From positions 6,944,001 to 7,008,000 of the forward strand of contig CP018627.1 in the NCBI GenBank assembly GCA_002021875.1: a stretch of DNA of 64,000 nucleotides, written 5' to 3'. The notes beneath the pieces were generated by a model. The model did not search any database, was not told the origin of the DNA, and saw only the letters and a program-made list of their open reading frames with translations. This DNA is from Streptomyces hygroscopicus. Lineage in GTDB: Bacteria; Actinomycetota; Actinomycetes; Streptomycetales; Streptomycetaceae. The position numbers were made by a program, and so were the translations under genes. Below, piece by piece: positions 1-64,000 of the stretch; within the stretch, counting starts at the first letter, position 1, and the number at the start of each line of letters is the position of its first letter.

Positions 1-307
1 CGGCAATGCAGTCCTGTTCTCAGCGGTCTGCCGCGTCACCCTCACCTCGCTCACTACGGGCATCGACGTCTCTGCTGTTTTGCTCGGGCAGGACGGCAAG
101 GTGCGGAGCGATGACGATCTTGTCTTCTACAACCATTCGTCACAGGACGGGGTCGCGCTGAATGGGCAGACGATCTTCGCGGACCTGACCTCGATACCCA
201 CGACAGTGGACAGCATTGCGGTTGTCGCCAGCATCGACCCCGAATTGCAGGCCACCCACTTCGACGCTACTGAACTTGATTGGGTGATGTCGGAGCCGTT
301 CGCCTGA
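1..307 (+). pseudogene. TerD-family stress protein, fragment (5' end beyond window)
   Basis: The reading frame is open from the left edge to a TGA at 305-307. It shows the TerD signature: a 'TTGIDVSAVLLGQDGKV' segment, then 'DDDLVFYN' and a 'VDSIAVVASID' strand, as in calcium-binding TerD/CABP stress proteins linked to tellurite resistance. TerD proteins run to about 190 residues. Here the reading ends soon after the core strand with an unrelated tail (about 15 residues), and a transposase follows 32 bases later, so the 3' part seems lost to the insertion. The start lies left of the window; a TTG at 80 is only an internal codon. Role of the family: general stress or tellurite tolerance in the cytoplasm. 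The family call is firm. Calling it broken is an inference from the abrupt end and the neighbouring IS. Confidence 0.65.
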
Positions 308-339
308 CGGTGGGAGAGCCGTTCCGGTAGCCCTGGACT

Positions 340-1420
340 GTGAGATACGCGCAGGGCGGCGGGCTGACCGACGCCGGGAGGGCCGCCCGGGAGCGGATTC
401 GGCTGCAGGCCGTGGAACGCTTCGAGGGCGGGCAGAAGAATCGGGAGATCGCTGCCGCGCTGCGGGTCAGCGAGCGGTCCGTGGAGCGGTGGCGTCGCCA
501 GTGGCGCGAGCGTGGGAAGGCTGGCGTCCTGTCGAAGGGATCCCCGGGCCGACCGAGGCTCAGTGATACGCAGATCGCCCGGTTGGAAAGGGAGTTGGAG
601 CGCGGACCGCTGATCCACGGCTGGGTGGACCAGCGGTGGACCCTGGCTCGGATTAAGACACTGATCGGCTGTTCCACGTCTCGTACACGGTCGAGGGCAC
701 ATGGCTGCTGCTCAAGCGGCATGGCTGGTCGTGGCAGCAGCCTGCCCGGAGGGCCATCGAGCGTGACGACACCTCGGTCGAAGTCTGGAAGAAGGAGACA
801 TGGCCGCGGGTAAGAGCATCGCGGCGGAGCGGGGGGCCTGGATCGTCTTTGAGGACGAGGCCGGGCAGTCGATGACTCCGCCGCGTGCCAAGACCTGGGG
901 CCGCCGGGGCTGCACGCCGGTGGTGCGGGTGCGCGGCCGCGGTTCCGGGCGAGTGTCGATGGTGGGCATGACCTGCTACAAGCCTGGTGAGCGGTCCCGG
1001 CTGTTCTATGCGGTCCGGGAGTACACCGGGCGCAAGGACCAGCCGAAGGGCTTCGGCTGGCGCGATTTCCGTGATCTGATCGTCCGGGCCAGCATCCAGT
1101 TGGGTGGCCCGATCGTGCTGATCTGGGACAACGTCCGACTGCATCTGACGAAGCCGCTGCGCGAGTTCAGCGACGCGAACGCCGAGTGGCTTACCGTCGT
1201 TCAGCTGCCCACCTACGCGCCCGACCTCAACCCAACCGAGGGCGTGTGGTCCTTGGTCAAGCGCGACATCGGCAACCTTGCCGCCGCCAGCCTTGGTCAA
1301 GTCACCCGCGCGGTCAAGCATCGGCTCAAGAAGCTCCAGTACCGGCCAGACGTGATCGACGGCTGTCTTGCCGGCACCGGCTTGGCCCCTGGGCACGTGA
1401 CTCTCCAGGGCTGGGCCTGA
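340..1420 (+). pseudogene. IS630-family transposase, two frameshifts
   Basis: A GTG at 340 opens a helix-turn-helix domain ('NREIAAALRVSERSVERWRRQW', about residues 25-50) typical of IS630 transposases. Near 668 the reading must shift: 'RIKTLIG' is continued by 'LFHVSYTVEGTWLL' in another frame, which fits a small deletion. Near 811 it must shift again to reach 'SIAAERGAWIVFEDEAGQS'. The 3' part carries the DDE triad: D in FEDEAG, D in LIWDN and E in NPTEGVW. The stop is at 1418-1420. IS630 elements cut and paste at TA sites. Two separate shifts argue for decay, not a single programmed frameshift, although sequencing error cannot be excluded. I could not identify the terminal inverted repeats. 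Confidence 0.8.
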
Positions 1421-1486
1421 CTGTTTCGCTCGTCCGGCGATAGGAGACGATGCAGCCCACGCCAGCGCACGAAAGCGAGTAACTCA

Positions 1487-1957
1487 ATGACGGAACCTGC
1501 TCCGATGGATCTGATCCACCTCGCCGATCCGGATGGGAACCGCTGTGTCGTGCGCGTCACAGGACGGTCCCAGCCGGGCGTGCTGACCGGCCACGACATT
1601 CTGCACGCGGACGTGCTCGTCTCCGCGAGTTTCGTCGATGCCCGGCTCGACCTTTACCTCTTCCAGCATGACCTGGACTCCTGGGAGCAGGAGCTCTCCA
1701 ACCTGGGACCAGGCCAGACGGTCAGCATCGGCGGAGACCGCGGCCTGAGCCTCGACATCCACGTGCACGAAGACGGCTGGCTGTCGATCCAGGTCAGCGA
1801 CCCGGACCGCCTTACGACAGCCCTGGGAACCCGACCCCAGGAAGACTGGATCGCCGAGCATCGCGGGCGCCTGGAACAGGTCCGACTGACCTGGCCCCGC
1901 GAAGTCATCGAGACGGCACCAGGAGCTTACGAGTGGAGCCCCAATCGCAAGCGGTGA
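1487..1957 (+). CDS. DUF5959 family protein
   Basis: 156 residues, ATG start, no signal peptide or membrane segment. The opening 'MDLIHLADPDGNRCVVRV' and the closing 'EVIETAPGAYEWSP' match the streptomycete DUF5959 family as I remember it, and the length is usual. The middle is a mixed strand/helix domain with many acidic residues. No catalytic motif is visible and the function of the family is unknown. It lies 67 bases downstream of the dead transposase with only a weak ribosome site, so it may belong to the mobile patch. No partner gene is obvious. Confidence 0.75.
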   Translation: MTEPAPMDLIHLADPDGNRCVVRVTGRSQPGVLTGHDILHADVLVSASFVDARLDLYLFQHDLDSWEQELSNLGPGQTVSIGGDRGLSLDIHVHEDGWLSIQVSDPDRLTTALGTRPQEDWIAEHRGRLEQVRLTWPREVIETAPGAYEWSPNRKR

Positions 1958-2175
1958 CCACCTGACCCCAGCAACCGACATCACGCTTTCAAGTTCAGTA
2001 GCGGGACAAGGATTCCGCCCGGGCGCAGGCCGGGCTGGACGACAGGTCCGCGCCGAGCGTGCGAAGCACCACACGAACGCGAGCGCGCACCACAAGGAGA
2101 GGCCCACTGGTAGCTAGCCGCTGCTTATGGTGCGGATGTGGTGCGCAGCTCGCTCAGTGGTCCAGGCAACAAAGA
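1958..2175. other. Intergenic stretch without a recognisable gene
   Basis: This is the start of a gap between the DUF5959 gene and the regulator remnant. Short open frames exist on both strands, but none has codon bias, a ribosome site or a family match. Base composition is more even than in the core. I read it as decayed accessory DNA next to the tRNA-like scar that follows. Confidence 0.5.
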
Positions 2176-2200
2176 ACCCCCGGGTTGCTGACCTGGGGGT
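2176..2200 (-). terminator. Hairpin terminator beside tRNA-Gly-like remnant
   Basis: Arms 2176-2185 and 2191-2200 pair over ten positions with one mismatch around a 5-base loop. Read on the minus strand it lies just 3' of the tRNA-like remnant and is followed by a T-rich run (TTCTTTGTT), as in tRNA terminators. Confidence 0.6.
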
Positions 2201-2210
2201 CTCGCACAAA

Positions 2211-2249
2211 GCGGGTGACGAGAGCCAAACTCGCGCTCTTGGGAAGCTT
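2211..2249 (-). pseudogene. 3' half of a tRNA-Gly(CCC)-like gene (att scar)
   Basis: On the minus strand this reads AAGCTTCCCAAG, then a shortened stem, GAGCGCGAGTTT and TCTCGTCACCCGC. This matches the anticodon loop (CTTCCCAAG, anticodon CCC), T-arm and 3' acceptor strand of actinobacterial tRNA-Gly(CCC). The bases that should close the anticodon stem are missing and the T-loop is mutated, so it cannot be functional. No D-arm or 5' acceptor strand precedes it. Integrative elements that insert into tRNA genes duplicate the 3' half, so a fragment ending at the acceptor stem and still beside a terminator is what an old att site leaves behind. Confidence 0.65.
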
Positions 2250-2521
2250 GGGTTATCTATGGCAGGTTGTCGACCTGGCCTGCGGTGCTTGGCTGGCCGG
2301 CGGCTTGGTCCCCGCCATTTCCCGTGGTTCCCCGCACGATCTGGCACGGTTCTGGCATGCCGGTTCGCCTAGCTTTGACGGGCGTGGCTTTCGCCTGCGC
2401 CAATGGTCCGCGACTTCCATGGCGGTACCCGCCCGGGTCGCGAGGCCTGGCACCGCACCTCACCGCATTGTCGGGATCACCCGCATGCACCCGGCCCGCG
2501 GGGCAACCCTCCACCTTGTGA

Positions 2522-3451
2522 TCCACGGCACCGGACTACGCGACCCGATCGGGCACTCCCAACGAGGCGAGTGTCGCGGAACTGGGCGACCGGGTCGCCG
2601 CCATCCGTCGGCTGTTCTATACCTGTGACTACGCAGAGCTGGGATGTGCACTACCCCTGCTGATCGCCGACCTGCGGCGGGCAGCAACGGGCTCCTCCCG
2701 TACCTCGACCGTCATCAGTCTGCTGGCCACGGCCTACCAGACCTCGGCGAGCCTGTTGCTCAAGCTCGGCGACGTCGGCCATGCGTGGATGGCTGTCGGC
2801 CGGGCCATGGCGGAGGCCGAACGATGCGGTGACCCCGTCGTCCTGGCATCCAGCGTTCGCGTGCATGCTCACGTCCTCGCCTGAGAGAAGCACACCACCC
2901 ATGTCGTGACGCTCGTGCGTCACACCGCAGCACAGCTGACCGGCGCCTATGATCGCCGCCCTCCGCGATATCTCGCGGCCCTGGGGCTGATGCTGTTGCG
3001 GGGCGTTACGGCGGCGAGTACCGCCGGAGACCGCGCGGCCACGCAGGACTTCCTCAACGAGGCGAAGGACATTGCCCGCTACGTGGCCCTTGACCGTCCC
3101 GATGCCTGGGCCAACTTCAGTCCCACCAACGTCGAACTGCACGCCGTCAGCGCCGCCGTCGCCCTCGGCGACGCGGGCGTGGCCCTGGATGCGGCCCGGC
3201 CGCTGATGCGTCGGCCGATCCCCGTCCCCGAACGGCGTGCGGCCCTGTGGGTCGACGCCGCCCGTGCGTACAGTCAGCAAGGCAGGCTCGCCGACGGATA
3301 CCGGGCCCTCCGCGTCGCCGAAAGCTGCGCGGCCCAGGACGTCCGACGGTCGGCCGTGCGCGAGCTGGTGGCTGACATGGCCGCCCGTGACCGCCGTCGA
3401 ACCGTGCCCGAGCCGCATCACTTCAGCCGACACCTGGGAGTGCCCGCATGA
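2522..3451 (+). pseudogene. XRE-type regulator, C-terminal part with in-frame stop
   Basis: One frame reads from about 2522 through 'AAIRRLFYTCDYAEL', 'LLATAYQTSASLLLKLGD' and 'HAWMAVGRAMAEAERCGDPVVLAS' to 'VLA', then TGA at 2882-2884. It resumes without a shift as 'EKHTTHVVTLVRHTAAQLTGAYD' through 'HHFSRHLGVPA' (stop 3449-3451). This is the helical, TPR-like C-terminal half of a common streptomycete XRE regulator usually paired with the downstream flavoprotein. The N-terminal helix-turn-helix is absent, and the frame upstream is closed at 2519. CGA to TGA at 2882 is the simplest explanation for the stop. The piece from GTG 2906 (181 residues) could still be translated, and its stop overlaps the next start. 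Confidence 0.7.
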
Positions 3452-3981
3452 GCGAGCGGAGCAAACCGTTCCTGTACGTGGTCGTCTGCGCGGCCGGCAT
3501 CGCCGACGACGTCGGCAAGTTGATCACCGCGGCGCAGGAACGGGACTGGAACGTCGGTGTCATCGCCACCCCGCAGGGCCTGGGCTTCATCGACGCCTCA
3601 GCGGTTGAGGCTCAGACCGGCTACCCGATCCGCTCCGCCTGGCGCTCGCCCGGCGACCCGCGCCCCCTCCCGCCGCCGGACGCCATCGCCGTCGCCCCGG
3701 CGACCTTCAACACGATCAACAAGTGGGCCGCCGGGATCTCGGACACCCTGGCCGTGGGCATCCTGTGCGAGGCGTACGGCCTGGGCGTCCCCACCGTCGC
3801 CCTGCCCTATCTGAACGCCGGGCAGGCCGCCCATCCCGCCTACGGGCAGAGCCTGGAGCGGCTACGAGGCATGGGCGTGCTGATCGCCGACTACGAGCCG
3901 CACCAGCCGAAGGCGGGTGGCGGTCGCGACACCTTCCGGTGGGAGCAGGCACTGGAACTGCTGAGCCCCATGGTGCGGTGA
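3448..3981 (+). CDS. Flavoprotein (HFCD/PPC-decarboxylase-like)
   Basis: 177 residues. The ATG overlaps the upstream stop (ATGA), so it is translationally coupled to the regulator remnant. The fold resembles flavin-containing Cys decarboxylases: an N-terminal strand 'YVVVCAAGI' (about 10-18), 'GVIATPQGLGFID' (37-49), and 'APATFNTINKWA' at 83-94. The last corresponds to the 'PATANTIAK' flavin-binding motif of phosphopantothenoylcysteine decarboxylase. No membrane segment. Streptomycetes carry many such regulator-flavoprotein pairs, and their substrate is not known. This partner is intact although the regulator is broken, so it may be expressed without control or be on its way to loss. Confidence 0.8.
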   Translation: MSERSKPFLYVVVCAAGIADDVGKLITAAQERDWNVGVIATPQGLGFIDASAVEAQTGYPIRSAWRSPGDPRPLPPPDAIAVAPATFNTINKWAAGISDTLAVGILCEAYGLGVPTVALPYLNAGQAAHPAYGQSLERLRGMGVLIADYEPHQPKAGGGRDTFRWEQALELLSPMVR

Positions 3982-4207
3982 TCGCGGCGCGCGGGGTCTG
4001 TACTCGCCTGGAGCGATGCTGCCGCGGATATGGGCGGTGACCTGCTGGTGCAGGGCTTCCAGGGCGTTGGATCTCTCCCATGCCGGGCTGTTCTCGACCT
4101 GTCGTCGTTTTCATCGGCGTGATGGGCGGGTACTCGGCCGGGTCGGAAGCCGTCGACTGTGATCGATTGCGGGTGTTGCCGGAGCGGTGGGGCCCGCGGG
4201 AGGCGAG

Positions 4208-5152
4208 ATGGCCAAGCACAGGACACAGCAGGCGGGCGCCTGGCCGCGGCTTCGGCTGGAGGACTGGGCCGAGGCGCGGGACACGCTGCATATGTGGACG
4301 CAGATCGTCGGGAAGATCCGGCTGGATCATGCGCCACCGGCCAATCAGTGGTGGCAGGTGACCTTGTATGTCACCCCGCGCGGGTTGAGCACGTCGACGA
4401 TTCCGTACCGGACCGGGGCGTTCGAGATCGAGTTCGACTTCGTCGATCGGCGGCTGGGGATCCGGGTCAGTGACGGGAGCCGGCGTGAGCTGGTGCTGGA
4501 GTCCAAATCGGTGGCCCAGTTCTATGCCGAGATCATGGGTGCGCTGGGAGAGCTGGGTATTCACACCCGGATGTATCCCCGGCCGAACGAGGTGGCGCTG
4601 GCGATTCCGTTTCCGGAGGACCACCGGCATGCGGCGTATGACCCGTACGCCATTCGGCTTTTCTGGGGGCAGCTGCTGAGCGCACACCGGGTGTTCGGGG
4701 AATTCCGGTCGCATTTCGTCGGCAAGGCCAGTCCCGTGCACTTCTTCTGGGGGGCGATGGACCTGGCCGCGACCCGCTTCTCCGGGCGGTCCGCGCCGGA
4801 GCATCCCGCCGGTGGGGTGCCCAATCTGCCGGACCGGGTGACGCGGGAGGCGTACTCCGTCGAGCTGTCCAGTTGCGGCTTCTGGCCCGGTGGCGGTGAG
4901 GAGGGCGGGTTCTACACCTACGCCTACCCGGAACCCGCGGGCTTCGCCGACCATATGGTCCGCCCCGAGGCGGCCTCGTACCAGCGGGATGCCGGTGAGT
5001 TCGTGCTGCCCTACGAGACGGTCGCCGCCGCGGCCGATCCGGACCGGACGCTGAGCGAATTCCTGCACAGCGCCTATGTGGCGGCCGCCGAACTGGGCGA
5101 CTGGGACCGCGCGGTGCTGGAAGCCGACCCGCACCACTGGGAGCACCGCTAG
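4208..5152 (+). CDS. DUF5996 family protein
   Basis: 314 residues from ATG 4208, chosen because GGAGGC at 4199-4204 sits at good spacing; an upstream GTG at 4187 has no such site. The start 'WPRLRLEDWAEARDTLHMWTQIVGKIRL' and the block 'FWGAMDLAATRFSGR' (about 180-195) identify DUF5996 (Ava_C0101-like) proteins. These are cytoplasmic, conserved in actinobacteria and cyanobacteria, and of unknown activity. The 'PVHFFWG..DLA.TRF.GR' block rich in His, Asp and Arg looks like an active or binding site, but this is inference. Stand-alone gene; the downstream VOC gene is convergent. Confidence 0.85.
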   Translation: MAKHRTQQAGAWPRLRLEDWAEARDTLHMWTQIVGKIRLDHAPPANQWWQVTLYVTPRGLSTSTIPYRTGAFEIEFDFVDRRLGIRVSDGSRRELVLESKSVAQFYAEIMGALGELGIHTRMYPRPNEVALAIPFPEDHRHAAYDPYAIRLFWGQLLSAHRVFGEFRSHFVGKASPVHFFWGAMDLAATRFSGRSAPEHPAGGVPNLPDRVTREAYSVELSSCGFWPGGGEEGGFYTYAYPEPAGFADHMVRPEAASYQRDAGEFVLPYETVAAAADPDRTLSEFLHSAYVAAAELGDWDRAVLEADPHHWEHR

Positions 5153-5173
5153 CGGCGCGCCGTCGCACGGGTG

Positions 5174-5554
5174 TCAGGGCCAGACGTTGGCCTGTGCCCG
5201 GAAGGTCTCGGGGTCGCTCTCCAGGGGCAGTACGCACATCAAGTGGCCGCCGGGGACGCGGAGCACCCGGCACTCCTGCCACTGCGCGATCCGCTCGGCG
5301 CCCAGGGCGAGCAGGCGCGCGGTTTCCGCCTCGACGTCGTCGGTCTCGAAGTCCAGGTGGATACGGGGTGCGTCGTCGACCGCCTGGACGGCGGTGACCA
5401 GCCCCGGCAGAGCCTCATGGAGCGTGGTGAACTGCGGCTCCGGCGCGAACGGCTCGGCGGTGATGCCGAGAGCCGCGGACCAGAAGGCGGTCGCCCGGTC
5501 GGCCTCGGCTTTGGGCGCGTCGATCAAAACGGCGTACACACGGCTCCTGTGCAT
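5174..5554 (-). CDS. VOC-family (glyoxalase-like) protein
   Basis: 126 residues from ATG 5554 ('MHRSRVYAVLIDAP'). A GTG 18 bases upstream would add six residues, and a GTG 15 bases inside has a close AGGAG, so the start is uncertain. The sequence shows a beta-alpha-beta-beta-beta layout: 'ATAFWSAALG' (helix), 'HLDFETDDVEAETARLLALGAERI' and 'VLRVPGGHLMCVLP'. One VOC module of this size usually pairs with a second subunit. The metal-ligand positions are not clearly conserved, so metal dependence and substrate cannot be named. Family roles include glyoxalase, dioxygenase and antibiotic sequestration. Convergent with DUF5996. Confidence 0.8.
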   Translation of the reverse strand: MHRSRVYAVLIDAPKAEADRATAFWSAALGITAEPFAPEPQFTTLHEALPGLVTAVQAVDDAPRIHLDFETDDVEAETARLLALGAERIAQWQECRVLRVPGGHLMCVLPLESDPETFRAQANVWP

Positions 5555-5710
5555 GCACGGCAAATTACCCACCTGAGCCGACGGTCAGTCGCGCCTCGCC
5601 GAACCTCTGGACTTCCTCAACTTCGCTTTCGACCCGGGTGAGGTCGGGCAGGGGAGACGACAGGTACGAAGCGGTACCTCGCTACGGGGGATGGAAGGAG
5701 AGTGAGGACC

Positions 5711-6007
5711 ATGGGTCCTGTCGTCATCTTGGTGGTGGTGGCGTTCACGTTCGCGGCGGTCGCCGCGCTGAGCGCCGGTCGGTCGAAGGGGTACAGCGGA
5801 CGACGCAAGCGGTCCTGGGGTGCGGGTTCCAGTGGGGCGGCCGGTGGCGGCTGGTGGGCCGGTGGCGACGGCGGTGGTGGCCATCACGGGGGTGGGCACC
5901 ATGGCGGCGGTGGCTGCGGCGGCGGAAGTGGCTGCGGTGGTGGTGGTGGAGGTGGCTGCGGTGGCGGCGGCGGTGGTGGTGGCGGTGGCTGCGGTGGGGG
6001 CGCCTGA
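5711..6007 (+). CDS. Small membrane protein with Gly/Cys/His-rich tail
   Basis: 98 residues from ATG 5711; a GTG at 5702 would add three but lies too close to GGAG at 5696-5699. The N-terminus is a single hydrophobic helix ('VVILVVVAFTFAAVAAL', about 4-20), followed by a basic stretch 'RSKGYSGRRKRS'. The rest is nearly all glycine with spaced His pairs (GGHHGGGHHGG) and Cys every few residues. This predicts a membrane anchor with a flexible tail that could bind metal, on whichever side it faces. The Gly codons are mixed GGT/GGC, so the run is not a simple triplet repeat. No named family recognised. A strong terminator follows at 6077. Confidence 0.6.
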   Translation: MGPVVILVVVAFTFAAVAALSAGRSKGYSGRRKRSWGAGSSGAAGGGWWAGGDGGGGHHGGGHHGGGGCGGGSGCGGGGGGGCGGGGGGGGGGCGGGA

Positions 6008-6076
6008 TCCCCTGGATCCCCTAGCCACCACGCGTCCTTATGGTCGCCACGCCGTTCTTACGGCCGTGAAGCAATG

Positions 6077-6120
6077 AGCCCGCGCCCGGCGCGCCAACGT
6101 GCGCCGGGCGCGGGCTTGTT
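6077..6120 (+). terminator. Intrinsic terminator
   Basis: A 16-bp perfect GC-rich stem (6077-6092 with 6101-6116) closes an 8-base loop and is followed by TGTTG. It ends the Gly-rich protein transcript. The 200 bases after it hold no gene I can support and form the leader of the DUF2617 gene. Confidence 0.75.
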
Positions 6121-6328
6121 GAACACTTGACCTAGAAGGCGCCCTAGGGGGTGGAAACCCGGCGAAGATGGGTAAAAACGATGTGGCGCCCAGCATTTCA
6201 TGATTCCGTATACCACCATCGACCTTACGGCCCCACGTGGGCACGAGCCGGCGTATGCGCATGCCCTTGGTCCACCGCGGGGCGAGTCGGCCCATCTTTT
6301 TTCCAATGCGTGCTTGCGGAGCCGATCC

Positions 6329-6919
6329 ATGCTCACGACCCTCAAGACTGCCTACACCGATACCCGCGCCGCTGACCTCGCCTGGGGCCTGGGACGGGAA
6401 CCGCTTCCCGCCCTCGCCGTGCTTGATCTTCAACTTCATGGTTTCGACGTCCAGTTGAGGCTCCTGGGGGCCTCGCATCAGGTCCTCCTCGAAGGGGAGG
6501 GCAGCCGTTGTTCGGAGACCGTGGCCTGCATGTCCGGCAACAGCACCGCGCTTCCGCTGGGGGTTTCCACGCTCGTCGACGGCCGCGAATACGAATTCGC
6601 GGCGCGCGTCGAGGAGTTGTCGCAAGGGGCCTTCGCCGGGCGCGCGCAGGAGCTGCTCGCGCTGGTGGCCGACCATCCGCACGGGCTGGCCGGTACGTTT
6701 CCCGGCAGTCCGAACGCGTTCACGGCGCTGCTCGCGCAGTGGCACGAGGGCACGGTGGGGTGGCGGACCTGGCATGCGTACCCCCAGGAGGGGCGGTTGG
6801 TCACCACCCGCACCTGTGTGGGGGCCCGGGTGCCGGCCGCGCTCCGGCCGCCGGGCGCGGGCGGGCTCGAGATAGGCGGCCTGCCCGATGGACGGTCGCC
6901 CCAAGTGCCGTGTGCCTAA
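6329..6919 (+). CDS. DUF2617 family protein
   Basis: 196 residues from ATG 6329 ('MLTTLKTAYTDTRAADLAWGLGREPLP'). The frame is open 129 bases further up, but that part has no family match and weak codon bias. Conserved DUF2617 blocks are 'LRLLGASHQVLLE' (about 38-50), 'SETVAC', 'REYEFAARVEELS' and 'ALVADHPHGLAGTFPGSPNAFTALLAQ' (about 105-135). Soluble, no transmembrane segment. In streptomycetes it typically precedes the membrane-fused spermidine-synthase-like gene, as here, 105 bases upstream. Its function is unknown. The last 25 residues diverge from what I recall of the family. Confidence 0.85.
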   Translation: MLTTLKTAYTDTRAADLAWGLGREPLPALAVLDLQLHGFDVQLRLLGASHQVLLEGEGSRCSETVACMSGNSTALPLGVSTLVDGREYEFAARVEELSQGAFAGRAQELLALVADHPHGLAGTFPGSPNAFTALLAQWHEGTVGWRTWHAYPQEGRLVTTRTCVGARVPAALRPPGAGGLEIGGLPDGRSPQVPCA

Positions 6920-7024
6920 AGGGGGTCCAGGGTGTTCGCAAGGCCGTCGATGCCCGATGGGTGAACGGCAATGCACTCGTGTGGGGGACGAGGCGTAAGC
7001 GATATGTAACGTAGCGTTCCCTTT

Positions 7025-8635
7025 GTGATCGATTCGCCGATGTCCGCCGTCTCGGATGCGCCGTCGTCGCCGGAGTCCGGCCCTCCGGCGCGGCTGCCCG
7101 TGAGGGCGGCGCTCGGCCGCTTCCTCGTTCTCGGCACCGTCTTCGTCTGCGCCGCCTGCGGCCTCGTCTACGAGCTCGAACTCGTCGCGCTGGCCTCGTA
7201 CTTGGCGGGTGACTCGGTCACCCAGGCATCCGTGGTGCTGTCCGTGATGGTCTTCGCCATGGGCGTCGGCTCGCTGCTGGCCAAGCGGTTGCGCTGCCGG
7301 GCCGCCGTCGGCTTCGGCGCGGTCGAGGCGGTGCTCGCGCTCGTCGGCGGCTGTTCGGCGATGGCGCTGTACGCGTGCTTCGCGTGGGGCGGTCACTCGC
7401 GCTTCGCGCTCGTCGGCTTCTCGTTCGCGATCGGCGTGCTCATCGGGGCCGAGGTGCCGCTGCTGATGACCCTCATCCAGCGGGTGCGCCGACAGGACGC
7501 GGGCGGCGCCGTGGCCGATCTGTTCGCGGCGGACTATGTGGGCGCGCTGGTCGGCGGGCTCGCCTTTCCCTTTCTGCTGCTGCCCGCGTTCGGGCAGCTC
7601 ACCGGTGCGCTGGTCACCGGCGCGGTCAACACGGTCGCGGGCGGGGCGCTGGTGCTCTGGCTGTTCCGCCGCGATCTGAGCGTACGGGCGCGGTGGACAC
7701 TGATCGTCGTCAATGGGCTGGTGCTCGCCGCGCTGACCGCCGGTGCCGTGCTGACCCCCTCCTTCGAGCGGGCCGCCCGGCAGGCCGTCTACGGACCGGG
7801 GGTGCGGGTCGCGCTGCGCACCGGTGAGCAGGAGATCGTGCTCGTGGGCGGCGGAACGAGCGGTCGGCCGCTGGCCCTCTTCGTCAACGGGCGGCTGCGG
7901 GTCAGCGGGCGCGACGAGGTCCGCTACCACGAGGCGCTGATCCACCCGGCGATGGCCGCCGGACCGCACGGCCGGGTCCTGGTGCTGGGCGGGGGCGACG
8001 GGCTCGCGGCGCGCGAGGTCCTGCGGTACCCGGGGGTCCGCTCGGTGACCGTCGTGGAGCGCGACGCGGAGGTGGTGCGGCTGGCCCGGCGCGATCCGGG
8101 CCTGTCCGCGCTCAACGGCGGCGCCTACCGCGATCCGCGGGTGCGGGCGGTCACGGCGGACTCTTTCGACTGGCTGCGCGGGTCCATGGTGTACGACGTG
8201 GTGGTCTGCGATCTGCCCGCCCCCGAGCTCACCCCGAGCACCAAGTACTACTCGCAGGAGTTCTACGGCCTGGCCGAGCGGGTGCTGGCGCCCGGCGGCC
8301 GGCTGGTGGTCCACGCCGGGCCGCTGCGGCCCGATTCGCGGGCGTTCTGGACGGTGGACGCGACGATGCGATCGGTCGGGCTGCGGACCGCGCCCTACGT
8401 GATCGACACCCGGCGCCCGGGCCGTGGCTCCCCGCGCCCCGGCCGTGGGTCCCCGAACGACTGGGGCTTTGTGCTGGCGGCGCGCTCCCCGGTGGGGCTG
8501 CGGCTGGCCCCGCACGATCCTCGGCCGCGCTCGCTGACGGAGGAGGGGCTACGGGCGGCCCGCCGCGCGGCCGAGCGGCATCGGGAGGCGGGGCTGCCTC
8601 CCTCCACGTTGATGCATCCGCGGTATGGGGAGTGA
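7025..8635 (+). CDS. Membrane-fused spermidine-synthase-like protein
   Basis: 536 residues; GTG 7025 start, ATG 7040 possible. The N-terminal half (about 30-245) has seven or so hydrophobic helices, e.g. '[24 protein letters not shown]'. The C-terminal half is a spermidine-synthase fold with the SAM-type motif '[15 protein letters not shown]' near residue 320, the acidic 'VVERD' after it, 'TADSFDWL' near 380 and '[23 protein letters not shown]' near 410. Soluble SpeE enzymes transfer aminopropyl from decarboxy-SAM to putrescine. The usual 'D.TDP.GP' loop is here '[11 protein letters not shown]', so the substrate may differ. Probably a membrane-bound aminopropyltransferase or a relative. A low-complexity [14 protein letters not shown] stretch interrupts it near 463. 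Confidence 0.75.
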
Positions 8636-8989
8636 GGCGCCTTGGCAGGGCACACCTTGTGTTTGTGGGGTGTGTCCCGCTTCGGGGAGGGGCGCTTTCC
8701 GAGGGGCGGGGGCGCCTTCCTCGGCGAGGGCGCTCGGTGGGGTGAGGGGGCCTGTGGGGGAGCCGCCTGATCCTCCGGGGCTCGGCGCGGGCGCCCGCCC
8801 GCACGCCGGGGGCGCGCGTCGTCGGCGCGTGCCTGATGGGGTACGCGCCGCCGGTCGCGGCGGGCCCCGCCCGGGGGCAAGGGCGTCGGGGGCAAGGCCG
8901 CCAGGGGCAAGGCCGCCGTGGCCAGGCGGTGGGCGGCGCGCCCGTGCGGAAAGTTGACGGGGAAGGGGTCTCAGGTAACGAGCGATGGG
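8636..8989. other. G-rich intergenic region, no supported gene
   Basis: About 350 bases with heavy strand bias (runs of GGGG, GGGCG and 'gccgccaggggcaag'-like repeats near 8880-8930). Open frames cross it on both strands only because it lacks A and T. No ribosome site precedes any of them. A short direct repeat of 'aagg(c/g)cg(t/c)c(g/a)ggggca' type lies at 8878-8925. Confidence 0.5.
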
Positions 8990-9003
8990 TAGTGTCTTGA
9001 GTT
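8990..9003 (+). promoter_or_regulatory. -10 element for leaderless SRPBCC gene
   Basis: TAGTGT at 8990-8995 lies eight bases before ATG 9004. A start site at the normal distance would fall at or beside the ATG, so the mRNA would be leaderless; no Shine-Dalgarno precedes the gene. No good -35 at standard spacing (TTGACG at 8954 is too far). Confidence 0.45.
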
Positions 9004-9945
9004 ATGGAGCATGAGGTGTTCGTTCCGTTTCCCGTCGACACCGTCCGGCTGGCGCTCGCGGAGCCCGATCGCGTCGCCCGTTGCGTTCCCGGGCTCCAGC
9101 GGGACGCCGATGAGGCCGCCGGGCCGCTCTCCGGCCGGCTGCGGCTGCGCATCGGCGGGTCCACCATCACGTACCGCGGCGTGCTGCGCGTCGGCCGGCG
9201 TGCCGATGCCTTCGAGATCGAGGGCGAGGGCACCGAGGCGCGCGGCAGCGGCTCGGTGAAGCTGGCGCTGACCGTGACGCCGAAGCCCGTCGAGGGCGGT
9301 ACGGAGCTGATCTGCGCCGGGACGGTCCACAGCGAGGGGCGGCTGGCCGAGTTCGACGACGAGGCGTCCACGACCGTGGCCCGCCGCATGCTGGACCGGT
9401 TCGCCTCGGCGCTCACCGCCGGACTGCAGATGTCCCCGATCACCGCGGCCACCGAGGGCGAGGCCCCTGGCAGGCCCGCCGACGGGCCCACTGACGAGAT
9501 CGGCGACGACGAGGCCGGGGACGACGAGGCCGGTGACGGGACCACTGACGCCGCCGGTACGGCCGCCGCCGCGGAGGAGTCCGGGCTGCCCACCGAGGCC
9601 GAGCTTCCGCTGTCGGCCGACGACATGGACATCGACGACATCGGCGACCTCGAGGACGTCGACGACGCGGACGCCGTCGAGGAGCCCGTCGGCTTCGGCG
9701 ACCTCGCCGATCTCGACGACCTGGACGACGAGCCACCGGCCGAGGCCGCCCACGCCCGCCGCACGATGATCGGCCGCTCCACGGAGGAGGTCGACCACGC
9801 CCCGCCGCGCGGCCGCTACGCCCCCGTCCCCGCGCCCCAGACCGTCTCCACCAGCGCCACGCTGCGCTGGGCCGCGCCCGCCGCGGCCGTGGTGCTCGCC
9901 TCCGTCGTCGTCGTGGGCCGTCGCGTACTTCGCCGCCGCCGATGA
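9004..9945 (+). CDS. SRPBCC/CoxG-like protein with C-terminal membrane anchor
   Basis: 313 residues. Residues 1-145 match the CO-dehydrogenase subunit G (CoxG) branch of the START/SRPBCC superfamily: 'VPFPVDTVRLALAEPDRVARCVPGLQ', 'TYRGVLRV', 'GGTELICAGTVHSEGRLAEFDD' and 'RRMLDRFASALTAG'. CoxG-like proteins bind small hydrophobic ligands or tether enzymes to the membrane. A long acidic linker (about 160-245, Asp/Glu-rich) leads to a single hydrophobic helix 'AAPAAAVVLASVVVVG' (about 290-305) and an Arg tail, giving a tail-anchored protein with the domain in the cytoplasm. No CO-dehydrogenase genes are nearby, so another role is likely. The aldose epimerase starts 26 bases after its stop. Confidence 0.8.
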   Translation: MEHEVFVPFPVDTVRLALAEPDRVARCVPGLQRDADEAAGPLSGRLRLRIGGSTITYRGVLRVGRRADAFEIEGEGTEARGSGSVKLALTVTPKPVEGGTELICAGTVHSEGRLAEFDDEASTTVARRMLDRFASALTAGLQMSPITAATEGEAPGRPADGPTDEIGDDEAGDDEAGDGTTDAAGTAAAAEESGLPTEAELPLSADDMDIDDIGDLEDVDDADAVEEPVGFGDLADLDDLDDEPPAEAAHARRTMIGRSTEEVDHAPPRGRYAPVPAPQTVSTSATLRWAAPAAAVVLASVVVVGRRVLRRRR

Positions 9946-9970
9946 GCGTGTGCGCATAGGGTCGGTAGCT

Positions 9971-10786
9971 GTGACCACCGAAGAGACACCGGAGACCAAG
10001 GGCGTACGGCTGACCGCCGGGGACGCCGAGCTGACCGTCTCACCCGAGAACGGCTGCCGTATCGGTTCACTGCGCATCGGCGGTACGGAGCTGCTGCGAC
10101 AGGGCCCGCGGTTCGGGGCGTTCCCGATGGTGCCGTGGTGCGGCCGGACCGGGCTGGGCCGGTTCCGCAACGGCGGGCGGACCCACCAACTCCCCATCAA
10201 CTCCCCGCCGCACGCGATCCACGGGACCGGCCGGAACGTCGCATGGAGCCAGGTCAGGACCGGCCAGTCCAGCGCGGCCTTCACCTACGACCTCGCCGAC
10301 CCCTGGCCGTACGAGGGCCGGGTCACCCAGACCTTCGAGCTCTCCCCGGACAGCGCGACCGTCACCATGAGCGTGGAGACCGAGGGCGATTCCTTCCCGG
10401 CGCAGGCGGGCTGGCATCCGTGGTTCCTGCGGAACCTGGGCGACGGCGGCGCCGATGCCGAGATCGCCTTCGACGCCGCATGGCAGGAGGAGCGCGGGGA
10501 GGACCACCTCCCCACCGGCCGCCGGATTGCCCCGAAGCCCGGCCCCTGGGACGACTGCTTCGGCATGCCGCAGGGGGTGGACGTCACGCTCACCTGGCCC
10601 GGCCGGCTCGAGCTGAAGGTCACCAGCCGGACGGAGTGGGTGGTCGTCTACGACGAGCAGGCGGAGGCGGTGTGCGTCGAACCGCAGTCCGGCCCGCCCA
10701 ACGGCCTCAACCTCTTGCCGCGCCTGGTCACCCCCATCGATCCGCTGGAGCTCTCCATGACCTGGAGCTGGCGCACGCTGGCCTGA
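9971..10786 (+). CDS. Aldose 1-epimerase family protein
   Basis: 271 residues from GTG 9971 ('MTTEETPETKGVRL'); GTG 9950 also in frame. The galactose-mutarotase fold is shown by 'GTELLRQGPRFGAFPMVPWCGRTGLGRF' (about 37-65), 'HAIHGTGRN' (about 78-86), 'GWHPWFLRN' carrying the likely catalytic His (about 147), and 'AVCVEPQSGPPNGLN' carrying the likely catalytic Glu (about 237). These enzymes interconvert alpha and beta anomers of sugars in the cytoplasm. It follows the SRPBCC gene by 26 bases and could be cotranscribed. The substrate sugar is not predictable. Confidence 0.85.
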   Translation: MTTEETPETKGVRLTAGDAELTVSPENGCRIGSLRIGGTELLRQGPRFGAFPMVPWCGRTGLGRFRNGGRTHQLPINSPPHAIHGTGRNVAWSQVRTGQSSAAFTYDLADPWPYEGRVTQTFELSPDSATVTMSVETEGDSFPAQAGWHPWFLRNLGDGGADAEIAFDAAWQEERGEDHLPTGRRIAPKPGPWDDCFGMPQGVDVTLTWPGRLELKVTSRTEWVVVYDEQAEAVCVEPQSGPPNGLNLLPRLVTPIDPLELSMTWSWRTLA

Positions 10787-10798
10787 GGGAGCGGAGCA

Positions 10799-10890
10799 CT
10801 TGGCCTGACGGGGAGCGGGGTGGCTCGGCCTGACGGGGAGCGGGGCGGCTCGGCCTGGTGGAACGGGGCGGCTGGGCCTGATGGAGCGGA
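10799..10890. repeat. Degenerate ~30-bp tandem repeat
   Basis: Three to four imperfect copies of a unit like 'ggcctgacggggagcggggcggctc' lie between the epimerase and pyrE. They have no coding bias and lie just upstream of the pyrE promoter. Confidence 0.6.
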
Positions 10891-10895
10891 GTGCC

Positions 10896-10933
10896 TTGAG
10901 GGGTTCCGAGGGCCACCGCCTAAGCTCATGCGC
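10896..10933 (+). promoter_or_regulatory. pyrE promoter, leaderless
   Basis: TTGAGG (10896-10901), a 19-base spacer and TAAGCT (10921-10926) form a HrdB-type promoter. The -10 ends seven bases before ATG 10934, so transcription would begin at the start codon. This favours ATG 10934 over ATG 10928, and no Shine-Dalgarno is present. Confidence 0.6.
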
Positions 10934-11473
10934 ATGAGCGATGCGCGTGACGCCCTGCTGCAGCAGATCAAGGACAAGGCCGTGGTCCACGGCAAGGTGA
11001 CCCTCTCCTCCGGGCGTGAGGCCGACTACTACATCGACCTGCGCCGGATCACCCTGGACGCCGAGGCCGCGCCGCTGGTCGGGCAGGTCATGCTCGAGGC
11101 CACGGCCGATCTGGACTACGACGCCGTGGGCGGTCTGACGCTGGGCGCCGATCCGGTGGCCACGTCCATGCTGCACGCGGCGGCCGCGCGCGGGCGCCGG
11201 CTCGACGCCTTCGTGGTCCGCAAGGCCCAGAAGACGCACGGGATGCAGCGGCGGATCGAGGGCCCGGATATCGCGGGCCGCCGGGTGCTGGTGGTCGAGG
11301 ACACCTCCACCACCGGCGGTTCGCCGCTGACCGCGGTGGAGGCGGCACGGGAGGCGGGCGCGGAGGTCGTCGCGGTCGCGACGATCGTCGAGCGCGGCGC
11401 CGCGCCGGCCATCGCGGACGCCGGGCTGCCGTACCTCCCGGCGTACTCGCTCGCCGACCTCGAGCTGAGCTGA
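10934..11473 (+). CDS. pyrE: Orotate phosphoribosyltransferase
   Basis: 179 residues. Catalyses orotate + PRPP to OMP, the fifth step of UMP synthesis, as a cytoplasmic dimer. The PRPP motif 'VLVVEDTSTTGGSP' is at about 117-130; 'GGLTLGADPVATSMLHAAA' (about 64-82) and 'FVVRKAQKTHGMQRRIEG' (about 90-107, with the catalytic-loop Lys and His) also fit the family. Usual length. The rest of the pyr genes are not in the window, as normal for streptomycetes, where pyrE is separate and lies next to fbaA. The C-terminus is slightly shorter than some homologues. Confidence 0.97.
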   Translation: MSDARDALLQQIKDKAVVHGKVTLSSGREADYYIDLRRITLDAEAAPLVGQVMLEATADLDYDAVGGLTLGADPVATSMLHAAAARGRRLDAFVVRKAQKTHGMQRRIEGPDIAGRRVLVVEDTSTTGGSPLTAVEAAREAGAEVVAVATIVERGAAPAIADAGLPYLPAYSLADLELS

Positions 11474-11498
11474 ATCGTGGCGGGTGGGGCGGTCGGAC

Positions 11499-11512
11499 GT
11501 TTCACGTGAAAC
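11499..11512. other. parS centromere site
   Basis: GTTTCACGTGAAAC is a perfect 14-base palindrome identical to the ParB-binding core known from Streptomyces and Bacillus. It lies in the pyrE-fbaA intergenic region. ParB spreads from such sites, which cluster around oriC, to organise and segregate origins during sporulation. I saw only this one exact copy in the window. Confidence 0.9.
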
Positions 11513-11649
11513 CACCCACCCCCGTCCGTGTGGTCTCCGCGTGCGCCGTGTGGAGCAATCGACGGAGTCTGGGATTATGGCCCCGACGATGACGTCGCCC
11601 CTAGGTCAGGGCCAAGTACGACTAACCCGCACATACAAGGAGCGGTCAG

Positions 11650-12672
11650 ATGCCCATCGCATCCCCTGAGATCTACAACGAGATGCTCGACCGGGCGAAG
11701 GCAGGCAAGTTCGCCTACCCGGCGATCAACGTGACCTCGACGCAGACTCTGCACGCCGCCCTCCGCGGCTTCGCCGAGGCGGAGAGCGACGGCATCGTCC
11801 AGATCTCCACCGGTGGTGCCGAGTTCCTGGGTGGCCAGTACAGCAAGGACATGGTGACCGGTGCGGTCGGCCTTGCCGAGTTCGCGCATGTCGTCGCCGA
11901 GAAGTACCCGGTGAACATCGCCCTCCACACCGACCACTGCCCGAAGGACAAGCTGGACGGCTATGTCCGTCCGCTGCTCAAGATCTCCCAGGAGCGCGTC
12001 GCCAACGGTCAGAACCCGCTGTTCCAGTCCCACATGTGGGACGGCTCCGCCGAGACGCTCGACGACAACCTCCGTATCGCGCAGGAGTTGCTCGCCGAGG
12101 CGGTCAAGGCGAAGATCATCCTCGAGGTCGAGATCACCCCGACCGGTGGCGAGGAGGACGGCGTCACGCACGAGATCAACGACAAGCTGTACACGACGGT
12201 CGACGACGCACTGCGCACCGCCGAGGCCATCGGCCTGGGCGACAAGGGCCGCTACCTGCTGGCCGCCTCCTTCGGCAACGTCCACGGCGTCTACAAGCCG
12301 GGCAATGTCGTCCTCCGCCCGGACCTGCTGCGTGACCTCCAGGACGGTGTCGCCGCCAAGTACGGCAAGCAGGACCCGTTCTTCTTCGTCTTCCACGGCG
12401 GCTCCGGCTCCACCGAGGAGGAGATCCGCACCGCGCTGGAGAACGGTGTGGTGAAGATGAACCTCGACACCGACACCCAGTACGCCTTCACCCGCCCGAT
12501 CGCGGACCACATGTTCCGCAACTACGACGGGGTGCTGAAGGTCGACGGCGAGGTCGGCGACAAGAAGACGTACGACCCGCGGAGCTGGGGCAAGCTGGCC
12601 GAGAAGGGGATGTCGGAGCGGGTCACCCAGGCTTGCGCGAACCTTCGGTCCACGGGGACGAAGCTGAAGTAG
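11650..12672 (+). CDS. fbaA: Fructose-bisphosphate aldolase, class II
   Basis: 340 residues, ATG with AAGGAG upstream (11638-11643). Cleaves fructose-1,6-bisphosphate to DHAP and glyceraldehyde-3-phosphate, and runs in reverse in gluconeogenesis. It is a zinc enzyme of the class IIA type. Metal and substrate residues are visible in 'ALHTDHCPKDKLDGY' (about 92-106), 'EVEITPTGGEEDGV' (about 158-171), 'SFGNVHGVYKPG' (about 207-218), 'VFHGGSGS' (about 247-254) and 'KMNLDTDTQYA' (about 273-283). Usual length. A strong hairpin terminator follows. High expression is expected from the near-ideal codon use (CTG, GTC, AAG). Confidence 0.98.
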   Translation: MPIASPEIYNEMLDRAKAGKFAYPAINVTSTQTLHAALRGFAEAESDGIVQISTGGAEFLGGQYSKDMVTGAVGLAEFAHVVAEKYPVNIALHTDHCPKDKLDGYVRPLLKISQERVANGQNPLFQSHMWDGSAETLDDNLRIAQELLAEAVKAKIILEVEITPTGGEEDGVTHEINDKLYTTVDDALRTAEAIGLGDKGRYLLAASFGNVHGVYKPGNVVLRPDLLRDLQDGVAAKYGKQDPFFFVFHGGSGSTEEEIRTALENGVVKMNLDTDTQYAFTRPIADHMFRNYDGVLKVDGEVGDKKTYDPRSWGKLAEKGMSERVTQACANLRSTGTKLK

Positions 12673-12693
12673 TCCGTTCTCCGGCTCGCTCTC

Positions 12694-12737
12694 ACGGGCC
12701 TGGCGCTCGCCTTCGCGGCGAGCCGCCGGGCCCGTTT
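12694..12737 (+). terminator. fbaA terminator
   Basis: Outer arms 12694-12700 and 12729-12735 and an inner GCTCGCC/GGCGAGC stem form a long GC-rich hairpin, followed by TT. It starts 22 bases after the fbaA stop. Confidence 0.75.
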
Positions 12738-12927
12738 GCGTCGCGGATGCCGGTGGTGGGCAATCGTTCCGCGGATCCGCGGCGGGGCACCTCCCAGCGG
12801 TAGCTGAGGGAGGAACGGGTGGGCACAACCGGCCACCGGGCCGCACCCGGCAGCGAGCCTCAAGGGGAACGGCAGGCGCCGCACCCGTGGGCTGGCCTCA
12901 CACGGGCAATACGAGGATGATCCAGGT

Positions 12928-14694
12928 ATGGGTGGCGCCACGCCCGGAGCGGGCCGCGCTCCGGGCAACGGTCAGCCGGTCAGGCTTTCCGTGCCGGCCG
13001 GGCGGTGGCTGGTGTTCACCACTGTGCTGGGCTCCGCCATGGCCCTGCTCGACAGCACCGTCGTCAATGTCGCCCTGCCGCGCATCGGGCTCGACCTGGG
13101 TGCCGATCTCGCCGTACTGCAGTGGACCGTCAACGCCTACATGCTCACCCTCGCCGGGCTGATCCTGCTCGGCGGGGCGCTCGGGGACCGGTTCGGGCGG
13201 CGGCGGGTGTTCGTCACCGGAGTGGTGTGGTTCGCGCTGGCCTCGCTGGCGTGCGGACTGGCGCCGAACGCCGGGGTGCTCATCGCCGCGCGGGCACTGC
13301 AGGGCATCGGTGGGGCGCTGCTCACCCCCGGGTCGCTCGCGCTGATCCAGTCGGTGATCCACCACGATGACCGGGCGCGGGCGATCGGGCTGTGGTCCGG
13401 CTTCGGCGGGGTCGGGGCGGCGATCGGGCCGTTCCTCGGCGGCTGGCTGGTGGACGGGCCCGGCTGGCGCTGGGTGTTCTTCATCAATGTGCCGCTGGCC
13501 GCGGTGTGCGTGCCGGTCGCTTTGCGCCATGTACCGGAGACCAGCAATCCGCGGGCGCATGGCCGGTTCGACGTCCTCGGCGCCCTGTTGGGGGCGGCGA
13601 CCCTCGGCCTGATCACCTACGCGCTGATCGCCGCGCCGCAGAAGGGCGCCTCGCCCGCCGTGGTGGTTCCGGCCGTCGCCGGGCTGGCGCTGGGGGTGGT
13701 CTTCGTCGCCGTGGAGCGCAGGCGGCGCGAGCCGATGCTGCCGCTCTCCATCTTCTCCTCCCACCAGTTCAGCGCCGTCAACGCGGTGACCCTGTGCGTC
13801 TACGCGGCCTTCGGCGGCTTCTTCTTCCTCTCGGTGCTCAACCTTCAGGTGGTCGTGGGCTATTCCGCGCTCGCCGCCGGTACCGCGCTGCTGCCCACGA
13901 CCACGCTGATGCTGCTGCTGTCGGCCCGTTCGGGAGAGCTGGGCAAGCGCATCGGCCCGCGGATCCCGCTGACCGTGGGCCCGCTGCTGTGCGCCGCGGG
14001 AATGCTGCTGATGACCCGGGCCGGGGTGGGGGCGGTCTACTGGCGGGACATCCTGCCCGCGCTGCTGGTGCTGGGCATGGGCATGGTGGTGGTGGTCGCC
14101 CCGCTCACCGCGACCGTCCTGGCCTCGGTGGACGTCGCCCGCGCGGGTCTGGCCAGCGGCGTCAACAACGCGGCGGCCCGCGCGGCGGGCCTGATCGCGG
14201 TGGCGGCGCTGCCGCTGCTCGCGGGGATGGGCCCGGAGGCGTACCGGTCGGCGGACGCGTTCGGGGACACCTTCCGGCGGGCGATGCCGATCTGTGCCGG
14301 GGTGCTGGTGCTGGGGGCGGTCCTCGCCTGGCGCACGGTGCGCTCGGACGCCCTGGAGCAGGCGGGGGAAGAGGCGGAGGCGGGGGCGGAGCCGGAGGGG
14401 GCCGAGGCCGAGGCCGCGGCGCGCACGGAGCGAGGCGAGGGCGCCGTGGCGGCGGAGCGTGCGGAGGGTGCCGTGGCGGCGGAGCGTGCGGAGGGTGCGG
14501 AGGGTGCCGTGGCGGGGGAACGTGTGGAGGGTGCCGTGGCGGGGGAACGTGCCGAGGGTGCCGTACCGGCGTCGGCGGGGCGTGCCGAGGGCGCCGCGCG
14601 GCGGACGGGGCCGCCGTGCCGCCCCGAGTGCGCCTACCACTGCGGTGTGTCCGCGCCGCCCCTGGATCCGGGTGAGAGACCCTCCGGTACCTGA
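12928..14694 (+). CDS. MFS drug/solute exporter (DHA2, 14-TM type)
   Basis: 588 residues. The N-terminal region has the DHA2 motif 'LGSAMALLDSTVVNVALP' in the first helix and motif A 'LGGALGDRFGRRRVF' (about 82-96); motif C-like 'GPFLGGWLVDG' follows. The helices are typical of EmrB/QacA proton antiporters exporting drugs or metabolites. After the last helix (about 470) the protein has a tail of about 115 residues of low complexity: repeats of 'ERAEGAVA' encoded by near-27-bp DNA units (about 14440-14600), rich in Ala, Glu and Gly, ending 'CRPECAYHCGVSAPP'. The tail is likely cytoplasmic and variable. No regulator gene is adjacent. Confidence 0.9.
   Translation: MGGATPGAGRAPGNGQPVRLSVPAGRWLVFTTVLGSAMALLDSTVVNVALPRIGLDLGADLAVLQWTVNAYMLTLAGLILLGGALGDRFGRRRVFVTGVVWFALASLACGLAPNAGVLIAARALQGIGGALLTPGSLALIQSVIHHDDRARAIGLWSGFGGVGAAIGPFLGGWLVDGPGWRWVFFINVPLAAVCVPVALRHVPETSNPRAHGRFDVLGALLGAATLGLITYALIAAPQKGASPAVVVPAVAGLALGVVFVAVERRRREPMLPLSIFSSHQFSAVNAVTLCVYAAFGGFFFLSVLNLQVVVGYSALAAGTALLPTTTLMLLLSARSGELGKRIGPRIPLTVGPLLCAAGMLLMTRAGVGAVYWRDILPALLVLGMGMVVVVAPLTATVLASVDVARAGLASGVNNAAARAAGLIAVAALPLLAGMGPEAYRSADAFGDTFRRAMPICAGVLVLGAVLAWRTVRSDALEQAGEEAEAGAEPEGAEAEAAARTERGEGAVAAERAEGAVAAERAEGAEGAVAGERVEGAVAGERAEGAVPASAGRAEGAARRTGPPCRPECAYHCGVSAPPLDPGERPSGT
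14430..14600 (+). repeat. In-frame minisatellite in MFS tail
   Basis: Imperfect units of about 24-27 bases of the form 'ggtgccgtggcggcggagcg' repeat roughly six times, coding for ERAEGAVA-type units. All indels keep the frame. Confidence 0.7.
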
Positions 14695-14811
14695 CCCGCG
14701 CCCTCTTCACCCCTCTTCGCGCCGGACGCGCCCCTGGACGTGCCCCTCGATCTGCGGACCACGTGGCTTGAGCGTGTCGGGTGGGGCCCCGGACCAGGCA
14801 GACTGGAACCC

Positions 14812-15225
14812 ATGGCCATTCACGAGAACCTGCTCGGGGGACCGCCCCCGACCCATCTGCCCGACGACCCGGAGCCACGGGAGCTGCTCGCCTCCGGCGC
14901 GGCCCCGTCCGAGGTCGCCGCGAAGTACCCGGCCTCCTCGCTCGCCTGGGCCCAGCTCGCCGACGAGGCGTTCGAGGCCGGCCGGGTGGTCGAGTCCTAC
15001 GCGTACGCCCGCACCGGCTACCACCGTGGACTCGACGCCCTGCGCCGCAGCGGCTGGAAGGGCCACGGTCCCGTGCCGTTCGAGCATGAGCCGAACCGTG
15101 GCTTCCTGCGCGCCCTGCACGCGCTCGCGCGCGCCGCGCAGTCCATCGGCGAGCAGGAGGAGTACGAGCGCTGCTCGACCTTCCTGCGCGAGAGCTCCCC
15201 GACCGCGGCGGACACGCTCTCCTGA
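14812..15225 (+). CDS. DUF3151 family protein
   Basis: 137 residues from ATG 14812 ('MAIHENLLGG'). The frame is open 72 bases further up, but that stretch lacks family similarity. CAGACT at 14799-14804 lies seven bases before the ATG, so the gene may be leaderless. Conserved blocks: 'PDDPEPRELL', 'ASSLAWAQLADEAFEAG' (about 43-59), 'VESYAYARTGYHRGLDALRRSGWKGHGPVP' (about 61-90) and 'NRGFLRALHALARAAQSIGEQEEYERC'. The helical hairpins resemble TPR units. Widespread in actinobacteria, function unknown. Often found near fba and the kyn operon, as here. A hairpin terminator follows. Confidence 0.9.
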   Translation: MAIHENLLGGPPPTHLPDDPEPRELLASGAAPSEVAAKYPASSLAWAQLADEAFEAGRVVESYAYARTGYHRGLDALRRSGWKGHGPVPFEHEPNRGFLRALHALARAAQSIGEQEEYERCSTFLRESSPTAADTLS

Positions 15226-15243
15226 GACGTAACGAGGCGTACC

Positions 15244-15278
15244 GGGCCTGTGGGGTGTCGTACGCCCCACGGGCCCCT
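15244..15278 (+). terminator. Terminator after DUF3151 gene
   Basis: GGGCC and GTGGGG (15244-15255, one bulged T) pair with CCCCAC and GGCCC (15265-15276), followed by CTT. It separates the DUF3151 gene from the kyn operon. Confidence 0.65.
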
Positions 15279-15420
15279 TCCGCACTTGCCGATCGTCCGT
15301 GCGGCGCGGATGATGCGGTGCGGGGCCCCTTCGGATGTGGGCTCCGAGGGGACCGGGGCTCCGAGACCGAAAGGATGGGGCGGACCGCTACCCGGTAGCG
15401 AGCAGTACTCAGGAGATGCG

Positions 15421-16503
15421 ATGTCGCAGCAGCCTGTCCCTGACCACGCCGCCCCGGCCCAGGCCACCTCAGGCGGGACCCCTCAAGGCCGGATCGCCTC
15501 AGGCGGGACCCCTCAAGGCCGGATCGCCTCAGGCGGGACCCCTCAAGGCCGGACCGCCCCAGGCGGGACCGCACCGGGCGAGACCACGCCGGGCGAGACC
15601 ACGCCGGGCGAGACCGCACCGGGCGAGACCACGCCGACCAGTGCCGCCCCCGGCCGGACCGATCCGAGCGGGACCGCACCGGGCGGGGCCGTGTTCGAGG
15701 CCCCCCATCTGGACTTCGACGGCACCACCCCGTACGAGGACTACGTCCAGGCGTCCGTGCTCACCCACCTCCAGCGCCCCCTCTCCGACGACCCCGGCGA
15801 GATGGTGTTCCTGGTGACCACCCAGGTCATGGAGCTGTGGTTCACCGTCATCGTCCATGAATGGCACACCGCCGCGCAGGCGCTGCGCGAGGACGATCTG
15901 CCCACGGCGATGGCCGCGCTCCAGCGCTCGGCCTACGAGCTGGAGTCGCTCAACGCCTCCTGGACGCCGCTGGCCCATCTCACCCCCGGCCAGTTCAACG
16001 CGTACCGCTCCGCGCTCGGCGAGGGCTCCGGCTTCCAGTCGGCGATGTACCGGCGGCTGGAGTTCCTGCTCGGCGAGAAGTCCGCGTCCATGCTCGTCCC
16101 GCACCGGGGCGCGCCGCGGGTCCACGCCGAGCTGGAGAAGGCGCTGACCGAGCCCAGCCTCTACGACGAGGTGCTGCGCTATCTCGCCCGCCGCGGCCTC
16201 GCCGTCCCGGCCGCCGTGCTGGACCGCGATCCCGCCCTGCGCTATGAACCCGATCCGGGGGTGGAGCGGGTCTGGGAGGAGATCTACTCCGGTCCGCGCG
16301 AGGGTGAGCTGGTCCGGCTCGGCGAGGCGCTCACCGAGGTCGCCGAGCTGGTGTGGCGCTGGCGCAACGACCACTTGGTGGCGACCCGGCGGGCGATGGG
16401 CGCCAAGACGGGGACCGGCGGCTCGGCCGGGGTCGCCTGGCTGGAGAAGCGCGCGGGCAAGACGGTCTTCCCCGAGCTGTGGACGGCGCGCAGCCATGTC
16501 TGA
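15421..16503 (+). CDS. kynA: Tryptophan 2,3-dioxygenase with repeat-rich N-terminus
   Basis: 360 residues from ATG 15421, preceded by AGGAG at about 15409-15413. Heme enzyme opening the indole ring of tryptophan to N-formylkynurenine, the first kynurenine-pathway step. The core begins near residue 92 ('FEAPHLDFDGTTPYEDYVQAS'). It has 'ELWFTVIVHEW' with the substrate-site residues, 'LEFLLGEKSASML', and 'VWRWRNDHLVATRRAMGAKTGTGGSAGVAWLEKR' with the proximal heme His. The preceding 90 residues are tandem repeats (ASGGTPQGRI three times, then PGETT units) absent from normal family members. An in-frame GTG at 15691 would give a standard-length protein but has only a weak ribosome site. Confidence 0.95.
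   Translation: MSQQPVPDHAAPAQATSGGTPQGRIASGGTPQGRIASGGTPQGRTAPGGTAPGETTPGETTPGETAPGETTPTSAAPGRTDPSGTAPGGAVFEAPHLDFDGTTPYEDYVQASVLTHLQRPLSDDPGEMVFLVTTQVMELWFTVIVHEWHTAAQALREDDLPTAMAALQRSAYELESLNASWTPLAHLTPGQFNAYRSALGEGSGFQSAMYRRLEFLLGEKSASMLVPHRGAPRVHAELEKALTEPSLYDEVLRYLARRGLAVPAAVLDRDPALRYEPDPGVERVWEEIYSGPREGELVRLGEALTEVAELVWRWRNDHLVATRRAMGAKTGTGGSAGVAWLEKRAGKTVFPELWTARSHV
15465..15640 (+). repeat. 30-bp and 15-bp tandem repeats in kynA 5' region
   Basis: Three near-identical 30-bp units (about 15468-15557, coding GGTPQGRIAS-type decapeptides) are followed by 15-bp units 'accacgccgggcgag' (coding PGETT). Unit lengths are multiples of three, so copy number can change without breaking the frame. 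Confidence 0.85.
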
Positions 16504-18064
16504 CGCGACGATCCCGACGGAGTCGGCGGGCGCCGCGCCGAGGAGTGCCGAGTCCGGGCCGACGAGGGCGGAACCGACCGGCGCCGGGGCCGAGCCGACC
16601 GGCGCCGGGCCTGAGCCGACCGCGGCCGAGTCGTCCGGTACGGAGTTGACCGGCACCGAGGTCGGGGCGGCCGGTACCGAGGCCGGGGCGGTTCGTACCG
16701 AGGCCGGGGCGGTTCGTACCGAGGCCGGGGCGGCTCGTACCGAGTCGACTGGGCCCGAGCCGACCGGCGTCCAGGCCGGTGTGGCCGAGGCCGGTGTGGC
16801 CGAGCCCGGTCCGGCCGCGCCTGGTGCGGCCGAGCACCGTCCCGCCGAGTCCCGTCTGCCCCGGACCGTGCTGAGCGACGAGGCCACCACGCTCGACGCG
16901 GCCGACCGACTGCGCGCCAAGCGCGACGCCTTCAGCCTCGACGATGTGATCTACCTCGACGGCAACTCGCTGGGCGCGCTGCCGCGTGCCGTCCCGTCCC
17001 GCCTGGCGGATGTGGTCGCCCGCGAATGGGGCGAGCTGCGCATCCGTTCCTGGGAGGAGAGCGGCTGGTGGACCGCGCCGGAGCGGATCGGTGACCGCGT
17101 CGGCAGGCTCGTCGGCGCCGCCCCCGGCCAGGTGGTCGTGGGCGACTCGACGAGCGTGAACGTCTTCAAGGCGGTCGTCGCGGCCGTACGGATCGCCCAG
17201 GAGCGCGGCGCTCACCGCGATCAGATCCTGGTCGACGAGACCACCTTCCCCACCGACGGCTACATCGCCGAGTCCGCCGCCCGGATGACCGGCTGCACCC
17301 TGCGGCCGGTGGCCGCGGGCGACGTGCCCAGCGCCGTGGGCGCGCGCACCGCCGTCGCGCTCGTCAACCACGTGGACTACCGCACCGGCCGCCTCCACGA
17401 CCTGCCCGGGACCACGGCCGCCGTGCACGCGGCGGGCGGGCTCGTCGTATGGGACCTGTGCCACAGCGCGGGCGCCCTGCCGGTCGGGCTGGACGCCCAT
17501 GGGGTCGACCTCGCGGTCGGCTGCACGTACAAATACCTCAACGGCGGGCCCGGCGCGCCCGCGTATCTGTACGTCGCCCGTGCGCATCAGCCCCGCTTCG
17601 ACTCGCCGCTGCCCGGCTGGAACTCGCATGCCGACCCCTTCGGCATGGCCTCCGCCTACACCCCGGCCGACGGCTCGGCCCGCGGCCGCGTCGGCACCCC
17701 GGACATCCTCTCGATGCTGGCGCTGGAGGCCGCCCTCGAGGTGTGGGACGACGTGACGATCGAGGACGTCCGGGCCAAGAGCCTGGCCCTGACGGACTTC
17801 TTCCTCCGCTGTGTCGAGGACTATGTCCCGGCCGGCCGCGTCCAGTCCGTCACCCCCGCCGCACACGCCGAGCGCGGCAGCCAGGTGGCGCTGCGGTGCG
17901 CGGACGCGGGGGAGGTGATGGCGGAGCTGACGCGGCGCGGTGTCGTGGGCGACTACCGCCGCCCCGATGTGCTGCGCTTCGGCTTCACCCCGCTGTATAC
18001 GGGCTTCGCCGAGGTGGAGCGGGCGGCGCGGGTGCTGGCCGACGTGCTGCTGAAGGAGGGCTGA
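16496..18064 (+). CDS. kynU: Kynureninase with repeat-rich N-terminus
   Basis: 522 residues; the ATG overlaps the end of kynA by eight bases, so it is coupled. PLP enzyme cleaving kynurenine to anthranilate and alanine. The catalytic core starts near residue 118 ('RLPRTVLSDEATTLDAADRL'). Visible are 'YLDGNSLGALPRAVPSRL', 'VVGDSTSVNVFKAV', 'DETTFPTDGYIAESAAR', 'VVWDLCHSAGALPVGL' and the PLP-lysine motif 'GCTYKYLNGGPGAP'. The usual length is about 410. The extra 110 residues are Ala/Glu/Gly/Thr repeats (TEAGAVR, 21-bp units; AEPTGAG, 18-bp units). GTG 16868 could start a normal-length protein. Anthranilate may feed tryptophan or specialised metabolites. Confidence 0.95.
   Translation: MSDATIPTESAGAAPRSAESGPTRAEPTGAGAEPTGAGPEPTAAESSGTELTGTEVGAAGTEAGAVRTEAGAVRTEAGAARTESTGPEPTGVQAGVAEAGVAEPGPAAPGAAEHRPAESRLPRTVLSDEATTLDAADRLRAKRDAFSLDDVIYLDGNSLGALPRAVPSRLADVVAREWGELRIRSWEESGWWTAPERIGDRVGRLVGAAPGQVVVGDSTSVNVFKAVVAAVRIAQERGAHRDQILVDETTFPTDGYIAESAARMTGCTLRPVAAGDVPSAVGARTAVALVNHVDYRTGRLHDLPGTTAAVHAAGGLVVWDLCHSAGALPVGLDAHGVDLAVGCTYKYLNGGPGAPAYLYVARAHQPRFDSPLPGWNSHADPFGMASAYTPADGSARGRVGTPDILSMLALEAALEVWDDVTIEDVRAKSLALTDFFLRCVEDYVPAGRVQSVTPAAHAERGSQVALRCADAGEVMAELTRRGVVGDYRRPDVLRFGFTPLYTGFAEVERAARVLADVLLKEG
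16660..16800 (+). repeat. 21-bp and 18-bp tandem repeats in kynU 5' region
   Basis: Units of 'gaggccggggcggttcgtacc' (21 bp) repeat three to four times from about 16680 to 16745. Units of 'gccgaggccggtgtggcc' (18 bp) follow near 16780-16810. All are frame-preserving. Confidence 0.8.
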
Positions 18065-18067
18065 CCG

Positions 18068-18943
18068 ATGGGCGGGGCAGCGGCCGAGGAGACGTCGGCC
18101 CTCGGGCTCACACCCGTGGCTCCGGACCGGACCGCCGCGTACGGCGAACACCCGGACCAGGTGGCGGACTTCTACCTTCCGCGCGGGCCGCGCGGGGCCG
18201 CCCGCCCCGCCCCGCTGGTCCTCCTCTTCCACGGCGGCGCCTGGCGCGCCCCCTACGACCGCCGCCATGTGTCGCCCTTCGCCGCCTTCCTGGCGGGGCG
18301 GGGGCTCGCGGTGGCGTCGGTCGAATACCGCCGGGGCGGGGCGGACCCCGCACGGGCGGGGCGGTGGCCGGAGACGTTCGACGACATCGCGGCCGCCGTG
18401 GACACCGTGCCGAGCCTCGCCCGTGAGCTCGGGCTCCCCGGGGTCGACCCGGACCGCGTGGTGCTCACCGGGCACTCCGCGGGCGGGCACGCCGTGCTGT
18501 GGGCGGCGGCCCGGCATCGGCTGCCGCCCGGCACTCCCTGGCATCTGCCCTCCCCCTCCCCGCTCCGCGGTGTCGTCGCCCTCGCCCCCATCGCGGACCT
18601 CGCCACGGCCCGTGCGCTGGACGTGTGCTCCGGCGCCGTCGGCGAACTCCTCGGCGAAGTTCGCGGCGACGGCGATGAACTGACGGCCCGGCTCGCCCTC
18701 GCCGACCCCGCCGCGCTGCTGCCCACCGCGATCCCCACCACCATCGTGCAGGGCGGCACCGACATCGACGTGCCACCGGCGGTCGCGGACGCCTTCGCGA
18801 CGGCCGCGACCCGCGCCGGGCAGGACGTCCGGCTGGTCAGGACGGAGGGCGGGCACTTCCCGCCCATCGACCCCACCACGCCCGTCGCCCACACCGTCGC
18901 GGAGGAGATCGCCCACGTGGCCGGGACGGGCCCGGCAAGTTAG
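18068..18943 (+). CDS. Alpha/beta hydrolase, probable kynurenine formamidase
   Basis: 291 residues, starting three bases after the kynU stop. Shows 'LLFHGGAW' (oxyanion hole, about 51-58), nucleophile elbow 'GHSAGG' (about 134-139), Asp in 'QGGTDIDVP' (about 230) and His in 'EGGHFPP' (about 263): a complete Ser-Asp-His triad of the esterase/lipase-type kynurenine formamidases. It would hydrolyse N-formylkynurenine to kynurenine, filling the gap between KynA and KynU. This is not the metal-dependent KynB type. The operon position makes the role likely, though the hydrolase family is broad. Confidence 0.85.
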   Translation: MGGAAAEETSALGLTPVAPDRTAAYGEHPDQVADFYLPRGPRGAARPAPLVLLFHGGAWRAPYDRRHVSPFAAFLAGRGLAVASVEYRRGGADPARAGRWPETFDDIAAAVDTVPSLARELGLPGVDPDRVVLTGHSAGGHAVLWAAARHRLPPGTPWHLPSPSPLRGVVALAPIADLATARALDVCSGAVGELLGEVRGDGDELTARLALADPAALLPTAIPTTIVQGGTDIDVPPAVADAFATAATRAGQDVRLVRTEGGHFPPIDPTTPVAHTVAEEIAHVAGTGPAS

Positions 18944-18947
18944 CCAC

Positions 18948-19012
18948 CGGGGGCCGGGGCCGGGGGCCGGGGCCGGGGGCCGGGGCCGGGGGCCGGGGGC
19001 CGGGGGCACCCC
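18948..19012. repeat. GGGGCC simple repeat
   Basis: Eight or so tandem GGGGCC/GGGGGCC units directly after the hydrolase stop. On RNA this could form G-quadruplexes and may act in transcript ending. No gene in 18944-19164 otherwise. Confidence 0.85.
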
Positions 19013-19164
19013 CGACCGCGCAGCACCGCAGCGCACTTGGCGCGTGCCGCCGGCCCGCGCCCGGCCACGCCCCACCGCAGCGCGCGCCCAGCCGCGTAGT
19101 ACTTGAGGCGGATGCCGCACAATCCACATTTCCGGGGACGACGGCGCCGCAGGCGCTCTCTACC

Positions 19165-20625
19165 GTGGACGGCGTGACCCAGACGACTCCGCGGACCGAA
19201 CTCCGCACCATCCGCCGGGCGTTCTCCGATCTGCGGAAGGACTTGATCACCGGCGCGTTCGCCCTCCGCCCGGTGCCGCCGCTGGCCGCCACGCATGCGC
19301 TGGTGCGCCGGATGCCCCGGGCGGTGCGGCCGTTCGCGCCGTGGTTGCCGCAGGCCGCGATCGTGGCCTTCGCCTTCTATCTCATGGCCGTGGCGGGCGA
19401 GACCGAGGGCGTAGGGCTGGCCCTGCTCAGCGGTGTGCCGCTGTTGCTGGCGCTCTACCGGCCGATCGGCGCCTGGTGGCTGTCGTTCGCGGCGACCGTC
19501 GTCTGGGGCCTGGGCATCGCCGACACGTACGGGGGGAGCATGTGGCCCTGGCCGACGCCCCTCTTCGCCTCGCACATCGCGGTGATGGTGATCGTCGCGA
19601 CCCAGAACCGCCCGCGGGTGGCCGGGCGGATGCTGCTGCTCACGGCCGGGTTCGGGTTCGCCTGTGAACTCGGTATCAATGCGCGGCCCACGAACGCCTT
19701 CCCCATGGTGGTCGCCTCCTGCGTCATCGTGGGCGCCGTCGTCGCCCGGCGCAGTCTGCGCGAGACCAAGCAGCAGGTGGCAGTGCAGCAGTCGGCCACC
19801 TACGAGGAGCGCTCCCGCCGCACCCTGCTGGAGGAGCGCGCCACCATCGCCCGCGAGTTGCACGATGTCGTCGCGCATCACATGTCCGTGATCGCCATCC
19901 AGGCGGAGGCCGCGCCCTACCGGGTGGCGAACCCGCCCGAGGAGCTGGCCACCAGCTTCGCGACCATCCGCGAGAACGCGGTCGCCGCGCTCACCGAACT
20001 CCGCCGCCTCCTCGGCGTCGTCCGCGCCGACGACCCCGATGCCTACGCCGACGCCGACCCCGAGGCGCCCCAGCCGACCCTCGCCACGCTCGACACGCTC
20101 TTCGCGGGGGTCCGGGCGGCGGGGCTGACGGTCGAGCACGTCATCACCGGCGCCGTACGCCCGCTGCCCTCCGGTGTGGAGCTGTCCGCCTACCGGATCG
20201 TCCAGGAGGCGCTGTCCAACGCGCTGCGCCACGCCCCCGGCTCCACCGCCCGCGTCGAGATCGCGTACGTCCTCGGCGGTCTGGGCCTGCGGATCGTCAA
20301 CGGCCCGCCCACCCAGCCCGTACGCCCCTCGCCGGGCATGGGCCATGGGCTGCTCGGGATGCGGGAGCGCGTGGCGATGCTGAACGGGGAGATGACGGCG
20401 GGAGCGGTGGAGGAGGACGGCGGCTACGAGGTCGCGGTCTTCATCCCGGCCGCGGCGCTTCCCGAAGCGGAGGTGTCCGGGCCGTCCGGGCCGTCCGGGC
20501 CGTCCGGGCCGTCAGGGCCCTCCGGGCCCTCCGGGTCAGAGGCGTCCGGACCGGCGGCGTCCGGACCGGCGGCGTCGGGGCCGACGAAGGGGCCCGCCCC
20601 GGAAGGGGAGACGATGAAGCCATGA
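19165..20625 (+). CDS. Sensor histidine kinase (NarL-type partner)
   Basis: 486 residues from GTG 19165; GTG 19174 also possible. Four to five N-terminal membrane helices (about 62-205) without a large outside domain are followed by a cytoplasmic linker and a HisKA_3 dimerisation domain 'ERATIARELHDVVAHHMSVIAIQAEAA', with the phospho-His near 233. The HATPase part has 'YRIVQEALSNALRHA' and 'GHGLLGMRERVAML'. The last 50 residues are SGP repeats from 9-bp DNA units, then ASGPA repeats. Its stop overlaps the start of the response regulator (ATGA). Signal unknown; DesK/LiaS-like layout suggests sensing at the membrane. Confidence 0.92.
   Translation: MDGVTQTTPRTELRTIRRAFSDLRKDLITGAFALRPVPPLAATHALVRRMPRAVRPFAPWLPQAAIVAFAFYLMAVAGETEGVGLALLSGVPLLLALYRPIGAWWLSFAATVVWGLGIADTYGGSMWPWPTPLFASHIAVMVIVATQNRPRVAGRMLLLTAGFGFACELGINARPTNAFPMVVASCVIVGAVVARRSLRETKQQVAVQQSATYEERSRRTLLEERATIARELHDVVAHHMSVIAIQAEAAPYRVANPPEELATSFATIRENAVAALTELRRLLGVVRADDPDAYADADPEAPQPTLATLDTLFAGVRAAGLTVEHVITGAVRPLPSGVELSAYRIVQEALSNALRHAPGSTARVEIAYVLGGLGLRIVNGPPTQPVRPSPGMGHGLLGMRERVAMLNGEMTAGAVEEDGGYEVAVFIPAAALPEAEVSGPSGPSGPSGPSGPSGPSGSEASGPAASGPAASGPTKGPAPEGETMKP
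20478..20580 (+). repeat. 9-bp microsatellite in kinase C-terminus
   Basis: Six units of gggccgtcc or close variants (coding SGP) followed by 15-bp 'ccggcggcgtccgga' units. The frame is kept, giving a flexible tail after the ATPase domain. Confidence 0.85.
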
Positions 20626-21317
20626 CGACCGATGTCACTCCTCCCATCCGCGTGCTGATCGCCGACGACCAGGTGATGGTCCGCGAGGGCTTCTCCGTGC
20701 TGCTGAACGCCCAGCCCGATATCGAGGTCGTCGGCGAGGCGGTCGACGGGCGCCAGGCCATCGCCCAGGTCGCCGCCCTGCGCCCCGACGTCGTTCTGAT
20801 GGACATCCGGATGCCGGAGCTCAACGGCCTCGAGGCCACCCGTGAGATCGTCGCGGCGGACGCGGACGCCAAGGTGCTCGTCCTGACCACCTTCGATCTG
20901 GACGAATACGTCTACCAGGCGTTGCGCTCCGGAGCGAGCGGCTTCCTGCTCAAGGACGCCTCCGCCCGTCAGCTCGGCGAGGCGGTACGCGTCGTCGCGG
21001 CGGGCGAGGCGCTGCTCGCCCCGACCGTCACCAAGCGTCTGATCACCACCTTCACGCGGATCGGGGAGGCCGCCGGGCTCGGCGGCCCGCTTCCCTCCCC
21101 GCAGGGGCGGCTGGCCGAGCTGACCGAGCGGGAGAACGAGGTGCTGGTGCTGGTAGCCCAGGGCTGCTCCAACGCCGAGATCGCCGCGCGGCTGATCGTC
21201 GCCGAGTCGACGGTGAAGACGCATGTCAGCCGGATCCTGGTGAAGCTGGGGCTGCGCGACCGCACCCAGGCGGCGGTGTTCGCGTACGAGGCCCGCCTGG
21301 TCACCCCTGGAGGCTGA
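20622..21317 (+). CDS. NarL/LuxR-type response regulator
   Basis: 231 residues, overlapping the kinase stop by four bases. Receiver domain: acidic pair 'ADDQ' (about 14-17), phospho-Asp 61 in 'VVLMDIRMPEL', Thr in 'VLVLTTFD' and Lys in 'GFLLKDAS'. C-terminal GerE/LuxR helix-turn-helix 'LTERENEVLVLVAQGCSNAEIAARLIVAESTVKTHVSRILVKLGLRDRTQAAVFAYE'. Acts as a phosphorylation-dependent DNA-binding regulator with the upstream kinase. The target genes cannot be named; the P450 205 bases downstream on the same strand is a candidate. Confidence 0.95.
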   Translation: MTTDVTPPIRVLIADDQVMVREGFSVLLNAQPDIEVVGEAVDGRQAIAQVAALRPDVVLMDIRMPELNGLEATREIVAADADAKVLVLTTFDLDEYVYQALRSGASGFLLKDASARQLGEAVRVVAAGEALLAPTVTKRLITTFTRIGEAAGLGGPLPSPQGRLAELTERENEVLVLVAQGCSNAEIAARLIVAESTVKTHVSRILVKLGLRDRTQAAVFAYEARLVTPGG

Positions 21318-21500
21318 AGAGGCCCCCGGAGGCTGAGCGGCCCCAGAGGCTGCGCGGGCCCCGGAGGTTGCGTGGGCCCCAAAGGCTGAGCATGCCGTCA
21401 GGCGCTGAGCGGGCCCCGGGGGTGAGCGGGTCCCGGAGGCTGAGCATGCCGTCAGGCGCTGAGCGGGCCCAGGGGGTGAGCAGGCCCTGGAGGCCGCGGG
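21318..21500. repeat. Degenerate repeats with two 48-base copies, period 54
   Basis: Copies starting at 21383 and 21437 share 'aggctgagcatgccgtcagg' and the following 28 bases almost exactly. Shorter degenerate 'aggctg.gcgggcccc' units lie before them. Non-coding spacer between the response regulator and the P450. Confidence 0.75.
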
Positions 21501-21522
21501 GCACCGGCGGTACCGTCCGGGG

Positions 21523-22749
21523 ATGAGCAGCAGCCGTGCGGAAGCCCCCGCCTTCGACCCGTGGCAGCCGTCGTTCGTCGCGGACCCGTATCCGGCGTAC
21601 GCCGCGCTGCGCGAGCGCGGCCGTGTGCACTGGTTCGAGCCCTCCCGCCAGTGGCTGATCCCGCGGCACGCTGATGTCAGCGCCCTGCTGCGGGACCGCC
21701 GCCTCGGCCGCACCTATCTGCACCGCTTCAGCCATGAGGAGTTCGGCCGCACCGCGCCGCCGCCCGAGCACGAGCCGTTCCACACCCTCAACGACCACGG
21801 CATGCTCGATCTCGAACCGCCGGACCACACCCGCCTGCGGCGGCTCGTCTCCAAGGCGTTCACCCCGCGGACCGTCGAGGCGCTGGTGCCGACGATCCGG
21901 CGGTTCGCGGACGAACTCGTCGACTCCCTCGTCGCCTCGGGCGGCGGCGATCTCATCGCGGCGGTCGCCGAACCGCTGCCGGTCGCGGTCATCGCCGAGA
22001 TGCTCGGCATTCCACCGGCCGACCGCCCCGCCCTGCGGCCCTGGTCGGCGGACATCTGCGGGATGTACGAGCTGGGGCCGAGCGAGGAGACGGCGCGCCG
22101 GGCGGTGCGCGCGTCCCTCGAATTCTCCGGCTATCTGCGTGAGTTGATCGGCGCGCGCCGCAAGGCCCCGGGGGACGATCTGATCAGCGGGCTCATCGCC
22201 GCGCATGACGAGGGCGACCGGCTCACCGAGCAGGAGATGATCTCCACCTGTGTGCTGCTGCTCAACGCGGGCCATGAGGCCACGGTCAACACCACGGGCA
22301 ACGGCTGGTGGGCGCTCTTCCGCCACCCCGAGCAGCTCGCCCTGCTCCGCGCCGACCCGGACGCGCTGCTGCCCACCGCCGTGGACGAACTCCTGCGCTT
22401 CGACACCCCGCTGCAGCTCTTCGAGCGCTGGGTGCTGGAGGACATCGAGGTCGACGGCACGGTCATCCCGCGCGGCAGCGAGGTCGCCTTGCTCTTCGGC
22501 TCGGCCAACCGCGATCCAGCTCGCTTCGACCGCCCCGACACCCTCGATCTCTCCCGCGCCGACAACCCCCATGTCAGCTTTGGCGCCGGGATCCACTACT
22601 GTCTCGGCGCCCCGCTGGCCCGTCTTGAGCTCGCCGCCTCCTTCGGCGCGCTGCTCCGTAAGGCGCCCGGGATGCGGCTGGTCAAGGAGCCGGAGCCGCA
22701 GGCGAATTTCGTGATCCGCGGGCTGCGGGAGCTGCTGGTCGAGCTCTGA
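21523..22749 (+). CDS. Cytochrome P450
   Basis: 408 residues, soluble bacterial class I type. Heme ligand Cys360 in 'FGAGIHYCLGAPLARLEL'; I-helix oxygen-binding motif 'NAGHEAT' at 248-254 (AGHET variant of AGxxT); K-helix ExxR at 289-292 'ELLR'; 'EPPDHTRLRRLVSKAFTPR' C-helix region near 95-115. It needs ferredoxin and reductase partners, none of which is encoded next to it. The CYP family cannot be assigned by eye, though CYP107-like enzymes of specialised metabolism share this pattern. Single gene ending before a bidirectional terminator. Confidence 0.95.
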   Translation: MSSSRAEAPAFDPWQPSFVADPYPAYAALRERGRVHWFEPSRQWLIPRHADVSALLRDRRLGRTYLHRFSHEEFGRTAPPPEHEPFHTLNDHGMLDLEPPDHTRLRRLVSKAFTPRTVEALVPTIRRFADELVDSLVASGGGDLIAAVAEPLPVAVIAEMLGIPPADRPALRPWSADICGMYELGPSEETARRAVRASLEFSGYLRELIGARRKAPGDDLISGLIAAHDEGDRLTEQEMISTCVLLLNAGHEATVNTTGNGWWALFRHPEQLALLRADPDALLPTAVDELLRFDTPLQLFERWVLEDIEVDGTVIPRGSEVALLFGSANRDPARFDRPDTLDLSRADNPHVSFGAGIHYCLGAPLARLELAASFGALLRKAPGMRLVKEPEPQANFVIRGLRELLVEL

Positions 22750-22840
22750 GCGGACTACGGCGGTCAGACAGCAGACGCAGCAGACGCAGCAGACAGCAGA
22801 CGCGGCAGACAGCAGTCGGCAAACTGCGCAGACGAAAGGG

Positions 22841-22876
22841 CCCCCCGTTGTCCACAGCCTGTGGACAACGGGGGGC
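22841..22876. terminator. Bidirectional terminator
   Basis: A 16-bp perfect stem (22841-22856 with 22860-22875) and a 3-base loop lie between the convergent P450 and ABC permease genes. A short 'cagacagcag' repeat run (22770-22820) precedes it. Confidence 0.85.
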
Positions 22877-22906
22877 GGTTGCCGGGGTGTGGTGGGCCGA
22901 CGGGGG

Positions 22907-24559
22907 TCAGCCGCCGATGTCACGGCGGCGCAAACCCACCAGTCCTCCGGCGGCGAGAACGACCGAGAGAAGCAGCAGCCACAGGAACGGTGCGGCCGTC
23001 ACCTCGTCGCCCGGCAGCTTCGGCAGATGGCTGAAGGGTGAGGTGTTCATGACGGAATCGGACAGCTCCAGCGCCGGGCCCATCCAGCCCAGGGCGACCA
23101 CCCAGCCGACGAAGGCCCAGGCCGCGGCCGAGTACTTCGGCAATACGCCCACGAGGAAGAGCGTCACACTGGTGAGCACCCACAGCGCCGGGAGCTGGGC
23201 CAGGGCGGCGCCCATGCAGCGGCCGAGCTGGTCGGCCAGATCGCCCGCCGCGACGCCGTACCCCAGGCCGAGCGCCAGACCGCCGATGGCGAGGATGACG
23301 ACCGGGCCGAGGTAGGCGATGACCAGATGGCTCCCGGCCCAGCGCAGCCGGCCCACGGCGTTGGACAGCAGGGGCTCGGCACGCTGGTCGGTCTCCTCGC
23401 TGCGCAGCCGCAGCACGGAGCTGGCGGTGTAGACGGCGAGGATGGTGCCGAGGACGCCGACCATGGCGGCCAGGAACGCGTCGTTGAGCCCCTGGGCGCC
23501 GCCCATCCGCTGGATGATGTCGCGGGTCTGGTTGCTGTCGCCGAGGAAGTCGTCGGCACCGTCGGAGATGGATCCGAAGATGGCGCCCGCGAAGACGAAG
23601 CCCGCGGCCCAGCCGAGCAGGGCACCGCGCTGCAGCCGCCAGCCCAGGCCGTAGACGCCGTTCAGCAGCGGGCCCGCGGCCGGAGGGCCGGGACGGCTGG
23701 CGTAGAAACTGGCGCCCACGTCGCGACGGCCCGCGAGGGAGTACGCGAGGCTGATCGAGGCCGCGGCGAGCACGGCGATCAGCAGCAGCGGCCACCACCG
23801 CTCGCCCCCGTACGGCCGGGCGTACTCGGCCCAGCCCAGCGGCGAGAGCCAGACCAGGACATGGCCGGAGCCCTTGGTGCCGTCCTCGGCGGCGTCACCC
23901 GCCATGCGCAGCACGAAGGCGACGCCGACCGCGGCGGAGCTCAGCCCCCGGGCCAGCCGTGCGTTCTCCGTGAGCTGGGCGGCGACGGCGGCCAGCCCGC
24001 CGAAGGCCATACCGGACAGGCCGACGGCGAGGCCGAGGGCGAGCGCGCCGGTGCCGCCCTGGCCCGCGAGGCTGCCCGCGATGAGCAGGGTCACCGCGCC
24101 GTTGGCGATGCCCACGGCGAGCAGGGCCGAGGTGAGACCGGCGCGGCGGCCTACCATGCCGGCGGAGAGCGCCTCCTGACGGCCGGTCTCCTCCTCCTCA
24201 CGGGTGTGCCGGATCACGATCAGCAGGCTCATGATCGCGGCGAACACCGTAAGGAAGGCACCTACGCGCCAGACGGTGAGCGCGCCGAGCGAATCGTCGA
24301 AGGCGGCGCCGAACAGGGCCCGTGTCGAGCCGTTCCCGTTCATGTCGTGGACGAGGTCGGCGCGCCGGGCGGGGGTGTCGTACGCGCTCTTCAGACGGCC
24401 GACGGTGCTGCTGGCCGTGAGCCCCAGGCACAGCACCCACACCGGCATCATGATCCGGTCGCGCCGCAGGGCGAGCCGCAAAAGCGTGCCCGTGCCGGCC
24501 AGATCGCGGGCCGATCCGCGGGTGCGGGGGGAGACCCGGGCGTCGGCTACGGCGGTCAT
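22907..24559 (-). CDS. ABC-2 type exporter permease (antibiotic-type)
   Basis: 550 residues from ATG 24559, overlapping the ATPase stop by four bases. The frame is open far upstream in antisense to the ATPase gene, but this is the coupled start. About twelve hydrophobic segments in two halves (e.g. '[18 protein letters not shown]', '[18 protein letters not shown]', '[18 protein letters not shown]'). The '[21 protein letters not shown]' loop is typical of the two-half ABC-2 permeases of actinobacterial drug-export systems. With one ATPase gene it forms a full exporter in the membrane. The substrate is unknown. Confidence 0.9.
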
Positions 24560-25473
24560 CGGACGATCGCCTCGGCTTCCGTGTGCGAGATGTCGTCCTG
24601 GTAGTGGCGGAGGAAGAGCTCTTCCAGGGTGGGCGGGGTGGAGATGAGGCTGCGCACCCCGGCCTGGGTGAGCTGTCGCAGCACGGCGTCCATCTTGTCG
24701 GTCTCGACCTGGAGCTTGACCTGGCGGCCCTGAATGTCCACGTTGTGCACACCGGGGAGGCCGGACAGGCCGTTCGGCTCTTCGGCGAGCTCGGCGGTGA
24801 CCGACGTACGGGTCAGATGGCGCAGCTCGGTGAGCGAGCCGGACTCCACCCGCTTGCCCTTGCGGATGATGCTCACCCTCCGGCAGAGCGCCTCGACCTC
24901 GCTGAGGATGTGGCTGGAGAGCAGGACCGTACGACCGCGGTCGCGCTCCTCGGCGACGCACTCGCGGAAGACCTCCTCCATGAGGGGGTCGAGCCCGGAG
25001 GTCGGCTCGTCGAGGATCAGCAGCTCCACTTCGGATGCGAACGCGGCGACCAGGGCGACCTTCTGCCGGTTGCCCTTGGAGTACGTACGGCCCTTCTTGG
25101 TGGGGTCGAGCTCGAACCGCTCCAGGAGCTCGGCGCGGCGTGCGGAGTCCAGCCCGCCGCGCAGCCGTCCGTACAGGTCGATGACCTCTCCGCCGCTCAG
25201 GTTGCGCCACAGGGTGACGTCCCCGGGGACGTAGGCGATGTGGCGGTGGAGGTCGACCGCGTCGTGCCAGGGGTCCTTGCCGAGCATCTGCACCGCACCG
25301 GAGTCGGCGCGGAGCAGACCGAGGAGGACCCGGATGGTGGTGGACTTCCCGGCGCCGTTGGGCCCGAGGAAGCCATGGACCTCACCTGCCTCGACTTCGA
25401 GGTCGAGGCCGTCCAACGCGTGGGTCCGGCCGAAGGACTTGTGGAGGCCGGACACGGAGATTGCCGTTTTCAT
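24556..25473 (-). CDS. ABC transporter ATP-binding protein
   Basis: 305 residues. Walker A 'GPNGAGKST' at 37-45, Q-loop region 'YVPGDVTLW', signature 'YSKGNRQK' (a variant of LSGGQ), Walker B and D-loop '[13 protein letters not shown]', H-loop His in 'LLSSHILSE'. The C-terminal 75 residues form the extra domain typical of drug-resistance ATPases of the DrrA/CcmA type ('[12 protein letters not shown]'). It energises the permease encoded next. The transcript starts just left of the palindrome at 25494, so it is probably repressed by the divergent GbsR-type regulator. Confidence 0.95.
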
Positions 25474-25493
25474 GATTTCGAAGCTACGCTAGT

Positions 25494-25509
25494 TTCACAA
25501 AATTGTGAA
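25494..25509. promoter_or_regulatory. Operator palindrome in divergent promoter region
   Basis: TTCACAAAATTGTGAA is a perfect inverted repeat (7-base arms, 2-base spacer) centred in the 65-base region between the exporter and the regulator, in an AT-rich patch unusual for this genome. The size and symmetry suit a dimeric winged-helix repressor controlling both directions. Confidence 0.75.
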
Positions 25510-25538
25510 GTTAAGGAACCATATAAACTTATGATGAT

Positions 25539-26102
25539 GTGACGAAGAGAGGAGATGATGAAGCGGTGAGGGAGACGATCGAACCGGAGGACGCGCCCGG
25601 TGACGCGCGGGACGAAGCGGCGGTGTCCAGGTTCGTCGAGCGGTTCGCGGCCGATCTTGCCGAGGCCGGTATGCAGCGCATGGCGGCGCGGGTCTTCGCG
25701 GCGCTTCTCGTCTCCGACGCCGGGGCCCTCACCTCCGCCGAGCTCGCCGAGCAGCTGCGGATCAGCCCGGCCGCGGTCTCGGGCGCGATCCGCTATCTGT
25801 CCCAGGTGGACATGGTGGTGCGCGAGCGTGAGCCGGGCTCCCGCCGCGATCGCTACCGGCTCTACAGCGAGGTCTGGTACGAGACCCTGACCCGCCGCGA
25901 CCAGATCCTGGCCCGCTGGGAGAGCACCATGCGGGACGGCGTGAAGGTGCTCGGCCCGGGCACCCCGGCGGGGCTGCGGATCACCGAGACCGCCGACTTC
26001 TTCGAATGGGTCCAGCAGGAGCTGCCCAAGATGCTGGAGCGCTGGCGCGCCCACCAGGCCGCGGACCGCGCCGCCGAGGCGCGCGAGGCGGAGGCGGGGT
26101 AG
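25539..26102 (+). CDS. GbsR/MarR-family transcriptional regulator
   Basis: 187 residues from GTG 25539. Winged helix-turn-helix at about 45-100: 'RMAARVFAALLVSDAGALTSAELAEQLRISPAAVSGAIRYLSQVDMVVREREPGSRRDRYRL'. The following 'WYETLTRRDQILARW' and C-terminal helices give dimerisation, as in GbsR-like proteins that sit beside ABC exporter genes. It is divergent from the exporter with a palindrome between them. Likely represses the exporter until a ligand binds, and probably its own gene too. The ligand is unknown; often the exported compound. Confidence 0.9.
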   Translation: MTKRGDDEAVRETIEPEDAPGDARDEAAVSRFVERFAADLAEAGMQRMAARVFAALLVSDAGALTSAELAEQLRISPAAVSGAIRYLSQVDMVVREREPGSRRDRYRLYSEVWYETLTRRDQILARWESTMRDGVKVLGPGTPAGLRITETADFFEWVQQELPKMLERWRAHQAADRAAEAREAEAG

Positions 26103-26486
26103 CGACGGCGCGAGCGGCGCCCCGGTGCCCCGCGCGCTCGGCGCCCCCGCGCTCGGCGCCTCTGTGCCGGTGCCGCCCCGCGCTCGTCGTCTGTGCCCCG
26201 GTGCCGCCCCGCTCGGCGCTCGTGCGTCGACCCCGCCGCCCTGGCTGTCCGCCCCGGGCCGGTGCCGTGTGCGCGTCCGACCGAGTGGCGGTCGTGTCCC
26301 GGGCCGAGTGTCCGGCCCCGGCGGCGGTATCCCGGGCGCCAAGGCCGTGCTTCCCGCCCGGGGGCGGCCGCGTCTCGACCCGGCGGGGCAAGGCTCCGGC
26401 CCGGTGGCGCAAGGCCCGGCCCGGTGCCCGTGAGCGTCCGGCCCGGCCGCGGCGAGTGTGCTGCCCTGTGGCCGCGCTAGCGTCGC
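26103..26486. other. GC-rich intergenic region, no supported gene
   Basis: 384 bases between convergent genes. Four or more frames are open because stops are rare in such GC-rich DNA. There is no ribosome site, no consistent codon bias and no family match. Repeated 'gcgctcg/gtgccgcccc' words suggest slippage-prone DNA. Confidence 0.5.
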
Positions 26487-27572
26487 TCAAGGGCGGTGGG
26501 GCAGCATCAGAGACCACGCCTCCGCCAGGACCGTCCAGGTGCGGCTGCGCACCGGGCCCCGGATCAGCGCGTCCGCGTGATAGCGGAAGTCCGGGCCGGA
26601 GACGGTGACGGCCCGCGCCCGGGTGCGCAGCGGACCGTCCGCCGCGTGTGGATGGACGACGACCTCGGCCAGCCCGCCGCCCGGTGTGGCCGTCGACACC
26701 GAAACCCGCTCCACCGGCCGGTCCAGATCGGTCAGCAGCACCCCGTCCGCCTCGATCCGCAGCCGCTGCGGCGGCGGATGCGCCGGCCGCCGGGCGCCGC
26801 CGGCCAGCCCGATCACGGGGAGCGAGAGCAGCGTCAGCGCGGTACGGGCGGTGCGGGCCGCCGGGGTCCACCACGGCCGGTTGCCGTCGCCGTCCGGATC
26901 GCCGCCGGGCGGGCCCCCGCCTTCTCCGTCACCTCCGCCGTCCCCGTCGTCCTCGGCCCGGCGGCGGCGGTCGCGGTCGCAGGGGTCGCAGCGGCAGTCC
27001 CAGCCCCTCGCCCCGCCGTCGTGCGGGTCCGGGTCGTGCCCGTCCGGCCCGGCTGCCGCGTCGCATCCGCCGCCCGGTGTCTCGTGCGCACCGTAAGGAG
27101 CGCGTCCGGAAGGGATCCGCAGGCCCCCGAGGACCACCCCGCCGCTCTCGTCCACCAGCAGATCACGCGGGCGCGCGGTCCCGTCGAGGACCGTACGGGC
27201 CGCGGCGACCGCGTCCGTCGGCACTCCGAGCGAATGGGCCAGGGCGACCGTCGCGGAGCCGCCGACCGGGATCACCGACAGCGCCGCGTCCGCCAGCTCC
27301 CGCCGCCGGTGGAGCAGCTCCACCATCCGCAGCAGGGCGCGGTCGTCGCCCACCAGCACCGGCCGGCGGGCACCCCGGCGGGCCAGTGCCCGCTCGACTT
27401 CCTCCGGGCCGTCCGGCAGGCAGATTTTCGTTTGCGCGCCCGCACAGAGCACATCTTTCGCGATCCGCACCGACTCCCCGTCCGTTCGCCGGGCGTTGGG
27501 GTCGATGACCATGAGCAGCGGGCGCCCCCGGACGGTGTCCGGCGCAGGGGGCCGGGGATCTGGAGCCGACAC
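26487..27572 (-). CDS. Diacylglycerol-kinase-like protein
   Basis: 361 residues, GTG start with AAGGA upstream. Residues 17-155 resemble the diacylglycerol/sphingosine kinase catalytic domain: '[15 protein letters not shown]', '[30 protein letters not shown]' (GDD where GGDGT is usual) and '[19 protein letters not shown]' (the usual PxGTxNDxA motif is altered). A Gly/Asp-rich insertion (about 165-235) separates it from the C-terminal beta domain ('[14 protein letters not shown]...'). The altered nucleotide-binding motifs make lipid kinase activity doubtful. It is divergent from purA with 154 bases between, an arrangement I recall as common in Streptomyces. Confidence 0.75.
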
Positions 27573-27606
27573 CTCGGTCCTTCCTCAGGTAATCTCTCGG
27601 TGCAAG

Positions 27607-27634
27607 AGCCCCTGTCGCTGTTGCGCCAGGGGCT
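27607..27634 (+). promoter_or_regulatory. Hairpin in purA leader
   Basis: AGCCCCTG (27607-27614) pairs with CAGGGGCT (27627-27634) around a 12-base loop, followed by TCGTCT, about 90 bases before the purA start. Could be an attenuator or part of the 5' leader; no purine riboswitch fold is evident. Confidence 0.4.
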
Positions 27635-27726
27635 TCGTCTATCCGGGGCACCGGTTCGACGGCTCTTGTGGTGGCGCACGTCACCATGCACGTTGGACAT
27701 GCCCCGCCCGGAAGGGGTGTACGCCT

Positions 27727-29010
27727 GTGCCCGCACTTGTGCTGCTCGGTGCTCAGTGGGGTGACGAGGGCAAGGGAAAGGCCACCGATCTGCTCGGCGG
27801 CTCCGTCGATTATGTAGTGCGCTACCAGGGCGGTAACAACGCCGGTCACACCGTGGTGGTGGGCGACCAGAAGTACGCGCTGCACCTCCTCCCGTCCGGA
27901 ATCCTGTCGCCCGGGTGCACCCCGGTCATCGGCAACGGTGTCGTCGTGGACCCTGCGGTCCTGCTCTCCGAGCTGAGCGGACTGGATGAGCGTGGCGTCG
28001 ACACATCCAAGCTGCTGATCAGCGGTAACGCCCATCTGATCACGCCGTATCACACGACCCTCGACAAGGTGTCGGAACGCTTCCTCGGCAAGCGGAAGAT
28101 CGGCACCACCGGCCGCGGCATCGGCCCGGCCTACGCGGACAAGATCAACCGTGTGGGCATCCGGGTCCAGGACCTCTTCGACGAGTCGATCCTGCGGCAG
28201 AAGGTCGAGGCGGCCCTGGACAACAAGAACCAGGTGCTGGCCAAGCTCTACAACCGCCGTGCCATCGCGGTCGAGCAAGTCGTCGAGGAGCTGCTGGGCT
28301 ACGCGGACCCGCTCAGTGGCTATGTCGCCGACACCACCCTGCTCCTCAACAACGCCATCGACCAGGGCCAGGTCGTCCTCTTCGAGGGCGGCCAGGGCAC
28401 CCTGCTCGACGTCGACCACGGCACGTATCCCTTCGTCACCTCCTCCAACCCGACCGCGGGCGGCGCCTGCACCGGCACCGGAGTGGGCCCGACGAAGATC
28501 AACCGCGTGATCGGCATCCTGAAGGCGTACACCACCCGCGTCGGCGCGGGCCCGTTCCCCACCGAGCTCCTCGACGAGGACGGCGAGAAGCTGCGCACGA
28601 TCGGCGGCGAGCGCGGTGTGACCACCGGGCGCGACCGGCGCTGCGGCTGGTTCGACGCGGTCATCGCGCGCTATGCGACCCGGGTCAACGGCCTGACCGA
28701 CTTCTTCCTCACCAAGCTGGACGTGCTCACCGGCTGGGAGCGGATCCCGGTGTGCGTCGCCTACGAGATCGACGGCAAGCGGGTCGAGGAGCTGCCGTAC
28801 AGCCAGACCGACTTCCACCACGCCAAGCCGATCTACGAGACCCTGCCGGGCTGGTCGGAGGACATCACCCAGGCCAAGACCTTCGACGAGCTGCCGAAGA
28901 ACGCGCAGAAGTACGTCCAGGCGCTCGAGGAGATGTCGGGCGCCCCGATCTCGGCGATCGGCGTCGGACCGGGCCGCGACGAGACCATCCAGATCAACTC
29001 GTTCCTCTGA
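27727..29010 (+). CDS. purA: Adenylosuccinate synthetase
   Basis: 427 residues from GTG 27727, with GGAAGGGG upstream. Joins IMP and aspartate using GTP to make adenylosuccinate, the first step from IMP to AMP. Signature '[11 protein letters not shown]' (8-18; catalytic Asp13), 'NNAGHTVVV' with the catalytic His (about 41), '[14 protein letters not shown]' (about 130), '[22 protein letters not shown]' and '[14 protein letters not shown]' (about 298-311). Usual length. The frame is open upstream to 27496, but the ribosome site and family start support 27727. Confidence 0.98.
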
Positions 29011-29082
29011 CCCTCTGACCCTCGGACGGGAGAGCGGCCCGCGCGCCGGCGTCACCACGCCGCGGGCGGGCCGTCGGCGTCA

Positions 29083-30894
29083 CTACGCCGCGGGCGGGCC
29101 GAACACTCCGGCGGGCTGCTGCGCCTGACCGACGGGAGCCGTGGCCCGCTGCTCCTGCATCTTGGTGATCTGCCGCACCACCGCGATGGCCAGCAGCGCC
29201 GTCAGGATGCCGAGGACGTCGTCGGCGATGCTGATGGCGACCCTGGGCCGCTGTTCCCGGATGTTGTCGCCGACCATCTCGCTGATCCCGTTCACCGGGA
29301 ACATGAGGAACATGATCACGAAGAACGTCCACCACCAGTGCAGCACACCGCGTCCGCGACGTCCGGGCCCCGGAGGAGTGCTCGAGGTCCAGATGTCGTT
29401 GGCGATCTGCTTGGGGAGCCACAACTGGGCGACCGGGATGAACCAGGCGCCCACGGCATAGCCGCTGCCGAACCGCTGCCGGCCGGGGTTGAGCACAGTG
29501 GAGTTGATGTAGGCGGTCCGGAACCAGACCAGCCACAGCACGACGAGCACGAGCGCGGCGACACCCGTGCCGGTGTCCATCGCCTCGACCTCGCTCTTCT
29601 TGCTGTAGAGCAGGTCGGTGGTGACCGTGCCGTTGTCGAGCGCGAAGTACGTGTCGAGCAGCGAGATGTTCAGCGCCATATCGAGCAGCGTCAGCACCAG
29701 CCAGACGCCGAACATGCTCATCAAAGCGGTGGCCAGACCCCGTATCGGCTTCAGCCTGGTGCCCGGGGCGGGATAGCCCAGCGGCGTCTGATAGCCGCCC
29801 TGCCAGGGCTGGGTGGGCGGCGGCACCTGGTACGCGGGCCCCCCGGCCGCGTGGGCGTGAGGTGTCGCGTACGCCGACGGCGTGCCGTACGCGGAGGGGC
29901 CGGGCGGGGTGTGCGGGGCGGCCTGGGGATGGCCGTACGCCGACGGGCCCTGCTGCGTCGCCATGGCGCCCGGCTGAGCGTTCTCGGCCTCCACCTCCAG
30001 GAGCTGCAGCGCGTCCCGTCCGAGCCGGGCGAGCAGTCCGCCCGGCAGCCAGGGCTCGCCGTCGTCGGTCACCGGGTGGGTGGCGGCGATCAGTTCGTCC
30101 ACCGAGGGCCGCTTGGCCGGGTCCTTGTTCAGGCACGCGGTGACCAGCCCGCGCGCCCCCTCGTGGAGCCCCACCAGATCGGGCTCCTCCTGGGCTATTC
30201 GGTACATCAGGGCGTGGATCCCGCTGTCCACGTTGCCGAAGGGCTGACGTCCGGTGGCGGCGAAGGCGAGCACCGAGCCGAGGCAGAAGACATCGCTCGC
30301 GGCCGTGACCGGCTCGCCGCGCACCTGCTCGGGCGACATGAACCCGGGCGAGCCGACGACCGCGCCGGTCATCGTCAGATTGCCGCCCGTGGTGGAGCCC
30401 ACGGCGTCCAGGGCGCGCGCGATGCCGAAGTCGATGACGCGCGGACCGTCGATGGTGATGAGGATGTTGGACGGCTTGAGGTCGCGGTGGATCAGCCCGG
30501 CGCCGTGGATGTCGCGCAGCGCGAGGGCCAGTCCGTTCGCCAGGATCCGCAGCGAGCGCTCGGGCAGTGCCCCGAAGTCCTCGGCGACGACGCTGTGCAG
30601 GGACGGACCGCCGATGTAGCCGGTGGCCACCCAGGGCACCTCGGCGTCGGTATCGGCGTCGAGTACGGGGGCGGTCCACTGGCCGCCGACCCGTGTGGCC
30701 GCCTCCACCTCCCGCTTGAAGCGGCCGCGGAAGTCGGGCTGTCGTGCGAGTTCGGCCTGTACGAGCTTCACTGCGACGGTGCGGCCGCGGGCGGAGCGGG
30801 CGAGATAGACCCGGCCCATTCCGCCCTCGCCAAGCTTGCCGAGCAGCCGGTACTCGCCGATCCACCGCGGGTCCTGGGCCCCGAGGTTCTCCAT
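29083..30894 (-). CDS. Ser/Thr protein kinase with C-terminal DUF4328 membrane domain
   Basis: 603 residues. Kinase domain about 14-275: Gly loop 'LGEGGMGRVYLA' (21-32), Lys43 in 'VAVKLV', HRD 'IHRDLKPSN', DFG 'VIDFGIARA', APE-like 'SPEQVRGE', PknB-type. A Pro/Ala/Tyr-rich linker (about 300-370, 'AYATPHA', 'PSAYG') follows, then four hydrophobic segments ('LATALMSMFGVWLVLTLLDM', 'GVAALVLVVLWLVWF', 'WWWTFFVIMFLMF', 'VLGILTALLAIAVV') of a DUF4328 domain. So the kinase is cytoplasmic and fused to a membrane module that may sense the membrane or a ligand. It starts 51 bases after the stop of the paralogous kinase: a tandem duplication with swapped sensor domains. Confidence 0.92.
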   Translation of the reverse strand: MENLGAQDPRWIGEYRLLGKLGEGGMGRVYLARSARGRTVAVKLVQAELARQPDFRGRFKREVEAATRVGGQWTAPVLDADTDAEVPWVATGYIGGPSLHSVVAEDFGALPERSLRILANGLALALRDIHGAGLIHRDLKPSNILITIDGPRVIDFGIARALDAVGSTTGGNLTMTGAVVGSPGFMSPEQVRGEPVTAASDVFCLGSVLAFAATGRQPFGNVDSGIHALMYRIAQEEPDLVGLHEGARGLVTACLNKDPAKRPSVDELIAATHPVTDDGEPWLPGGLLARLGRDALQLLEVEAENAQPGAMATQQGPSAYGHPQAAPHTPPGPSAYGTPSAYATPHAHAAGGPAYQVPPPTQPWQGGYQTPLGYPAPGTRLKPIRGLATALMSMFGVWLVLTLLDMALNISLLDTYFALDNGTVTTDLLYSKKSEVEAMDTGTGVAALVLVVLWLVWFRTAYINSTVLNPGRQRFGSGYAVGAWFIPVAQLWLPKQIANDIWTSSTPPGPGRRGRGVLHWWWTFFVIMFLMFPVNGISEMVGDNIREQRPRVAISIADDVLGILTALLAIAVVRQITKMQEQRATAPVGQAQQPAGVFGPPAA

Positions 30895-30945
30895 CGCGGT
30901 GTGGCTCCTGTCCCTGTGCCGATAGTCCCTGCGCCGATCGGCCGA

Positions 30946-33900
30946 TCAGTCGAGGCGGGTGAACGTCTGTGTCATCGTCTCATCGCTGTAATCGTCCGGG
31001 TCGTCATACTCGACACGCAGCTTGTCATGTCCGGAAGAGGTGAACGTCAGTGACGTGCCGGGCCCACAGAGATTCTTAGGGGTACCCCCCGTGAACTTCG
31101 AGGGGCTGAGGACGAGGCCCTTCTCCACCGAGGCCAGGACCCGGTCACCCTCGCAGTGGTACTTCTTACTGTCCGCGACCTCCTGGGCCACCGCGGTGCC
31201 GATCGCGCCCTGCTTGATGGTGATTTTCAGCGTGGCGTCCTGCTTCCCGAACGCCTCCTTCGCCAGCCAAGTGCCCTCGTACGAGGAGGGGATCGGCTTG
31301 CCGCCGCTCTTCGAGGGGCGCAGCGTCGCCTCGTAGGAGCCGTCCGTGGTGCTCCAGGCGAGGGTGCCGTCGTTGCCTATCCGCAGGGTCTGCTCGCCGA
31401 CCGTGCTGCAACTGTCCTCGGGAATGCTGGTGGTGACCTCGTCGTCCTCGATGAGCAGCAGGCTGTCCGCCGACTTGAGCTTGGCCGAGTCCTGGCAGAA
31501 CGAGTCCGAGTCGGAGGTCAGGGTCTCGGCGACGAACGCGCCGACCGGCCCCTGGGAGAGGACGATCCGGCGGATCTTGCCGGTGGAAGAGCCGCTCTCC
31601 TTGATCTCGCCCTCCCAGGCGCCCAGATACTCGGTGGGCACATCGCCGGTCGTGTCCAGCTTGGTCGCGGACGGATCGGGCGCGCCCGAACCACCGGTGG
31701 GCTCCTTGGAGTTGGCGCCATCCGGGCTGGCGGGCGGGGTGTGGGTCATCTTGTCGTAGTCGGTCTTGGCCTTGTCGCCCTTGTCGTCGTTTCCCTTGAC
31801 CACGGCGAGGGCGGCGACCCCGGCTATGAGCAGCGTGGCGACGGCGGCCGAGACGACGATGAGCGTCTTACGGCGGCGCTTGGGCTGTGGCGGCTGCGGC
31901 GAGCCGGACCCGGGGCCACCGGGGCCACCGGGCCCGCCCGGTCCACCTGGTGCCGCCGGTGCGTTTGGTCCGCTCGGCCCGCCGAAGCCGACGGAGGGCG
32001 TGGCGGCGGCTGCCTGGCCTGGGGACGGGGCGGGCCCGAACGAGGTGACGGCGGGCGGCCCGAAGGCGTGCGGCGGCGTCTGCGGCTCGCCGTCCGCGCC
32101 GGGCTGCGACGGGGTGGCGTGCGGCGGGTAGCCGTACGCCGGGGCGGCGTAGGGGGCGGCGGCACCGGGCGAGTTGGGCGCGGCGGGAGCCGCTCCGGCG
32201 TGAGGTGGGGTGGGGGTGCCGGGAGCGCCATGGGCGGGTGCGGCGTGTGGCGGTGTGGGGCTTCCGGGTGTGGCGTGGGGCGGCACGCCCTGCGGCGGTG
32301 TGGCGCTCGCAGGTGTGCCCTGCGCGCCGCTTGCCTGTGGCGCCGCGTACGGCGCCGCGCTCTGTGACCCGTCGCCGCCGGGTGAGTTGGGCGACGCGGC
32401 AGCCGCGCCGCCCGTTCCGGCATGCGGCGGTGTGGGGTGTCCGGGTGTGCCCTGGCCTTCGCCCGCCTGTGGTCCGGCGGAGGAGGGCGCGCCCTTCCGC
32501 GGCCCGCCCGGCGTCGCGGCAGAGGCGGAGCCCTGGCTTCCACCAGCCGGGGACGCGTCCGCCTGCCTTGGGTCTGCCTGCCCTGCGCCTGCTTGCCCTG
32601 CGCCTGCTTGCCCTGCGCCTGCTTGCCCTGCGCCTGCCTGCGCCGCGCCTGCCTGGGGCGCGGCGGACGGTCGGCCGGGTGTTCCGGGTGTTCCGGCGGT
32701 TGCAGGTGTTCCGGATGCGGCGGCGTGCGGGGCGTCGTGGCTCGGCGCGGCGCCCTGCGGCCCGGCGGCTGCCCCGCCCGGCGCTGCGGGCGCGGCGGCG
32801 GGGTGGCCCGGGGTGTCCTGGCCCGCGGCGGCCTGCTGCGGCGCGCCCTGCCCTGAACCGCCGTGGCCCGAACCGGCCTGCGCGCCGTCGGTCGACGGCG
32901 CGTCGGCCGACGGCGCGGCAGCCTGCGGCGCGGCAGCCTGCGGCGCGGCGGCCTGCGGTCCGCCAGCCTGCGGCCCGGCGGCCGGGTCCGGGGTGTCCTG
33001 GTCCCCGCCCGCCCGCGGTGTGGCGCTGTACGGCGCGGCAGGGTGCGCGCCGGGCGTCGCGGGTCCGGCGGCCTGTCCCCCGCCCTCCTGCGACGCGGCG
33101 GCGTACGGTCCGGCGGCGTGTCCGCCCGGCTGGGCCGTGCCGCCCTGTCCCGCGCCCGCCGAAGGAGGCGCCGACGGAGCCGGGGGGAGCGCCGCGCCCG
33201 CCTGGGGCGCGGCCGAGGGGAGCGGCGGTGTGGTGGGTGGCGGGGGCGTGGGGGGCTCCGCCGGAGCCAGCGGGTACGACGTGGCCGACGGCGGCGCGGA
33301 GGGCGGCGGCGGGGCGGCAGGCCCTGCCGCCCCGGCCATGGACGCGGCGGGTCCCGCCGCCCCGGCCATCGGCGGTACGGCCGGCCGCGCAGGCATACCC
33401 GGCACGGCGGGGACCCCCGGCCCCGCGGGCGTCTCCACCTCCAGGAGCTGCACCGCATGCCGTCCGAGCTGGGCGACGAGCCCGCCCGGCAGCCACGGTT
33501 CGCCGTCGTCGTCCGCACCGGCCGTACGGTCCAGCAGCGCCTCCAGCGAGGGCCGGTCGTCCGGGGCCTTCTTCAGGCAGTCGGTGACGAGTTCGCGCAG
33601 CCCCTCCGGCAGCCCCTCCAGGTCCGCTTCCTCCTGCGCGATGCGGTACATGACCGCGTGCACCCCGCTGTTGGCCGTGCCGAACGGCTGACGGCCGGTC
33701 GCCGCGTAGGCGAGCACCGAGCCGAGGCAGAAGATATCGCTGGCGGGGGTGACCCGCTCGCCGCGCACCTGCTCGGGCGACATGAAACCGGGCGACCCGA
33801 CGACGGCGCCGCTGCGCGTGAGGATGCCGTCGGTGACGGTCTCCAGCGCCCGCGCGATACCGAAGTCGATGACGCGCGGACCGTCGATGGTGACCAGGAC

Positions 33901-34326
33901 GTTGGAGGGTTTGAGGTCGCGGTGGACCAGACCGGCGTCGTGGATGTCGCGCAGGGCCTGCGTGAGGCCGTGGGCCAGGATGCGGACGGTCCGCTCGGGC
34001 AGTCGGCCCGACCCGGAGACGATCGCGTGCAGGGAGGGACCGGCGATATAGCCGGTGGCGACCCATGGGGTGGCGGCCTCGGTGTCGGCGTCCAGCACCG
34101 GCGCGGTCCACGCGCCGCCGACCCGCTGTGCGGCCCGTACCTCCTGTTTGAACCGCCGCCGGAATTCGGCCTGTTGGGCGAGCTCGGTCTGGACGAGCTT
34201 CACCGCCACCGTACGGCCGCGCGAAGAATGGGCCAGGAACACCCGGCCCATGCCACCCGCGCCAAGGCGCCGGAGCAGCCGGTACTCACCGATCCATCGA
34301 GGGTCCTCGGCCCCCAGGTCTTCCAT
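30946..34326 (-). CDS. Ser/Thr protein kinase with giant Pro/Ala linker and duplicated extracellular domain
   Basis: 1126 residues. Residues 14-270 are a PknB-type kinase: 'LGAGGMGRVFLA', 'VAVKLV', 'VHRDLKPSN', 'VIDFGIARA', 'MSPEQVRGE'. It is strongly similar to the next kinase (both open 'ME.LGA.DPRWIGEYRLL'). About 520 residues (300-820) are low-complexity Pro/Ala/Gly/Gln, including GQAGA pentapeptides from 15-bp DNA units near 32570-32650. Then a basic patch 'PKRRRK', one membrane helix 'TLIVVSAAVATLLIAGVAALAVV' (about 830-852) and an outside part of two similar ~100-residue modules ('YLGAWEGEI...', 'YEGTWLAKE...'), each with a Cys pair. A receptor kinase; the ligand is unknown. Confidence 0.92.
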   Translation of the reverse strand: MEDLGAEDPRWIGEYRLLRRLGAGGMGRVFLAHSSRGRTVAVKLVQTELAQQAEFRRRFKQEVRAAQRVGGAWTAPVLDADTEAATPWVATGYIAGPSLHAIVSGSGRLPERTVRILAHGLTQALRDIHDAGLVHRDLKPSNVLVTIDGPRVIDFGIARALETVTDGILTRSGAVVGSPGFMSPEQVRGERVTPASDIFCLGSVLAYAATGRQPFGTANSGVHAVMYRIAQEEADLEGLPEGLRELVTDCLKKAPDDRPSLEALLDRTAGADDDGEPWLPGGLVAQLGRHAVQLLEVETPAGPGVPAVPGMPARPAVPPMAGAAGPAASMAGAAGPAAPPPPSAPPSATSYPLAPAEPPTPPPPTTPPLPSAAPQAGAALPPAPSAPPSAGAGQGGTAQPGGHAAGPYAAASQEGGGQAAGPATPGAHPAAPYSATPRAGGDQDTPDPAAGPQAGGPQAAAPQAAAPQAAAPSADAPSTDGAQAGSGHGGSGQGAPQQAAAGQDTPGHPAAAPAAPGGAAAGPQGAAPSHDAPHAAASGTPATAGTPGTPGRPSAAPQAGAAQAGAGQAGAGQAGAGQAGAGQADPRQADASPAGGSQGSASAATPGGPRKGAPSSAGPQAGEGQGTPGHPTPPHAGTGGAAAASPNSPGGDGSQSAAPYAAPQASGAQGTPASATPPQGVPPHATPGSPTPPHAAPAHGAPGTPTPPHAGAAPAAPNSPGAAAPYAAPAYGYPPHATPSQPGADGEPQTPPHAFGPPAVTSFGPAPSPGQAAAATPSVGFGGPSGPNAPAAPGGPGGPGGPGGPGSGSPQPPQPKRRRKTLIVVSAAVATLLIAGVAALAVVKGNDDKGDKAKTDYDKMTHTPPASPDGANSKEPTGGSGAPDPSATKLDTTGDVPTEYLGAWEGEIKESGSSTGKIRRIVLSQGPVGAFVAETLTSDSDSFCQDSAKLKSADSLLLIEDDEVTTSIPEDSCSTVGEQTLRIGNDGTLAWSTTDGSYEATLRPSKSGGKPIPSSYEGTWLAKEAFGKQDATLKITIKQGAIGTAVAQEVADSKKYHCEGDRVLASVEKGLVLSPSKFTGGTPKNLCGPGTSLTFTSSGHDKLRVEYDDPDDYSDETMTQTFTRLD
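32560..32655 (-). repeat. 15-bp tandem repeat in kinase linker
   Basis: Five to six 15-bp units ('ctgcgcctgcttgcc' on the plus strand) code for GQAGA repeats in the linker of the 1126-residue kinase. Confidence 0.85.
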
Positions 34327-34633
34327 GCGTCGATCGCCCCTTCCCCGTGAATCCCCCTGATCAGCCCCTTGGAGAGAATAAAGGCGGCTGAGAGCGAAGT
34401 GGACGACGCGGACGATCCGTTATCGGTTCCGTATCCGTCCTGTGTCACTCCCGGGCCGGGGAGCGAAATCCGGACGCCGTGCCCCGATCACCGGCGGCGG
34501 CGATAAGGGCGCCGCCGCCCGGCAAGGTGTCGGTGACAGGCCCGAAACCCTGACAGCCTGTCGGTGCCCGGTCCGGGGGCCCGGTCCGTACGCTGGTTCC
34601 ACCCCGACCCGCGAGCGATCCGAGGTACCGAAC
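34327..34633. other. Divergent intergenic region; possible rearrangement junction
   Basis: 307 bases between the minus-strand kinase and the plus-strand aminotransferase, holding the promoters of both. TACGCT at 34590-34595 could be a -10 for the aminotransferase. An inverted 'ccggtccgggggcccggtcc' element is at about 34568-34587. No gene is supported. Remembered gene order in other Streptomyces changes here. Confidence 0.4.
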
Positions 34634-35995
34634 GTGTCCGTGCAGCCCAGCCCCGACCTCGCGGCCGGCGCCGCCGTCAAGGCCGCCGACCGCGCGCATG
34701 TGTTCCACTCCTGGTCCGCGCAGGGCCTCATCGACCCCCTCGCCGTCGCGGGCGCCGAAGGCTCGTACTTCTGGGACTACGACGGCAACCGCTACCTCGA
34801 CTTCTCCTGCCAGCTGGTGAACACCAACATCGGCCACCAGCACCCCAAGGTCGTCGCCGCGATCCAGGAGCAGGCCGCGAAGCTGTGCACCATCGCCCCG
34901 GGCTTCGCCGTGGACGTACGGTCCGAGGCGGCGCGGCTGGTCGCCGAGCGCACCCCAGGCGACCTCGACAAGATCTTCTTCACCAACGGCGGCGCCGAGG
35001 CGGTGGAGAACGCGGTCCGGATGGCCCGGCTGCACACCGGCCGCCCCAAGCTGCTCTCCGCCTACCGCTCGTACCACGGGGCCACCGCCACCGCGATCAA
35101 CCTCACCGGCGACCCCCGGCGCTGGGCCTCCGACAGTGCCTCGGCGGGTGTGGTGCACTTCTGGGCGCCGTTCCGCTACCGCTCGCCCTTCCACGCCGAC
35201 AGCGAGGCGCAGGAGTGCGAGCGCGCGCTGCGCCACCTCGAGGACACCATCGCCTTCGAGGGCCCGCAGACCATCGCCGCGATCATCCTGGAGACCATCC
35301 CCGGCACCGCCGGGATCATGGTCCCGCCGCCCGGCTATCTCGCCGGGGTCCGCGAGATCTGCGACCGCTACGGCATCGTCTTCATCCTGGACGAGGTCAT
35401 GGCGGGCTTCGGCCGCACCGGCCACTGGTTCGCGGCCGACCACTTCGGCGTCACCCCGGACCTGCTGACCTTCGCCAAGGGCGTCAACTCCGGCTATGTG
35501 CCGCTCGGTGGCGTCGCGATCTCCGCCGAGATCGCCGCGACCTTCGACCAGCGCCCCTACCCCGGCGGTCTCACCTACTCCGGCCACCCGCTGGCCTGCG
35601 CCTCCGCCGTCGCGACGATCAACGCGATGGCGGAGGAGGGGATCGTGGAGAACGCCGCCGCGATCGGGGAGAACGTGATCGGCCCGGGGCTGCGGGAGAT
35701 CGCCGAGCGCCACCCCTCGGTCGGCGAGGTGCGCGGCCTCGGCGTCTTCTGGGCGCTGGACCTCGTCAAGGACAAGGAGACCCGCGAACCGCTCGTCCCG
35801 TACAACGCGAGCGGACCGGACAACCAGCCGATGGCCGACTTCGCCGCGGCCTGCAAGCGCGGCGGTCTGTGGCCCTTCGTGAACATGAACCGCACCCATG
35901 TGGTGCCGCCGTGCACCGTCACCGAGGCCGAGGCCAAGGAGGGGCTCGCGATCCTGGACGAGGCGCTGGCCGCGGCCGACGCGCATACGGCGTAG
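34634..35995 (+). CDS. Class III aminotransferase (PLP)
   Basis: 453 residues from GTG 34634 ('MSVQPSPDL'). Fold type I, class III (omega-amino acid) family: 'EGSYFWDYDGNRYLDFSCQLVNTNIGHQHPKV', 'FFTNGGAEAVENAVRMAR' (PLP phosphate site), 'SAYRSYHGATATAINLTGD', 'FILDEVMAGFGRTGHWFA' with the PLP-binding Asp, and Lys282 in 'LTFAKGVNSGYVPLGG' as the Schiff-base residue. Homologues act on beta-alanine, GABA, taurine or similar amines with pyruvate or 2-oxoglutarate. The GntR gene downstream may control it. A perfect 13-bp hairpin ends the transcript. Confidence 0.93.
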   Translation: MSVQPSPDLAAGAAVKAADRAHVFHSWSAQGLIDPLAVAGAEGSYFWDYDGNRYLDFSCQLVNTNIGHQHPKVVAAIQEQAAKLCTIAPGFAVDVRSEAARLVAERTPGDLDKIFFTNGGAEAVENAVRMARLHTGRPKLLSAYRSYHGATATAINLTGDPRRWASDSASAGVVHFWAPFRYRSPFHADSEAQECERALRHLEDTIAFEGPQTIAAIILETIPGTAGIMVPPPGYLAGVREICDRYGIVFILDEVMAGFGRTGHWFAADHFGVTPDLLTFAKGVNSGYVPLGGVAISAEIAATFDQRPYPGGLTYSGHPLACASAVATINAMAEEGIVENAAAIGENVIGPGLREIAERHPSVGEVRGLGVFWALDLVKDKETREPLVPYNASGPDNQPMADFAAACKRGGLWPFVNMNRTHVVPPCTVTEAEAKEGLAILDEALAAADAHTA

Positions 35996-36152
35996 CCGCA
36001 CCGGGGGCCCCGGGAACGCCCCCCCGGGCCGTCCCCGGGCCGTCCCCGGATGGCTGCCTGGCTCGTCCTCGTTTCCCTGCCCGTTTGCACTCCGGCCGCC
36101 GCCCGACCGCTGCCCGGTGTAGACCACTGCCGCACTCTGCGTGTTCCGCGCA

Positions 36153-36186
36153 ACGGCCCTCGCATATCGTGATGCGAGGGCCGTCC
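36153..36186 (+). terminator. Intrinsic terminator
   Basis: A 13-bp perfect stem (36153-36165 with 36172-36184) and a 6-base loop are followed by CCGCTTTCTT. It separates the aminotransferase from the GntR gene. Confidence 0.8.
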
Positions 36187-36226
36187 GCTTTCTTACACCG
36201 ACGGCCGTGGAAGGAGACGGTCCTCG

Positions 36227-36946
36227 ATGCCCGTGCCCGGCGCCAGCCCGGTCAAGCGGAACACCCTGCGGCAGCAGATCGCCGACGCGCTCTGTGACGA
36301 GGTGCTCGCGGGCCGGCTCCCTGCGGGGCGCCAGTTCACCGTCAAGGAGATCGCCCAGCAGTACGGCGTCTCCGCGACCCCCGTCCGGGAGGCGCTGCTG
36401 GATCTGTGCTCCCAGGGGCTGCTCGATGTCGAGGAGCACCGGGGCTTCAGGGTCCACGACTTCACCATCGACGACTTCCGGCACATGGTCGACGCCCGCA
36501 CGATGGTGGTCGAGGGGGTCTTCCGGCACTACGTCGAGCTGAAAGCCATGACCCCGCAGGTGCTGGCCTCGGTAAGGCGGCGGGCCGAGGAGGCCGAGCG
36601 GGCCGCCCGCTCCGGTGACCTGGACATCCTCATCGGCTACGACCTGCGCTTCTGGCGCGAGATCTGCGGGCTGGTGGGCAATCCGTATGTGTCGGACTTT
36701 CTGCAGCGGCTACGCGTGCAGACCTGGGTCTTCACGGTGCCGTATCTGCGTCGCGTACCCGATCTGCGCGGCCAGCTCTGGACGGGGCACTCCGAGCTCA
36801 CCGCGGCGGTCACCCGCGGGGACCCGCATGACTCGGAGCGGTTGATAGGGGCGTACAACGCGCATTTCCGTGCGCTGATCGAGCGGTTGGTGGAGCGGGA
36901 GGAGTCGCGCGCGCAGAACCGGACGTCGGAGGTCAACTCCCCCTGA
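36227..36946 (+). CDS. GntR-family regulator (FCD/FadR subfamily)
   Basis: 239 residues, ATG 36227 with AAGGAG about 14 bases upstream. N-terminal winged helix 'NTLRQQIADALCDEVLAGRLPAGRQFTVKEIAQQYGVSATPVREALLDLCSQGLLDVEEHRGFRV' (about 11-76). The all-helical C-terminal domain, with 'MVDARTMVVEGVF', 'DLRFWREICGLVGNPYVSDFLQRLR' and 'GHSELTAAVTRGD', is of the FCD type, which binds small carboxylates through a metal site of Asp and His residues. It likely regulates the aminotransferase upstream or itself; no operator could be picked out. Confidence 0.92.
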   Translation: MPVPGASPVKRNTLRQQIADALCDEVLAGRLPAGRQFTVKEIAQQYGVSATPVREALLDLCSQGLLDVEEHRGFRVHDFTIDDFRHMVDARTMVVEGVFRHYVELKAMTPQVLASVRRRAEEAERAARSGDLDILIGYDLRFWREICGLVGNPYVSDFLQRLRVQTWVFTVPYLRRVPDLRGQLWTGHSELTAAVTRGDPHDSERLIGAYNAHFRALIERLVEREESRAQNRTSEVNSP

Positions 36947-37145
36947 TCTCCTCCTGAACTCTTCCCGAACTCCTCCCGGCCCGTCAGCGGTTCCCCGGGG
37001 CGGTGAGTGAGCCGGAGGCCGGGAGGCCGGAGCGGCGGCAGGTGAACCGACCCGCCAGGGTTGGCTTCCGGCACTCTTCGCGACGCGTACGCGGGGCATT
37101 ACGCTGGGCCGACCATCGACCGTACGGATACGAGAGTGAGATCGC

Positions 37146-37796
37146 GTGGCATGTGACCTCTGGCTGGTCCCCCTCGTCGATGTGCTGTGCCACAGCCCCG
37201 ACAACCCCTTCGCCGAAGAGATCGCCGCGTACGACAAGGCGCTCAGTGATGCCGGTTTGCCGCCCGTACCCGTTTTCAGTTATATGCCGGGACTGTCCGG
37301 GGATGTCGCCCCGGTGGCCGGTTTCGACTACGACGCGCTGCACTTTCTCCGTCGTGCCTATCTGCTGCAACTGTGCGGACTCGCGGTGACGCCGGTGGAC
37401 GAATTGGGCGGGGACTACGAGCAGTTGCTGGAGATGTTCGAGCCCACGGCCCAGCAGTCGCATCTGGTGTGGCACTACGACCACGCGGGGGCGTATGTCC
37501 CCGTCGACTTCCAGAGCCCGCTGTCCAACGACGAACTCCTCGAGGGCGGCGGTCCGTTGGGATCCAGCCACGGCCTGCTGCGCGAGCTGGAGGCGGTCGC
37601 CCCGGCGCTCGGTATCGACCCGTCCAACCCCCCGGCCGCCCCCGCGCCCCCGGCCCGCCCCACGAGCCTGGAGGAGCCGGCGGCCTCGGTCCCGTACGAG
37701 GACAGCCCCTTCGCACGGGAGCGCCATGTCTGGCTGGGTCTGCACGCCGCGGCGACGCGCAGCCTGGGCCAGGGCTCGATGATCGTCTTCAGCTAA
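37146..37796 (+). CDS. Conserved hypothetical protein
   Basis: 216 residues from GTG 37146. I recognise no named domain. The protein is soluble and acidic. The N-terminal half is 'CDLWLVPLVDVLCHSPDNPFAEEIAAYDKALSDAGLPPVPVFSYMPGLSG'. The middle contains 'SHLVWHYDHAGAYVPVDFQSPLS' with several aromatic and His residues. A Pro/Ala linker (about 160-175) precedes a conserved end 'FARERHVWLGLHAAATRSLGQGSMIVFS'. Codon bias is strong throughout, so it is a real gene. Convergent with the SLATT-like gene downstream. Confidence 0.8.
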   Translation: MACDLWLVPLVDVLCHSPDNPFAEEIAAYDKALSDAGLPPVPVFSYMPGLSGDVAPVAGFDYDALHFLRRAYLLQLCGLAVTPVDELGGDYEQLLEMFEPTAQQSHLVWHYDHAGAYVPVDFQSPLSNDELLEGGGPLGSSHGLLRELEAVAPALGIDPSNPPAAPAPPARPTSLEEPAASVPYEDSPFARERHVWLGLHAAATRSLGQGSMIVFS

Positions 37797-37887
37797 TCGC
37801 TCCTTCGGCTTACCGCTCCACCAGGCGTCCACGACAGGCGTACACGACAGGCGTCTCCGGCAGCGTCTTCGACAGGCGTCGTGGCCG

Positions 37888-38622
37888 TCAGCGGGGCGGC
37901 TCCGGAGGACGCTGCCGCGGCATATTGGGCCGGGCGGAGCCCGGCGGCAGCGGAAAGCGGCTCGCGGGGCTCCCGCTGTCCGGACGGGAGCCCTGGGTCA
38001 TCAGCGCCTGCGTGACCAGCGGTGCCGCACCGGCCCCGAAGTCCACCATCCAGCCCGCCGTCTCGGCCCGTACCAGCTCCGACACGTCCTCGCAGAACCG
38101 CCGCAGCACCGACAGACACCGCTCCACGGCCTCGCTCGCGGTGCCCTCGGTCGGGCCCAGCACCTCCCGCACGCTCTCCGACGCCCAGTCGAACTGCAGC
38201 GCCTCCAGCCGCCGGTGCACCGCCTGCGCCGTGGCCACGTCCCGCATCCAGCCGGACGTCAGCCCGAAGAACCGGTCGCCGCCGACGCAGGCGGCCGCCA
38301 GCAGCAGCGCCAGCGCGCCCCAGCCGGCGCCGCCGTCCAGCGCCCCGTTCAGATCGAGCAGCGGCAGCACGCCCGCCACGACCGCCGCCACCGCGGCGCC
38401 CACCCGCAGCACCCGGGCGGTCCGCCGCTTCCACACCCGTTCGGCGAGGTACCACCCCGCGACCTCCAGGGCTCCCTCCTCGACCCACCGGTACAACTCG
38501 TCGAGCCGCTCCGCCGGCTCCCCCCAGTCGCCGTGCGGGAAGGGCCGACCGAGCAGGTCGCCCTGGGCTCTCGCACCCTCCTGCCGAGGGAGCCCCTCGG
38601 GCTGCATCTCCGGCTGACTCAC
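37888..38622 (-). CDS. SLATT-like two-helix membrane protein
   Basis: 244 residues. Two adjacent hydrophobic helices ('VLRVGAAVAAVVAGVLPLLDL' and 'GWGALALLLAAACVGGDRFFGL', about 71-118) are flanked by long cytoplasmic helices; 'WMRDVATAQAVHRRLEALQFDWA' follows. This layout matches SLATT-domain proteins, a family predicted to form pores and often tied to nucleotide-signal defence systems. Here it stands alone with no nucleotide-synthase or toxin partner, so a housekeeping role is as likely. The Pro-rich C-terminus (about 215-244) looks disordered. A short 'gacaggcgt' repeat lies in the gap to its convergent neighbour. Confidence 0.6.
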   Translation of the reverse strand: MSQPEMQPEGLPRQEGARAQGDLLGRPFPHGDWGEPAERLDELYRWVEEGALEVAGWYLAERVWKRRTARVLRVGAAVAAVVAGVLPLLDLNGALDGGAGWGALALLLAAACVGGDRFFGLTSGWMRDVATAQAVHRRLEALQFDWASESVREVLGPTEGTASEAVERCLSVLRRFCEDVSELVRAETAGWMVDFGAGAAPLVTQALMTQGSRPDSGSPASRFPLPPGSARPNMPRQRPPEPPR

Positions 38623-38639
38623 CGTGCAACTCCCTCTGC

Positions 38640-38930
38640 GGCGGCGTTTCTCCTGGCGCGCGGCTGATGCGCGACCACCATTCCTACCGCCGAACGGCTG
38701 GCCACGAAGACCCGATCACGGGTTTTCAGCCCGTAAGAGCTGCCCCATCGGGTATAGGACCGCCCACTCCTCACCCAAAAGAGTGGCCCCGCTCACCGGA
38801 TCCGGGGCTGGTCGGCTCGGCCGGGGCCGCCTCCCTGCGCCGAAGGCGCGAGACGAAACCCGCGGCCGGACACCTCACCCACCGCCCAAGGCGCTGCCCC
38901 AAGCGGCAGCGGCCCCAGCGCGGAGCGGCC
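38640..38930. other. Intergenic spacer upstream of the 98-bp repeats
   Basis: No gene supported. Contains a 5-bp stem with a 7-base TTTTCAG loop (38718-38734) that looks like an anticodon arm but has no tRNA around it. The GC-rich part from about 38880 merges into the first degraded repeat unit. Confidence 0.45.
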
Positions 38931-39519
38931 CACCGTGCGGCAGCCGCCAGCGCAGTAGCCCCGGCGGGCGCAGGGGTGGCAGCCCCCACCGCGCAGCGCT
39001 TCCTGCCCGAGGCAATGGGCGGAGGGGCCCACCGTGCGGTGGTCCCCGGTGCGGTAGCCCCGTCGCGCGCAGGGTGGCAGCCTCCACCGCGCAGCGCCTC
39101 CCGCGTGAGGCAATGGGCGGAGCGGCCCACCGTGCGGTGGTCCCCGGTGCGGTAGCCCCGTCGCGCGCAGAGTGGCAGCCTCCACCGCGCAGCGCCTCCC
39201 GCGTGAGGCAATGGGCGGAGGGGCCCACCGTGCGGTGGTCCCCGGTGCGGTAGCCCCGGCGGGCGCAGGGGTGGCAGCCTCCACCGCGCAGCGCCTCCCG
39301 CGTGAGGCAATGGGTGGAGCGGCCCACCGTGCGGTGGTCCCCGGTGCGGTAGCCCCGTCGCGCGCAGGGTGGCAGCCTCCACCGCGCAGCGCCTCCCGCG
39401 CGAGGCAATGGGTGGAGCGGCCCACCGTGCGGTGGTCCCCGGTGCGGTAGCCCCGTCGCGTGCAGGGTGGCAGCCCCCGCCGCGCAGCGCCTCCTGCCCG
39501 AGGCAATAGGCTGCATACC
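38930..39519. repeat. Six-copy 98-bp tandem repeat upstream of purD
   Basis: The word 'gaggcaat' recurs with the motif start at 39013, 39111, 39209, 39308, 39406 and 39504: steps of 98, 98, 99, 98 and 98. Each unit reads roughly 'ggcccaccgtgcggtggtcc', 'ccggtgcggtagccccg', 'cgcgcagggtggcagcc', 'ccaccgcgcagcgcctcc', 'gcaatgggcgg'. The first unit (from about 38930) is the most diverged. The last unit differs just where it becomes the purD -10 element. As 98 is not a multiple of three, the long minus-strand frames through it read the same DNA in different frames and are not genes. Confidence 0.92.
39507..39519 (+). promoter_or_regulatory. purD -10 element, leaderless
   Basis: TAGGCT at 39507-39512 ends seven bases before GTG 39520, so transcription should start at the first codon. 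No Shine-Dalgarno is present. The other repeat copies have TGGGCG or TGGGTG at this position and lack the element. Confidence 0.55.
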
Positions 39520-40785
<1,266 letters not shown>

Positions 40786-41157
40786 GGACAAGCCGTAAGA
40801 GCGGCCTCGTAAGGACAGGCCGTAAGACCCGTAAAGCGACGCTGTAAGAGACGCTGTAAGAAGAGTCTCAAACGGTGTCCCAGGCGGGCCCGCGAACGGT
40901 CCCGAAGCCCGCTTGCCCCTGTTCACACGGGGCCAGGCGTCGCCATCGCGAAGTTCCCGGTTTTACCCAAGGCCATTCCATCGGGTGAGCGCTTCCGCAT
41001 CCTGCTGACGCACGCCCGGCCCCCAACTAGTGTGCCGCTCAGGCGAGGTGCGGCAACTGGCCCACCGGCATTGCGGAGTGGGCGGCCAGTGCGACAGTGG
41101 GTGGGGAGACAAACGCCGCCGTCGTCCGCTGTACAAACATCGGCCGGACAGTAGGGG
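40786..41157. other. Intergenic region with short repeats
   Basis: 372 bases. Just after purD a 'gcggcctcgtaaggaca(a/g)gccgtaaga' unit occurs twice (about 40773-40828), followed by 'gctgtaaga' repeats to 40862. The rest holds no supported gene. The promoter of the next gene is probably near 41120-41150. Confidence 0.5.
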
Positions 41158-43008
41158 GTGATGAGAACCGTGGCAGGTACCGAAGCAGGTGCCCTGGCGG
41201 CGCGCGCTCGCGCCCTGGCGGTACTGCGCATCCGGAGCACCGCGCTCGCGGTCGCGCTCCTCCCGGCCGCGGCCGCCGTCGTGCTGCTGGCCGGAAGCGC
41301 CACCGGCAGCGTCGGCGGTTCCCAGGACCAGGGCTGGACGGCCCTGCGCTGGGTGGTGACCGGGGGCGCACTGCTGGTCCTGCTGCTGGCGGCGGCCGTG
41401 GCCGCCGTGGTCGTCCGGGCCAGGCCCGCGCTCACCCCGACGGTGCCCATCGCCGAGGAGAGGGCACCCGATCTCTACCGGCTGGTGCGCGAGCTGGCCG
41501 AGCGCCTGGAGGTGCCCGCGCCCTCGGCCATAGCGCTCACCCCCGACTGCGACAGCTGGCTGGAGGACCGTACGCATCCGGCGCATGCCCAGCGCCGGGA
41601 GCATAGGGACCGCGGCGCCCTGGCGGTCGAGGAGCCCCGCTCAGCACGGGGCGCCCCCGGCCCCGCGAGCGGTGCGGACCGGATCGTGGACCGCCCCGAG
41701 CGGCGGGTCCCGCAGGCGCCGGTGCTGGTGATCGGCTCGCCGTTCCTGTGGTGGATGCGGGTCGCCGAGCTGCGCGCGCTGCTCGCCCCGGTGGTGGCGG
41801 GCACCGGCCCGTCCGTCCACCCCGACATAGCCGCCGCCCGCCGCTTCGTGCGCGGGCTGGACGCCGCCGTGGCCGTCGCGGCCCAGGGCGGCGAGCCGTC
41901 GTCCGGCCCCGCGCCCGCCCTGGTGGCGGTGGTGCGCCGCCCCGCCTTCGCCTTCGTCGGCTGGGTCGCCCGGCTGCTGTTGCGCGGCTGCCGGGACCAT
42001 GCGGCCGAGATGGAGCGCGCGGTCGCCGCGGCCGCCTCCGAGCGGGCCCGGTCGGTCGACTACGGGCTGCGGATCGTCGCCCAGGAGCAGGTGGGCCTCG
42101 CCTACGCGGGCTGGGACCGGCTGCTGACCCGGGTCGCGCTGCCCGCCTGGCGGATGGGCCGCTGGCCCTCCCGGCTGGACGCGGGCGTGGTCTCGGCGCT
42201 CACCGAGCTCTCCCGCCGCGACCGGCTCGCCGAGGGGTTCACCTCCCGGCTGAGCGAGCGCCCGGCCTGCGACCTCCTGGAGGAGCCCGGGGTGATGGAC
42301 GAGGCCACCTCGCTGCTGGCCGCCCGCCTCTTCCACGGCGGCCCGCCGGAGCCGGGCCCCGACTGGTCCCCGGTCGACTGGAGCGCGTATCCGGAGGAGG
42401 TCGTGGACCGCAAATGGCGGCAGGAGGCCGCCCGGCTGAACCGGCTCCTGGACGAGCGGGAGGACACCCACGACCTCGTCGGCGCCGCTCGCGCACCGGC
42501 CCCCGTGAGCGCGCCCGCGCCGCCCACCCTGGCCCGGGTCATGGACCGGCTCACCGCCACCGCGGCCGACCCCGCCGACGCCCCCGACGGCGGCGCCCCC
42601 GGGCTCGCCGCCCGGCTCAGCGTCGAGGTGGCCCGTGAGGAGGCCGCCGCCACCCGGGCGTACGGCAAGGGTCCCGCGGCGGGGGCGGAGGGGGCCGTGG
42701 GCGGGTCCGGCGGTGACCCGTGGATCGACGACTTCGCCCCGGCGTTCCCGCTGCAGCCGCCGCGCACCGGCCGCGAGCTGCTCGCCGACCATGTGACCGC
42801 CATGGTCTGCTGCGCCGCCGTGGACAGCGCGGGCGCGGCCCCCGGCCTCGACTGGCTCGACGGGCCCGCGCTGCTCGTCGGCGGGCGGCGACGGGCCGAT
42901 CTGGCCCATCCGGTGCTGAGCCTGGTGGAGGACGGCGACGACGGGCCGCTGCGCGTCTGGCTCGGCGAGGTGGGGGTCCGTCCGGAAAAGCCCGTCCGGC
43001 TGGTGTAG
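41158..43008 (+). CDS. M48-like membrane protein lacking the zinc site (pseudo-protease)
   Basis: 616 residues; GTG 41158, ATG 41161 or GTG 41170 could start it. Two N-terminal membrane helices (about 25-47 and 63-88) are followed by 'PIAEERAPDLYRLVRELAERLEVPAPSAIALTPD', as in M48 zinc peptidases. The strand-helix 'APVLVIGSPFLWWMRVAELRALLAPVVAG' (about 187-215) is where M48 enzymes have 'LS..EL.A.LAHELGH'. The HEXXH is replaced by P-V-V-A-G at 211-215. Downstream 'RDHAAEMERAVAAAAS' sits where the third-ligand helix would be. So it cannot bind zinc in the usual way. The C-terminal half (about 350-616) is unrecognised. Likely a scaffold or regulator at the membrane. Confidence 0.7.
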   Translation: MMRTVAGTEAGALAARARALAVLRIRSTALAVALLPAAAAVVLLAGSATGSVGGSQDQGWTALRWVVTGGALLVLLLAAAVAAVVVRARPALTPTVPIAEERAPDLYRLVRELAERLEVPAPSAIALTPDCDSWLEDRTHPAHAQRREHRDRGALAVEEPRSARGAPGPASGADRIVDRPERRVPQAPVLVIGSPFLWWMRVAELRALLAPVVAGTGPSVHPDIAAARRFVRGLDAAVAVAAQGGEPSSGPAPALVAVVRRPAFAFVGWVARLLLRGCRDHAAEMERAVAAAASERARSVDYGLRIVAQEQVGLAYAGWDRLLTRVALPAWRMGRWPSRLDAGVVSALTELSRRDRLAEGFTSRLSERPACDLLEEPGVMDEATSLLAARLFHGGPPEPGPDWSPVDWSAYPEEVVDRKWRQEAARLNRLLDEREDTHDLVGAARAPAPVSAPAPPTLARVMDRLTATAADPADAPDGGAPGLAARLSVEVAREEAAATRAYGKGPAAGAEGAVGGSGGDPWIDDFAPAFPLQPPRTGRELLADHVTAMVCCAAVDSAGAAPGLDWLDGPALLVGGRRRADLAHPVLSLVEDGDDGPLRVWLGEVGVRPEKPVRLV

Positions 43009-43281
43009 GCGCGCATACTGCGCCGGATCCGGTCCTATGTCCAGCCTTGTCGCGCGTTCGGCGTCTGTTCCCGGCAATTAGCGACTATCGGTGACGGAGT
43101 GGGTGCGCAATGTGATGTGCTTGGACCGGTCGCTGTCCGCCCGGCCCACGAGTTCCGGCCCACCGGCCCGGACCGCCAGACCGGCCCCGCAGCCCGGCCC
43201 ACAAGGCCGGATCCGCTGCGGTGCGGTGTGCGAGGACAGCGGGGCGAGGCGCCGCCGGGCACGCAGGGGAGGGGAACAATT

Positions 43282-44793
43282 GTGGGGACGGACCAGATCC
43301 GGCGCTGGGAGTCAGGAGCGCTCGCGCACGCGGTGACGGATCCTTTCGGCCAGGGCCCGCTGCCCTGGCTGCGCGACAGTGAGAACTACTTCGACGACAC
43401 CGGGCGGGTGGTCCCGTGGTACGTCGACCATGTCCAGCACTCCGGGGCCCACCCCGGGGCCATCGACCGGGCGGCCGGGCGGGTCCGCGCGAAGGGGTCC
43501 GCCAGGATCCCCGGCCCCCGCACCGCCGACGATGTCCACCGGCAGATCAAGGGCTTCCCCTCCGCCTCCGCGGCGGCCCCCGGCGAGGCCATCGACTTCC
43601 GGATCACGGTGGACCCGCCCCAGCAGTTCAGCGTGGACATCTACCGCATCGGCTACTACGACGGCGCCGGCGCGCTGAAGATCACCACCAGCCCCCGGCT
43701 GTCCGGGATCGTCCAGCCGCCCCCGCTCACCGCCGACCGCACCGTCTCCTGCCACCACTGGTGGCTGTCCTGGCGGCTGCAGATCCCCTCGTACTGGAAG
43801 CCCGGCGCCTATGTCGCGGTGCTGACCACCGTGGACGGCTACCGCAGCCATATCCCGTTCACCGTCCGCGACCCCCGCCCCGCCGATCTCCTCCTCGTCC
43901 TCCCCGACCTCACCTGGCAGGCGTACAACCTCTACCCGGAGGACGGCCGGACCGGCGCCAGCCTCTACCACGCCTGGGACGAGCGGGGAAAACTGCTGGG
44001 CGAGTCGGAGGCGGCGATCACCGTCTCCTTCGACCGGCCGTACGCGGGCGCGGGGCTGCCCCTCCATGTGGGCCACGCGTACGACTTCATCCGCTGGGCC
44101 GAGCGCTACGGCTACGACCTGGCCTACGCCGAGATGAGCGATCTGCACGCGGGCCGGGTCGACCCCACCCGCTACCGGGGGCTGGTCTTCCCCGGCCACG
44201 ACGAGTACTGGTCGGCGCCGATGCGCCGGACCGTGGAATCGGCCCGCGACAGCGGCACCTCGCTGGTCTTCCTCTCCGCCAACACCATGTACTGGCAGGT
44301 CGAGCTCACCGCCTCGCCCTCCGGTCCGGACCGGCTGCTGACCTGCCGCAAGCGCCGCGGCCCCGGCCGCTCGGCGCTGTGGCGCGAGACCGCGCCCGAA
44401 CAGCAACTGATCGGCATCCAGTACGCGGGCCGGGTGCCCGAGCCGAGCCCGCTGATCGTGCGCAACGCCGGCCACTGGCTGTGGGAGGCCACGGGCGCGG
44501 AGGAGGGCGATGAGCTGCCCGGCCTGGTCGCGGGCGAGGCCGACCGCTACTTCCCGCGCACGGTCCTGCCCGAGCACCTCCGCCGCATCCTGCTGGCCCA
44601 CTCGCCGTACGAGGACACGGAGGGGGTTGTCCGCCACCAGGAGACGTCGCTCTACCGTGCCCCGAGTGGCGCTCTGGTGTTCGCGTCGGGGACGTTCGCG
44701 TGGTCGCCCGCGCTGGATCGTCCGGGGCATATGGATGAGCGGATTCAGCGGGCGACGGCGAATCTGTTGGATCGGATCTGCAAGCGGGGCTGA
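43282..44793 (+). CDS. N,N-dimethylformamidase large-subunit-like protein
   Basis: 503 residues from GTG 43282, chosen for GGGGAGGGG at 43266-43274; the frame is open to 43099 without bias. The second half matches the N,N-dimethylformamidase beta-subunit family: 'LLLVLPDLTWQAYNLYPEDGRTGASLY', 'VSFDRPYAG', 'FIRWAERYGYDLAYAEMSDLHAG', 'GLVFPGHDEYWSAPMRRTVE' and 'SALVFASGTFAWSPALDRPG'-type blocks. The first half has a beta-sandwich ('AIDFRITVDPPQQFSVDIYRIGYYDGAGALKI'). The HDEYW and nearby Tyr/Glu are the mononuclear-iron ligand region in the true enzyme. No small subunit is encoded here, so an amidase on another substrate is likely. Confidence 0.85.
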   Translation: MGTDQIRRWESGALAHAVTDPFGQGPLPWLRDSENYFDDTGRVVPWYVDHVQHSGAHPGAIDRAAGRVRAKGSARIPGPRTADDVHRQIKGFPSASAAAPGEAIDFRITVDPPQQFSVDIYRIGYYDGAGALKITTSPRLSGIVQPPPLTADRTVSCHHWWLSWRLQIPSYWKPGAYVAVLTTVDGYRSHIPFTVRDPRPADLLLVLPDLTWQAYNLYPEDGRTGASLYHAWDERGKLLGESEAAITVSFDRPYAGAGLPLHVGHAYDFIRWAERYGYDLAYAEMSDLHAGRVDPTRYRGLVFPGHDEYWSAPMRRTVESARDSGTSLVFLSANTMYWQVELTASPSGPDRLLTCRKRRGPGRSALWRETAPEQQLIGIQYAGRVPEPSPLIVRNAGHWLWEATGAEEGDELPGLVAGEADRYFPRTVLPEHLRRILLAHSPYEDTEGVVRHQETSLYRAPSGALVFASGTFAWSPALDRPGHMDERIQRATANLLDRICKRG

Positions 44794-44858
44794 GGCGGGC
44801 GGACCCGATCGGGGCCGTGTGGGTTGCGGCTTGCGGTGAGATGCCTCCCATACGGCCC

Positions 44859-44924
44859 CCTCCGGACCCAGCCCCGTCCGGACCCAGCCCCGTCCGGACC
44901 CAGCCCCGTCCGGACCCATCCGGA
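44859..44924. repeat. 16-bp tandem repeat
   Basis: About four copies of 'tccggacccagccccg', period 16, in the 328-base gap before purC. The rest of the gap (44794-45110) has no supported gene. Confidence 0.8.
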
Positions 44925-45121
44925 GCCCTCCGGCGCGTGTCCCGAAGCCCTCCGGCGCGCGTCCTGCCGTACGAGTTCTTCCTGCGAGGTGTTCGAACCG
45001 GCCGGAAGCGGAACCCGAACCGCCGGGCCCAGCGGTTCGCGCCCCGCCGCCGGTCACCGCCGCTTCGTGCGGCAGAATCGAGGAGGGCTGGGACAAATGG
45101 ACAAAAGCATCAGGAGGAAGC

Positions 45122-46042
45122 GTGTCCGGATTCGTCGAGAAGCCCGAACCGGTCGAGGTTCCGGGCCTTCAGCACCTGCACACCGGCAAGGTGCGCGACC
45201 TCTACCGGAACGAGCGCGGTGAGCTCGTCATGGTCGCCAGCGACCGGATCTCCGCCTACGACTGGGTCCTGCCGACCGAGATCCCCGAGAAGGGCAAGAT
45301 CCTCACCCAGCTCTCCCTCTGGTGGTTCGATCTGCTCGCCGACCTCGTGCCCAACCACGTCCTGTCCAGCGAGCTGCCCCCCGGCGCCCCCGCCGACTGG
45401 GAGGGCCGCACCCTGGTGTGCCGGTCGCTGCGGATGGTCCCGGTCGAATGCGTGGCGCGCGGCTATCTGACCGGCTCCGGCCTGGCCGAGTACCGCGAGA
45501 GCCGTACGGTGTGCGGGATCGCCCTCCCCGAGGGGCTGACCGACGGCTCCGAGCTGCCCTCCCCGATCTTCACCCCGGCCACCAAGGCCGAGGTCGGCGA
45601 GCACGACGAGAACGTGGCGTACGAGGAGGTGGCCCACCGCATCGGCGCCGAGCCCGCCGCCCAGCTTCGCCAGGCCACCCTCGCCATCTTCAACCGGGCC
45701 CGGGAGATCGCCCGAGCCCGCGGGATCATCCTCGCCGACACCAAGTTCGAGTTCGGCTACGCGGAGGCGACCCTGGGCGCGGAGGGCGCCGAGCCGGTGC
45801 TCGCCGACGAGGTGCTGACCCCGGACTCCTCCCGCTTCTGGCCCGCCGACCAGTGGCAGCCCGGCCGCGCGCAGCCGTCCTTCGACAAGCAGTACGTCCG
45901 CGACTGGCTGACCTCCCCGGCCTCCGGTTGGGACCGCGCCGGCGAGCAGCCGCCGCCCCCGCTCCCGGCGGAGGTCGTCGAGCGGACGCGGGCGAAGTAC
46001 GCGGAGGCTTACGAGCTGCTGACCGGCACCCGCTGGAAGTAG
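45122..46042 (+). CDS. purC: SAICAR synthase
   Basis: 306 residues from GTG 45122, preceded by AGGAGG (45112-45117). Joins CAIR and aspartate with ATP to give SAICAR, step eight of IMP synthesis. 'HTGKVRDLYRNERGELVMVASDRISAYDWVLPTEIPEKGKILTQLSLWWF' (about 20-68) holds the nucleotide-binding residues. 'MVPVECVARGYLTGSG' and 'LPSPIFTPATKAEVGEHDENV' follow, then 'IILADTKFEFG' and 'VLADEVLTPDSSRFW' with metal and substrate acids. Long (yeast-like) version, usual for actinobacteria. Ends in a perfect hairpin shared with the convergent tRNA. Confidence 0.98.
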   Translation: MSGFVEKPEPVEVPGLQHLHTGKVRDLYRNERGELVMVASDRISAYDWVLPTEIPEKGKILTQLSLWWFDLLADLVPNHVLSSELPPGAPADWEGRTLVCRSLRMVPVECVARGYLTGSGLAEYRESRTVCGIALPEGLTDGSELPSPIFTPATKAEVGEHDENVAYEEVAHRIGAEPAAQLRQATLAIFNRAREIARARGIILADTKFEFGYAEATLGAEGAEPVLADEVLTPDSSRFWPADQWQPGRAQPSFDKQYVRDWLTSPASGWDRAGEQPPPPLPAEVVERTRAKYAEAYELLTGTRWK

Positions 46043-46054
46043 GCCGGAGAACGA

Positions 46055-46088
46055 CCAAGGGTCCCGGCCGATCGGCCGGGACCCTTGG
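46055..46088. terminator. Bidirectional terminator between purC and tRNA-Gly
   Basis: A perfect 34-base palindrome centred at 46071/46072 serves purC (plus) and tRNA-Gly(GCC) (minus), eight bases from the tRNA 3' end. Confidence 0.85.
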
Positions 46089-46095
46089 TGCACGG

Positions 46096-46168
46096 AGCGG
46101 ACGACGAGGCTCGAACTCGCGACCTCAACCTTGGCAAGGTTGCGCTCTACCAACTGAGCTACGTCCGC
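46096..46168 (-). tRNA. tRNA-Gly(GCC)
   Basis: 73 bases. Acceptor stem GCGGACG/CGTCCGC, canonical D-loop AGTTGGTA, anticodon loop TTGCCAA (anticodon GCC), T-loop TTCGAGC, discriminator T, CCA not encoded. Reads GGC and GGT codons. Nearly identical to the second copy at 47111. Confidence 0.97.
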
Positions 46169-46295
46169 CTGCGCCGGACTTTTCCGGTTCGACGCGCCTC
46201 TACTATAACCAAACCCTCGACCGGTGAACTACCACCCGGGTGTCGAGGCCGCTCAGGGCGGCGGCGCGGAGCGCTCGGGAGCGCTCGGGAGCCGC

Positions 46296-46916
46296 TCAGA
46301 GCCAGCCGTGCTCCTGGGCGATCCGCGCCGCCGCGTGCCGGTTCTCCGCCCCCAGCTTCGCCGCCGCGGCCGACAGATAGTTCCGGACCGTCCCCTGGGA
46401 GAGCGCGGCGCGCTGGGCGATCTCCGCGATGGAGGCGCCGTCCGCCGCCAGCTCCAGCAGCTCCGCCTCCCGCGCGGTCAGCGGGGAGTCCCCTGCGCTG
46501 ATCGCGTCGGCGGCCAGTCCGGGGTCGACATAGCGGGACCCGCCGTGCACCGTGCGGATGATCTCCGCGAGCCGCTGCGCGGAGGTGGTCTTCGGTACGA
46601 ACGCGCGCACCCCCGCCTCCAGGGCCCGCTTGAGGTGACCCGGCCGGCCGTGGCTGGTCACGATCATCGTCCGGCAGCCGGGCAGCTCCGACCGGAGTGC
46701 CGCGGCCGCCGAGACCCCGTCCGCCTCCGGCATCTGGAGGTCCAGCACCGCCACATCGGGCCGGTGCGCCCGCGCCATCGCCAGCGCCTCGGGCCCGGAC
46801 GCCGCCTCCGCGACCACCAGCAGATCGTCCTCGAGCGCCAGCAGGGCGGCCAGCGCGCCCCGGATCAGATGCTCGTCGTCGGCCAGCAGCAGCCGGATCG
46901 CCGCGGTGTCGTTCAC
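46296..46916 (-). CDS. NarL/DesR-type response regulator, apparently orphan
   Basis: 206 residues from GTG 46916, which has GGGAGG upstream; the frame stays open to 47003. Receiver: 'LLADDEHLIRG' (10-20) with the acidic pair, phospho-Asp59 in 'VAVLDLQMPEADG', Ser/Thr in 'MIVTSHGR', Lys in 'AFVPKTTS'. LuxR helix-turn-helix 'LTAREAELLELAADGASIAEIAQRAALSQGTVRNYLSAAAAKLGAENRHAAARIA'. This class, e.g. DesR, normally sits beside a DesK-like kinase; none is next to it, and it is flanked by tRNA-Gly genes. Either the kinase is elsewhere or was lost. Confidence 0.92.
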   Translation of the reverse strand: MNDTAAIRLLLADDEHLIRGALAALLALEDDLLVVAEAASGPEALAMARAHRPDVAVLDLQMPEADGVSAAAALRSELPGCRTMIVTSHGRPGHLKRALEAGVRAFVPKTTSAQRLAEIIRTVHGGSRYVDPGLAADAISAGDSPLTAREAELLELAADGASIAEIAQRAALSQGTVRNYLSAAAAKLGAENRHAAARIAQEHGWL

Positions 46917-47072
46917 ACGCCCCTCCCAGCGGGACCTCATCCAGCGCGGCCCTCGCACAGGGGCCCCTTCCAGCGGGACCACACCGACCCGGCACGCCGT
47001 CACTTTCCCTCAGCGGCACCGTCGTTCGCTCCCGCCCCGGCCCCGGCCAGGGATTCTGGGGCTGAAAACGCC

Positions 47073-47103
47073 TGAGGCGCCGGTCGATTCGACCGGCGCC
47101 TCA
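47073..47103 (-). terminator. tRNA-Gly terminator
   Basis: A 15-bp perfect stem with a 1-base centre, seven bases 3' of the tRNA at 47111-47183 and followed on the minus strand by GGCGTTTTC. Confidence 0.85.
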
Positions 47104-47110
47104 GATCTGG

Positions 47111-47183
47111 AGCGGACGACGAGATTCGAACTCGCGACCCTCACCTTGGCAAGGTGATGCTCTACCAACTGAGCCACGTCCGC
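47111..47183 (-). tRNA. tRNA-Gly(GCC)
   Basis: 73 bases. Acceptor GCGGACG/CGTCCGC, D-loop AGTTGGTA, anticodon loop TTGCCAA (GCC), T-loop TTCGAAT, discriminator T. Standard elongator, second GCC copy in 1 kb. Confidence 0.97.
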
Positions 47184-47264
47184 ATGCCTCCGACCAGCTT
47201 TCACCGATCGGCGCGTGCATCACTCTACCTGATCCTCTTCGGCAAGAGGGCGATAGACGATGAG

Positions 47265-47336
47265 AGCGGGTGACAGGGATCGCACACTGCGCCTCCCCCT
47301 TGGAAAGGGGGCGCTCTACTACTGAGCTACACCCGC
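47265..47336 (-). tRNA. Atypical tRNA-Gly(UCC), probably not used in translation
   Basis: 72 bases. Acceptor GCGGGTG/CACCCGC, D-stem GCTC/GAGC, anticodon stem CCCCC/GGGGG and loop TTTCCAA (anticodon TCC) are perfect. But the 7-base D-loop AGTAGTA lacks the G18-G19 pair. The T-arm has GTGC where all elongators have GTTC, and its stem forms at best four pairs (GCAG/CTGT, one G-U). Loss of both GG and T55-C56 contacts removes the elbow interaction. The same pair of changes marks the staphylococcal tRNA-Gly species that supply glycine to peptidoglycan bridges and bind EF-Tu poorly. It is charged like Gly-tRNA (anticodon and acceptor intact). Confidence 0.8.
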
Positions 47337-47440
47337 ATGGTGTCTTCCTCGGGCCTTCGGCCTTTCGGCCTCGCCCCTCGGCGTGCTCCAGACTTTAGCG
47401 GATCACCCGGGGTGGTGTGCAACTCGGCTGAACGGGTCAC

Positions 47441-47758
47441 TCAGGCCGACTCGTTGAAGGCTTCGTAGACCTTCTTGGGGATCCGGCCGCGCGGGGGCAC
47501 CTCCATGCCGTTCGACCTGGCCCAGGCGCGCACCGCGGCCGGGTCCGGGGCGACATCGGTGCGGCGGTACGTCTTGCCCGAGCGGGCCCGCTTGCGACCG
47601 GCCTCCACGTACGGCGCGAGGGCGTCGCGCAGTTTCGACGCATTGGCAGAGTTGAGGTCGATCTCGTACAACCTGCCGTCGAGTCCGAACGTGACCGTCT
47701 CTTCCGCTTGGCCGCCCTCGAGGTCGTCGGAGAGCGTGACTACTACGCGCTGCGCCAC
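47441..47758 (-). CDS. lsrL: Lsr2-family nucleoid protein (LsrL type)
   Basis: 105 residues, GTG start with AAAGGA upstream. N-terminal dimerisation domain 'QRVVVTLSDDLEGGQAEETVTFGLDGRLYEIDLNSANASKLRDALAPYVEAGRK' (2-56); C-terminal DNA-binding domain with 'AVRAWARSNGMEVPPRGRIPKKVYEAF', where the RGR loop enters the minor groove of AT-rich DNA. Lsr2 silences foreign and AT-rich genes. Streptomycetes have two paralogues, Lsr2 and LsrL; the place beside purSQL is, from memory, that of LsrL in S. coelicolor. Divergent from purS with a 303-base, unusually AT-rich gap. Confidence 0.92.
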   Translation of the reverse strand: MAQRVVVTLSDDLEGGQAEETVTFGLDGRLYEIDLNSANASKLRDALAPYVEAGRKRARSGKTYRRTDVAPDPAAVRAWARSNGMEVPPRGRIPKKVYEAFNESA

Positions 47759-48061
47759 GGATATCGGTCCTTTCGGGCTGCATCGATGCGTTGACGTGCA
47801 AAGATGTCAGCTGTCCAGTTGTGTCCAACAATGCTTTTTCATTTGTACAGCGACTGGCATTGCATTGTGAACCCCGGTAATTCCATCCGCGTGTCACGCC
47901 GCGATCGGGACCATACGTTTTTCCCCGACCTTTCCCCATCGGTTGCCACCGACGATGCTTAAACGTGACCGAACCCTTGCATATCTACTCGCGTAGAATT
48001 TTCGCCGGGGTAGTCTTGGGCCACCGCCTTACGCACCAGCACCACACCACCGGGAGTGCCA
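47759..48061. promoter_or_regulatory. AT-rich divergent promoter region lsrL-purS
   Basis: 303 bases with several AT-rich patches (47829-47840, 47976-48003). TAGTCT at 48011-48016 is the best -10 for purS; TAGAAT at 47994-47999 is another. No clear -35 for either. The patches are typical targets for Lsr2-like proteins, so self-control of lsrL is plausible. No purine-riboswitch fold seen. Confidence 0.4.
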
Positions 48062-48346
48062 GTGGCACGCGTCGTAGTCGACGTCATGCTCAAGCCGGAG
48101 ATCCTCGACCCCCAGGGCCAGGCGGTGCAGCGAGCGCTGCCCCGCCTCGGTTTCGAGGGGATCGCCGATGTCCGTCAGGGCAAGCGCTTTGAACTCGAGG
48201 TGGAGGGCCCGGTCGACGATGCCGCCCTCGCCCGTATCCATGAGATCGCCGAGACCTTCCTGGCGAACACCGTGATCGAGGACTTTTCCGTGAAGGTCGA
48301 GGTCGGCGAGGGTGCCGACGCCACCGCCGTGAAGGCCGAGTCGTGA
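48062..48346 (+). CDS. purS: FGAM synthase subunit PurS
   Basis: 94 residues from GTG 48062 ('[31 protein letters not shown]'), chosen because GGGAG at 48052-48056 spaces well; GTG 48056 lies within it. PurS is the small bridging subunit of the three-part FGAM synthase: as a dimer it links PurL to PurQ and lets ammonia pass. Conserved '[17 protein letters not shown]' is visible. Its stop overlaps the purQ start by four bases. Confidence 0.97.
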
Positions 48347-49019
48347 CCGCACGTATCGGAGTCATCACTTTCCCCGGCACGCTCGACGACCGCGACACCC
48401 AGCGCGCGGTCCGCACCGCCGGTCTCGAAGCCGTACCGCTGTGGCACCGCGACAAGGGCCTCAAGCAGGTCGACGCGGTGATCCTGCCGGGCGGCTTCTC
48501 CTATGGCGACTATCTGCGCGCCGGAGCGATCTCCCGGTTCTCTCCGGTAATGGAGTCGGTGATCGATCAGGCGAAGGCCGGTATGCCGGTGCTTGGCATC
48601 TGCAATGGCTTCCAGGTTCTCACCGAGACCCATCTCCTCCCCGGTGCGATGCTGCGGAACAACCATCTGCACTTCATCTGCCGCGATCAGAAGTTGCGAG
48701 TGGAAAACGCGGAGACCGCCTGGACGCGCTCATACGAGCAGGGTCAGGAGATCAACATCCCGCTGAAGAACATCGACGGACGCTATGTCGCCGATGAGCG
48801 TGTGCTCGATGAACTCGAGGCCGAGGGACGCGTCGTCTTCCGCTATGAGGAGCTCAACCCCAACGGCTCGCTCCGCGACATCGCCGGTATCTCCAATGCG
48901 GCGGGCAATGTCGTCGGCCTCATGCCCCACCCCGAGCACGCCGTCGAACCGCTGATCGGCACCGGTCGCACCGACGGTCTCGGATTCTTCACCTCGATCC
49001 TCAAGAGGCTGGTCAGCGC

Positions 49020-49023
<4 letters not shown>
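48343..49023 (+). CDS. purQ: FGAM synthase glutaminase subunit PurQ
   Basis: 226 residues. Class I glutamine amidotransferase giving ammonia to PurL. Nucleophile Cys87 in '[10 protein letters not shown]', oxyanion strand '[18 protein letters not shown]' (46-63), catalytic His and Glu in '[10 protein letters not shown]' (about 195-204). GTG start overlaps purS (GTGA) and the stop overlaps purL (ATGA), so the three proteins are made in a coupled ratio. Confidence 0.98.
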
Positions 49024-51269
<2,246 letters not shown>

Positions 51270-51302
51270 GCCTGCTGTCCTGAGAACCTGCGTCCTTGCG
51301 AC

Positions 51303-51342
51303 GTACGGCCCGCTCCCTGCCGTCAGGGAGCGGGCCGTACGG
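51303..51342 (+). terminator. purSQL terminator (bidirectional)
   Basis: A 17-bp perfect stem (51303-51319 with 51324-51340) and a 4-base loop, 34 bases after the purL stop. It also faces the end of the convergent SnoaL-like gene. Confidence 0.85.
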
Positions 51343-51363
51343 TCGCTTCGGGCCTTGTGGGGC

Positions 51364-51768
51364 TCACTTGCCCCAGAAGGCGTTGGCGGCGTCAATGTCC
51401 TCGACGCACTGGTCGATGTCGCTGATCTTCCCGCCGACGATGGTGAAGAACAGCCCGGTCTTCATGTCCAGCGTGCGGTTGCCGCGCTCGGCGCGGACGT
51501 GGTGGCCGGAGATCACATGCCCGCGCCCGTCGGGCATCACCGACTCCAGATCGACCCGCAGCGTGCCGGCGGTCTCCTCGAACTCGGTGCGGTACAGATC
51601 CATGCACGCGTCCCGGCCCTTGTGGTGTCCGGAGAGCATGTTGTCACCGGGCACATGCTGGACGACGTCCGCCGTCAGCAGCGTGGAGAGGGTGTCCAGA
51701 TCGCCTTGCTGGAACGCGGTGCATGCGCGGCGCACCACGGCGGCATCGGGATGCTCGCCCATGGTCAT
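51364..51768 (-). CDS. SnoaL/NTF2-like protein
   Basis: 134 residues, ATG 51768 with GAAAGGTGTGA before it; ATG 51762 also possible. Cone-shaped NTF2-like fold expected: helix 'AAVVRRACTAFQQGDLDTLSTLL', 'ADVVQHVPGDNMLSGHHKGRDACMDLYRTEFEETAG', strands 'LFFTIVGGKISDIDQCVEDIDAANAFWG'. Such proteins are cyclases, isomerases or small-ligand binders; the His residues in the pocket (HVPGDN, GHHKG) may be functional. No biosynthetic neighbours, so no reaction can be named. Convergent with purL. Confidence 0.85.
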   Translation of the reverse strand: MTMGEHPDAAVVRRACTAFQQGDLDTLSTLLTADVVQHVPGDNMLSGHHKGRDACMDLYRTEFEETAGTLRVDLESVMPDGRGHVISGHHVRAERGNRTLDMKTGLFFTIVGGKISDIDQCVEDIDAANAFWGK

Positions 51769-51855
51769 TCACACCTTTCATCCTGATTGATACCGCCCTA
51801 TCCCCTTTCATCCATCCTCCGCCTGCCCCGCCGGGCTGTCGATAGGCTCGGCGCC

Positions 51856-52644
51856 ATGCCGCCCCGTACTCGCGCCCGTACGTACGACCTTGCCAAGACC
51901 CGTACCGCCGTGATCGCGCAGTTGCGGCTGGCGCGGAAGGCGGCCGAGGGGCTGGACGACGCGGGCCTGGACGCCCCCACCCGGCTCGGCGGCTGGACGG
52001 TCCGGGAGCTGGTCGCGCATCTGGCGATGGCCGTGACCTCCGTCGTCCGGCTCCTGGAGCAGCCCGCACCGCCCGCGCGGGAGGTCACCGTCAATGGCTG
52101 GGCCGCGGCGCTGGCCGCGCACTCCGGGCCGATCGACGAGGAGACGCGTGCCCTCGCGGCGGGTGAGGACCTGGGCGAGCTGCTGGAGCGCGCCGAGGCG
52201 CGGTTCGCGGAGGCGGCCTCCGTCGCGCCCGGCGACCGGCTGCTGGCCACCCGCGTCGGCGCGATGCGGCTGGAGGACTACCTGGTCACCCGCTGTGTGG
52301 AGCTCGTGGTCCACGCCGACGATCTGACGGCCGCCACCGGAGTGCCCGTACGGCACGACCGCCAGGCGCTGGCCACCGCGGTCCGGGTGCTCGCCGACGC
52401 CCTCGCGGTGAAGGCGCCCGGCGGCTCGGTCGAGCTCCGGATCCCGCCGTTCGCCGTGGTCCAGTGCGTCGAGGGCCCCCGGCACACCCGTGGCACCCCG
52501 CCGAACGTCGTGGAGACCGATCCGCTGACCTGGGTCCGCCTCGCCACGGGCCGTCTGACCTGGGCCGATGCCCTGGAGTCGGCGCCGCTGACCGCGAGCG
52601 GCGACCGCGCCGACCTCTCCGCGCACCTGCCCGTGCTCGGCTGA
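51856..52644 (+). CDS. Maleylpyruvate isomerase/DinB-family protein
   Basis: 262 residues from ATG 51856; the frame is open to 51787. The N-terminal helical bundle resembles the mycothiol-dependent maleylpyruvate isomerase (DinB-like) domain: 'GLDDAGLDAPTRLGGWTVRELVAHLAMAVTSVVRLLE' (metal His in 'VAHL') and 'RCVELVVHADDLTAATG' (second His). The C-terminal sterol-carrier-like part is 'VELRIPPFAVVQCVEGPRHTRGTPPNVVETDPLTWVRLATGRLTW'. Family members use mycothiol as thiol cofactor. Its position directly before purF is, from memory, conserved in Streptomyces. Substrate unknown. Confidence 0.88.
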   Translation: MPPRTRARTYDLAKTRTAVIAQLRLARKAAEGLDDAGLDAPTRLGGWTVRELVAHLAMAVTSVVRLLEQPAPPAREVTVNGWAAALAAHSGPIDEETRALAAGEDLGELLERAEARFAEAASVAPGDRLLATRVGAMRLEDYLVTRCVELVVHADDLTAATGVPVRHDRQALATAVRVLADALAVKAPGGSVELRIPPFAVVQCVEGPRHTRGTPPNVVETDPLTWVRLATGRLTWADALESAPLTASGDRADLSAHLPVLG

Positions 52645-52647
52645 GCG

Positions 52648-52700
52648 CCCGCGATGTGATCCTTTTCGGGGCGCGAGATGTGATCCTTGCCTCGGCCACG
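52648..52700. repeat. Direct repeat before purF
   Basis: 'gatgtgatcctt' occurs twice about 25 bases apart (starting near 52653 and 52677) in the gap between the isomerase gene and purF. It could be a regulator site; no protein can be assigned. Confidence 0.4.
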
Positions 52701-52820
52701 GATATCGGCCCCTGGCCGTTCGCAGGTCGGGCACGGGTTCCGGGGGCCCGGAGCGGTGCGGGGAATGTGACTTACGCCCCCCTGACGGGTCCCTCGTTCG
52801 GAGGCACCGCCGAACTGGCC

Positions 52821-52833
52821 TAGACTCGATGAC
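52821..52833 (+). promoter_or_regulatory. purF -10 element, leaderless
   Basis: TAGACT at 52821-52826 ends seven bases before GTG 52834, so the mRNA should begin at the start codon. TTCGGA at 52797-52802 with an 18-base spacer is a weak -35. No Shine-Dalgarno. Confidence 0.6.
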
Positions 52834-54393
52834 GTGCCACGTGGTGACGGACGACTCAGCCACGACCTGCTCCCCGGTGAGAAGGGCCCCCAGGACGCTT
52901 GCGGCGTCTTCGGAGTCTGGGCACCGGGTGAAGAGGTCGCCAAACTCACCTATTTCGGGCTGTACGCACTGCAGCACCGCGGACAGGAGTCCGCGGGCAT
53001 CGCGGTGAGCAACGGCTCCCAGATCCTCGTCTTCAAGGACATGGGCCTGGTTTCCCAGGTCTTCGACGAGACCTCTCTCGGCTCCCTCCGGGGCCATATC
53101 GCGGTCGGTCACGCCCGCTACTCCACCACCGGAGCCTCGGTGTGGGAGAACGCGCAGCCGACCTTCCGGGCCACCGCCCATGGCTCGATCGCGCTCGGCC
53201 ACAACGGGAACCTGGTCAACACCGCCGAGCTGGCGGAGCTGGTCGCGGCCCTGCCCCGGGACGGCGGCCGGGCCACCCAGGTCGCGGCGACCAATGACAC
53301 CGACCTGGTCACCGCCCTGCTCGCGGGCCAGGTGGACGACGACGGCAAGCCGCTGACCGTCGAGCAGGCGGCCCCCATCGTGCTGCCCAAGGTCAAGGGC
53401 GCTTTCAGCCTCGTCTATATGGACGAGCACACGCTGTACGCGGCGCGCGACCCCCAGGGCATCCGCCCGCTGGTCCTCGGCCGCCTCGAGCGCGGCTGGG
53501 TGGTGGCGTCCGAGACGGCCGCCCTGGACATCGTGGGCGCGTCCTTCATCCGTGAGATCGAGCCCGGCGAGATGGTCGCCATCGACGAGAACGGGCTGCG
53601 CTCCACCATCTTCGCCGAGGCCCGCCCCAAGGGCTGTGTCTTCGAGTACGTGTATCTCGCCCGCCCCGACACCGACATCGCGGGCCGGAACGTGTACCTC
53701 TCCCGGGTCGAGATGGGCCGCCGGCTGGCCAAGGAGGCCCCGGCCGACGCCGACCTGGTCATAGCGACGCCCGAGTCCGGCACCCCCGCCGCCGTCGGCT
53801 ACGCCGAGGCCAGCGGGATTCCGTACGGCTCCGGACTGGTCAAGAACAGCTATGTGGGACGGACCTTCATCCAGCCCTCGCAGACCATCCGCCAGCTCGG
53901 CATCCGGCTCAAGCTGAACCCCCTCAAGGAGGTCATCCGGGGCAAGCGCCTGGTGGTCGTCGACGACTCGATCGTCCGCGGCAACACCCAGCGCGCCCTG
54001 GTGCGGATGCTCCGCGAGGCCGGTGCCGCCGAGATCCACATCCGGATCTCGTCCCCGCCGATCAAGTGGCCGTGCTTCTTCGGCATAGATTTCGCCACCC
54101 GCGCCGAGCTGATCGCCAACGGCCTCTCGGTCGAGGAGATCGGCAAGTCGCTGGGCGCCGACTCGCTGGCGTACATCTCCACCGACGGCATGATCGAGGC
54201 GACCACGATCGCCAAGCCGAATCTGTGCCGTGCCTGCTTCGACGGTGAGTACCCGATGGAGCTGCCGGATCCGGGGCTGCTGGGCAAGCACCTCCTGGAG
54301 TCCGAAACACAGGCCCCGAACAGCGCCGACGCCGACGGTGTGACGACGCTGACCGCTGGTGTCGGCGGCGCCGACGCCCTGCGCCGTCCCTGA
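52834..54393 (+). CDS. purF: Amidophosphoribosyltransferase
   Basis: 519 residues from GTG 52834. First committed step of purine synthesis: PRPP + glutamine to phosphoribosylamine. Nucleophile Cys23 in 'GPQDACGVFGV' becomes N-terminal after removal of a 22-residue propeptide. Glutaminase features include 'YALQHRGQESAGIAV' and 'GHARYSTTGAS'. The PRPP site is 'VVVDDSIVRGNTQRALVRML' (about 370-390). Cys in 'KWPCFFGIDF' and in 'LCRACFDGEYP' match the 4Fe-4S cluster ligands of the Bacillus-type enzyme, which is oxygen-sensitive. Ends 40 bases before purM, so they form an operon. Confidence 0.98.
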   Translation: MPRGDGRLSHDLLPGEKGPQDACGVFGVWAPGEEVAKLTYFGLYALQHRGQESAGIAVSNGSQILVFKDMGLVSQVFDETSLGSLRGHIAVGHARYSTTGASVWENAQPTFRATAHGSIALGHNGNLVNTAELAELVAALPRDGGRATQVAATNDTDLVTALLAGQVDDDGKPLTVEQAAPIVLPKVKGAFSLVYMDEHTLYAARDPQGIRPLVLGRLERGWVVASETAALDIVGASFIREIEPGEMVAIDENGLRSTIFAEARPKGCVFEYVYLARPDTDIAGRNVYLSRVEMGRRLAKEAPADADLVIATPESGTPAAVGYAEASGIPYGSGLVKNSYVGRTFIQPSQTIRQLGIRLKLNPLKEVIRGKRLVVVDDSIVRGNTQRALVRMLREAGAAEIHIRISSPPIKWPCFFGIDFATRAELIANGLSVEEIGKSLGADSLAYISTDGMIEATTIAKPNLCRACFDGEYPMELPDPGLLGKHLLESETQAPNSADADGVTTLTAGVGGADALRRP

Positions 54394-54433
54394 GCGCACG
54401 CCTGTCATCCCCGATACGAAAGATCTCAACGTC

Positions 54434-55501
54434 ATGCCTGAGTCCGGGTCCACCTACGCCGCCGCGGGCGTCGACATCGAGGCGGGTGACCGCGCCGTCG
54501 AGCTGATGAAGGAGTGGGTCAAGAAGGCGAGCCGGCCCGAGGTCGTGGGCGGCCTCGGCGGTTTCGCCGGGCTCTTCGACGCCTCCGCCCTGGCCCGCTA
54601 CCAGCGTCCGCTGCTCGCCTCCGCCACCGACGGGGTCGGCACCAAGGTGGACATCGCCCGGCGGATGGGCGTGTACGACACCATCGGCCACGACCTGGTC
54701 GGCATGGTCGTGGACGACCTGGTGGTCTGCGGTGCCGAGCCGCTCTTCATGACCGACTACATCTGCGTCGGCAAGGTCTACCCCGAGCGCGTCGCCGCCA
54801 TCGTCAAGGGCATCGCCGAGGGCTGCACCCTCGCCGGCTGTGCCCTGGTGGGCGGCGAGACCGCCGAGCACCCGGGGCTGCTGGGCGCCGATGACTTCGA
54901 TGTCGCCGGGGCCGGTACGGGCGTGGTCGAGGCCGATCGGGTGCTGGGCGCCGATCGCATCCGAACGGGTGATGCGGTGATCGCCATGGCTTCGTCCGGA
55001 CTTCACTCGAACGGGTACTCACTCGTCCGCCATGTGCTCTTCGACCGGGCCGGCTGGGCGTTGGACCGCGAGGTGCCGGAGCTCGGCCGGACGCTGGGGG
55101 AGGAGCTGCTGGAGCCCACCCGGATCTACTCGCTGGACTGCCTGGCCCTCACCCGCACCACCGAGGTGCACGCCTTCTCGCACATCACCGGTGGCGGGCT
55201 CGCCAACAACCTGGCGCGAGTCATCCCCGAGGGGCTGCGCGCGGTCGTGGACCGCTCGACCTGGACCCCCGGCGCGATCTTCGAGCTGGTCGGTCAGGCC
55301 GGCTCGGTCGAGCGTCTTGAGCTGGAGAAGACCCTCAACATGGGCGTCGGCATGATGGCGGTGGTCCCGGCCGACTCCGTCGATGTGGCGCTCACCACGC
55401 TCGCCGACCGCGGTGTCGAAGCCTGGGTCAGCGGTGAGATCACCGAGCGCACGGCCGAGGACGCGGAAGCGGTGACGCTGACCGGTGACCATGCGAGCTG
55501 A
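54434..55501 (+). CDS. purM: AIR synthase
   Basis: 355 residues from ATG 54434; the frame is open to 54359 but overlaps purF. Closes the imidazole ring: FGAM + ATP to AIR, step five. 'SGSTYAAAGVDIEAGDRAVELMK' (3-25), 'LLASATDGVGTKVDIARRMG' (about 57-76), 'GHDLVGMVVDDLVVCGAEPLFMTDYICVGKV' (about 82-112), 'LVGGETAEHPG', 'ASSGLHSNGYSLVRHVL' and 'FSHITGGGLANNLARVIP' are all as in PurM. Usual length. Downstream of purF in one transcript; convergent with DUF3073. Confidence 0.98.
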   Translation: MPESGSTYAAAGVDIEAGDRAVELMKEWVKKASRPEVVGGLGGFAGLFDASALARYQRPLLASATDGVGTKVDIARRMGVYDTIGHDLVGMVVDDLVVCGAEPLFMTDYICVGKVYPERVAAIVKGIAEGCTLAGCALVGGETAEHPGLLGADDFDVAGAGTGVVEADRVLGADRIRTGDAVIAMASSGLHSNGYSLVRHVLFDRAGWALDREVPELGRTLGEELLEPTRIYSLDCLALTRTTEVHAFSHITGGGLANNLARVIPEGLRAVVDRSTWTPGAIFELVGQAGSVERLELEKTLNMGVGMMAVVPADSVDVALTTLADRGVEAWVSGEITERTAEDAEAVTLTGDHAS

Positions 55502-55621
55502 TGACCATGCGGGCTGAGTCGACCGCGCGACCTGCGCGGACAGCACAGAAACCGGTCCGAGGCGGGTACCCCGGACCGGTGGAGGTGTGCGGCGAAAAGC
55601 CGAGCGCCTGGAACGGTCGGT

Positions 55622-55876
55622 TCAGGCGCGGCGACGCTGCGGGGACGGATCGGACTGGTCGTCGTCCTCGTCCTCATCGTCGTTGTACAGATCCGCGTAC
55701 TGTGCGTACGGGTCGTCGTCCAGCTCATCGTCCTCGAACGGCTCGCCATTCGGCGGCTGATTCGTTGGCGATGCGCCCAGCTCCTCGGCCAGGCGTGAGA
55801 GATCCGTCCCGCCGCTGTTGTACTTCAGCTGGCGGGCGACCTTCGTCTGCTTGGCCTTGGCCCGGCCGCGCCCCAT
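55622..55876 (-). CDS. DUF3073 family protein
   Basis: 84 residues. The start 'MGRGRAKAKQTKVARQLKYNSGGTDLSRLAEEL' is the near-invariant DUF3073 block: basic and likely nucleic-acid or ribosome-binding. The rest is acidic and disordered ('DDELDDDPYAQYADLYNDDEDEDDD') with a basic end. Conserved in actinobacteria and near purM in Streptomyces. Function unknown. The 5' region (55877-55960) is more AT-rich and should hold its promoter. Confidence 0.93.
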   Translation of the reverse strand: MGRGRAKAKQTKVARQLKYNSGGTDLSRLAEELGASPTNQPPNGEPFEDDELDDDPYAQYADLYNDDEDEDDDQSDPSPQRRRA

Positions 55877-56244
55877 GGCTCGACCCCCTCAACGACGGGG
55901 CTCGACGGCCCCAGAGTCTTGACACGCGTTCACGTTCATAAATCGGAGCGGACTCTCATAAGAGAGACCGGTCCGTAGGGCTTCAACGGTACCTGCTTCT
56001 GTGGCCATACGGTACGTCGCCCACACGACGTGCCACGAGGCAGAACCCGCGAGGAGCCCGTTCCTCGCTGGTCAACTGCGATTTTAACGTGTCTTGCGGG
56101 CCGACCCGCCGACAGGCCGTGAGGGATCTCTCGCCGATGGCTCCCAGGGGGCTCCCACGCCCCCGTGTGGCGGCCTCCGGCAAGATCCCGTACGGCCTGC
56201 CCACGGCTGCGCCCAGAAGCTCTCAGGCGCCTGTGGGCCACGGC
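55877..56244. other. Intergenic region between DUF3073 and valine dehydrogenase genes
   Basis: 368 bases, both neighbours on the minus strand. The left part (55920-55965) is AT-richer with an inverted CTCTCATAAGAGAG-like element and should hold the DUF3073 promoter. The right part (56090-56244) is GC-rich without a supported gene; the vdh terminator is not clear-cut. Confidence 0.45.
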
Positions 56245-57399
56245 TCAGGCGTCGTGGCCCTCCGCCATCCGGTGCTCGGCCAGCCGGTCGGCGGCGGCGG
56301 CGGGCGGGATTCCGTCCGTCTGTGCCCGATCGAATATGGCCAAAGTCGTGTCGAAGATCTTTGCCGCCTTCGTCTTGGCCCGATCGAAATCGAACCCGTG
56401 CAGCTCATCCGCCACCTGGATGACACCACCGGCGTTCACCACGTAGTCCGGCGCGTAGAGGATCCCGCGGCCGGCCAGGTCCTTCTCGACCCCCGGGTGG
56501 GCCAGCTGGTTGTTGGCCGCACCGCACACCACCTTCGCGGTCAGGACGGGCACCGTGGCGTCGTCCAGGGCGCCACCGAGCGCGCACGGCGCGTAGACGT
56601 CCAGGTCGTCGCGGATCAGCGCGTCGGTGTCCCGGACCGCCCGCACGCGGGGGTGGCGGGCCAGCACGCGGTCCACCGACTCACCGCGCACATCCGTGAC
56701 CACGACCTCGGCGCCGTCCTCCAGCAGATGCTCGACCAGGTGGTGGCCCACCTTGCCGACCCCCGCGATGCCGACCCGGCGGCCGCGCAGCGTGGGCGCG
56801 CCCCAGGACGCCTGGGCGCACGCCCGCATCCCCTGGAAGACACCGAAGGCGGTCAGCACCGAGGAGTCGCCGGCGCCGCCGTTCTCGGGGGAGCGGCCGG
56901 TGGTCCAGGCGCACTCACGGGCGACGACGTCCATGTCGGACACATAGGTGCCCACATCACAGGCGGTGACGTAGCGGCCGCTGAGAGAGGCCACGAAGCG
57001 GCCGTAGGCGAGCAGCAGCTTTTCGGTCTTGATCTCCTCGGGATCGCCGAGGATCACGGCCTTGCCGCCACCGTGGTCGAGCCCGGCGAGCGCGTTCTTG
57101 TAGGACATGCCGCGGGCGAGGTTGAGGGCGTCGAGGAGCGCCGCTTCTTCGGGGTTCTCCTCGGAGGCGTACGCGTGGAAGCGGGTGCCGCCGAGGGCCG
57201 GGCCCAGGGCGGTCGAGTGGAGGGCGATGACGGCCTTGAGGCCGCTCTCGCGGTCCTGGCAGAGCAGGACCTGCTCATGCCCGCCGAGATCGGACCGGAA
57301 CAGCGTCGCAAGCGGTGAGAGAGGGTTCGGCACGCGACTCTCCGTCGGACCGTCGACGCTGACGGTGTGACGTACGTCGGTCACGGTGGTGACTCCCAT
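56245..57399 (-). CDS. vdh: Valine (branched-chain/Phe) dehydrogenase
   Basis: 384 residues; a GTG 15 bases inside ('[13 protein letters not shown]') is another start. Glu/Leu/Phe/Val dehydrogenase family: oxidative deamination of valine, leucine and isoleucine with NAD+. '[25 protein letters not shown]' (about 50-75), catalytic Lys in '[18 protein letters not shown]' (about 103-120), Rossmann '[31 protein letters not shown]' (about 205-236), '[14 protein letters not shown]' and '[16 protein letters not shown]'. In streptomycetes it yields branched-chain keto acids for macrolide and fatty-acid starter units. The place near bldC fits Vdh. Confidence 0.93.
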
Positions 57400-57575
57400 A
57401 GGTCGGGGTAGACGCCCTCCTGACTGGTGGGGAGGGCCGTGGGCAAGAGGGTAAGCCCTGGGGTCCCAGGGGATCGGCCATGTCCCCGACGAGTCCGGAT
57501 ACTGGGCATGGGACGATGCCGTCAGGTGGGGGTGAGGGAGCCCCTGGCGGTGGTCTCAGCCTTGAGGGAGCGCGT

Positions 57576-58412
57576 GTGACCTTGGCGTCTTCGGTGATTG
57601 TCCCGTACGCGGCGTATCTCCGGGTCTATGAGCCACTGGCAGCGTTTCCGGAGCCGGAGAGATCGCACTGGGCGCGGTATGCCAAGCGCGACGACCTGCC
57701 CGGTGCGCAGGACGAGCTGCGCCGCTCGCTCGCGGACCTCCTGCCGGTCCCTCCGGTGGCGGTTCCGGTGCACGAGAGCGCGGACGCCTTCGTGGCGCTC
57801 GTGGACGGCGTCACATGCGTCTGTCCGTGGCGTACGCGGCTGAGGGGCTGGCTGGCCCTGGAGGAGCTGCCGGAGCGCCTTCCCGGGCCTCTCCTGGACG
57901 CGGCCCTGCCCCCGGTGGTGCGCCGGCAGGCGGTGGCGGACTTCGAGCGGTGGCTGGAGCGCAACCCGGACGCCCGGCCGTGGATCCGCTCGGCCACCTG
58001 GCATGTGCCGGTGCGCTGGTTCGTGCTCTTCGGGGACGAGGAGCGCGAATTCACCAAGGGTGACGACGGCCTCATTCTCCGTTACCGCACCCCGATGGTC
58101 CAGGCCAGGCGCCGGGTTGCGCGTGGCCTTAAGGTGCTCAAGGAGTCCCTCGGCGAAGGGCCGCTGATCGACGGGCTGGTGGACGTCGGCCGGTGGCTCG
58201 AGGAGTTCCACCCCCGGTCGTTGGTCGAGCTGGACTACGGCGGCCTGGTGCACACCCTGCCGGCCGGGCAGCTCGAGGAGGATCACTCGGCCGCGGACGT
58301 GGCGGAGGGCCTCGCGGCGCTGCGTGACGGGGACGGGGAGCGGGCGGGCAGCGCGTACGAGCGGCTGACCGACCGCTGGAGCGTGATCCGCGGGCGGCAG
58401 AACGCGAGCTGA
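57576..58412 (+). CDS. Conserved hypothetical protein upstream of bldC
   Basis: 278 residues from GTG 57576 ('MTLASSVIVPYAAYLRVYEPLAAFPEPERSHW'), chosen for GAGGGAG four to five bases before it; the frame is open to 57480. No named domain known to me. It is soluble, with conserved-looking 'VCPWRTRLRGWLALEELPERLP' and 'ARPWIRSATWHVPVRWFVLFGDEEREF' near the middle and 'SLVELDYGGLVHTLPAGQLEEDHSAADVAEGLAAL' near the end. Strong codon bias supports a real protein. From memory it is present at this place in other Streptomyces. It and bldC point the same way but are 500 bases apart. Confidence 0.85.
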   Translation: MTLASSVIVPYAAYLRVYEPLAAFPEPERSHWARYAKRDDLPGAQDELRRSLADLLPVPPVAVPVHESADAFVALVDGVTCVCPWRTRLRGWLALEELPERLPGPLLDAALPPVVRRQAVADFERWLERNPDARPWIRSATWHVPVRWFVLFGDEEREFTKGDDGLILRYRTPMVQARRRVARGLKVLKESLGEGPLIDGLVDVGRWLEEFHPRSLVELDYGGLVHTLPAGQLEEDHSAADVAEGLAALRDGDGERAGSAYERLTDRWSVIRGRQNAS

Positions 58413-58562
58413 GCGCGACCGGAGCGGCGCCGGACGGCTGGTTGACGGTCGGCCGGAACAGACGGGGACGTAGGTCCCGATCCGGGCCATTGCCTCAATC
58501 GTGACCTAAAGCACTGACTTCGGGCCTTGCGGTAATCGCCCATCCTCGTGTCAAAATAGGAC

Positions 58563-58603
58563 AAGGAGTCCGGGAGGGACTCCTTCCGCCCAACTATGGG
58601 CGG
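58563..58603 (+). terminator. Two adjacent hairpins upstream of bldC
   Basis: A 9-bp perfect stem (58563-58571 with 58577-58585) is directly followed by a 6-bp stem (58586-58591 with 58598-58603). They lie 150 bases after the hypothetical gene and 300 before bldC: a terminator of the former or structure in the bldC leader. Confidence 0.55.
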
Positions 58604-58909
58604 ATTCATCGGTATTGCACTCCTTGATGGATCTGGTTACCCCTGATCCTGTTGTGACTGATCGTCACGGCCGTGTGACTGTCCGCTATGGCATGGTCCA
58701 TCGGCTTCCGTTGAGGTTGGACACCTGAGAGGGCAATTCCATCGGTTTGGCCGACGGGGCTGGACAGATGGTGTAGTTGTAGTGCCGAGGACAAGCCGTT
58801 CGTCCTATAACCGACTCGGCCCGCGTCCGCCATTTCGGGCAACGCGGGTCAAGGTGCAGAATTTAGAGGAAAGAACCGTGATGGTTCGGTTCTCCCGAGG
58901 AGGCCGCTC
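58604..58909 (+). promoter_or_regulatory. bldC upstream region
   Basis: About 300 bases, relatively AT-rich, no gene. Contains an inverted repeat GTGAC-N5-GTCAC (58654-58668) and a 7-bp hairpin AGAACCG/CGGTTCT (58872-58878 with 58887-58893) just before the ribosome site GAGGAGG (58897-58903). The hairpin could affect translation start. Confidence 0.5.
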
Positions 58910-59116
58910 ATGACCGCTCGCACCCCTGATGCCGAGCCGCTGCTGACCCCGGCTGAGGTTGCCACGATGTTCCGCGTGGACCCGAAGACGGTCACTCGCT
59001 GGGCGAAGGCAGGCAAACTCACGTCCATCCGCACGCTCGGAGGGCATCGGCGCTACCGCGAAGCGGAGGTCCGTGCACTTCTTGCGGGCATCCCGCAGCA
59101 GCGCAGCGAGGCCTGA
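58910..59116 (+). CDS. bldC: Developmental regulator BldC
   Basis: 68 residues, ATG with GAGGAGG upstream. A stand-alone MerR-type winged helix-turn-helix without an effector domain: 'LLTPAEVATMFRVDPKTVTRWAKAGKLTSIRTLGGHRRYREAEVRALLAG' covers nearly the whole protein. BldC binds head-to-tail on direct repeats and delays entry into sporulation in Streptomyces. It is one of the most conserved small proteins of the genus and this copy looks intact. A hairpin terminator follows. Confidence 0.98.
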   Translation: MTARTPDAEPLLTPAEVATMFRVDPKTVTRWAKAGKLTSIRTLGGHRRYREAEVRALLAGIPQQRSEA

Positions 59117-59126
59117 ACAACCGCAT

Positions 59127-59160
59127 AACCGGGCATTTCCGGGCCCCCCAGCCCGGTTTT
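59127..59160 (+). terminator. bldC terminator
   Basis: AACCGGGC (59127-59134) pairs with GCCCGGTT (59151-59158), followed by TT; 10 bases after the bldC stop. Confidence 0.7.
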
Positions 59161-59423
59161 CGCCTGTATAGCTCCACACGACGGGTGCCTGCCCCAACAG
59201 GCCCGCCACCGCTCGACATGGGTGCGTCGTTGATCGCGCTGGACTCCGCCGGGTCCGGCGCGATCTTTTTATGCCTGGGAACGGCCTTCCGGAGGGTGCC
59301 TCCAGAGGGGTCGCAAGTGCCCCTGGAGGGGCAATCGTTCGGCTTGCCCGGGGTGTCCCGCGGTGTCCCCGGGAGGCTCCCGGGGGGTCCTCGGGGGGGC
59401 GTTCGGGCCACCGCGGACAGACG

Positions 59424-59471
59424 GTGCAATTGCACATATTAAATTGACCCATGGTGGGCGGGGTGTAAGTT
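59424..59471 (+). promoter_or_regulatory. Palindrome plus strong promoter with no known gene
   Basis: A perfect 12-base palindrome GTGCAATTGCAC (59424-59435) lies nine bases before TTGACC (59444-59449), a 16-base spacer and TAAGTT (59466-59471). This is a good HrdB-type promoter facing right, but the next plus-strand stretch has no CDS and runs antisense to the DUF6274 gene. The rest of 59161-59560 has no supported gene. Confidence 0.5.
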
Positions 59472-59567
59472 CCCTCACTCCGGAAACTCATTCGGTGACT
59501 CCCGTCACACTGCCCAACCGTTGCCCTGTGTCCACTGGTTGCGCTAAAGGGTAACTGCGGTAAGGGC

Positions 59568-59825
59568 TTACCGAGTTGGCGGTGGAGCGGCGGCCGTCGC
59601 CTCCTGGTCGGCCCCGTCGCCGGCCTCGTCTCCGGCGCCGTTGCCAGCGCCGTTGCCGGCCCCGCCACCCGCCTCCTCGGCCGCCGAGGGCTCCATCGCC
59701 AGCCGCAGCAGGCGATGGCAGATCGGACAGTGCCGGGTGAAGTGGCGGTTGCCCGCGGCAGCCGCCAGATGGGCGCGCAGCAGCGCCCTGGTCTCATGCC
59801 TCGCGGACGTCGTCATACGCCGCAC
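59568..59825 (-). CDS. DUF6274 family small protein
   Basis: 85 residues; ATG 59825, or ATG 59813 ('MTTSARHETRALLRAHL'). The core 'ARHETRALLRAHLAAAAGNRHFTRHCPICHRLLRLAME' (about 8-45) holds HxxxHCxxCH, a likely metal-binding knuckle, and matches the streptomycete DUF6274 family as I remember it. The C-terminal half is an Ala/Gly/Asp repeat (GAGNGAGNGAGDEAGDG). Function unknown. It lies between bldC and tRNA-Asp. Confidence 0.8.
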   Translation of the reverse strand: MRRMTTSARHETRALLRAHLAAAAGNRHFTRHCPICHRLLRLAMEPSAAEEAGGGAGNGAGNGAGDEAGDGADQEATAAAPPPTR

Positions 59826-59890
59826 CTCCCGCGCGCCCCCGCGCCTTTTAGCTTGGGTACCTCTGGGTGTGGTGCGCCGTCAAGACGACA

Positions 59891-59922
59891 AAGGCCCGGA
59901 TCCATATGCGGATCCGGGCCTT
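59891..59922 (-). terminator. tRNA-Asp terminator
   Basis: A 13-bp perfect stem (59891-59903 with 59910-59922), ten bases 3' of tRNA-Asp on the minus strand, followed by GTCG. Confidence 0.85.
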
Positions 59923-59931
59923 CCGGTTAAG

Positions 59932-60006
59932 CGGTCCTGACGGGATTTGAACCCGCGGCCTCCACCTTGACAGGGTGGCGAGCACTCCAAACTGCTCCAC
60001 AGGACC
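59932..60006 (-). tRNA. tRNA-Asp(GTC)
   Basis: 75 bases. Acceptor GGTCCTG/CAGGACC, discriminator G, D-loop with GG, anticodon loop TGTCAA within stem CCACC/GGTGG (anticodon GTC), T-loop TTCAAAT. CCA not encoded. Confidence 0.97.
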
Positions 60007-60144
60007 AACAGTGACGCCTGCGACTTCGTCGCCCTGCGCCGCGCTGGTGTGCGCTGCGATGCAGACTCTACAGCAGGTCAGGGGGTGCGGTCGAACTCGC
60101 GCCCGGCGGGGCTCCGGCGGGCCGCCGGAGCCCCTGGGACACCC

Positions 60145-63100
60145 TTACGGCGCCGCCGCGTCGATGGCCTTCACGATGCGCTTGTCGGACACCGGATAGG
60201 CCGTACCGAGGGCGTGCGCGAAGTAGCTGACCCGCAACTCCTCGATCATCCAGCGGATCTCCAGCGCCTCCTGGGGCACCGGGCGCCCCGGCGGGAACTG
60301 CTCCAGCAGCCAGGCGTACTCGTCCCGCATCTCCCGCACCTTCGCCATCCGGGCGCGGTCCCGGTCGGCGTTGCCCGGCAGCTGCTGCAGCCGCCGGTCC
60401 ACGGCCACCAGATAGCGCATGAGGTCCGGAAGCCGCCGTACGCCGTGCGCGGTCACGAAGCCTGGTGCGATGAGCTCCGAGAGCTGCTCCCTGATGTCCG
60501 TGAGGGACGGCAGCAGCACCGGGCTCCTGGTGTCCTTGAGCCGCCGCTCGCACGACTGCCAGGCCGCCAGCACCTCCTGGACCTTGCGCACGGTGTCCAG
60601 CGTGGCGTCCGTGATGTCGCTGCGCACCGCGTCGAAGAGCTTGCGGAACGACTCCTCGTCCCAGGCCGGGCCGCCACGGGACGCGATCAGCCGGTCGGCC
60701 GCCGCGGCCACGCAGTCGTCGAAGAGCGCCTGCACACCGCCGTGCGGGCTGCTGGAGAGCGCCAGCTTGGCCTGGTTGGAGAGCTTGCCCTGGACGAACT
60801 TGGCGGGGCTGGACGGGAGCTGGAGCAGGATCAGCCGGCGCGTCCCCCGCCACATCGCCTCCCGCTGCTCGGCCTCGGTGTCGAAGAGCCGTACGGCCAC
60901 CGAGGCGCCCTCGTCGACGAGCGCCGGATACGCCTTGACCGGCTGGCCGCCGCGGCGCGTCTCGAAGGTGCGCGGCAGCGTCCCGACCGTCCACCGGGTC
61001 AGCCCGCCGCGCTGCTCGATCCCCACGCCCTCCTTGGAGGACTCGAACGCCTTGGAGATCGCGGCCCGCGTCTTCGGCCGCAGCCGCTGCCGCAGCACCT
61101 CCACGTCCTTGTCCTCGGCCAGCTTGCGGCGCCGCTCGTCCACCACCCGGAAGGTGACCTTGAGGTGGTCGGGGACCTTCGCCAGGTCCCAGTCCTCCGG
61201 CTCGATCCGTACGCCCACCATCCGCTGGAGCTCACGCCCGAGCGCCGCGGTCAGCGGCTCCTGGAGGGGGACAGCGCTTTCCAGGAAGCGCTTGGCATAG
61301 TTCGGCGCCGGGACGTAGTGACGGCGCACCGGTTTGGGCAGCGAGCGGATCAGCTCGGTGACCAGATCCTCCCGCAGCCCCGGAATCTGCCAGTCGAAAC
61401 CGTCCGCGGTGACCTGATTGAGCACCTGCAGCGGGATGTGGACGGTCACACCGTCCGCGTCCGCCCCCGGCTCGAATTGATAGGTCACCTTGAACTTGAG
61501 CTTCCCCTGGCGCCAGGAGTCCGGGTAGGCGTCCTTGGTGATGTCCTGCGCCCGCTCGTTGATGAGCATCGACTTCTCGAAGTTGAGAAGCTCCGGCGCA
61601 GTCCCTCCTTCGAGCCGCTTGTGTTTCCACCACGAGTCGAAGTGGGCCCCGGAGACCACATGCTCGGGGATCCGCTGGTCGTAGAAGTCGAAGAGCGTCT
61701 CGTCGTCCACGAGGATGTCGCGGCGCCGGGCCCGGTGCTCCAGCTCCTCGACCTCGCCCAGCAGCTTGCGGTTGTCGTGGAAGAACTGATGGTGGGTGCG
61801 CCAGTCGCCCTCCACCAGGGCGTTGCGGATGAACAGATCGCGGCTGGTCTCCGGGTCGATCCGGCCGTAGTTGACCTTCCGCTGGGCGACGATCGGCACC
61901 CCGTAGAGCGTGACCCGCTCATATGCCATCACCGCGGCCTGCTTCTGCTCCCAGTGCGGTTCGCTGTAGGTGCGTTTGACCAGGTGCTGGGCGAGCGGCT
62001 CGATCCACTCCGGCTCGATCTTCGCGTTGACCCGCGCCCACAGCCGGGACGTCTCCACCAGCTCCGCCGACATCACCCAGCGCGGCGGCTTCTTGAACAG
62101 CGCCGAGCCGGGGAACACCGCGAACTTGGCGCTGCGCGCGCCCAAGTACTCGTTCTTATCGGTGTCCTTGAGTCCCACATGGGACAGCAGCCCCGCCAGC
62201 AGCGACGTATGGACGTGATCGGGCGCCGCGTCCTGTTCGGACATATGGATGTCCATGGTCTTGGCGACCGTGCGGAGCTGGCTGTAGATGTCCTGCCATT
62301 CGCGTATGCGCAGGTAGTTGAGGAACTCATTGCGGCACATCCGGCGGAAGGCGGAGGAGGACAGCTCCTTCTGCCGCTCCCGGATGTACTTCCACAGATT
62401 GAGGAAGGCCAGGAAGTCGCTGGACTCGTCCTTGAAGCGGGCGTGCTGCTGATCCGCCTGCTGCTGCTTGTCCGAGGGGCGCTCGCGCGGGTCCTGGATG
62501 GACAGCGCGGCCGCGATCACCATGACCTCGCGGACACAGCCGTTGCGGTCCGCCTCCAGCACCATCCGGGCCAGCCGCGGGTCCACCGGAAGCTGGGCCA
62601 GCTTCCGGCCGACCTGGGTGAGCCGCTTCCGTGGGTCCTTCTGCTTGCTGTCCAGGGCGTGCAGCTCCTCCAGGAGCTGGACGCCGTCCTTGACGTTGCG
62701 GCGGTCCGGCGGGTCGATGAAGGGGAACTTCTCGATATCGCCGAGGCCGGCGGCGGTCATCTGGAGGATGACGGAGGCCAGATTGGTCCGGAGGATCTCG
62801 GCGTCGGTGAACTCCGGGCGGGTGAGGAAGTCGTCCTCGGAGTACAGCCGGATGCAGATGCCGTCGCTGGTCCGGCCGCAGCGGCCCTTGCGCTGATTGG
62901 CGCTGGCCTGGGAGATCGGCTCGATGGGCAGCCGCTGGACCTTGGTGCGATGGCTGTAGCGGGAGATCCGGGCGGCGCCCGGGTCGATCACATAGCGGAT
63001 ACCGGGGACGGTCAGCGAGGTCTCGGCGACGTTGGTCGCCAGCACGATCCGTCGGCCGGTGTGTCTCTGGAAGACCCGGTGCTGCTCGGCGTGCGACAGC

Positions 63101-64000
63101 CGGGCGTACAGCGGAAGGACCTCGGTGACCGGGAGCTTCTTCTTGTTCAGCGCGTCGGCGGTGTCGCGGATCTCCCGCTCACCGGAGAGGAAGACCAGGA
63201 TGTCGCCGGGCCCCTCGGCCTGGAGCTCGTCGACCGCGTCGCAGATCGCGGTGATCTGGTCGCGGTCGCTGTCCTCGCCGCCCTCCTCGAGCAGCGGGCG
63301 GTAGCGCACCTCGACCGGATACGTACGCCCGCTGACCTCGACGATCGGCGCGTCGCCGAAATGGCGGGAAAAGCGCTCCGGGTCGATGGTGGCGGAGGTG
63401 ATCACGACCTTGAGGTCGGGGCGGCGGGGCAGCAGTTGGGCCAGATAGCCCAGCAGGAAGTCGATGTTGAGGCTGCGCTCATGGGCCTCGTCGATGATGA
63501 TCGTGTCGTACTGGCGCAGCTCGCGGTCGGTCTGGATCTCGGCGAGCAGAATGCCGTCGGTCATCAGCTTGACGTGGGTGTCCTGCCCCACCTGATCGGT
63601 GAAGCGGACCTTCCAGCCGACGGACTCGCCCAGCGTCGACCGCAGCTCCTCGGCGATGCGCTCGGCCACGGTGCGGGCGGCGATACGGCGTGGCTGCGTA
63701 TGGCCAATAAGTCCCTTGACGCCGCGCCCCAGCTCCAGACAGATCTTCGGAATCTGGGTGGTCTTTCCGGAGCCGGTCTCACCTGCGACGATCACCACCT
63801 GGTGATCCCGGACGGCCTCGAGGATCGCGTCCTTCTTCTGGCTGACCGGCAGCTCTTGCGGATAGGTGATGGCCGGCACGGCGGCGCGGCGGTCCGCGAC
63901 CCGCAGCTCGGCACGCGTGATCTCCTCGGTGATCTCACCGAGCACGGCCGCTCGGGCCTCGGGTTTACGGATCCGGCGCGCGCCGTCGAGCCGGCGGCCC
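60145..64000 (-). CDS. hrpA: ATP-dependent RNA helicase HrpA (5' end beyond window)
   Basis: At least 1284 residues. The frame has no stop up to the right edge, and 'RRLDGARRIRKPEARAAVLGEITEEIT' upstream of GTG 63945 looks like HrpA, so the true start is outside. DEAH-box motor: motif I 'VIVAGETGSGKTTQIPKICLELG', Ia 'GHTQPRRIAARTVAERIAEEL', II 'IIIDEAHERSLN', III 'VITSATIDPERFS', IV-VI 'DILVFLSGEREIRDTADAL', 'IVLATNVAETSLTVPGIRYVIDPG' and 'QRKGRCGR'. Then a ratchet-winged-helix and OB region, and the long DUF3418 C-terminal domain found in bacterial HrpA. Acts on mRNA and stalled ribosomes. Confidence 0.97.
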   Translation of the reverse strand, partial: GRRLDGARRIRKPEARAAVLGEITEEITRAELRVADRRAAVPAITYPQELPVSQKKDAILEAVRDHQVVIVAGETGSGKTTQIPKICLELGRGVKGLIGHTQPRRIAARTVAERIAEELRSTLGESVGWKVRFTDQVGQDTHVKLMTDGILLAEIQTDRELRQYDTIIIDEAHERSLNIDFLLGYLAQLLPRRPDLKVVITSATIDPERFSRHFGDAPIVEVSGRTYPVEVRYRPLLEEGGEDSDRDQITAICDAVDELQAEGPGDILVFLSGEREIRDTADALNKKKLPVTEVLPLYARLSHAEQHRVFQRHTGRRIVLATNVAETSLTVPGIRYVIDPGAARISRYSHRTKVQRLPIEPISQASANQRKGRCGRTSDGICIRLYSEDDFLTRPEFTDAEILRTNLASVILQMTAAGLGDIEKFPFIDPPDRRNVKDGVQLLEELHALDSKQKDPRKRLTQVGRKLAQLPVDPRLARMVLEADRNGCVREVMVIAAALSIQDPRERPSDKQQQADQQHARFKDESSDFLAFLNLWKYIRERQKELSSSAFRRMCRNEFLNYLRIREWQDIYSQLRTVAKTMDIHMSEQDAAPDHVHTSLLAGLLSHVGLKDTDKNEYLGARSAKFAVFPGSALFKKPPRWVMSAELVETSRLWARVNAKIEPEWIEPLAQHLVKRTYSEPHWEQKQAAVMAYERVTLYGVPIVAQRKVNYGRIDPETSRDLFIRNALVEGDWRTHHQFFHDNRKLLGEVEELEHRARRRDILVDDETLFDFYDQRIPEHVVSGAHFDSWWKHKRLEGGTAPELLNFEKSMLINERAQDITKDAYPDSWRQGKLKFKVTYQFEPGADADGVTVHIPLQVLNQVTADGFDWQIPGLREDLVTELIRSLPKPVRRHYVPAPNYAKRFLESAVPLQEPLTAALGRELQRMVGVRIEPEDWDLAKVPDHLKVTFRVVDERRRKLAEDKDVEVLRQRLRPKTRAAISKAFESSKEGVGIEQRGGLTRWTVGTLPRTFETRRGGQPVKAYPALVDEGASVAVRLFDTEAEQREAMWRGTRRLILLQLPSSPAKFVQGKLSNQAKLALSSSPHGGVQALFDDCVAAAADRLIASRGGPAWDEESFRKLFDAVRSDITDATLDTVRKVQEVLAAWQSCERRLKDTRSPVLLPSLTDIREQLSELIAPGFVTAHGVRRLPDLMRYLVAVDRRLQQLPGNADRDRARMAKVREMRDEYAWLLEQFPPGRPVPQEALEIRWMIEELRVSYFAHALGTAYPVSDKRIVKAIDAAAP

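Follow-up and report, generated by a model that had tools for sequence, protein, structure and literature searches.

A second, bulged tRNA-Gly(UCC) in Streptomyces and its possible role in cell wall synthesis

Streptomyces genomes contain a second tRNA-Gly(UCC) which departs from the ordinary one at the elbow and in the T-stem. It was found in the window, a 64,000-nucleotide stretch of Streptomyces hygroscopicus DNA (contig CP018627.1), and in every Streptomyces genome searched. On balance, this bulged tRNA is probably a glycyl-tRNA which is withheld from EF-Tu and made available to FemX; charging, EF-Tu binding and use by FemX are the parts of this reading that we infer.

Structure and setting of the gene

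The bulged tRNA-Gly(UCC) is encoded on the minus strand at 47265..47336, with its 5' end at 47336 and the discriminator U73 at 47265. ARAGORN (47264-47336) and the Rfam tRNA family agree on this call, which is also that of an earlier, sequence-only reading; the RF00005 covariance score is 54.9 bits (E 4.5e-9), above the curated cut-off of 29. The first half of the sequence is GCGGGTG TA GCTC AGTAGTA GAGC G CCCCC TTTCCAA, and the second half is GGGGG AGGC GCAG-T-G TGCGATC CCTGT CACCCGC T. There are no mismatches in the acceptor, D and anticodon stems; these perfect stems, the D-loop AGTAGTA (47317..47323) and the GTGC of the T-arm had all been described correctly. The anticodon is at 47302..47304 (ARAGORN). 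The T-arm reads GCAG-U-G / UGCGAUC / CCUGU, with the 5' strand of the stem at 47285..47290 and the loop at 47278..47284 (G55 is 47283). Five pairs can be formed, G49-U65, C50-G64, A51-U63 (47288 with 47275), G52-C62 and G53-C61, with one U (47286) bulged between 52 and 53. The stem had been called weak. It does depart from a normal stem, but it is five pairs with one bulged U and A51-U63, not merely weak; it looks weak because the pairing was read without permitting a bulge.

The genome to which the window belongs (one contig, 12.0 Mb) also contains an ordinary tRNA-Gly(UCC) at G000:C1:5131689-5131759 (L008); the bulged gene is thus not its only UCC glycine tRNA. The two share the acceptor stem, the anticodon and the glycine identity elements. 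The ordinary tRNA differs in its D-loop, AATGGTA with G18-G19, in its T-loop, UUCGAUU, and in its unbulged T-stem, GCGGG/CCCGU (T-arm GCGGG-TTCGATT-CCCGT). Aligned by eye with the ordinary tRNA, the bulged one has A for G at position 18 (47320) and G for U at position 55, and position 19 (47319) is G in both. Of the G18-G19 that its D-loop was said to lack, G18 is indeed replaced but G19 is kept. The lowest-energy fold of the bare bulged transcript is not a cloverleaf; the same is true of the ordinary tRNA, so folding does not discriminate between them. The bacterial glycine identity elements are G1-C72, C2-G71, U73, C35 and C36, and in Thermus also C50-G64, G10 and U16, according to the accessible part of PMC9976931; all of the elements named there are present in the window's tRNA.

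An ordinary tRNA-Gly(GCC) lies directly downstream (47108..47183, minus strand) and another is found at 46094..46168 (minus strand). Both are called by ARAGORN and Rfam, and both are within 1.3 kb, as had been noted. Next upstream in the conserved neighbourhood is a 105-aa ORF (47441..47758, minus strand) with no NCBIfam match, which we take to be Lsr2-like. The other conserved neighbours, purS (48062..48346) and purQ (48343..49023), are on the plus strand; purQ serves as the synteny anchor. The bulged tRNA is at most 1.5 kb from purQ in 20 of 29 purQ-anchored Streptomycetaceae loci, and in those 20 a tRNA-Gly(GCC) adjoins it wherever the contig extends far enough. In G543 it is about 7 kb from purQ on the same contig. 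The eight purQ loci of g147 and g150 contain two GCC tRNAs and no bulged tRNA. The gene neighbourhood gives no link between the bulged tRNA and wall genes. Tandem arrays of the bulged tRNA occur in some Streptomycetaceae (L072, L080, L082, L293, L244 and others); among 192 loci with the tRNA, nine have two copies, six have three and one has four (overlapping loci counted apart).

By motif count, a -10-like TAAAGT (47392..47397) and a -35-like TTGCAC (47417..47422) are found upstream on the minus strand, separated by a spacer of 19 nt. Of 150 distinct 120-mers taken from upstream of the tRNA, 137 contain the -10-like GCTANNGT (mean in shuffles 0.75), mostly 48-50 nt 5' of the tRNA, and 93 contain TTGSRY-N17-20-TARDGT (mean in shuffles 0.0); the promoter-like motif was derived from the very upstream sequences in which it was counted. 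A generic sigma-70 scan of the window gave no hit.

ARAGORN also calls a 99-nt tRNA-Gly(tcc) in the window at 32462-32560 (plus strand); this is below the Rfam cut-off and is probably a false call. Elsewhere in the genome, five tRNA genes alternate between Gln(CTG) and Glu(CTC) within 0.5 kb (G000:C1:8528352-8528830, L047; 55-59 bits). Two further tRNA matches, G000:C1:2864440-2864501 (34.9 bits) and 7015657-7015718 (30.3 bits), are not called as tRNAs by ARAGORN.

Conservation and distribution

The bulged tRNA was found in 150/150 Streptomyces genomes, the window's included, in a search with a 73-nt query (best E <= 5.7e-17); the odd loops are thus not specific to this strain. Identity ranges from 86 to 100% among the best matches listed. 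The 25 distinct sequences taken from loci of the genus all have AGTAG[TC]A, GTGC and the bulge, and the bulged base is either U or C. In these 25 sequences both sides have changed in 5 of 21 pairs and 100% of cells are paired; there are 26 double-changed cells compared with 7.8 in shuffles, a number reached by 0 of 500 shuffles. The anticodon stem and loop, including U33, UCC and A37, have been kept through compensatory changes. The five pairs of the T-stem are invariant in the genus set, where covariation neither supports nor contradicts the bulged stem. A covariance model made from the genus sequences gives the window's tRNA 105.5 bits, the normal UCC tRNA 69.6 and the CCC tRNA 67.5.

Among 394 genomes sampled across the class, all 40 Streptomyces score at least 96.8 bits with the covariance model and the other 354, none of which belongs to Streptomycetaceae, score at most 75.2 bits. 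Forty of the best-scoring matches outside Streptomyces were inspected and all are ordinary tRNAs. Within Streptomycetaceae the bulged tRNA is present in 90 of 121 genomes, scoring at least 87.6 bits. The genomes without it are all 27 of g150, all three of g147, and G560 of g152. The first of these groups is Kitasatospora, since K. purpeofusca is nested within it in the tree (support 97); g139 is Streptacidiphilus. G560 is not counted as a loss and is taken as an assembly gap, because purQ is also missing from that assembly. As to single or shared loss, the grouping of g147 with Kitasatospora has a support of 98 in a tree with one g150 genome (G559) misplaced, and of only 37 in the rooted tree with a long-branch MAG. 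Among 80 named purQ loci, 32 have the bulged tRNA: 30 in Streptomyces, one in 'Actinobacteria bacterium OK074' and one in Streptacidiphilus. It is absent within 3 kb at two Kitasatospora-clade and 46 other named purQ loci. Searches of plasmids and phages gave one and two records respectively, at an identity of 77-78%.

A second, dispersed tRNA-Gly(UCC)-like RNA was seen with a relaxed class pattern in 20 of the 40 Streptomyces, at 1-5 copies per genome. There are 37 Streptomyces matches, one of which is unlike the rest; one of the 354 other genomes has a match, which is chance-like. The copy in the window's genome is at G000:C1:11482079-11482148 (L061, L101:10000-10070) and scores 36.9 bits. 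The 29 Streptomyces loci inspected (L439-L468 without L459) have unrelated genes around them but share one layout: a TATNNT stretch resembling a promoter, then a leader and the 71-nt element, which a hairpin follows immediately. This RNA has G55 and a GTGC T-loop, yet it has G18-G19; its anticodon loop is CTTCCTG or CTTCCCG. There is little covariation (both sides have changed in a single pair, and 33 of 500 shuffles are equally good), and Rfam recognises the family merely as a low-scoring tRNA. An explanation through neighbouring genes was rejected, no neighbour family being present in more than five of its loci.

Coupled positions and the FemX profile

The changes at positions 18 and 55 occur together. 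Of 88 distinct tRNA-Gly(UCC) with any letter allowed at 18, 19 and 55 (counted as sequences, not as independent events), 59 are A18/G55, 29 are G18/U55 and none is mixed; G19 is present in all 88. A narrower pattern gives 61 A18/G55, 26 G18/U55 and none mixed among 87. C50-G64 and A51-U63 are invariant in the 61 bulged sequences. The latter pair is found in none of 25 ordinary UCC sequences, which have G-C or C-G at 51-63 in 25/25. Position 49 is G in 56 of the bulged sequences, as in the window's tRNA, and A in the other five. The position of the bulge is alike in all but one of the 61; in g146 (L170) it is shifted by one place (ACA-U-GG). In g138 and g141 (L237-L240) this tRNA combines the bulge and A51-U63 with G18 and U55. 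In a tree rooted with Nocardioides these two branch first, with a support of only 59; if that order is correct, the bulge would predate the 18/55 swap.

A comparable tRNA is found in Terrabacter sp. Ter38, which is unrelated to Streptomycetaceae at the family level. Its second UCC tRNA (L369:1501-1572; G655:C43:398609-398680) has AGTAGCA, GTGC, A18/G55 and A51-U63 and no bulge; elsewhere the same genome encodes a normal UCC tRNA, and its FemAB match is strong. The 18/55 change thus appears to have occurred at least twice, within Streptomycetaceae and in Terrabacter. The class-wide pattern with CCGCT at the acceptor end is unable to catch the Terrabacter type. The relaxed pattern, which still demands unbulged spacing, A at 21 and C at 25, found no Terrabacter-like tRNA outside Streptomyces in the class sample, the single match among the 354 genomes (G282) being chance-like. 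The type is rare or unsampled, and is represented by one named genome. Intrasporangium, of the same family as Terrabacter, has a triglycine bridge according to the available portions of PMC3035309 and PMC6113628.

The FemX that the sequence-only reading presumed is present in the genome. There is one FemAB protein (L069:1480-2598), and its closest PDB match is the S. aureus lipid II:glycine glycyltransferase (E 1.5e-30). Directly 3' of its gene is an alanine-racemase-like ORF (L069:2665-3696), which is under curated cut-offs. FemAB is encoded in 120 of 121 Streptomycetaceae genomes, including all of g150, all of g147 and G560; G555 is the only family genome in which it was not found, and this genome carries the bulged tRNA. 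Of the 80 named genomes 37 were profiled, and FemAB is strong (90 bits or more) in 17, weaker in five and without a match in 15. Strong matches are found in Streptomyces, Streptacidiphilus, Kitasatospora, Nocardioides, Aeromicrobium, Terrabacter, a Nocardioidaceae MAG, a Catenulispora MAG and two other MAGs, and weaker ones in Georgenia, Arthrobacter and Catenuloplanes; the genomes with no match include Nonomuraea, Actinomadura, Microbispora and Planotetraspora. In 13 genomes that have FemAB but lack the bulged tRNA, 28 Gly tRNAs were inspected (30 of the 50 matches were used, and for four genomes these include no UCC tRNA); 27 are ordinary and one, that of Terrabacter, is odd. Nocardioides and Aeromicrobium have FemAB and no such tRNA among the Gly tRNAs inspected. 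K. viridifaciens, the genome of which is itself outside the searched set, makes UDP-MurNAc-pentapeptide with DAP-bound Gly, as stated in the accessible text of PMC8092295. FemX occurs without the bulged tRNA in Kitasatospora, g147, Nocardioides and Aeromicrobium, so FemX cannot depend on this tRNA, which is not strictly required; its distribution follows only some of the bacteria that make Gly bridges.

Possible functions and known systems

The bulged tRNA would be charged by the ordinary glycyl-tRNA synthetase. It would then be a poor partner for EF-Tu through A51-U63, the bulged pyrimidine and the elbow pair A18-G55, which replaces G18-psi55. This would leave a reserve of glycyl-tRNA outside translation for a FemX-type lipid II:glycine transferase, which would make the interpeptide glycine of the wall from it. 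The pairs 49-65, 50-64 and 51-63 weigh most for EF-Tu, according to the available part of PMC8219837. Given A51-U63, the loss at 18, the bulge, the identity elements and the FemAB gene, a charged tRNA which is averse to EF-Tu and usable by FemX is the simplest reading; it joins three steps that we infer, namely charging, weak EF-Tu binding and FemX use. The retention of the EF-Tu pair G49-U65 in 56 of 61 bulged sequences counts against avoidance of EF-Tu. The gene may encode a donor dedicated to FemX, as the sequence-only reading proposed; the FemX lineages without it point to no strict requirement for one.

The tRNA could instead be a specialised second UCC isoacceptor which takes part in translation, decoding GGA or shifting frame under particular conditions, with no role in the wall. 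The altered elbow and the bulge would then tune decoding or turnover. The location beside an ordinary GCC gene, in an array of tRNA-Gly genes, fits such a role, as does the compensatory upkeep of the anticodon arm with U33, UCC and A37, for which a pure FemX donor would have no use beyond charging. However, the genome already has a normal UCC tRNA, and A51-U63 with the bulge in 61/61 sequences is an unlikely state for glycine when ordinary UCC tRNAs have G-C or C-G in 25/25; we consider translation by such an isoacceptor unlikely. It also seems improbable that the bulged tRNA serves outside translation in a way unconnected with FemX, whether as a glycine donor for another FemAB or GNAT transferase or as a tRNA-like regulator such as a stress RNA. 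Several lineages do have FemX without the bulged tRNA, and the accessible parts of two papers describe Gly-tRNA-dependent GNAT-fold enzymes in Streptomyces, DhpK and Orf11 (PMC12945691), and a pseudo-tRNA that lies within a regulatory RNA of Bacillus cereus (PMC3399842). Against this, the bulged tRNA is near-universal in Streptomyces, unlike antibiotic pathways, and its glycine identity elements are intact; FemAB is the sole partner profiled. A decaying gene or an annotation artefact is very hard to credit and was rejected. One base has been lost near the anticodon stem in the relative G602, and some copies are missed by ARAGORN, but presence in 150/150 Streptomyces with up to 100% identity and in 90/121 family genomes, fully paired cells with compensatory changes, and purQ synteny in 20/29 loci refute decay for the family as a whole.

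If the bulged tRNA is a glycyl-tRNA kept for FemX, a broader proposal can be made, which is possible but distinctly more doubtful. The bulge and the swap of A18-G55 for G18-psi55 could be a separately evolved removal of glycyl-tRNA from translation for the wall, which arose in Streptomycetaceae and was dropped in the Kitasatospora clade, with its meso- as well as LL-DAP wall. The elbow swap and A51-U63 would have re-arisen in Terrabacter, and the 18/55 code might mark wall-dedicated glycine tRNAs in unrelated bacteria. No dedicated Streptomyces tRNA-Gly was found in open-literature titles and abstract openings; subscription papers were mostly beyond this scope, so novelty is unproven.

To our knowledge, S. 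aureus is the only bacterium for which the sharing of glycyl-tRNA between the ribosome and the wall is known, and there only in outline. A conserved tRNA of distinct structure in Streptomyces, the principal genus of antibiotic producers, would supply a second system; Kitasatospora would offer a natural loss and Terrabacter what seems to be a separate analogue. One could then measure directly how EF-Tu responds to a bulge in the T-stem and to the elbow pair 18/55.

Giannouli is said to have described, in 2009, non-proteinogenic tRNA-Gly isoacceptors for pentaglycine synthesis in S. aureus. The cell-wall tRNA-Gly of this species has a GUGC T-loop, as the window's tRNA does. Three wall-linked tRNA-Gly species have A49-U65 for G49-U65, A51-U63 for G51-C63 and UU or CU for GG at 18-19, in the portions of PMC4052509 and PMC9976931 available; the isoacceptors are also covered in PMC4810233, likewise available in part. 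The likeness to staphylococcal tRNAs claimed from the sequence holds for A51-U63 and for the change at 18, and in both organisms a normal tRNA-Gly is accompanied by an extra one and the cell has a glycyl transferase of the FemX type. It does not hold throughout: both 18 and 19 are changed in S. aureus, whereas the window's tRNA keeps G19, and the A49-U65 of S. aureus is mostly G49-U65 in Streptomyces, including the window's tRNA. The T-stem bulge is an addition on the Streptomyces side, outside the S. aureus set reported in those portions. The tRNA-Other of Bacillus cereus, a pseudo-tRNA, likewise has the shape of a tRNA, stands outside translation and affects the cell wall, but according to the accessible part of PMC3399842 it belongs to a longer regulatory RNA next to a genomic island and has no role in translation; the bulged tRNA, in contrast, has intact glycine identity elements and is vertically conserved.
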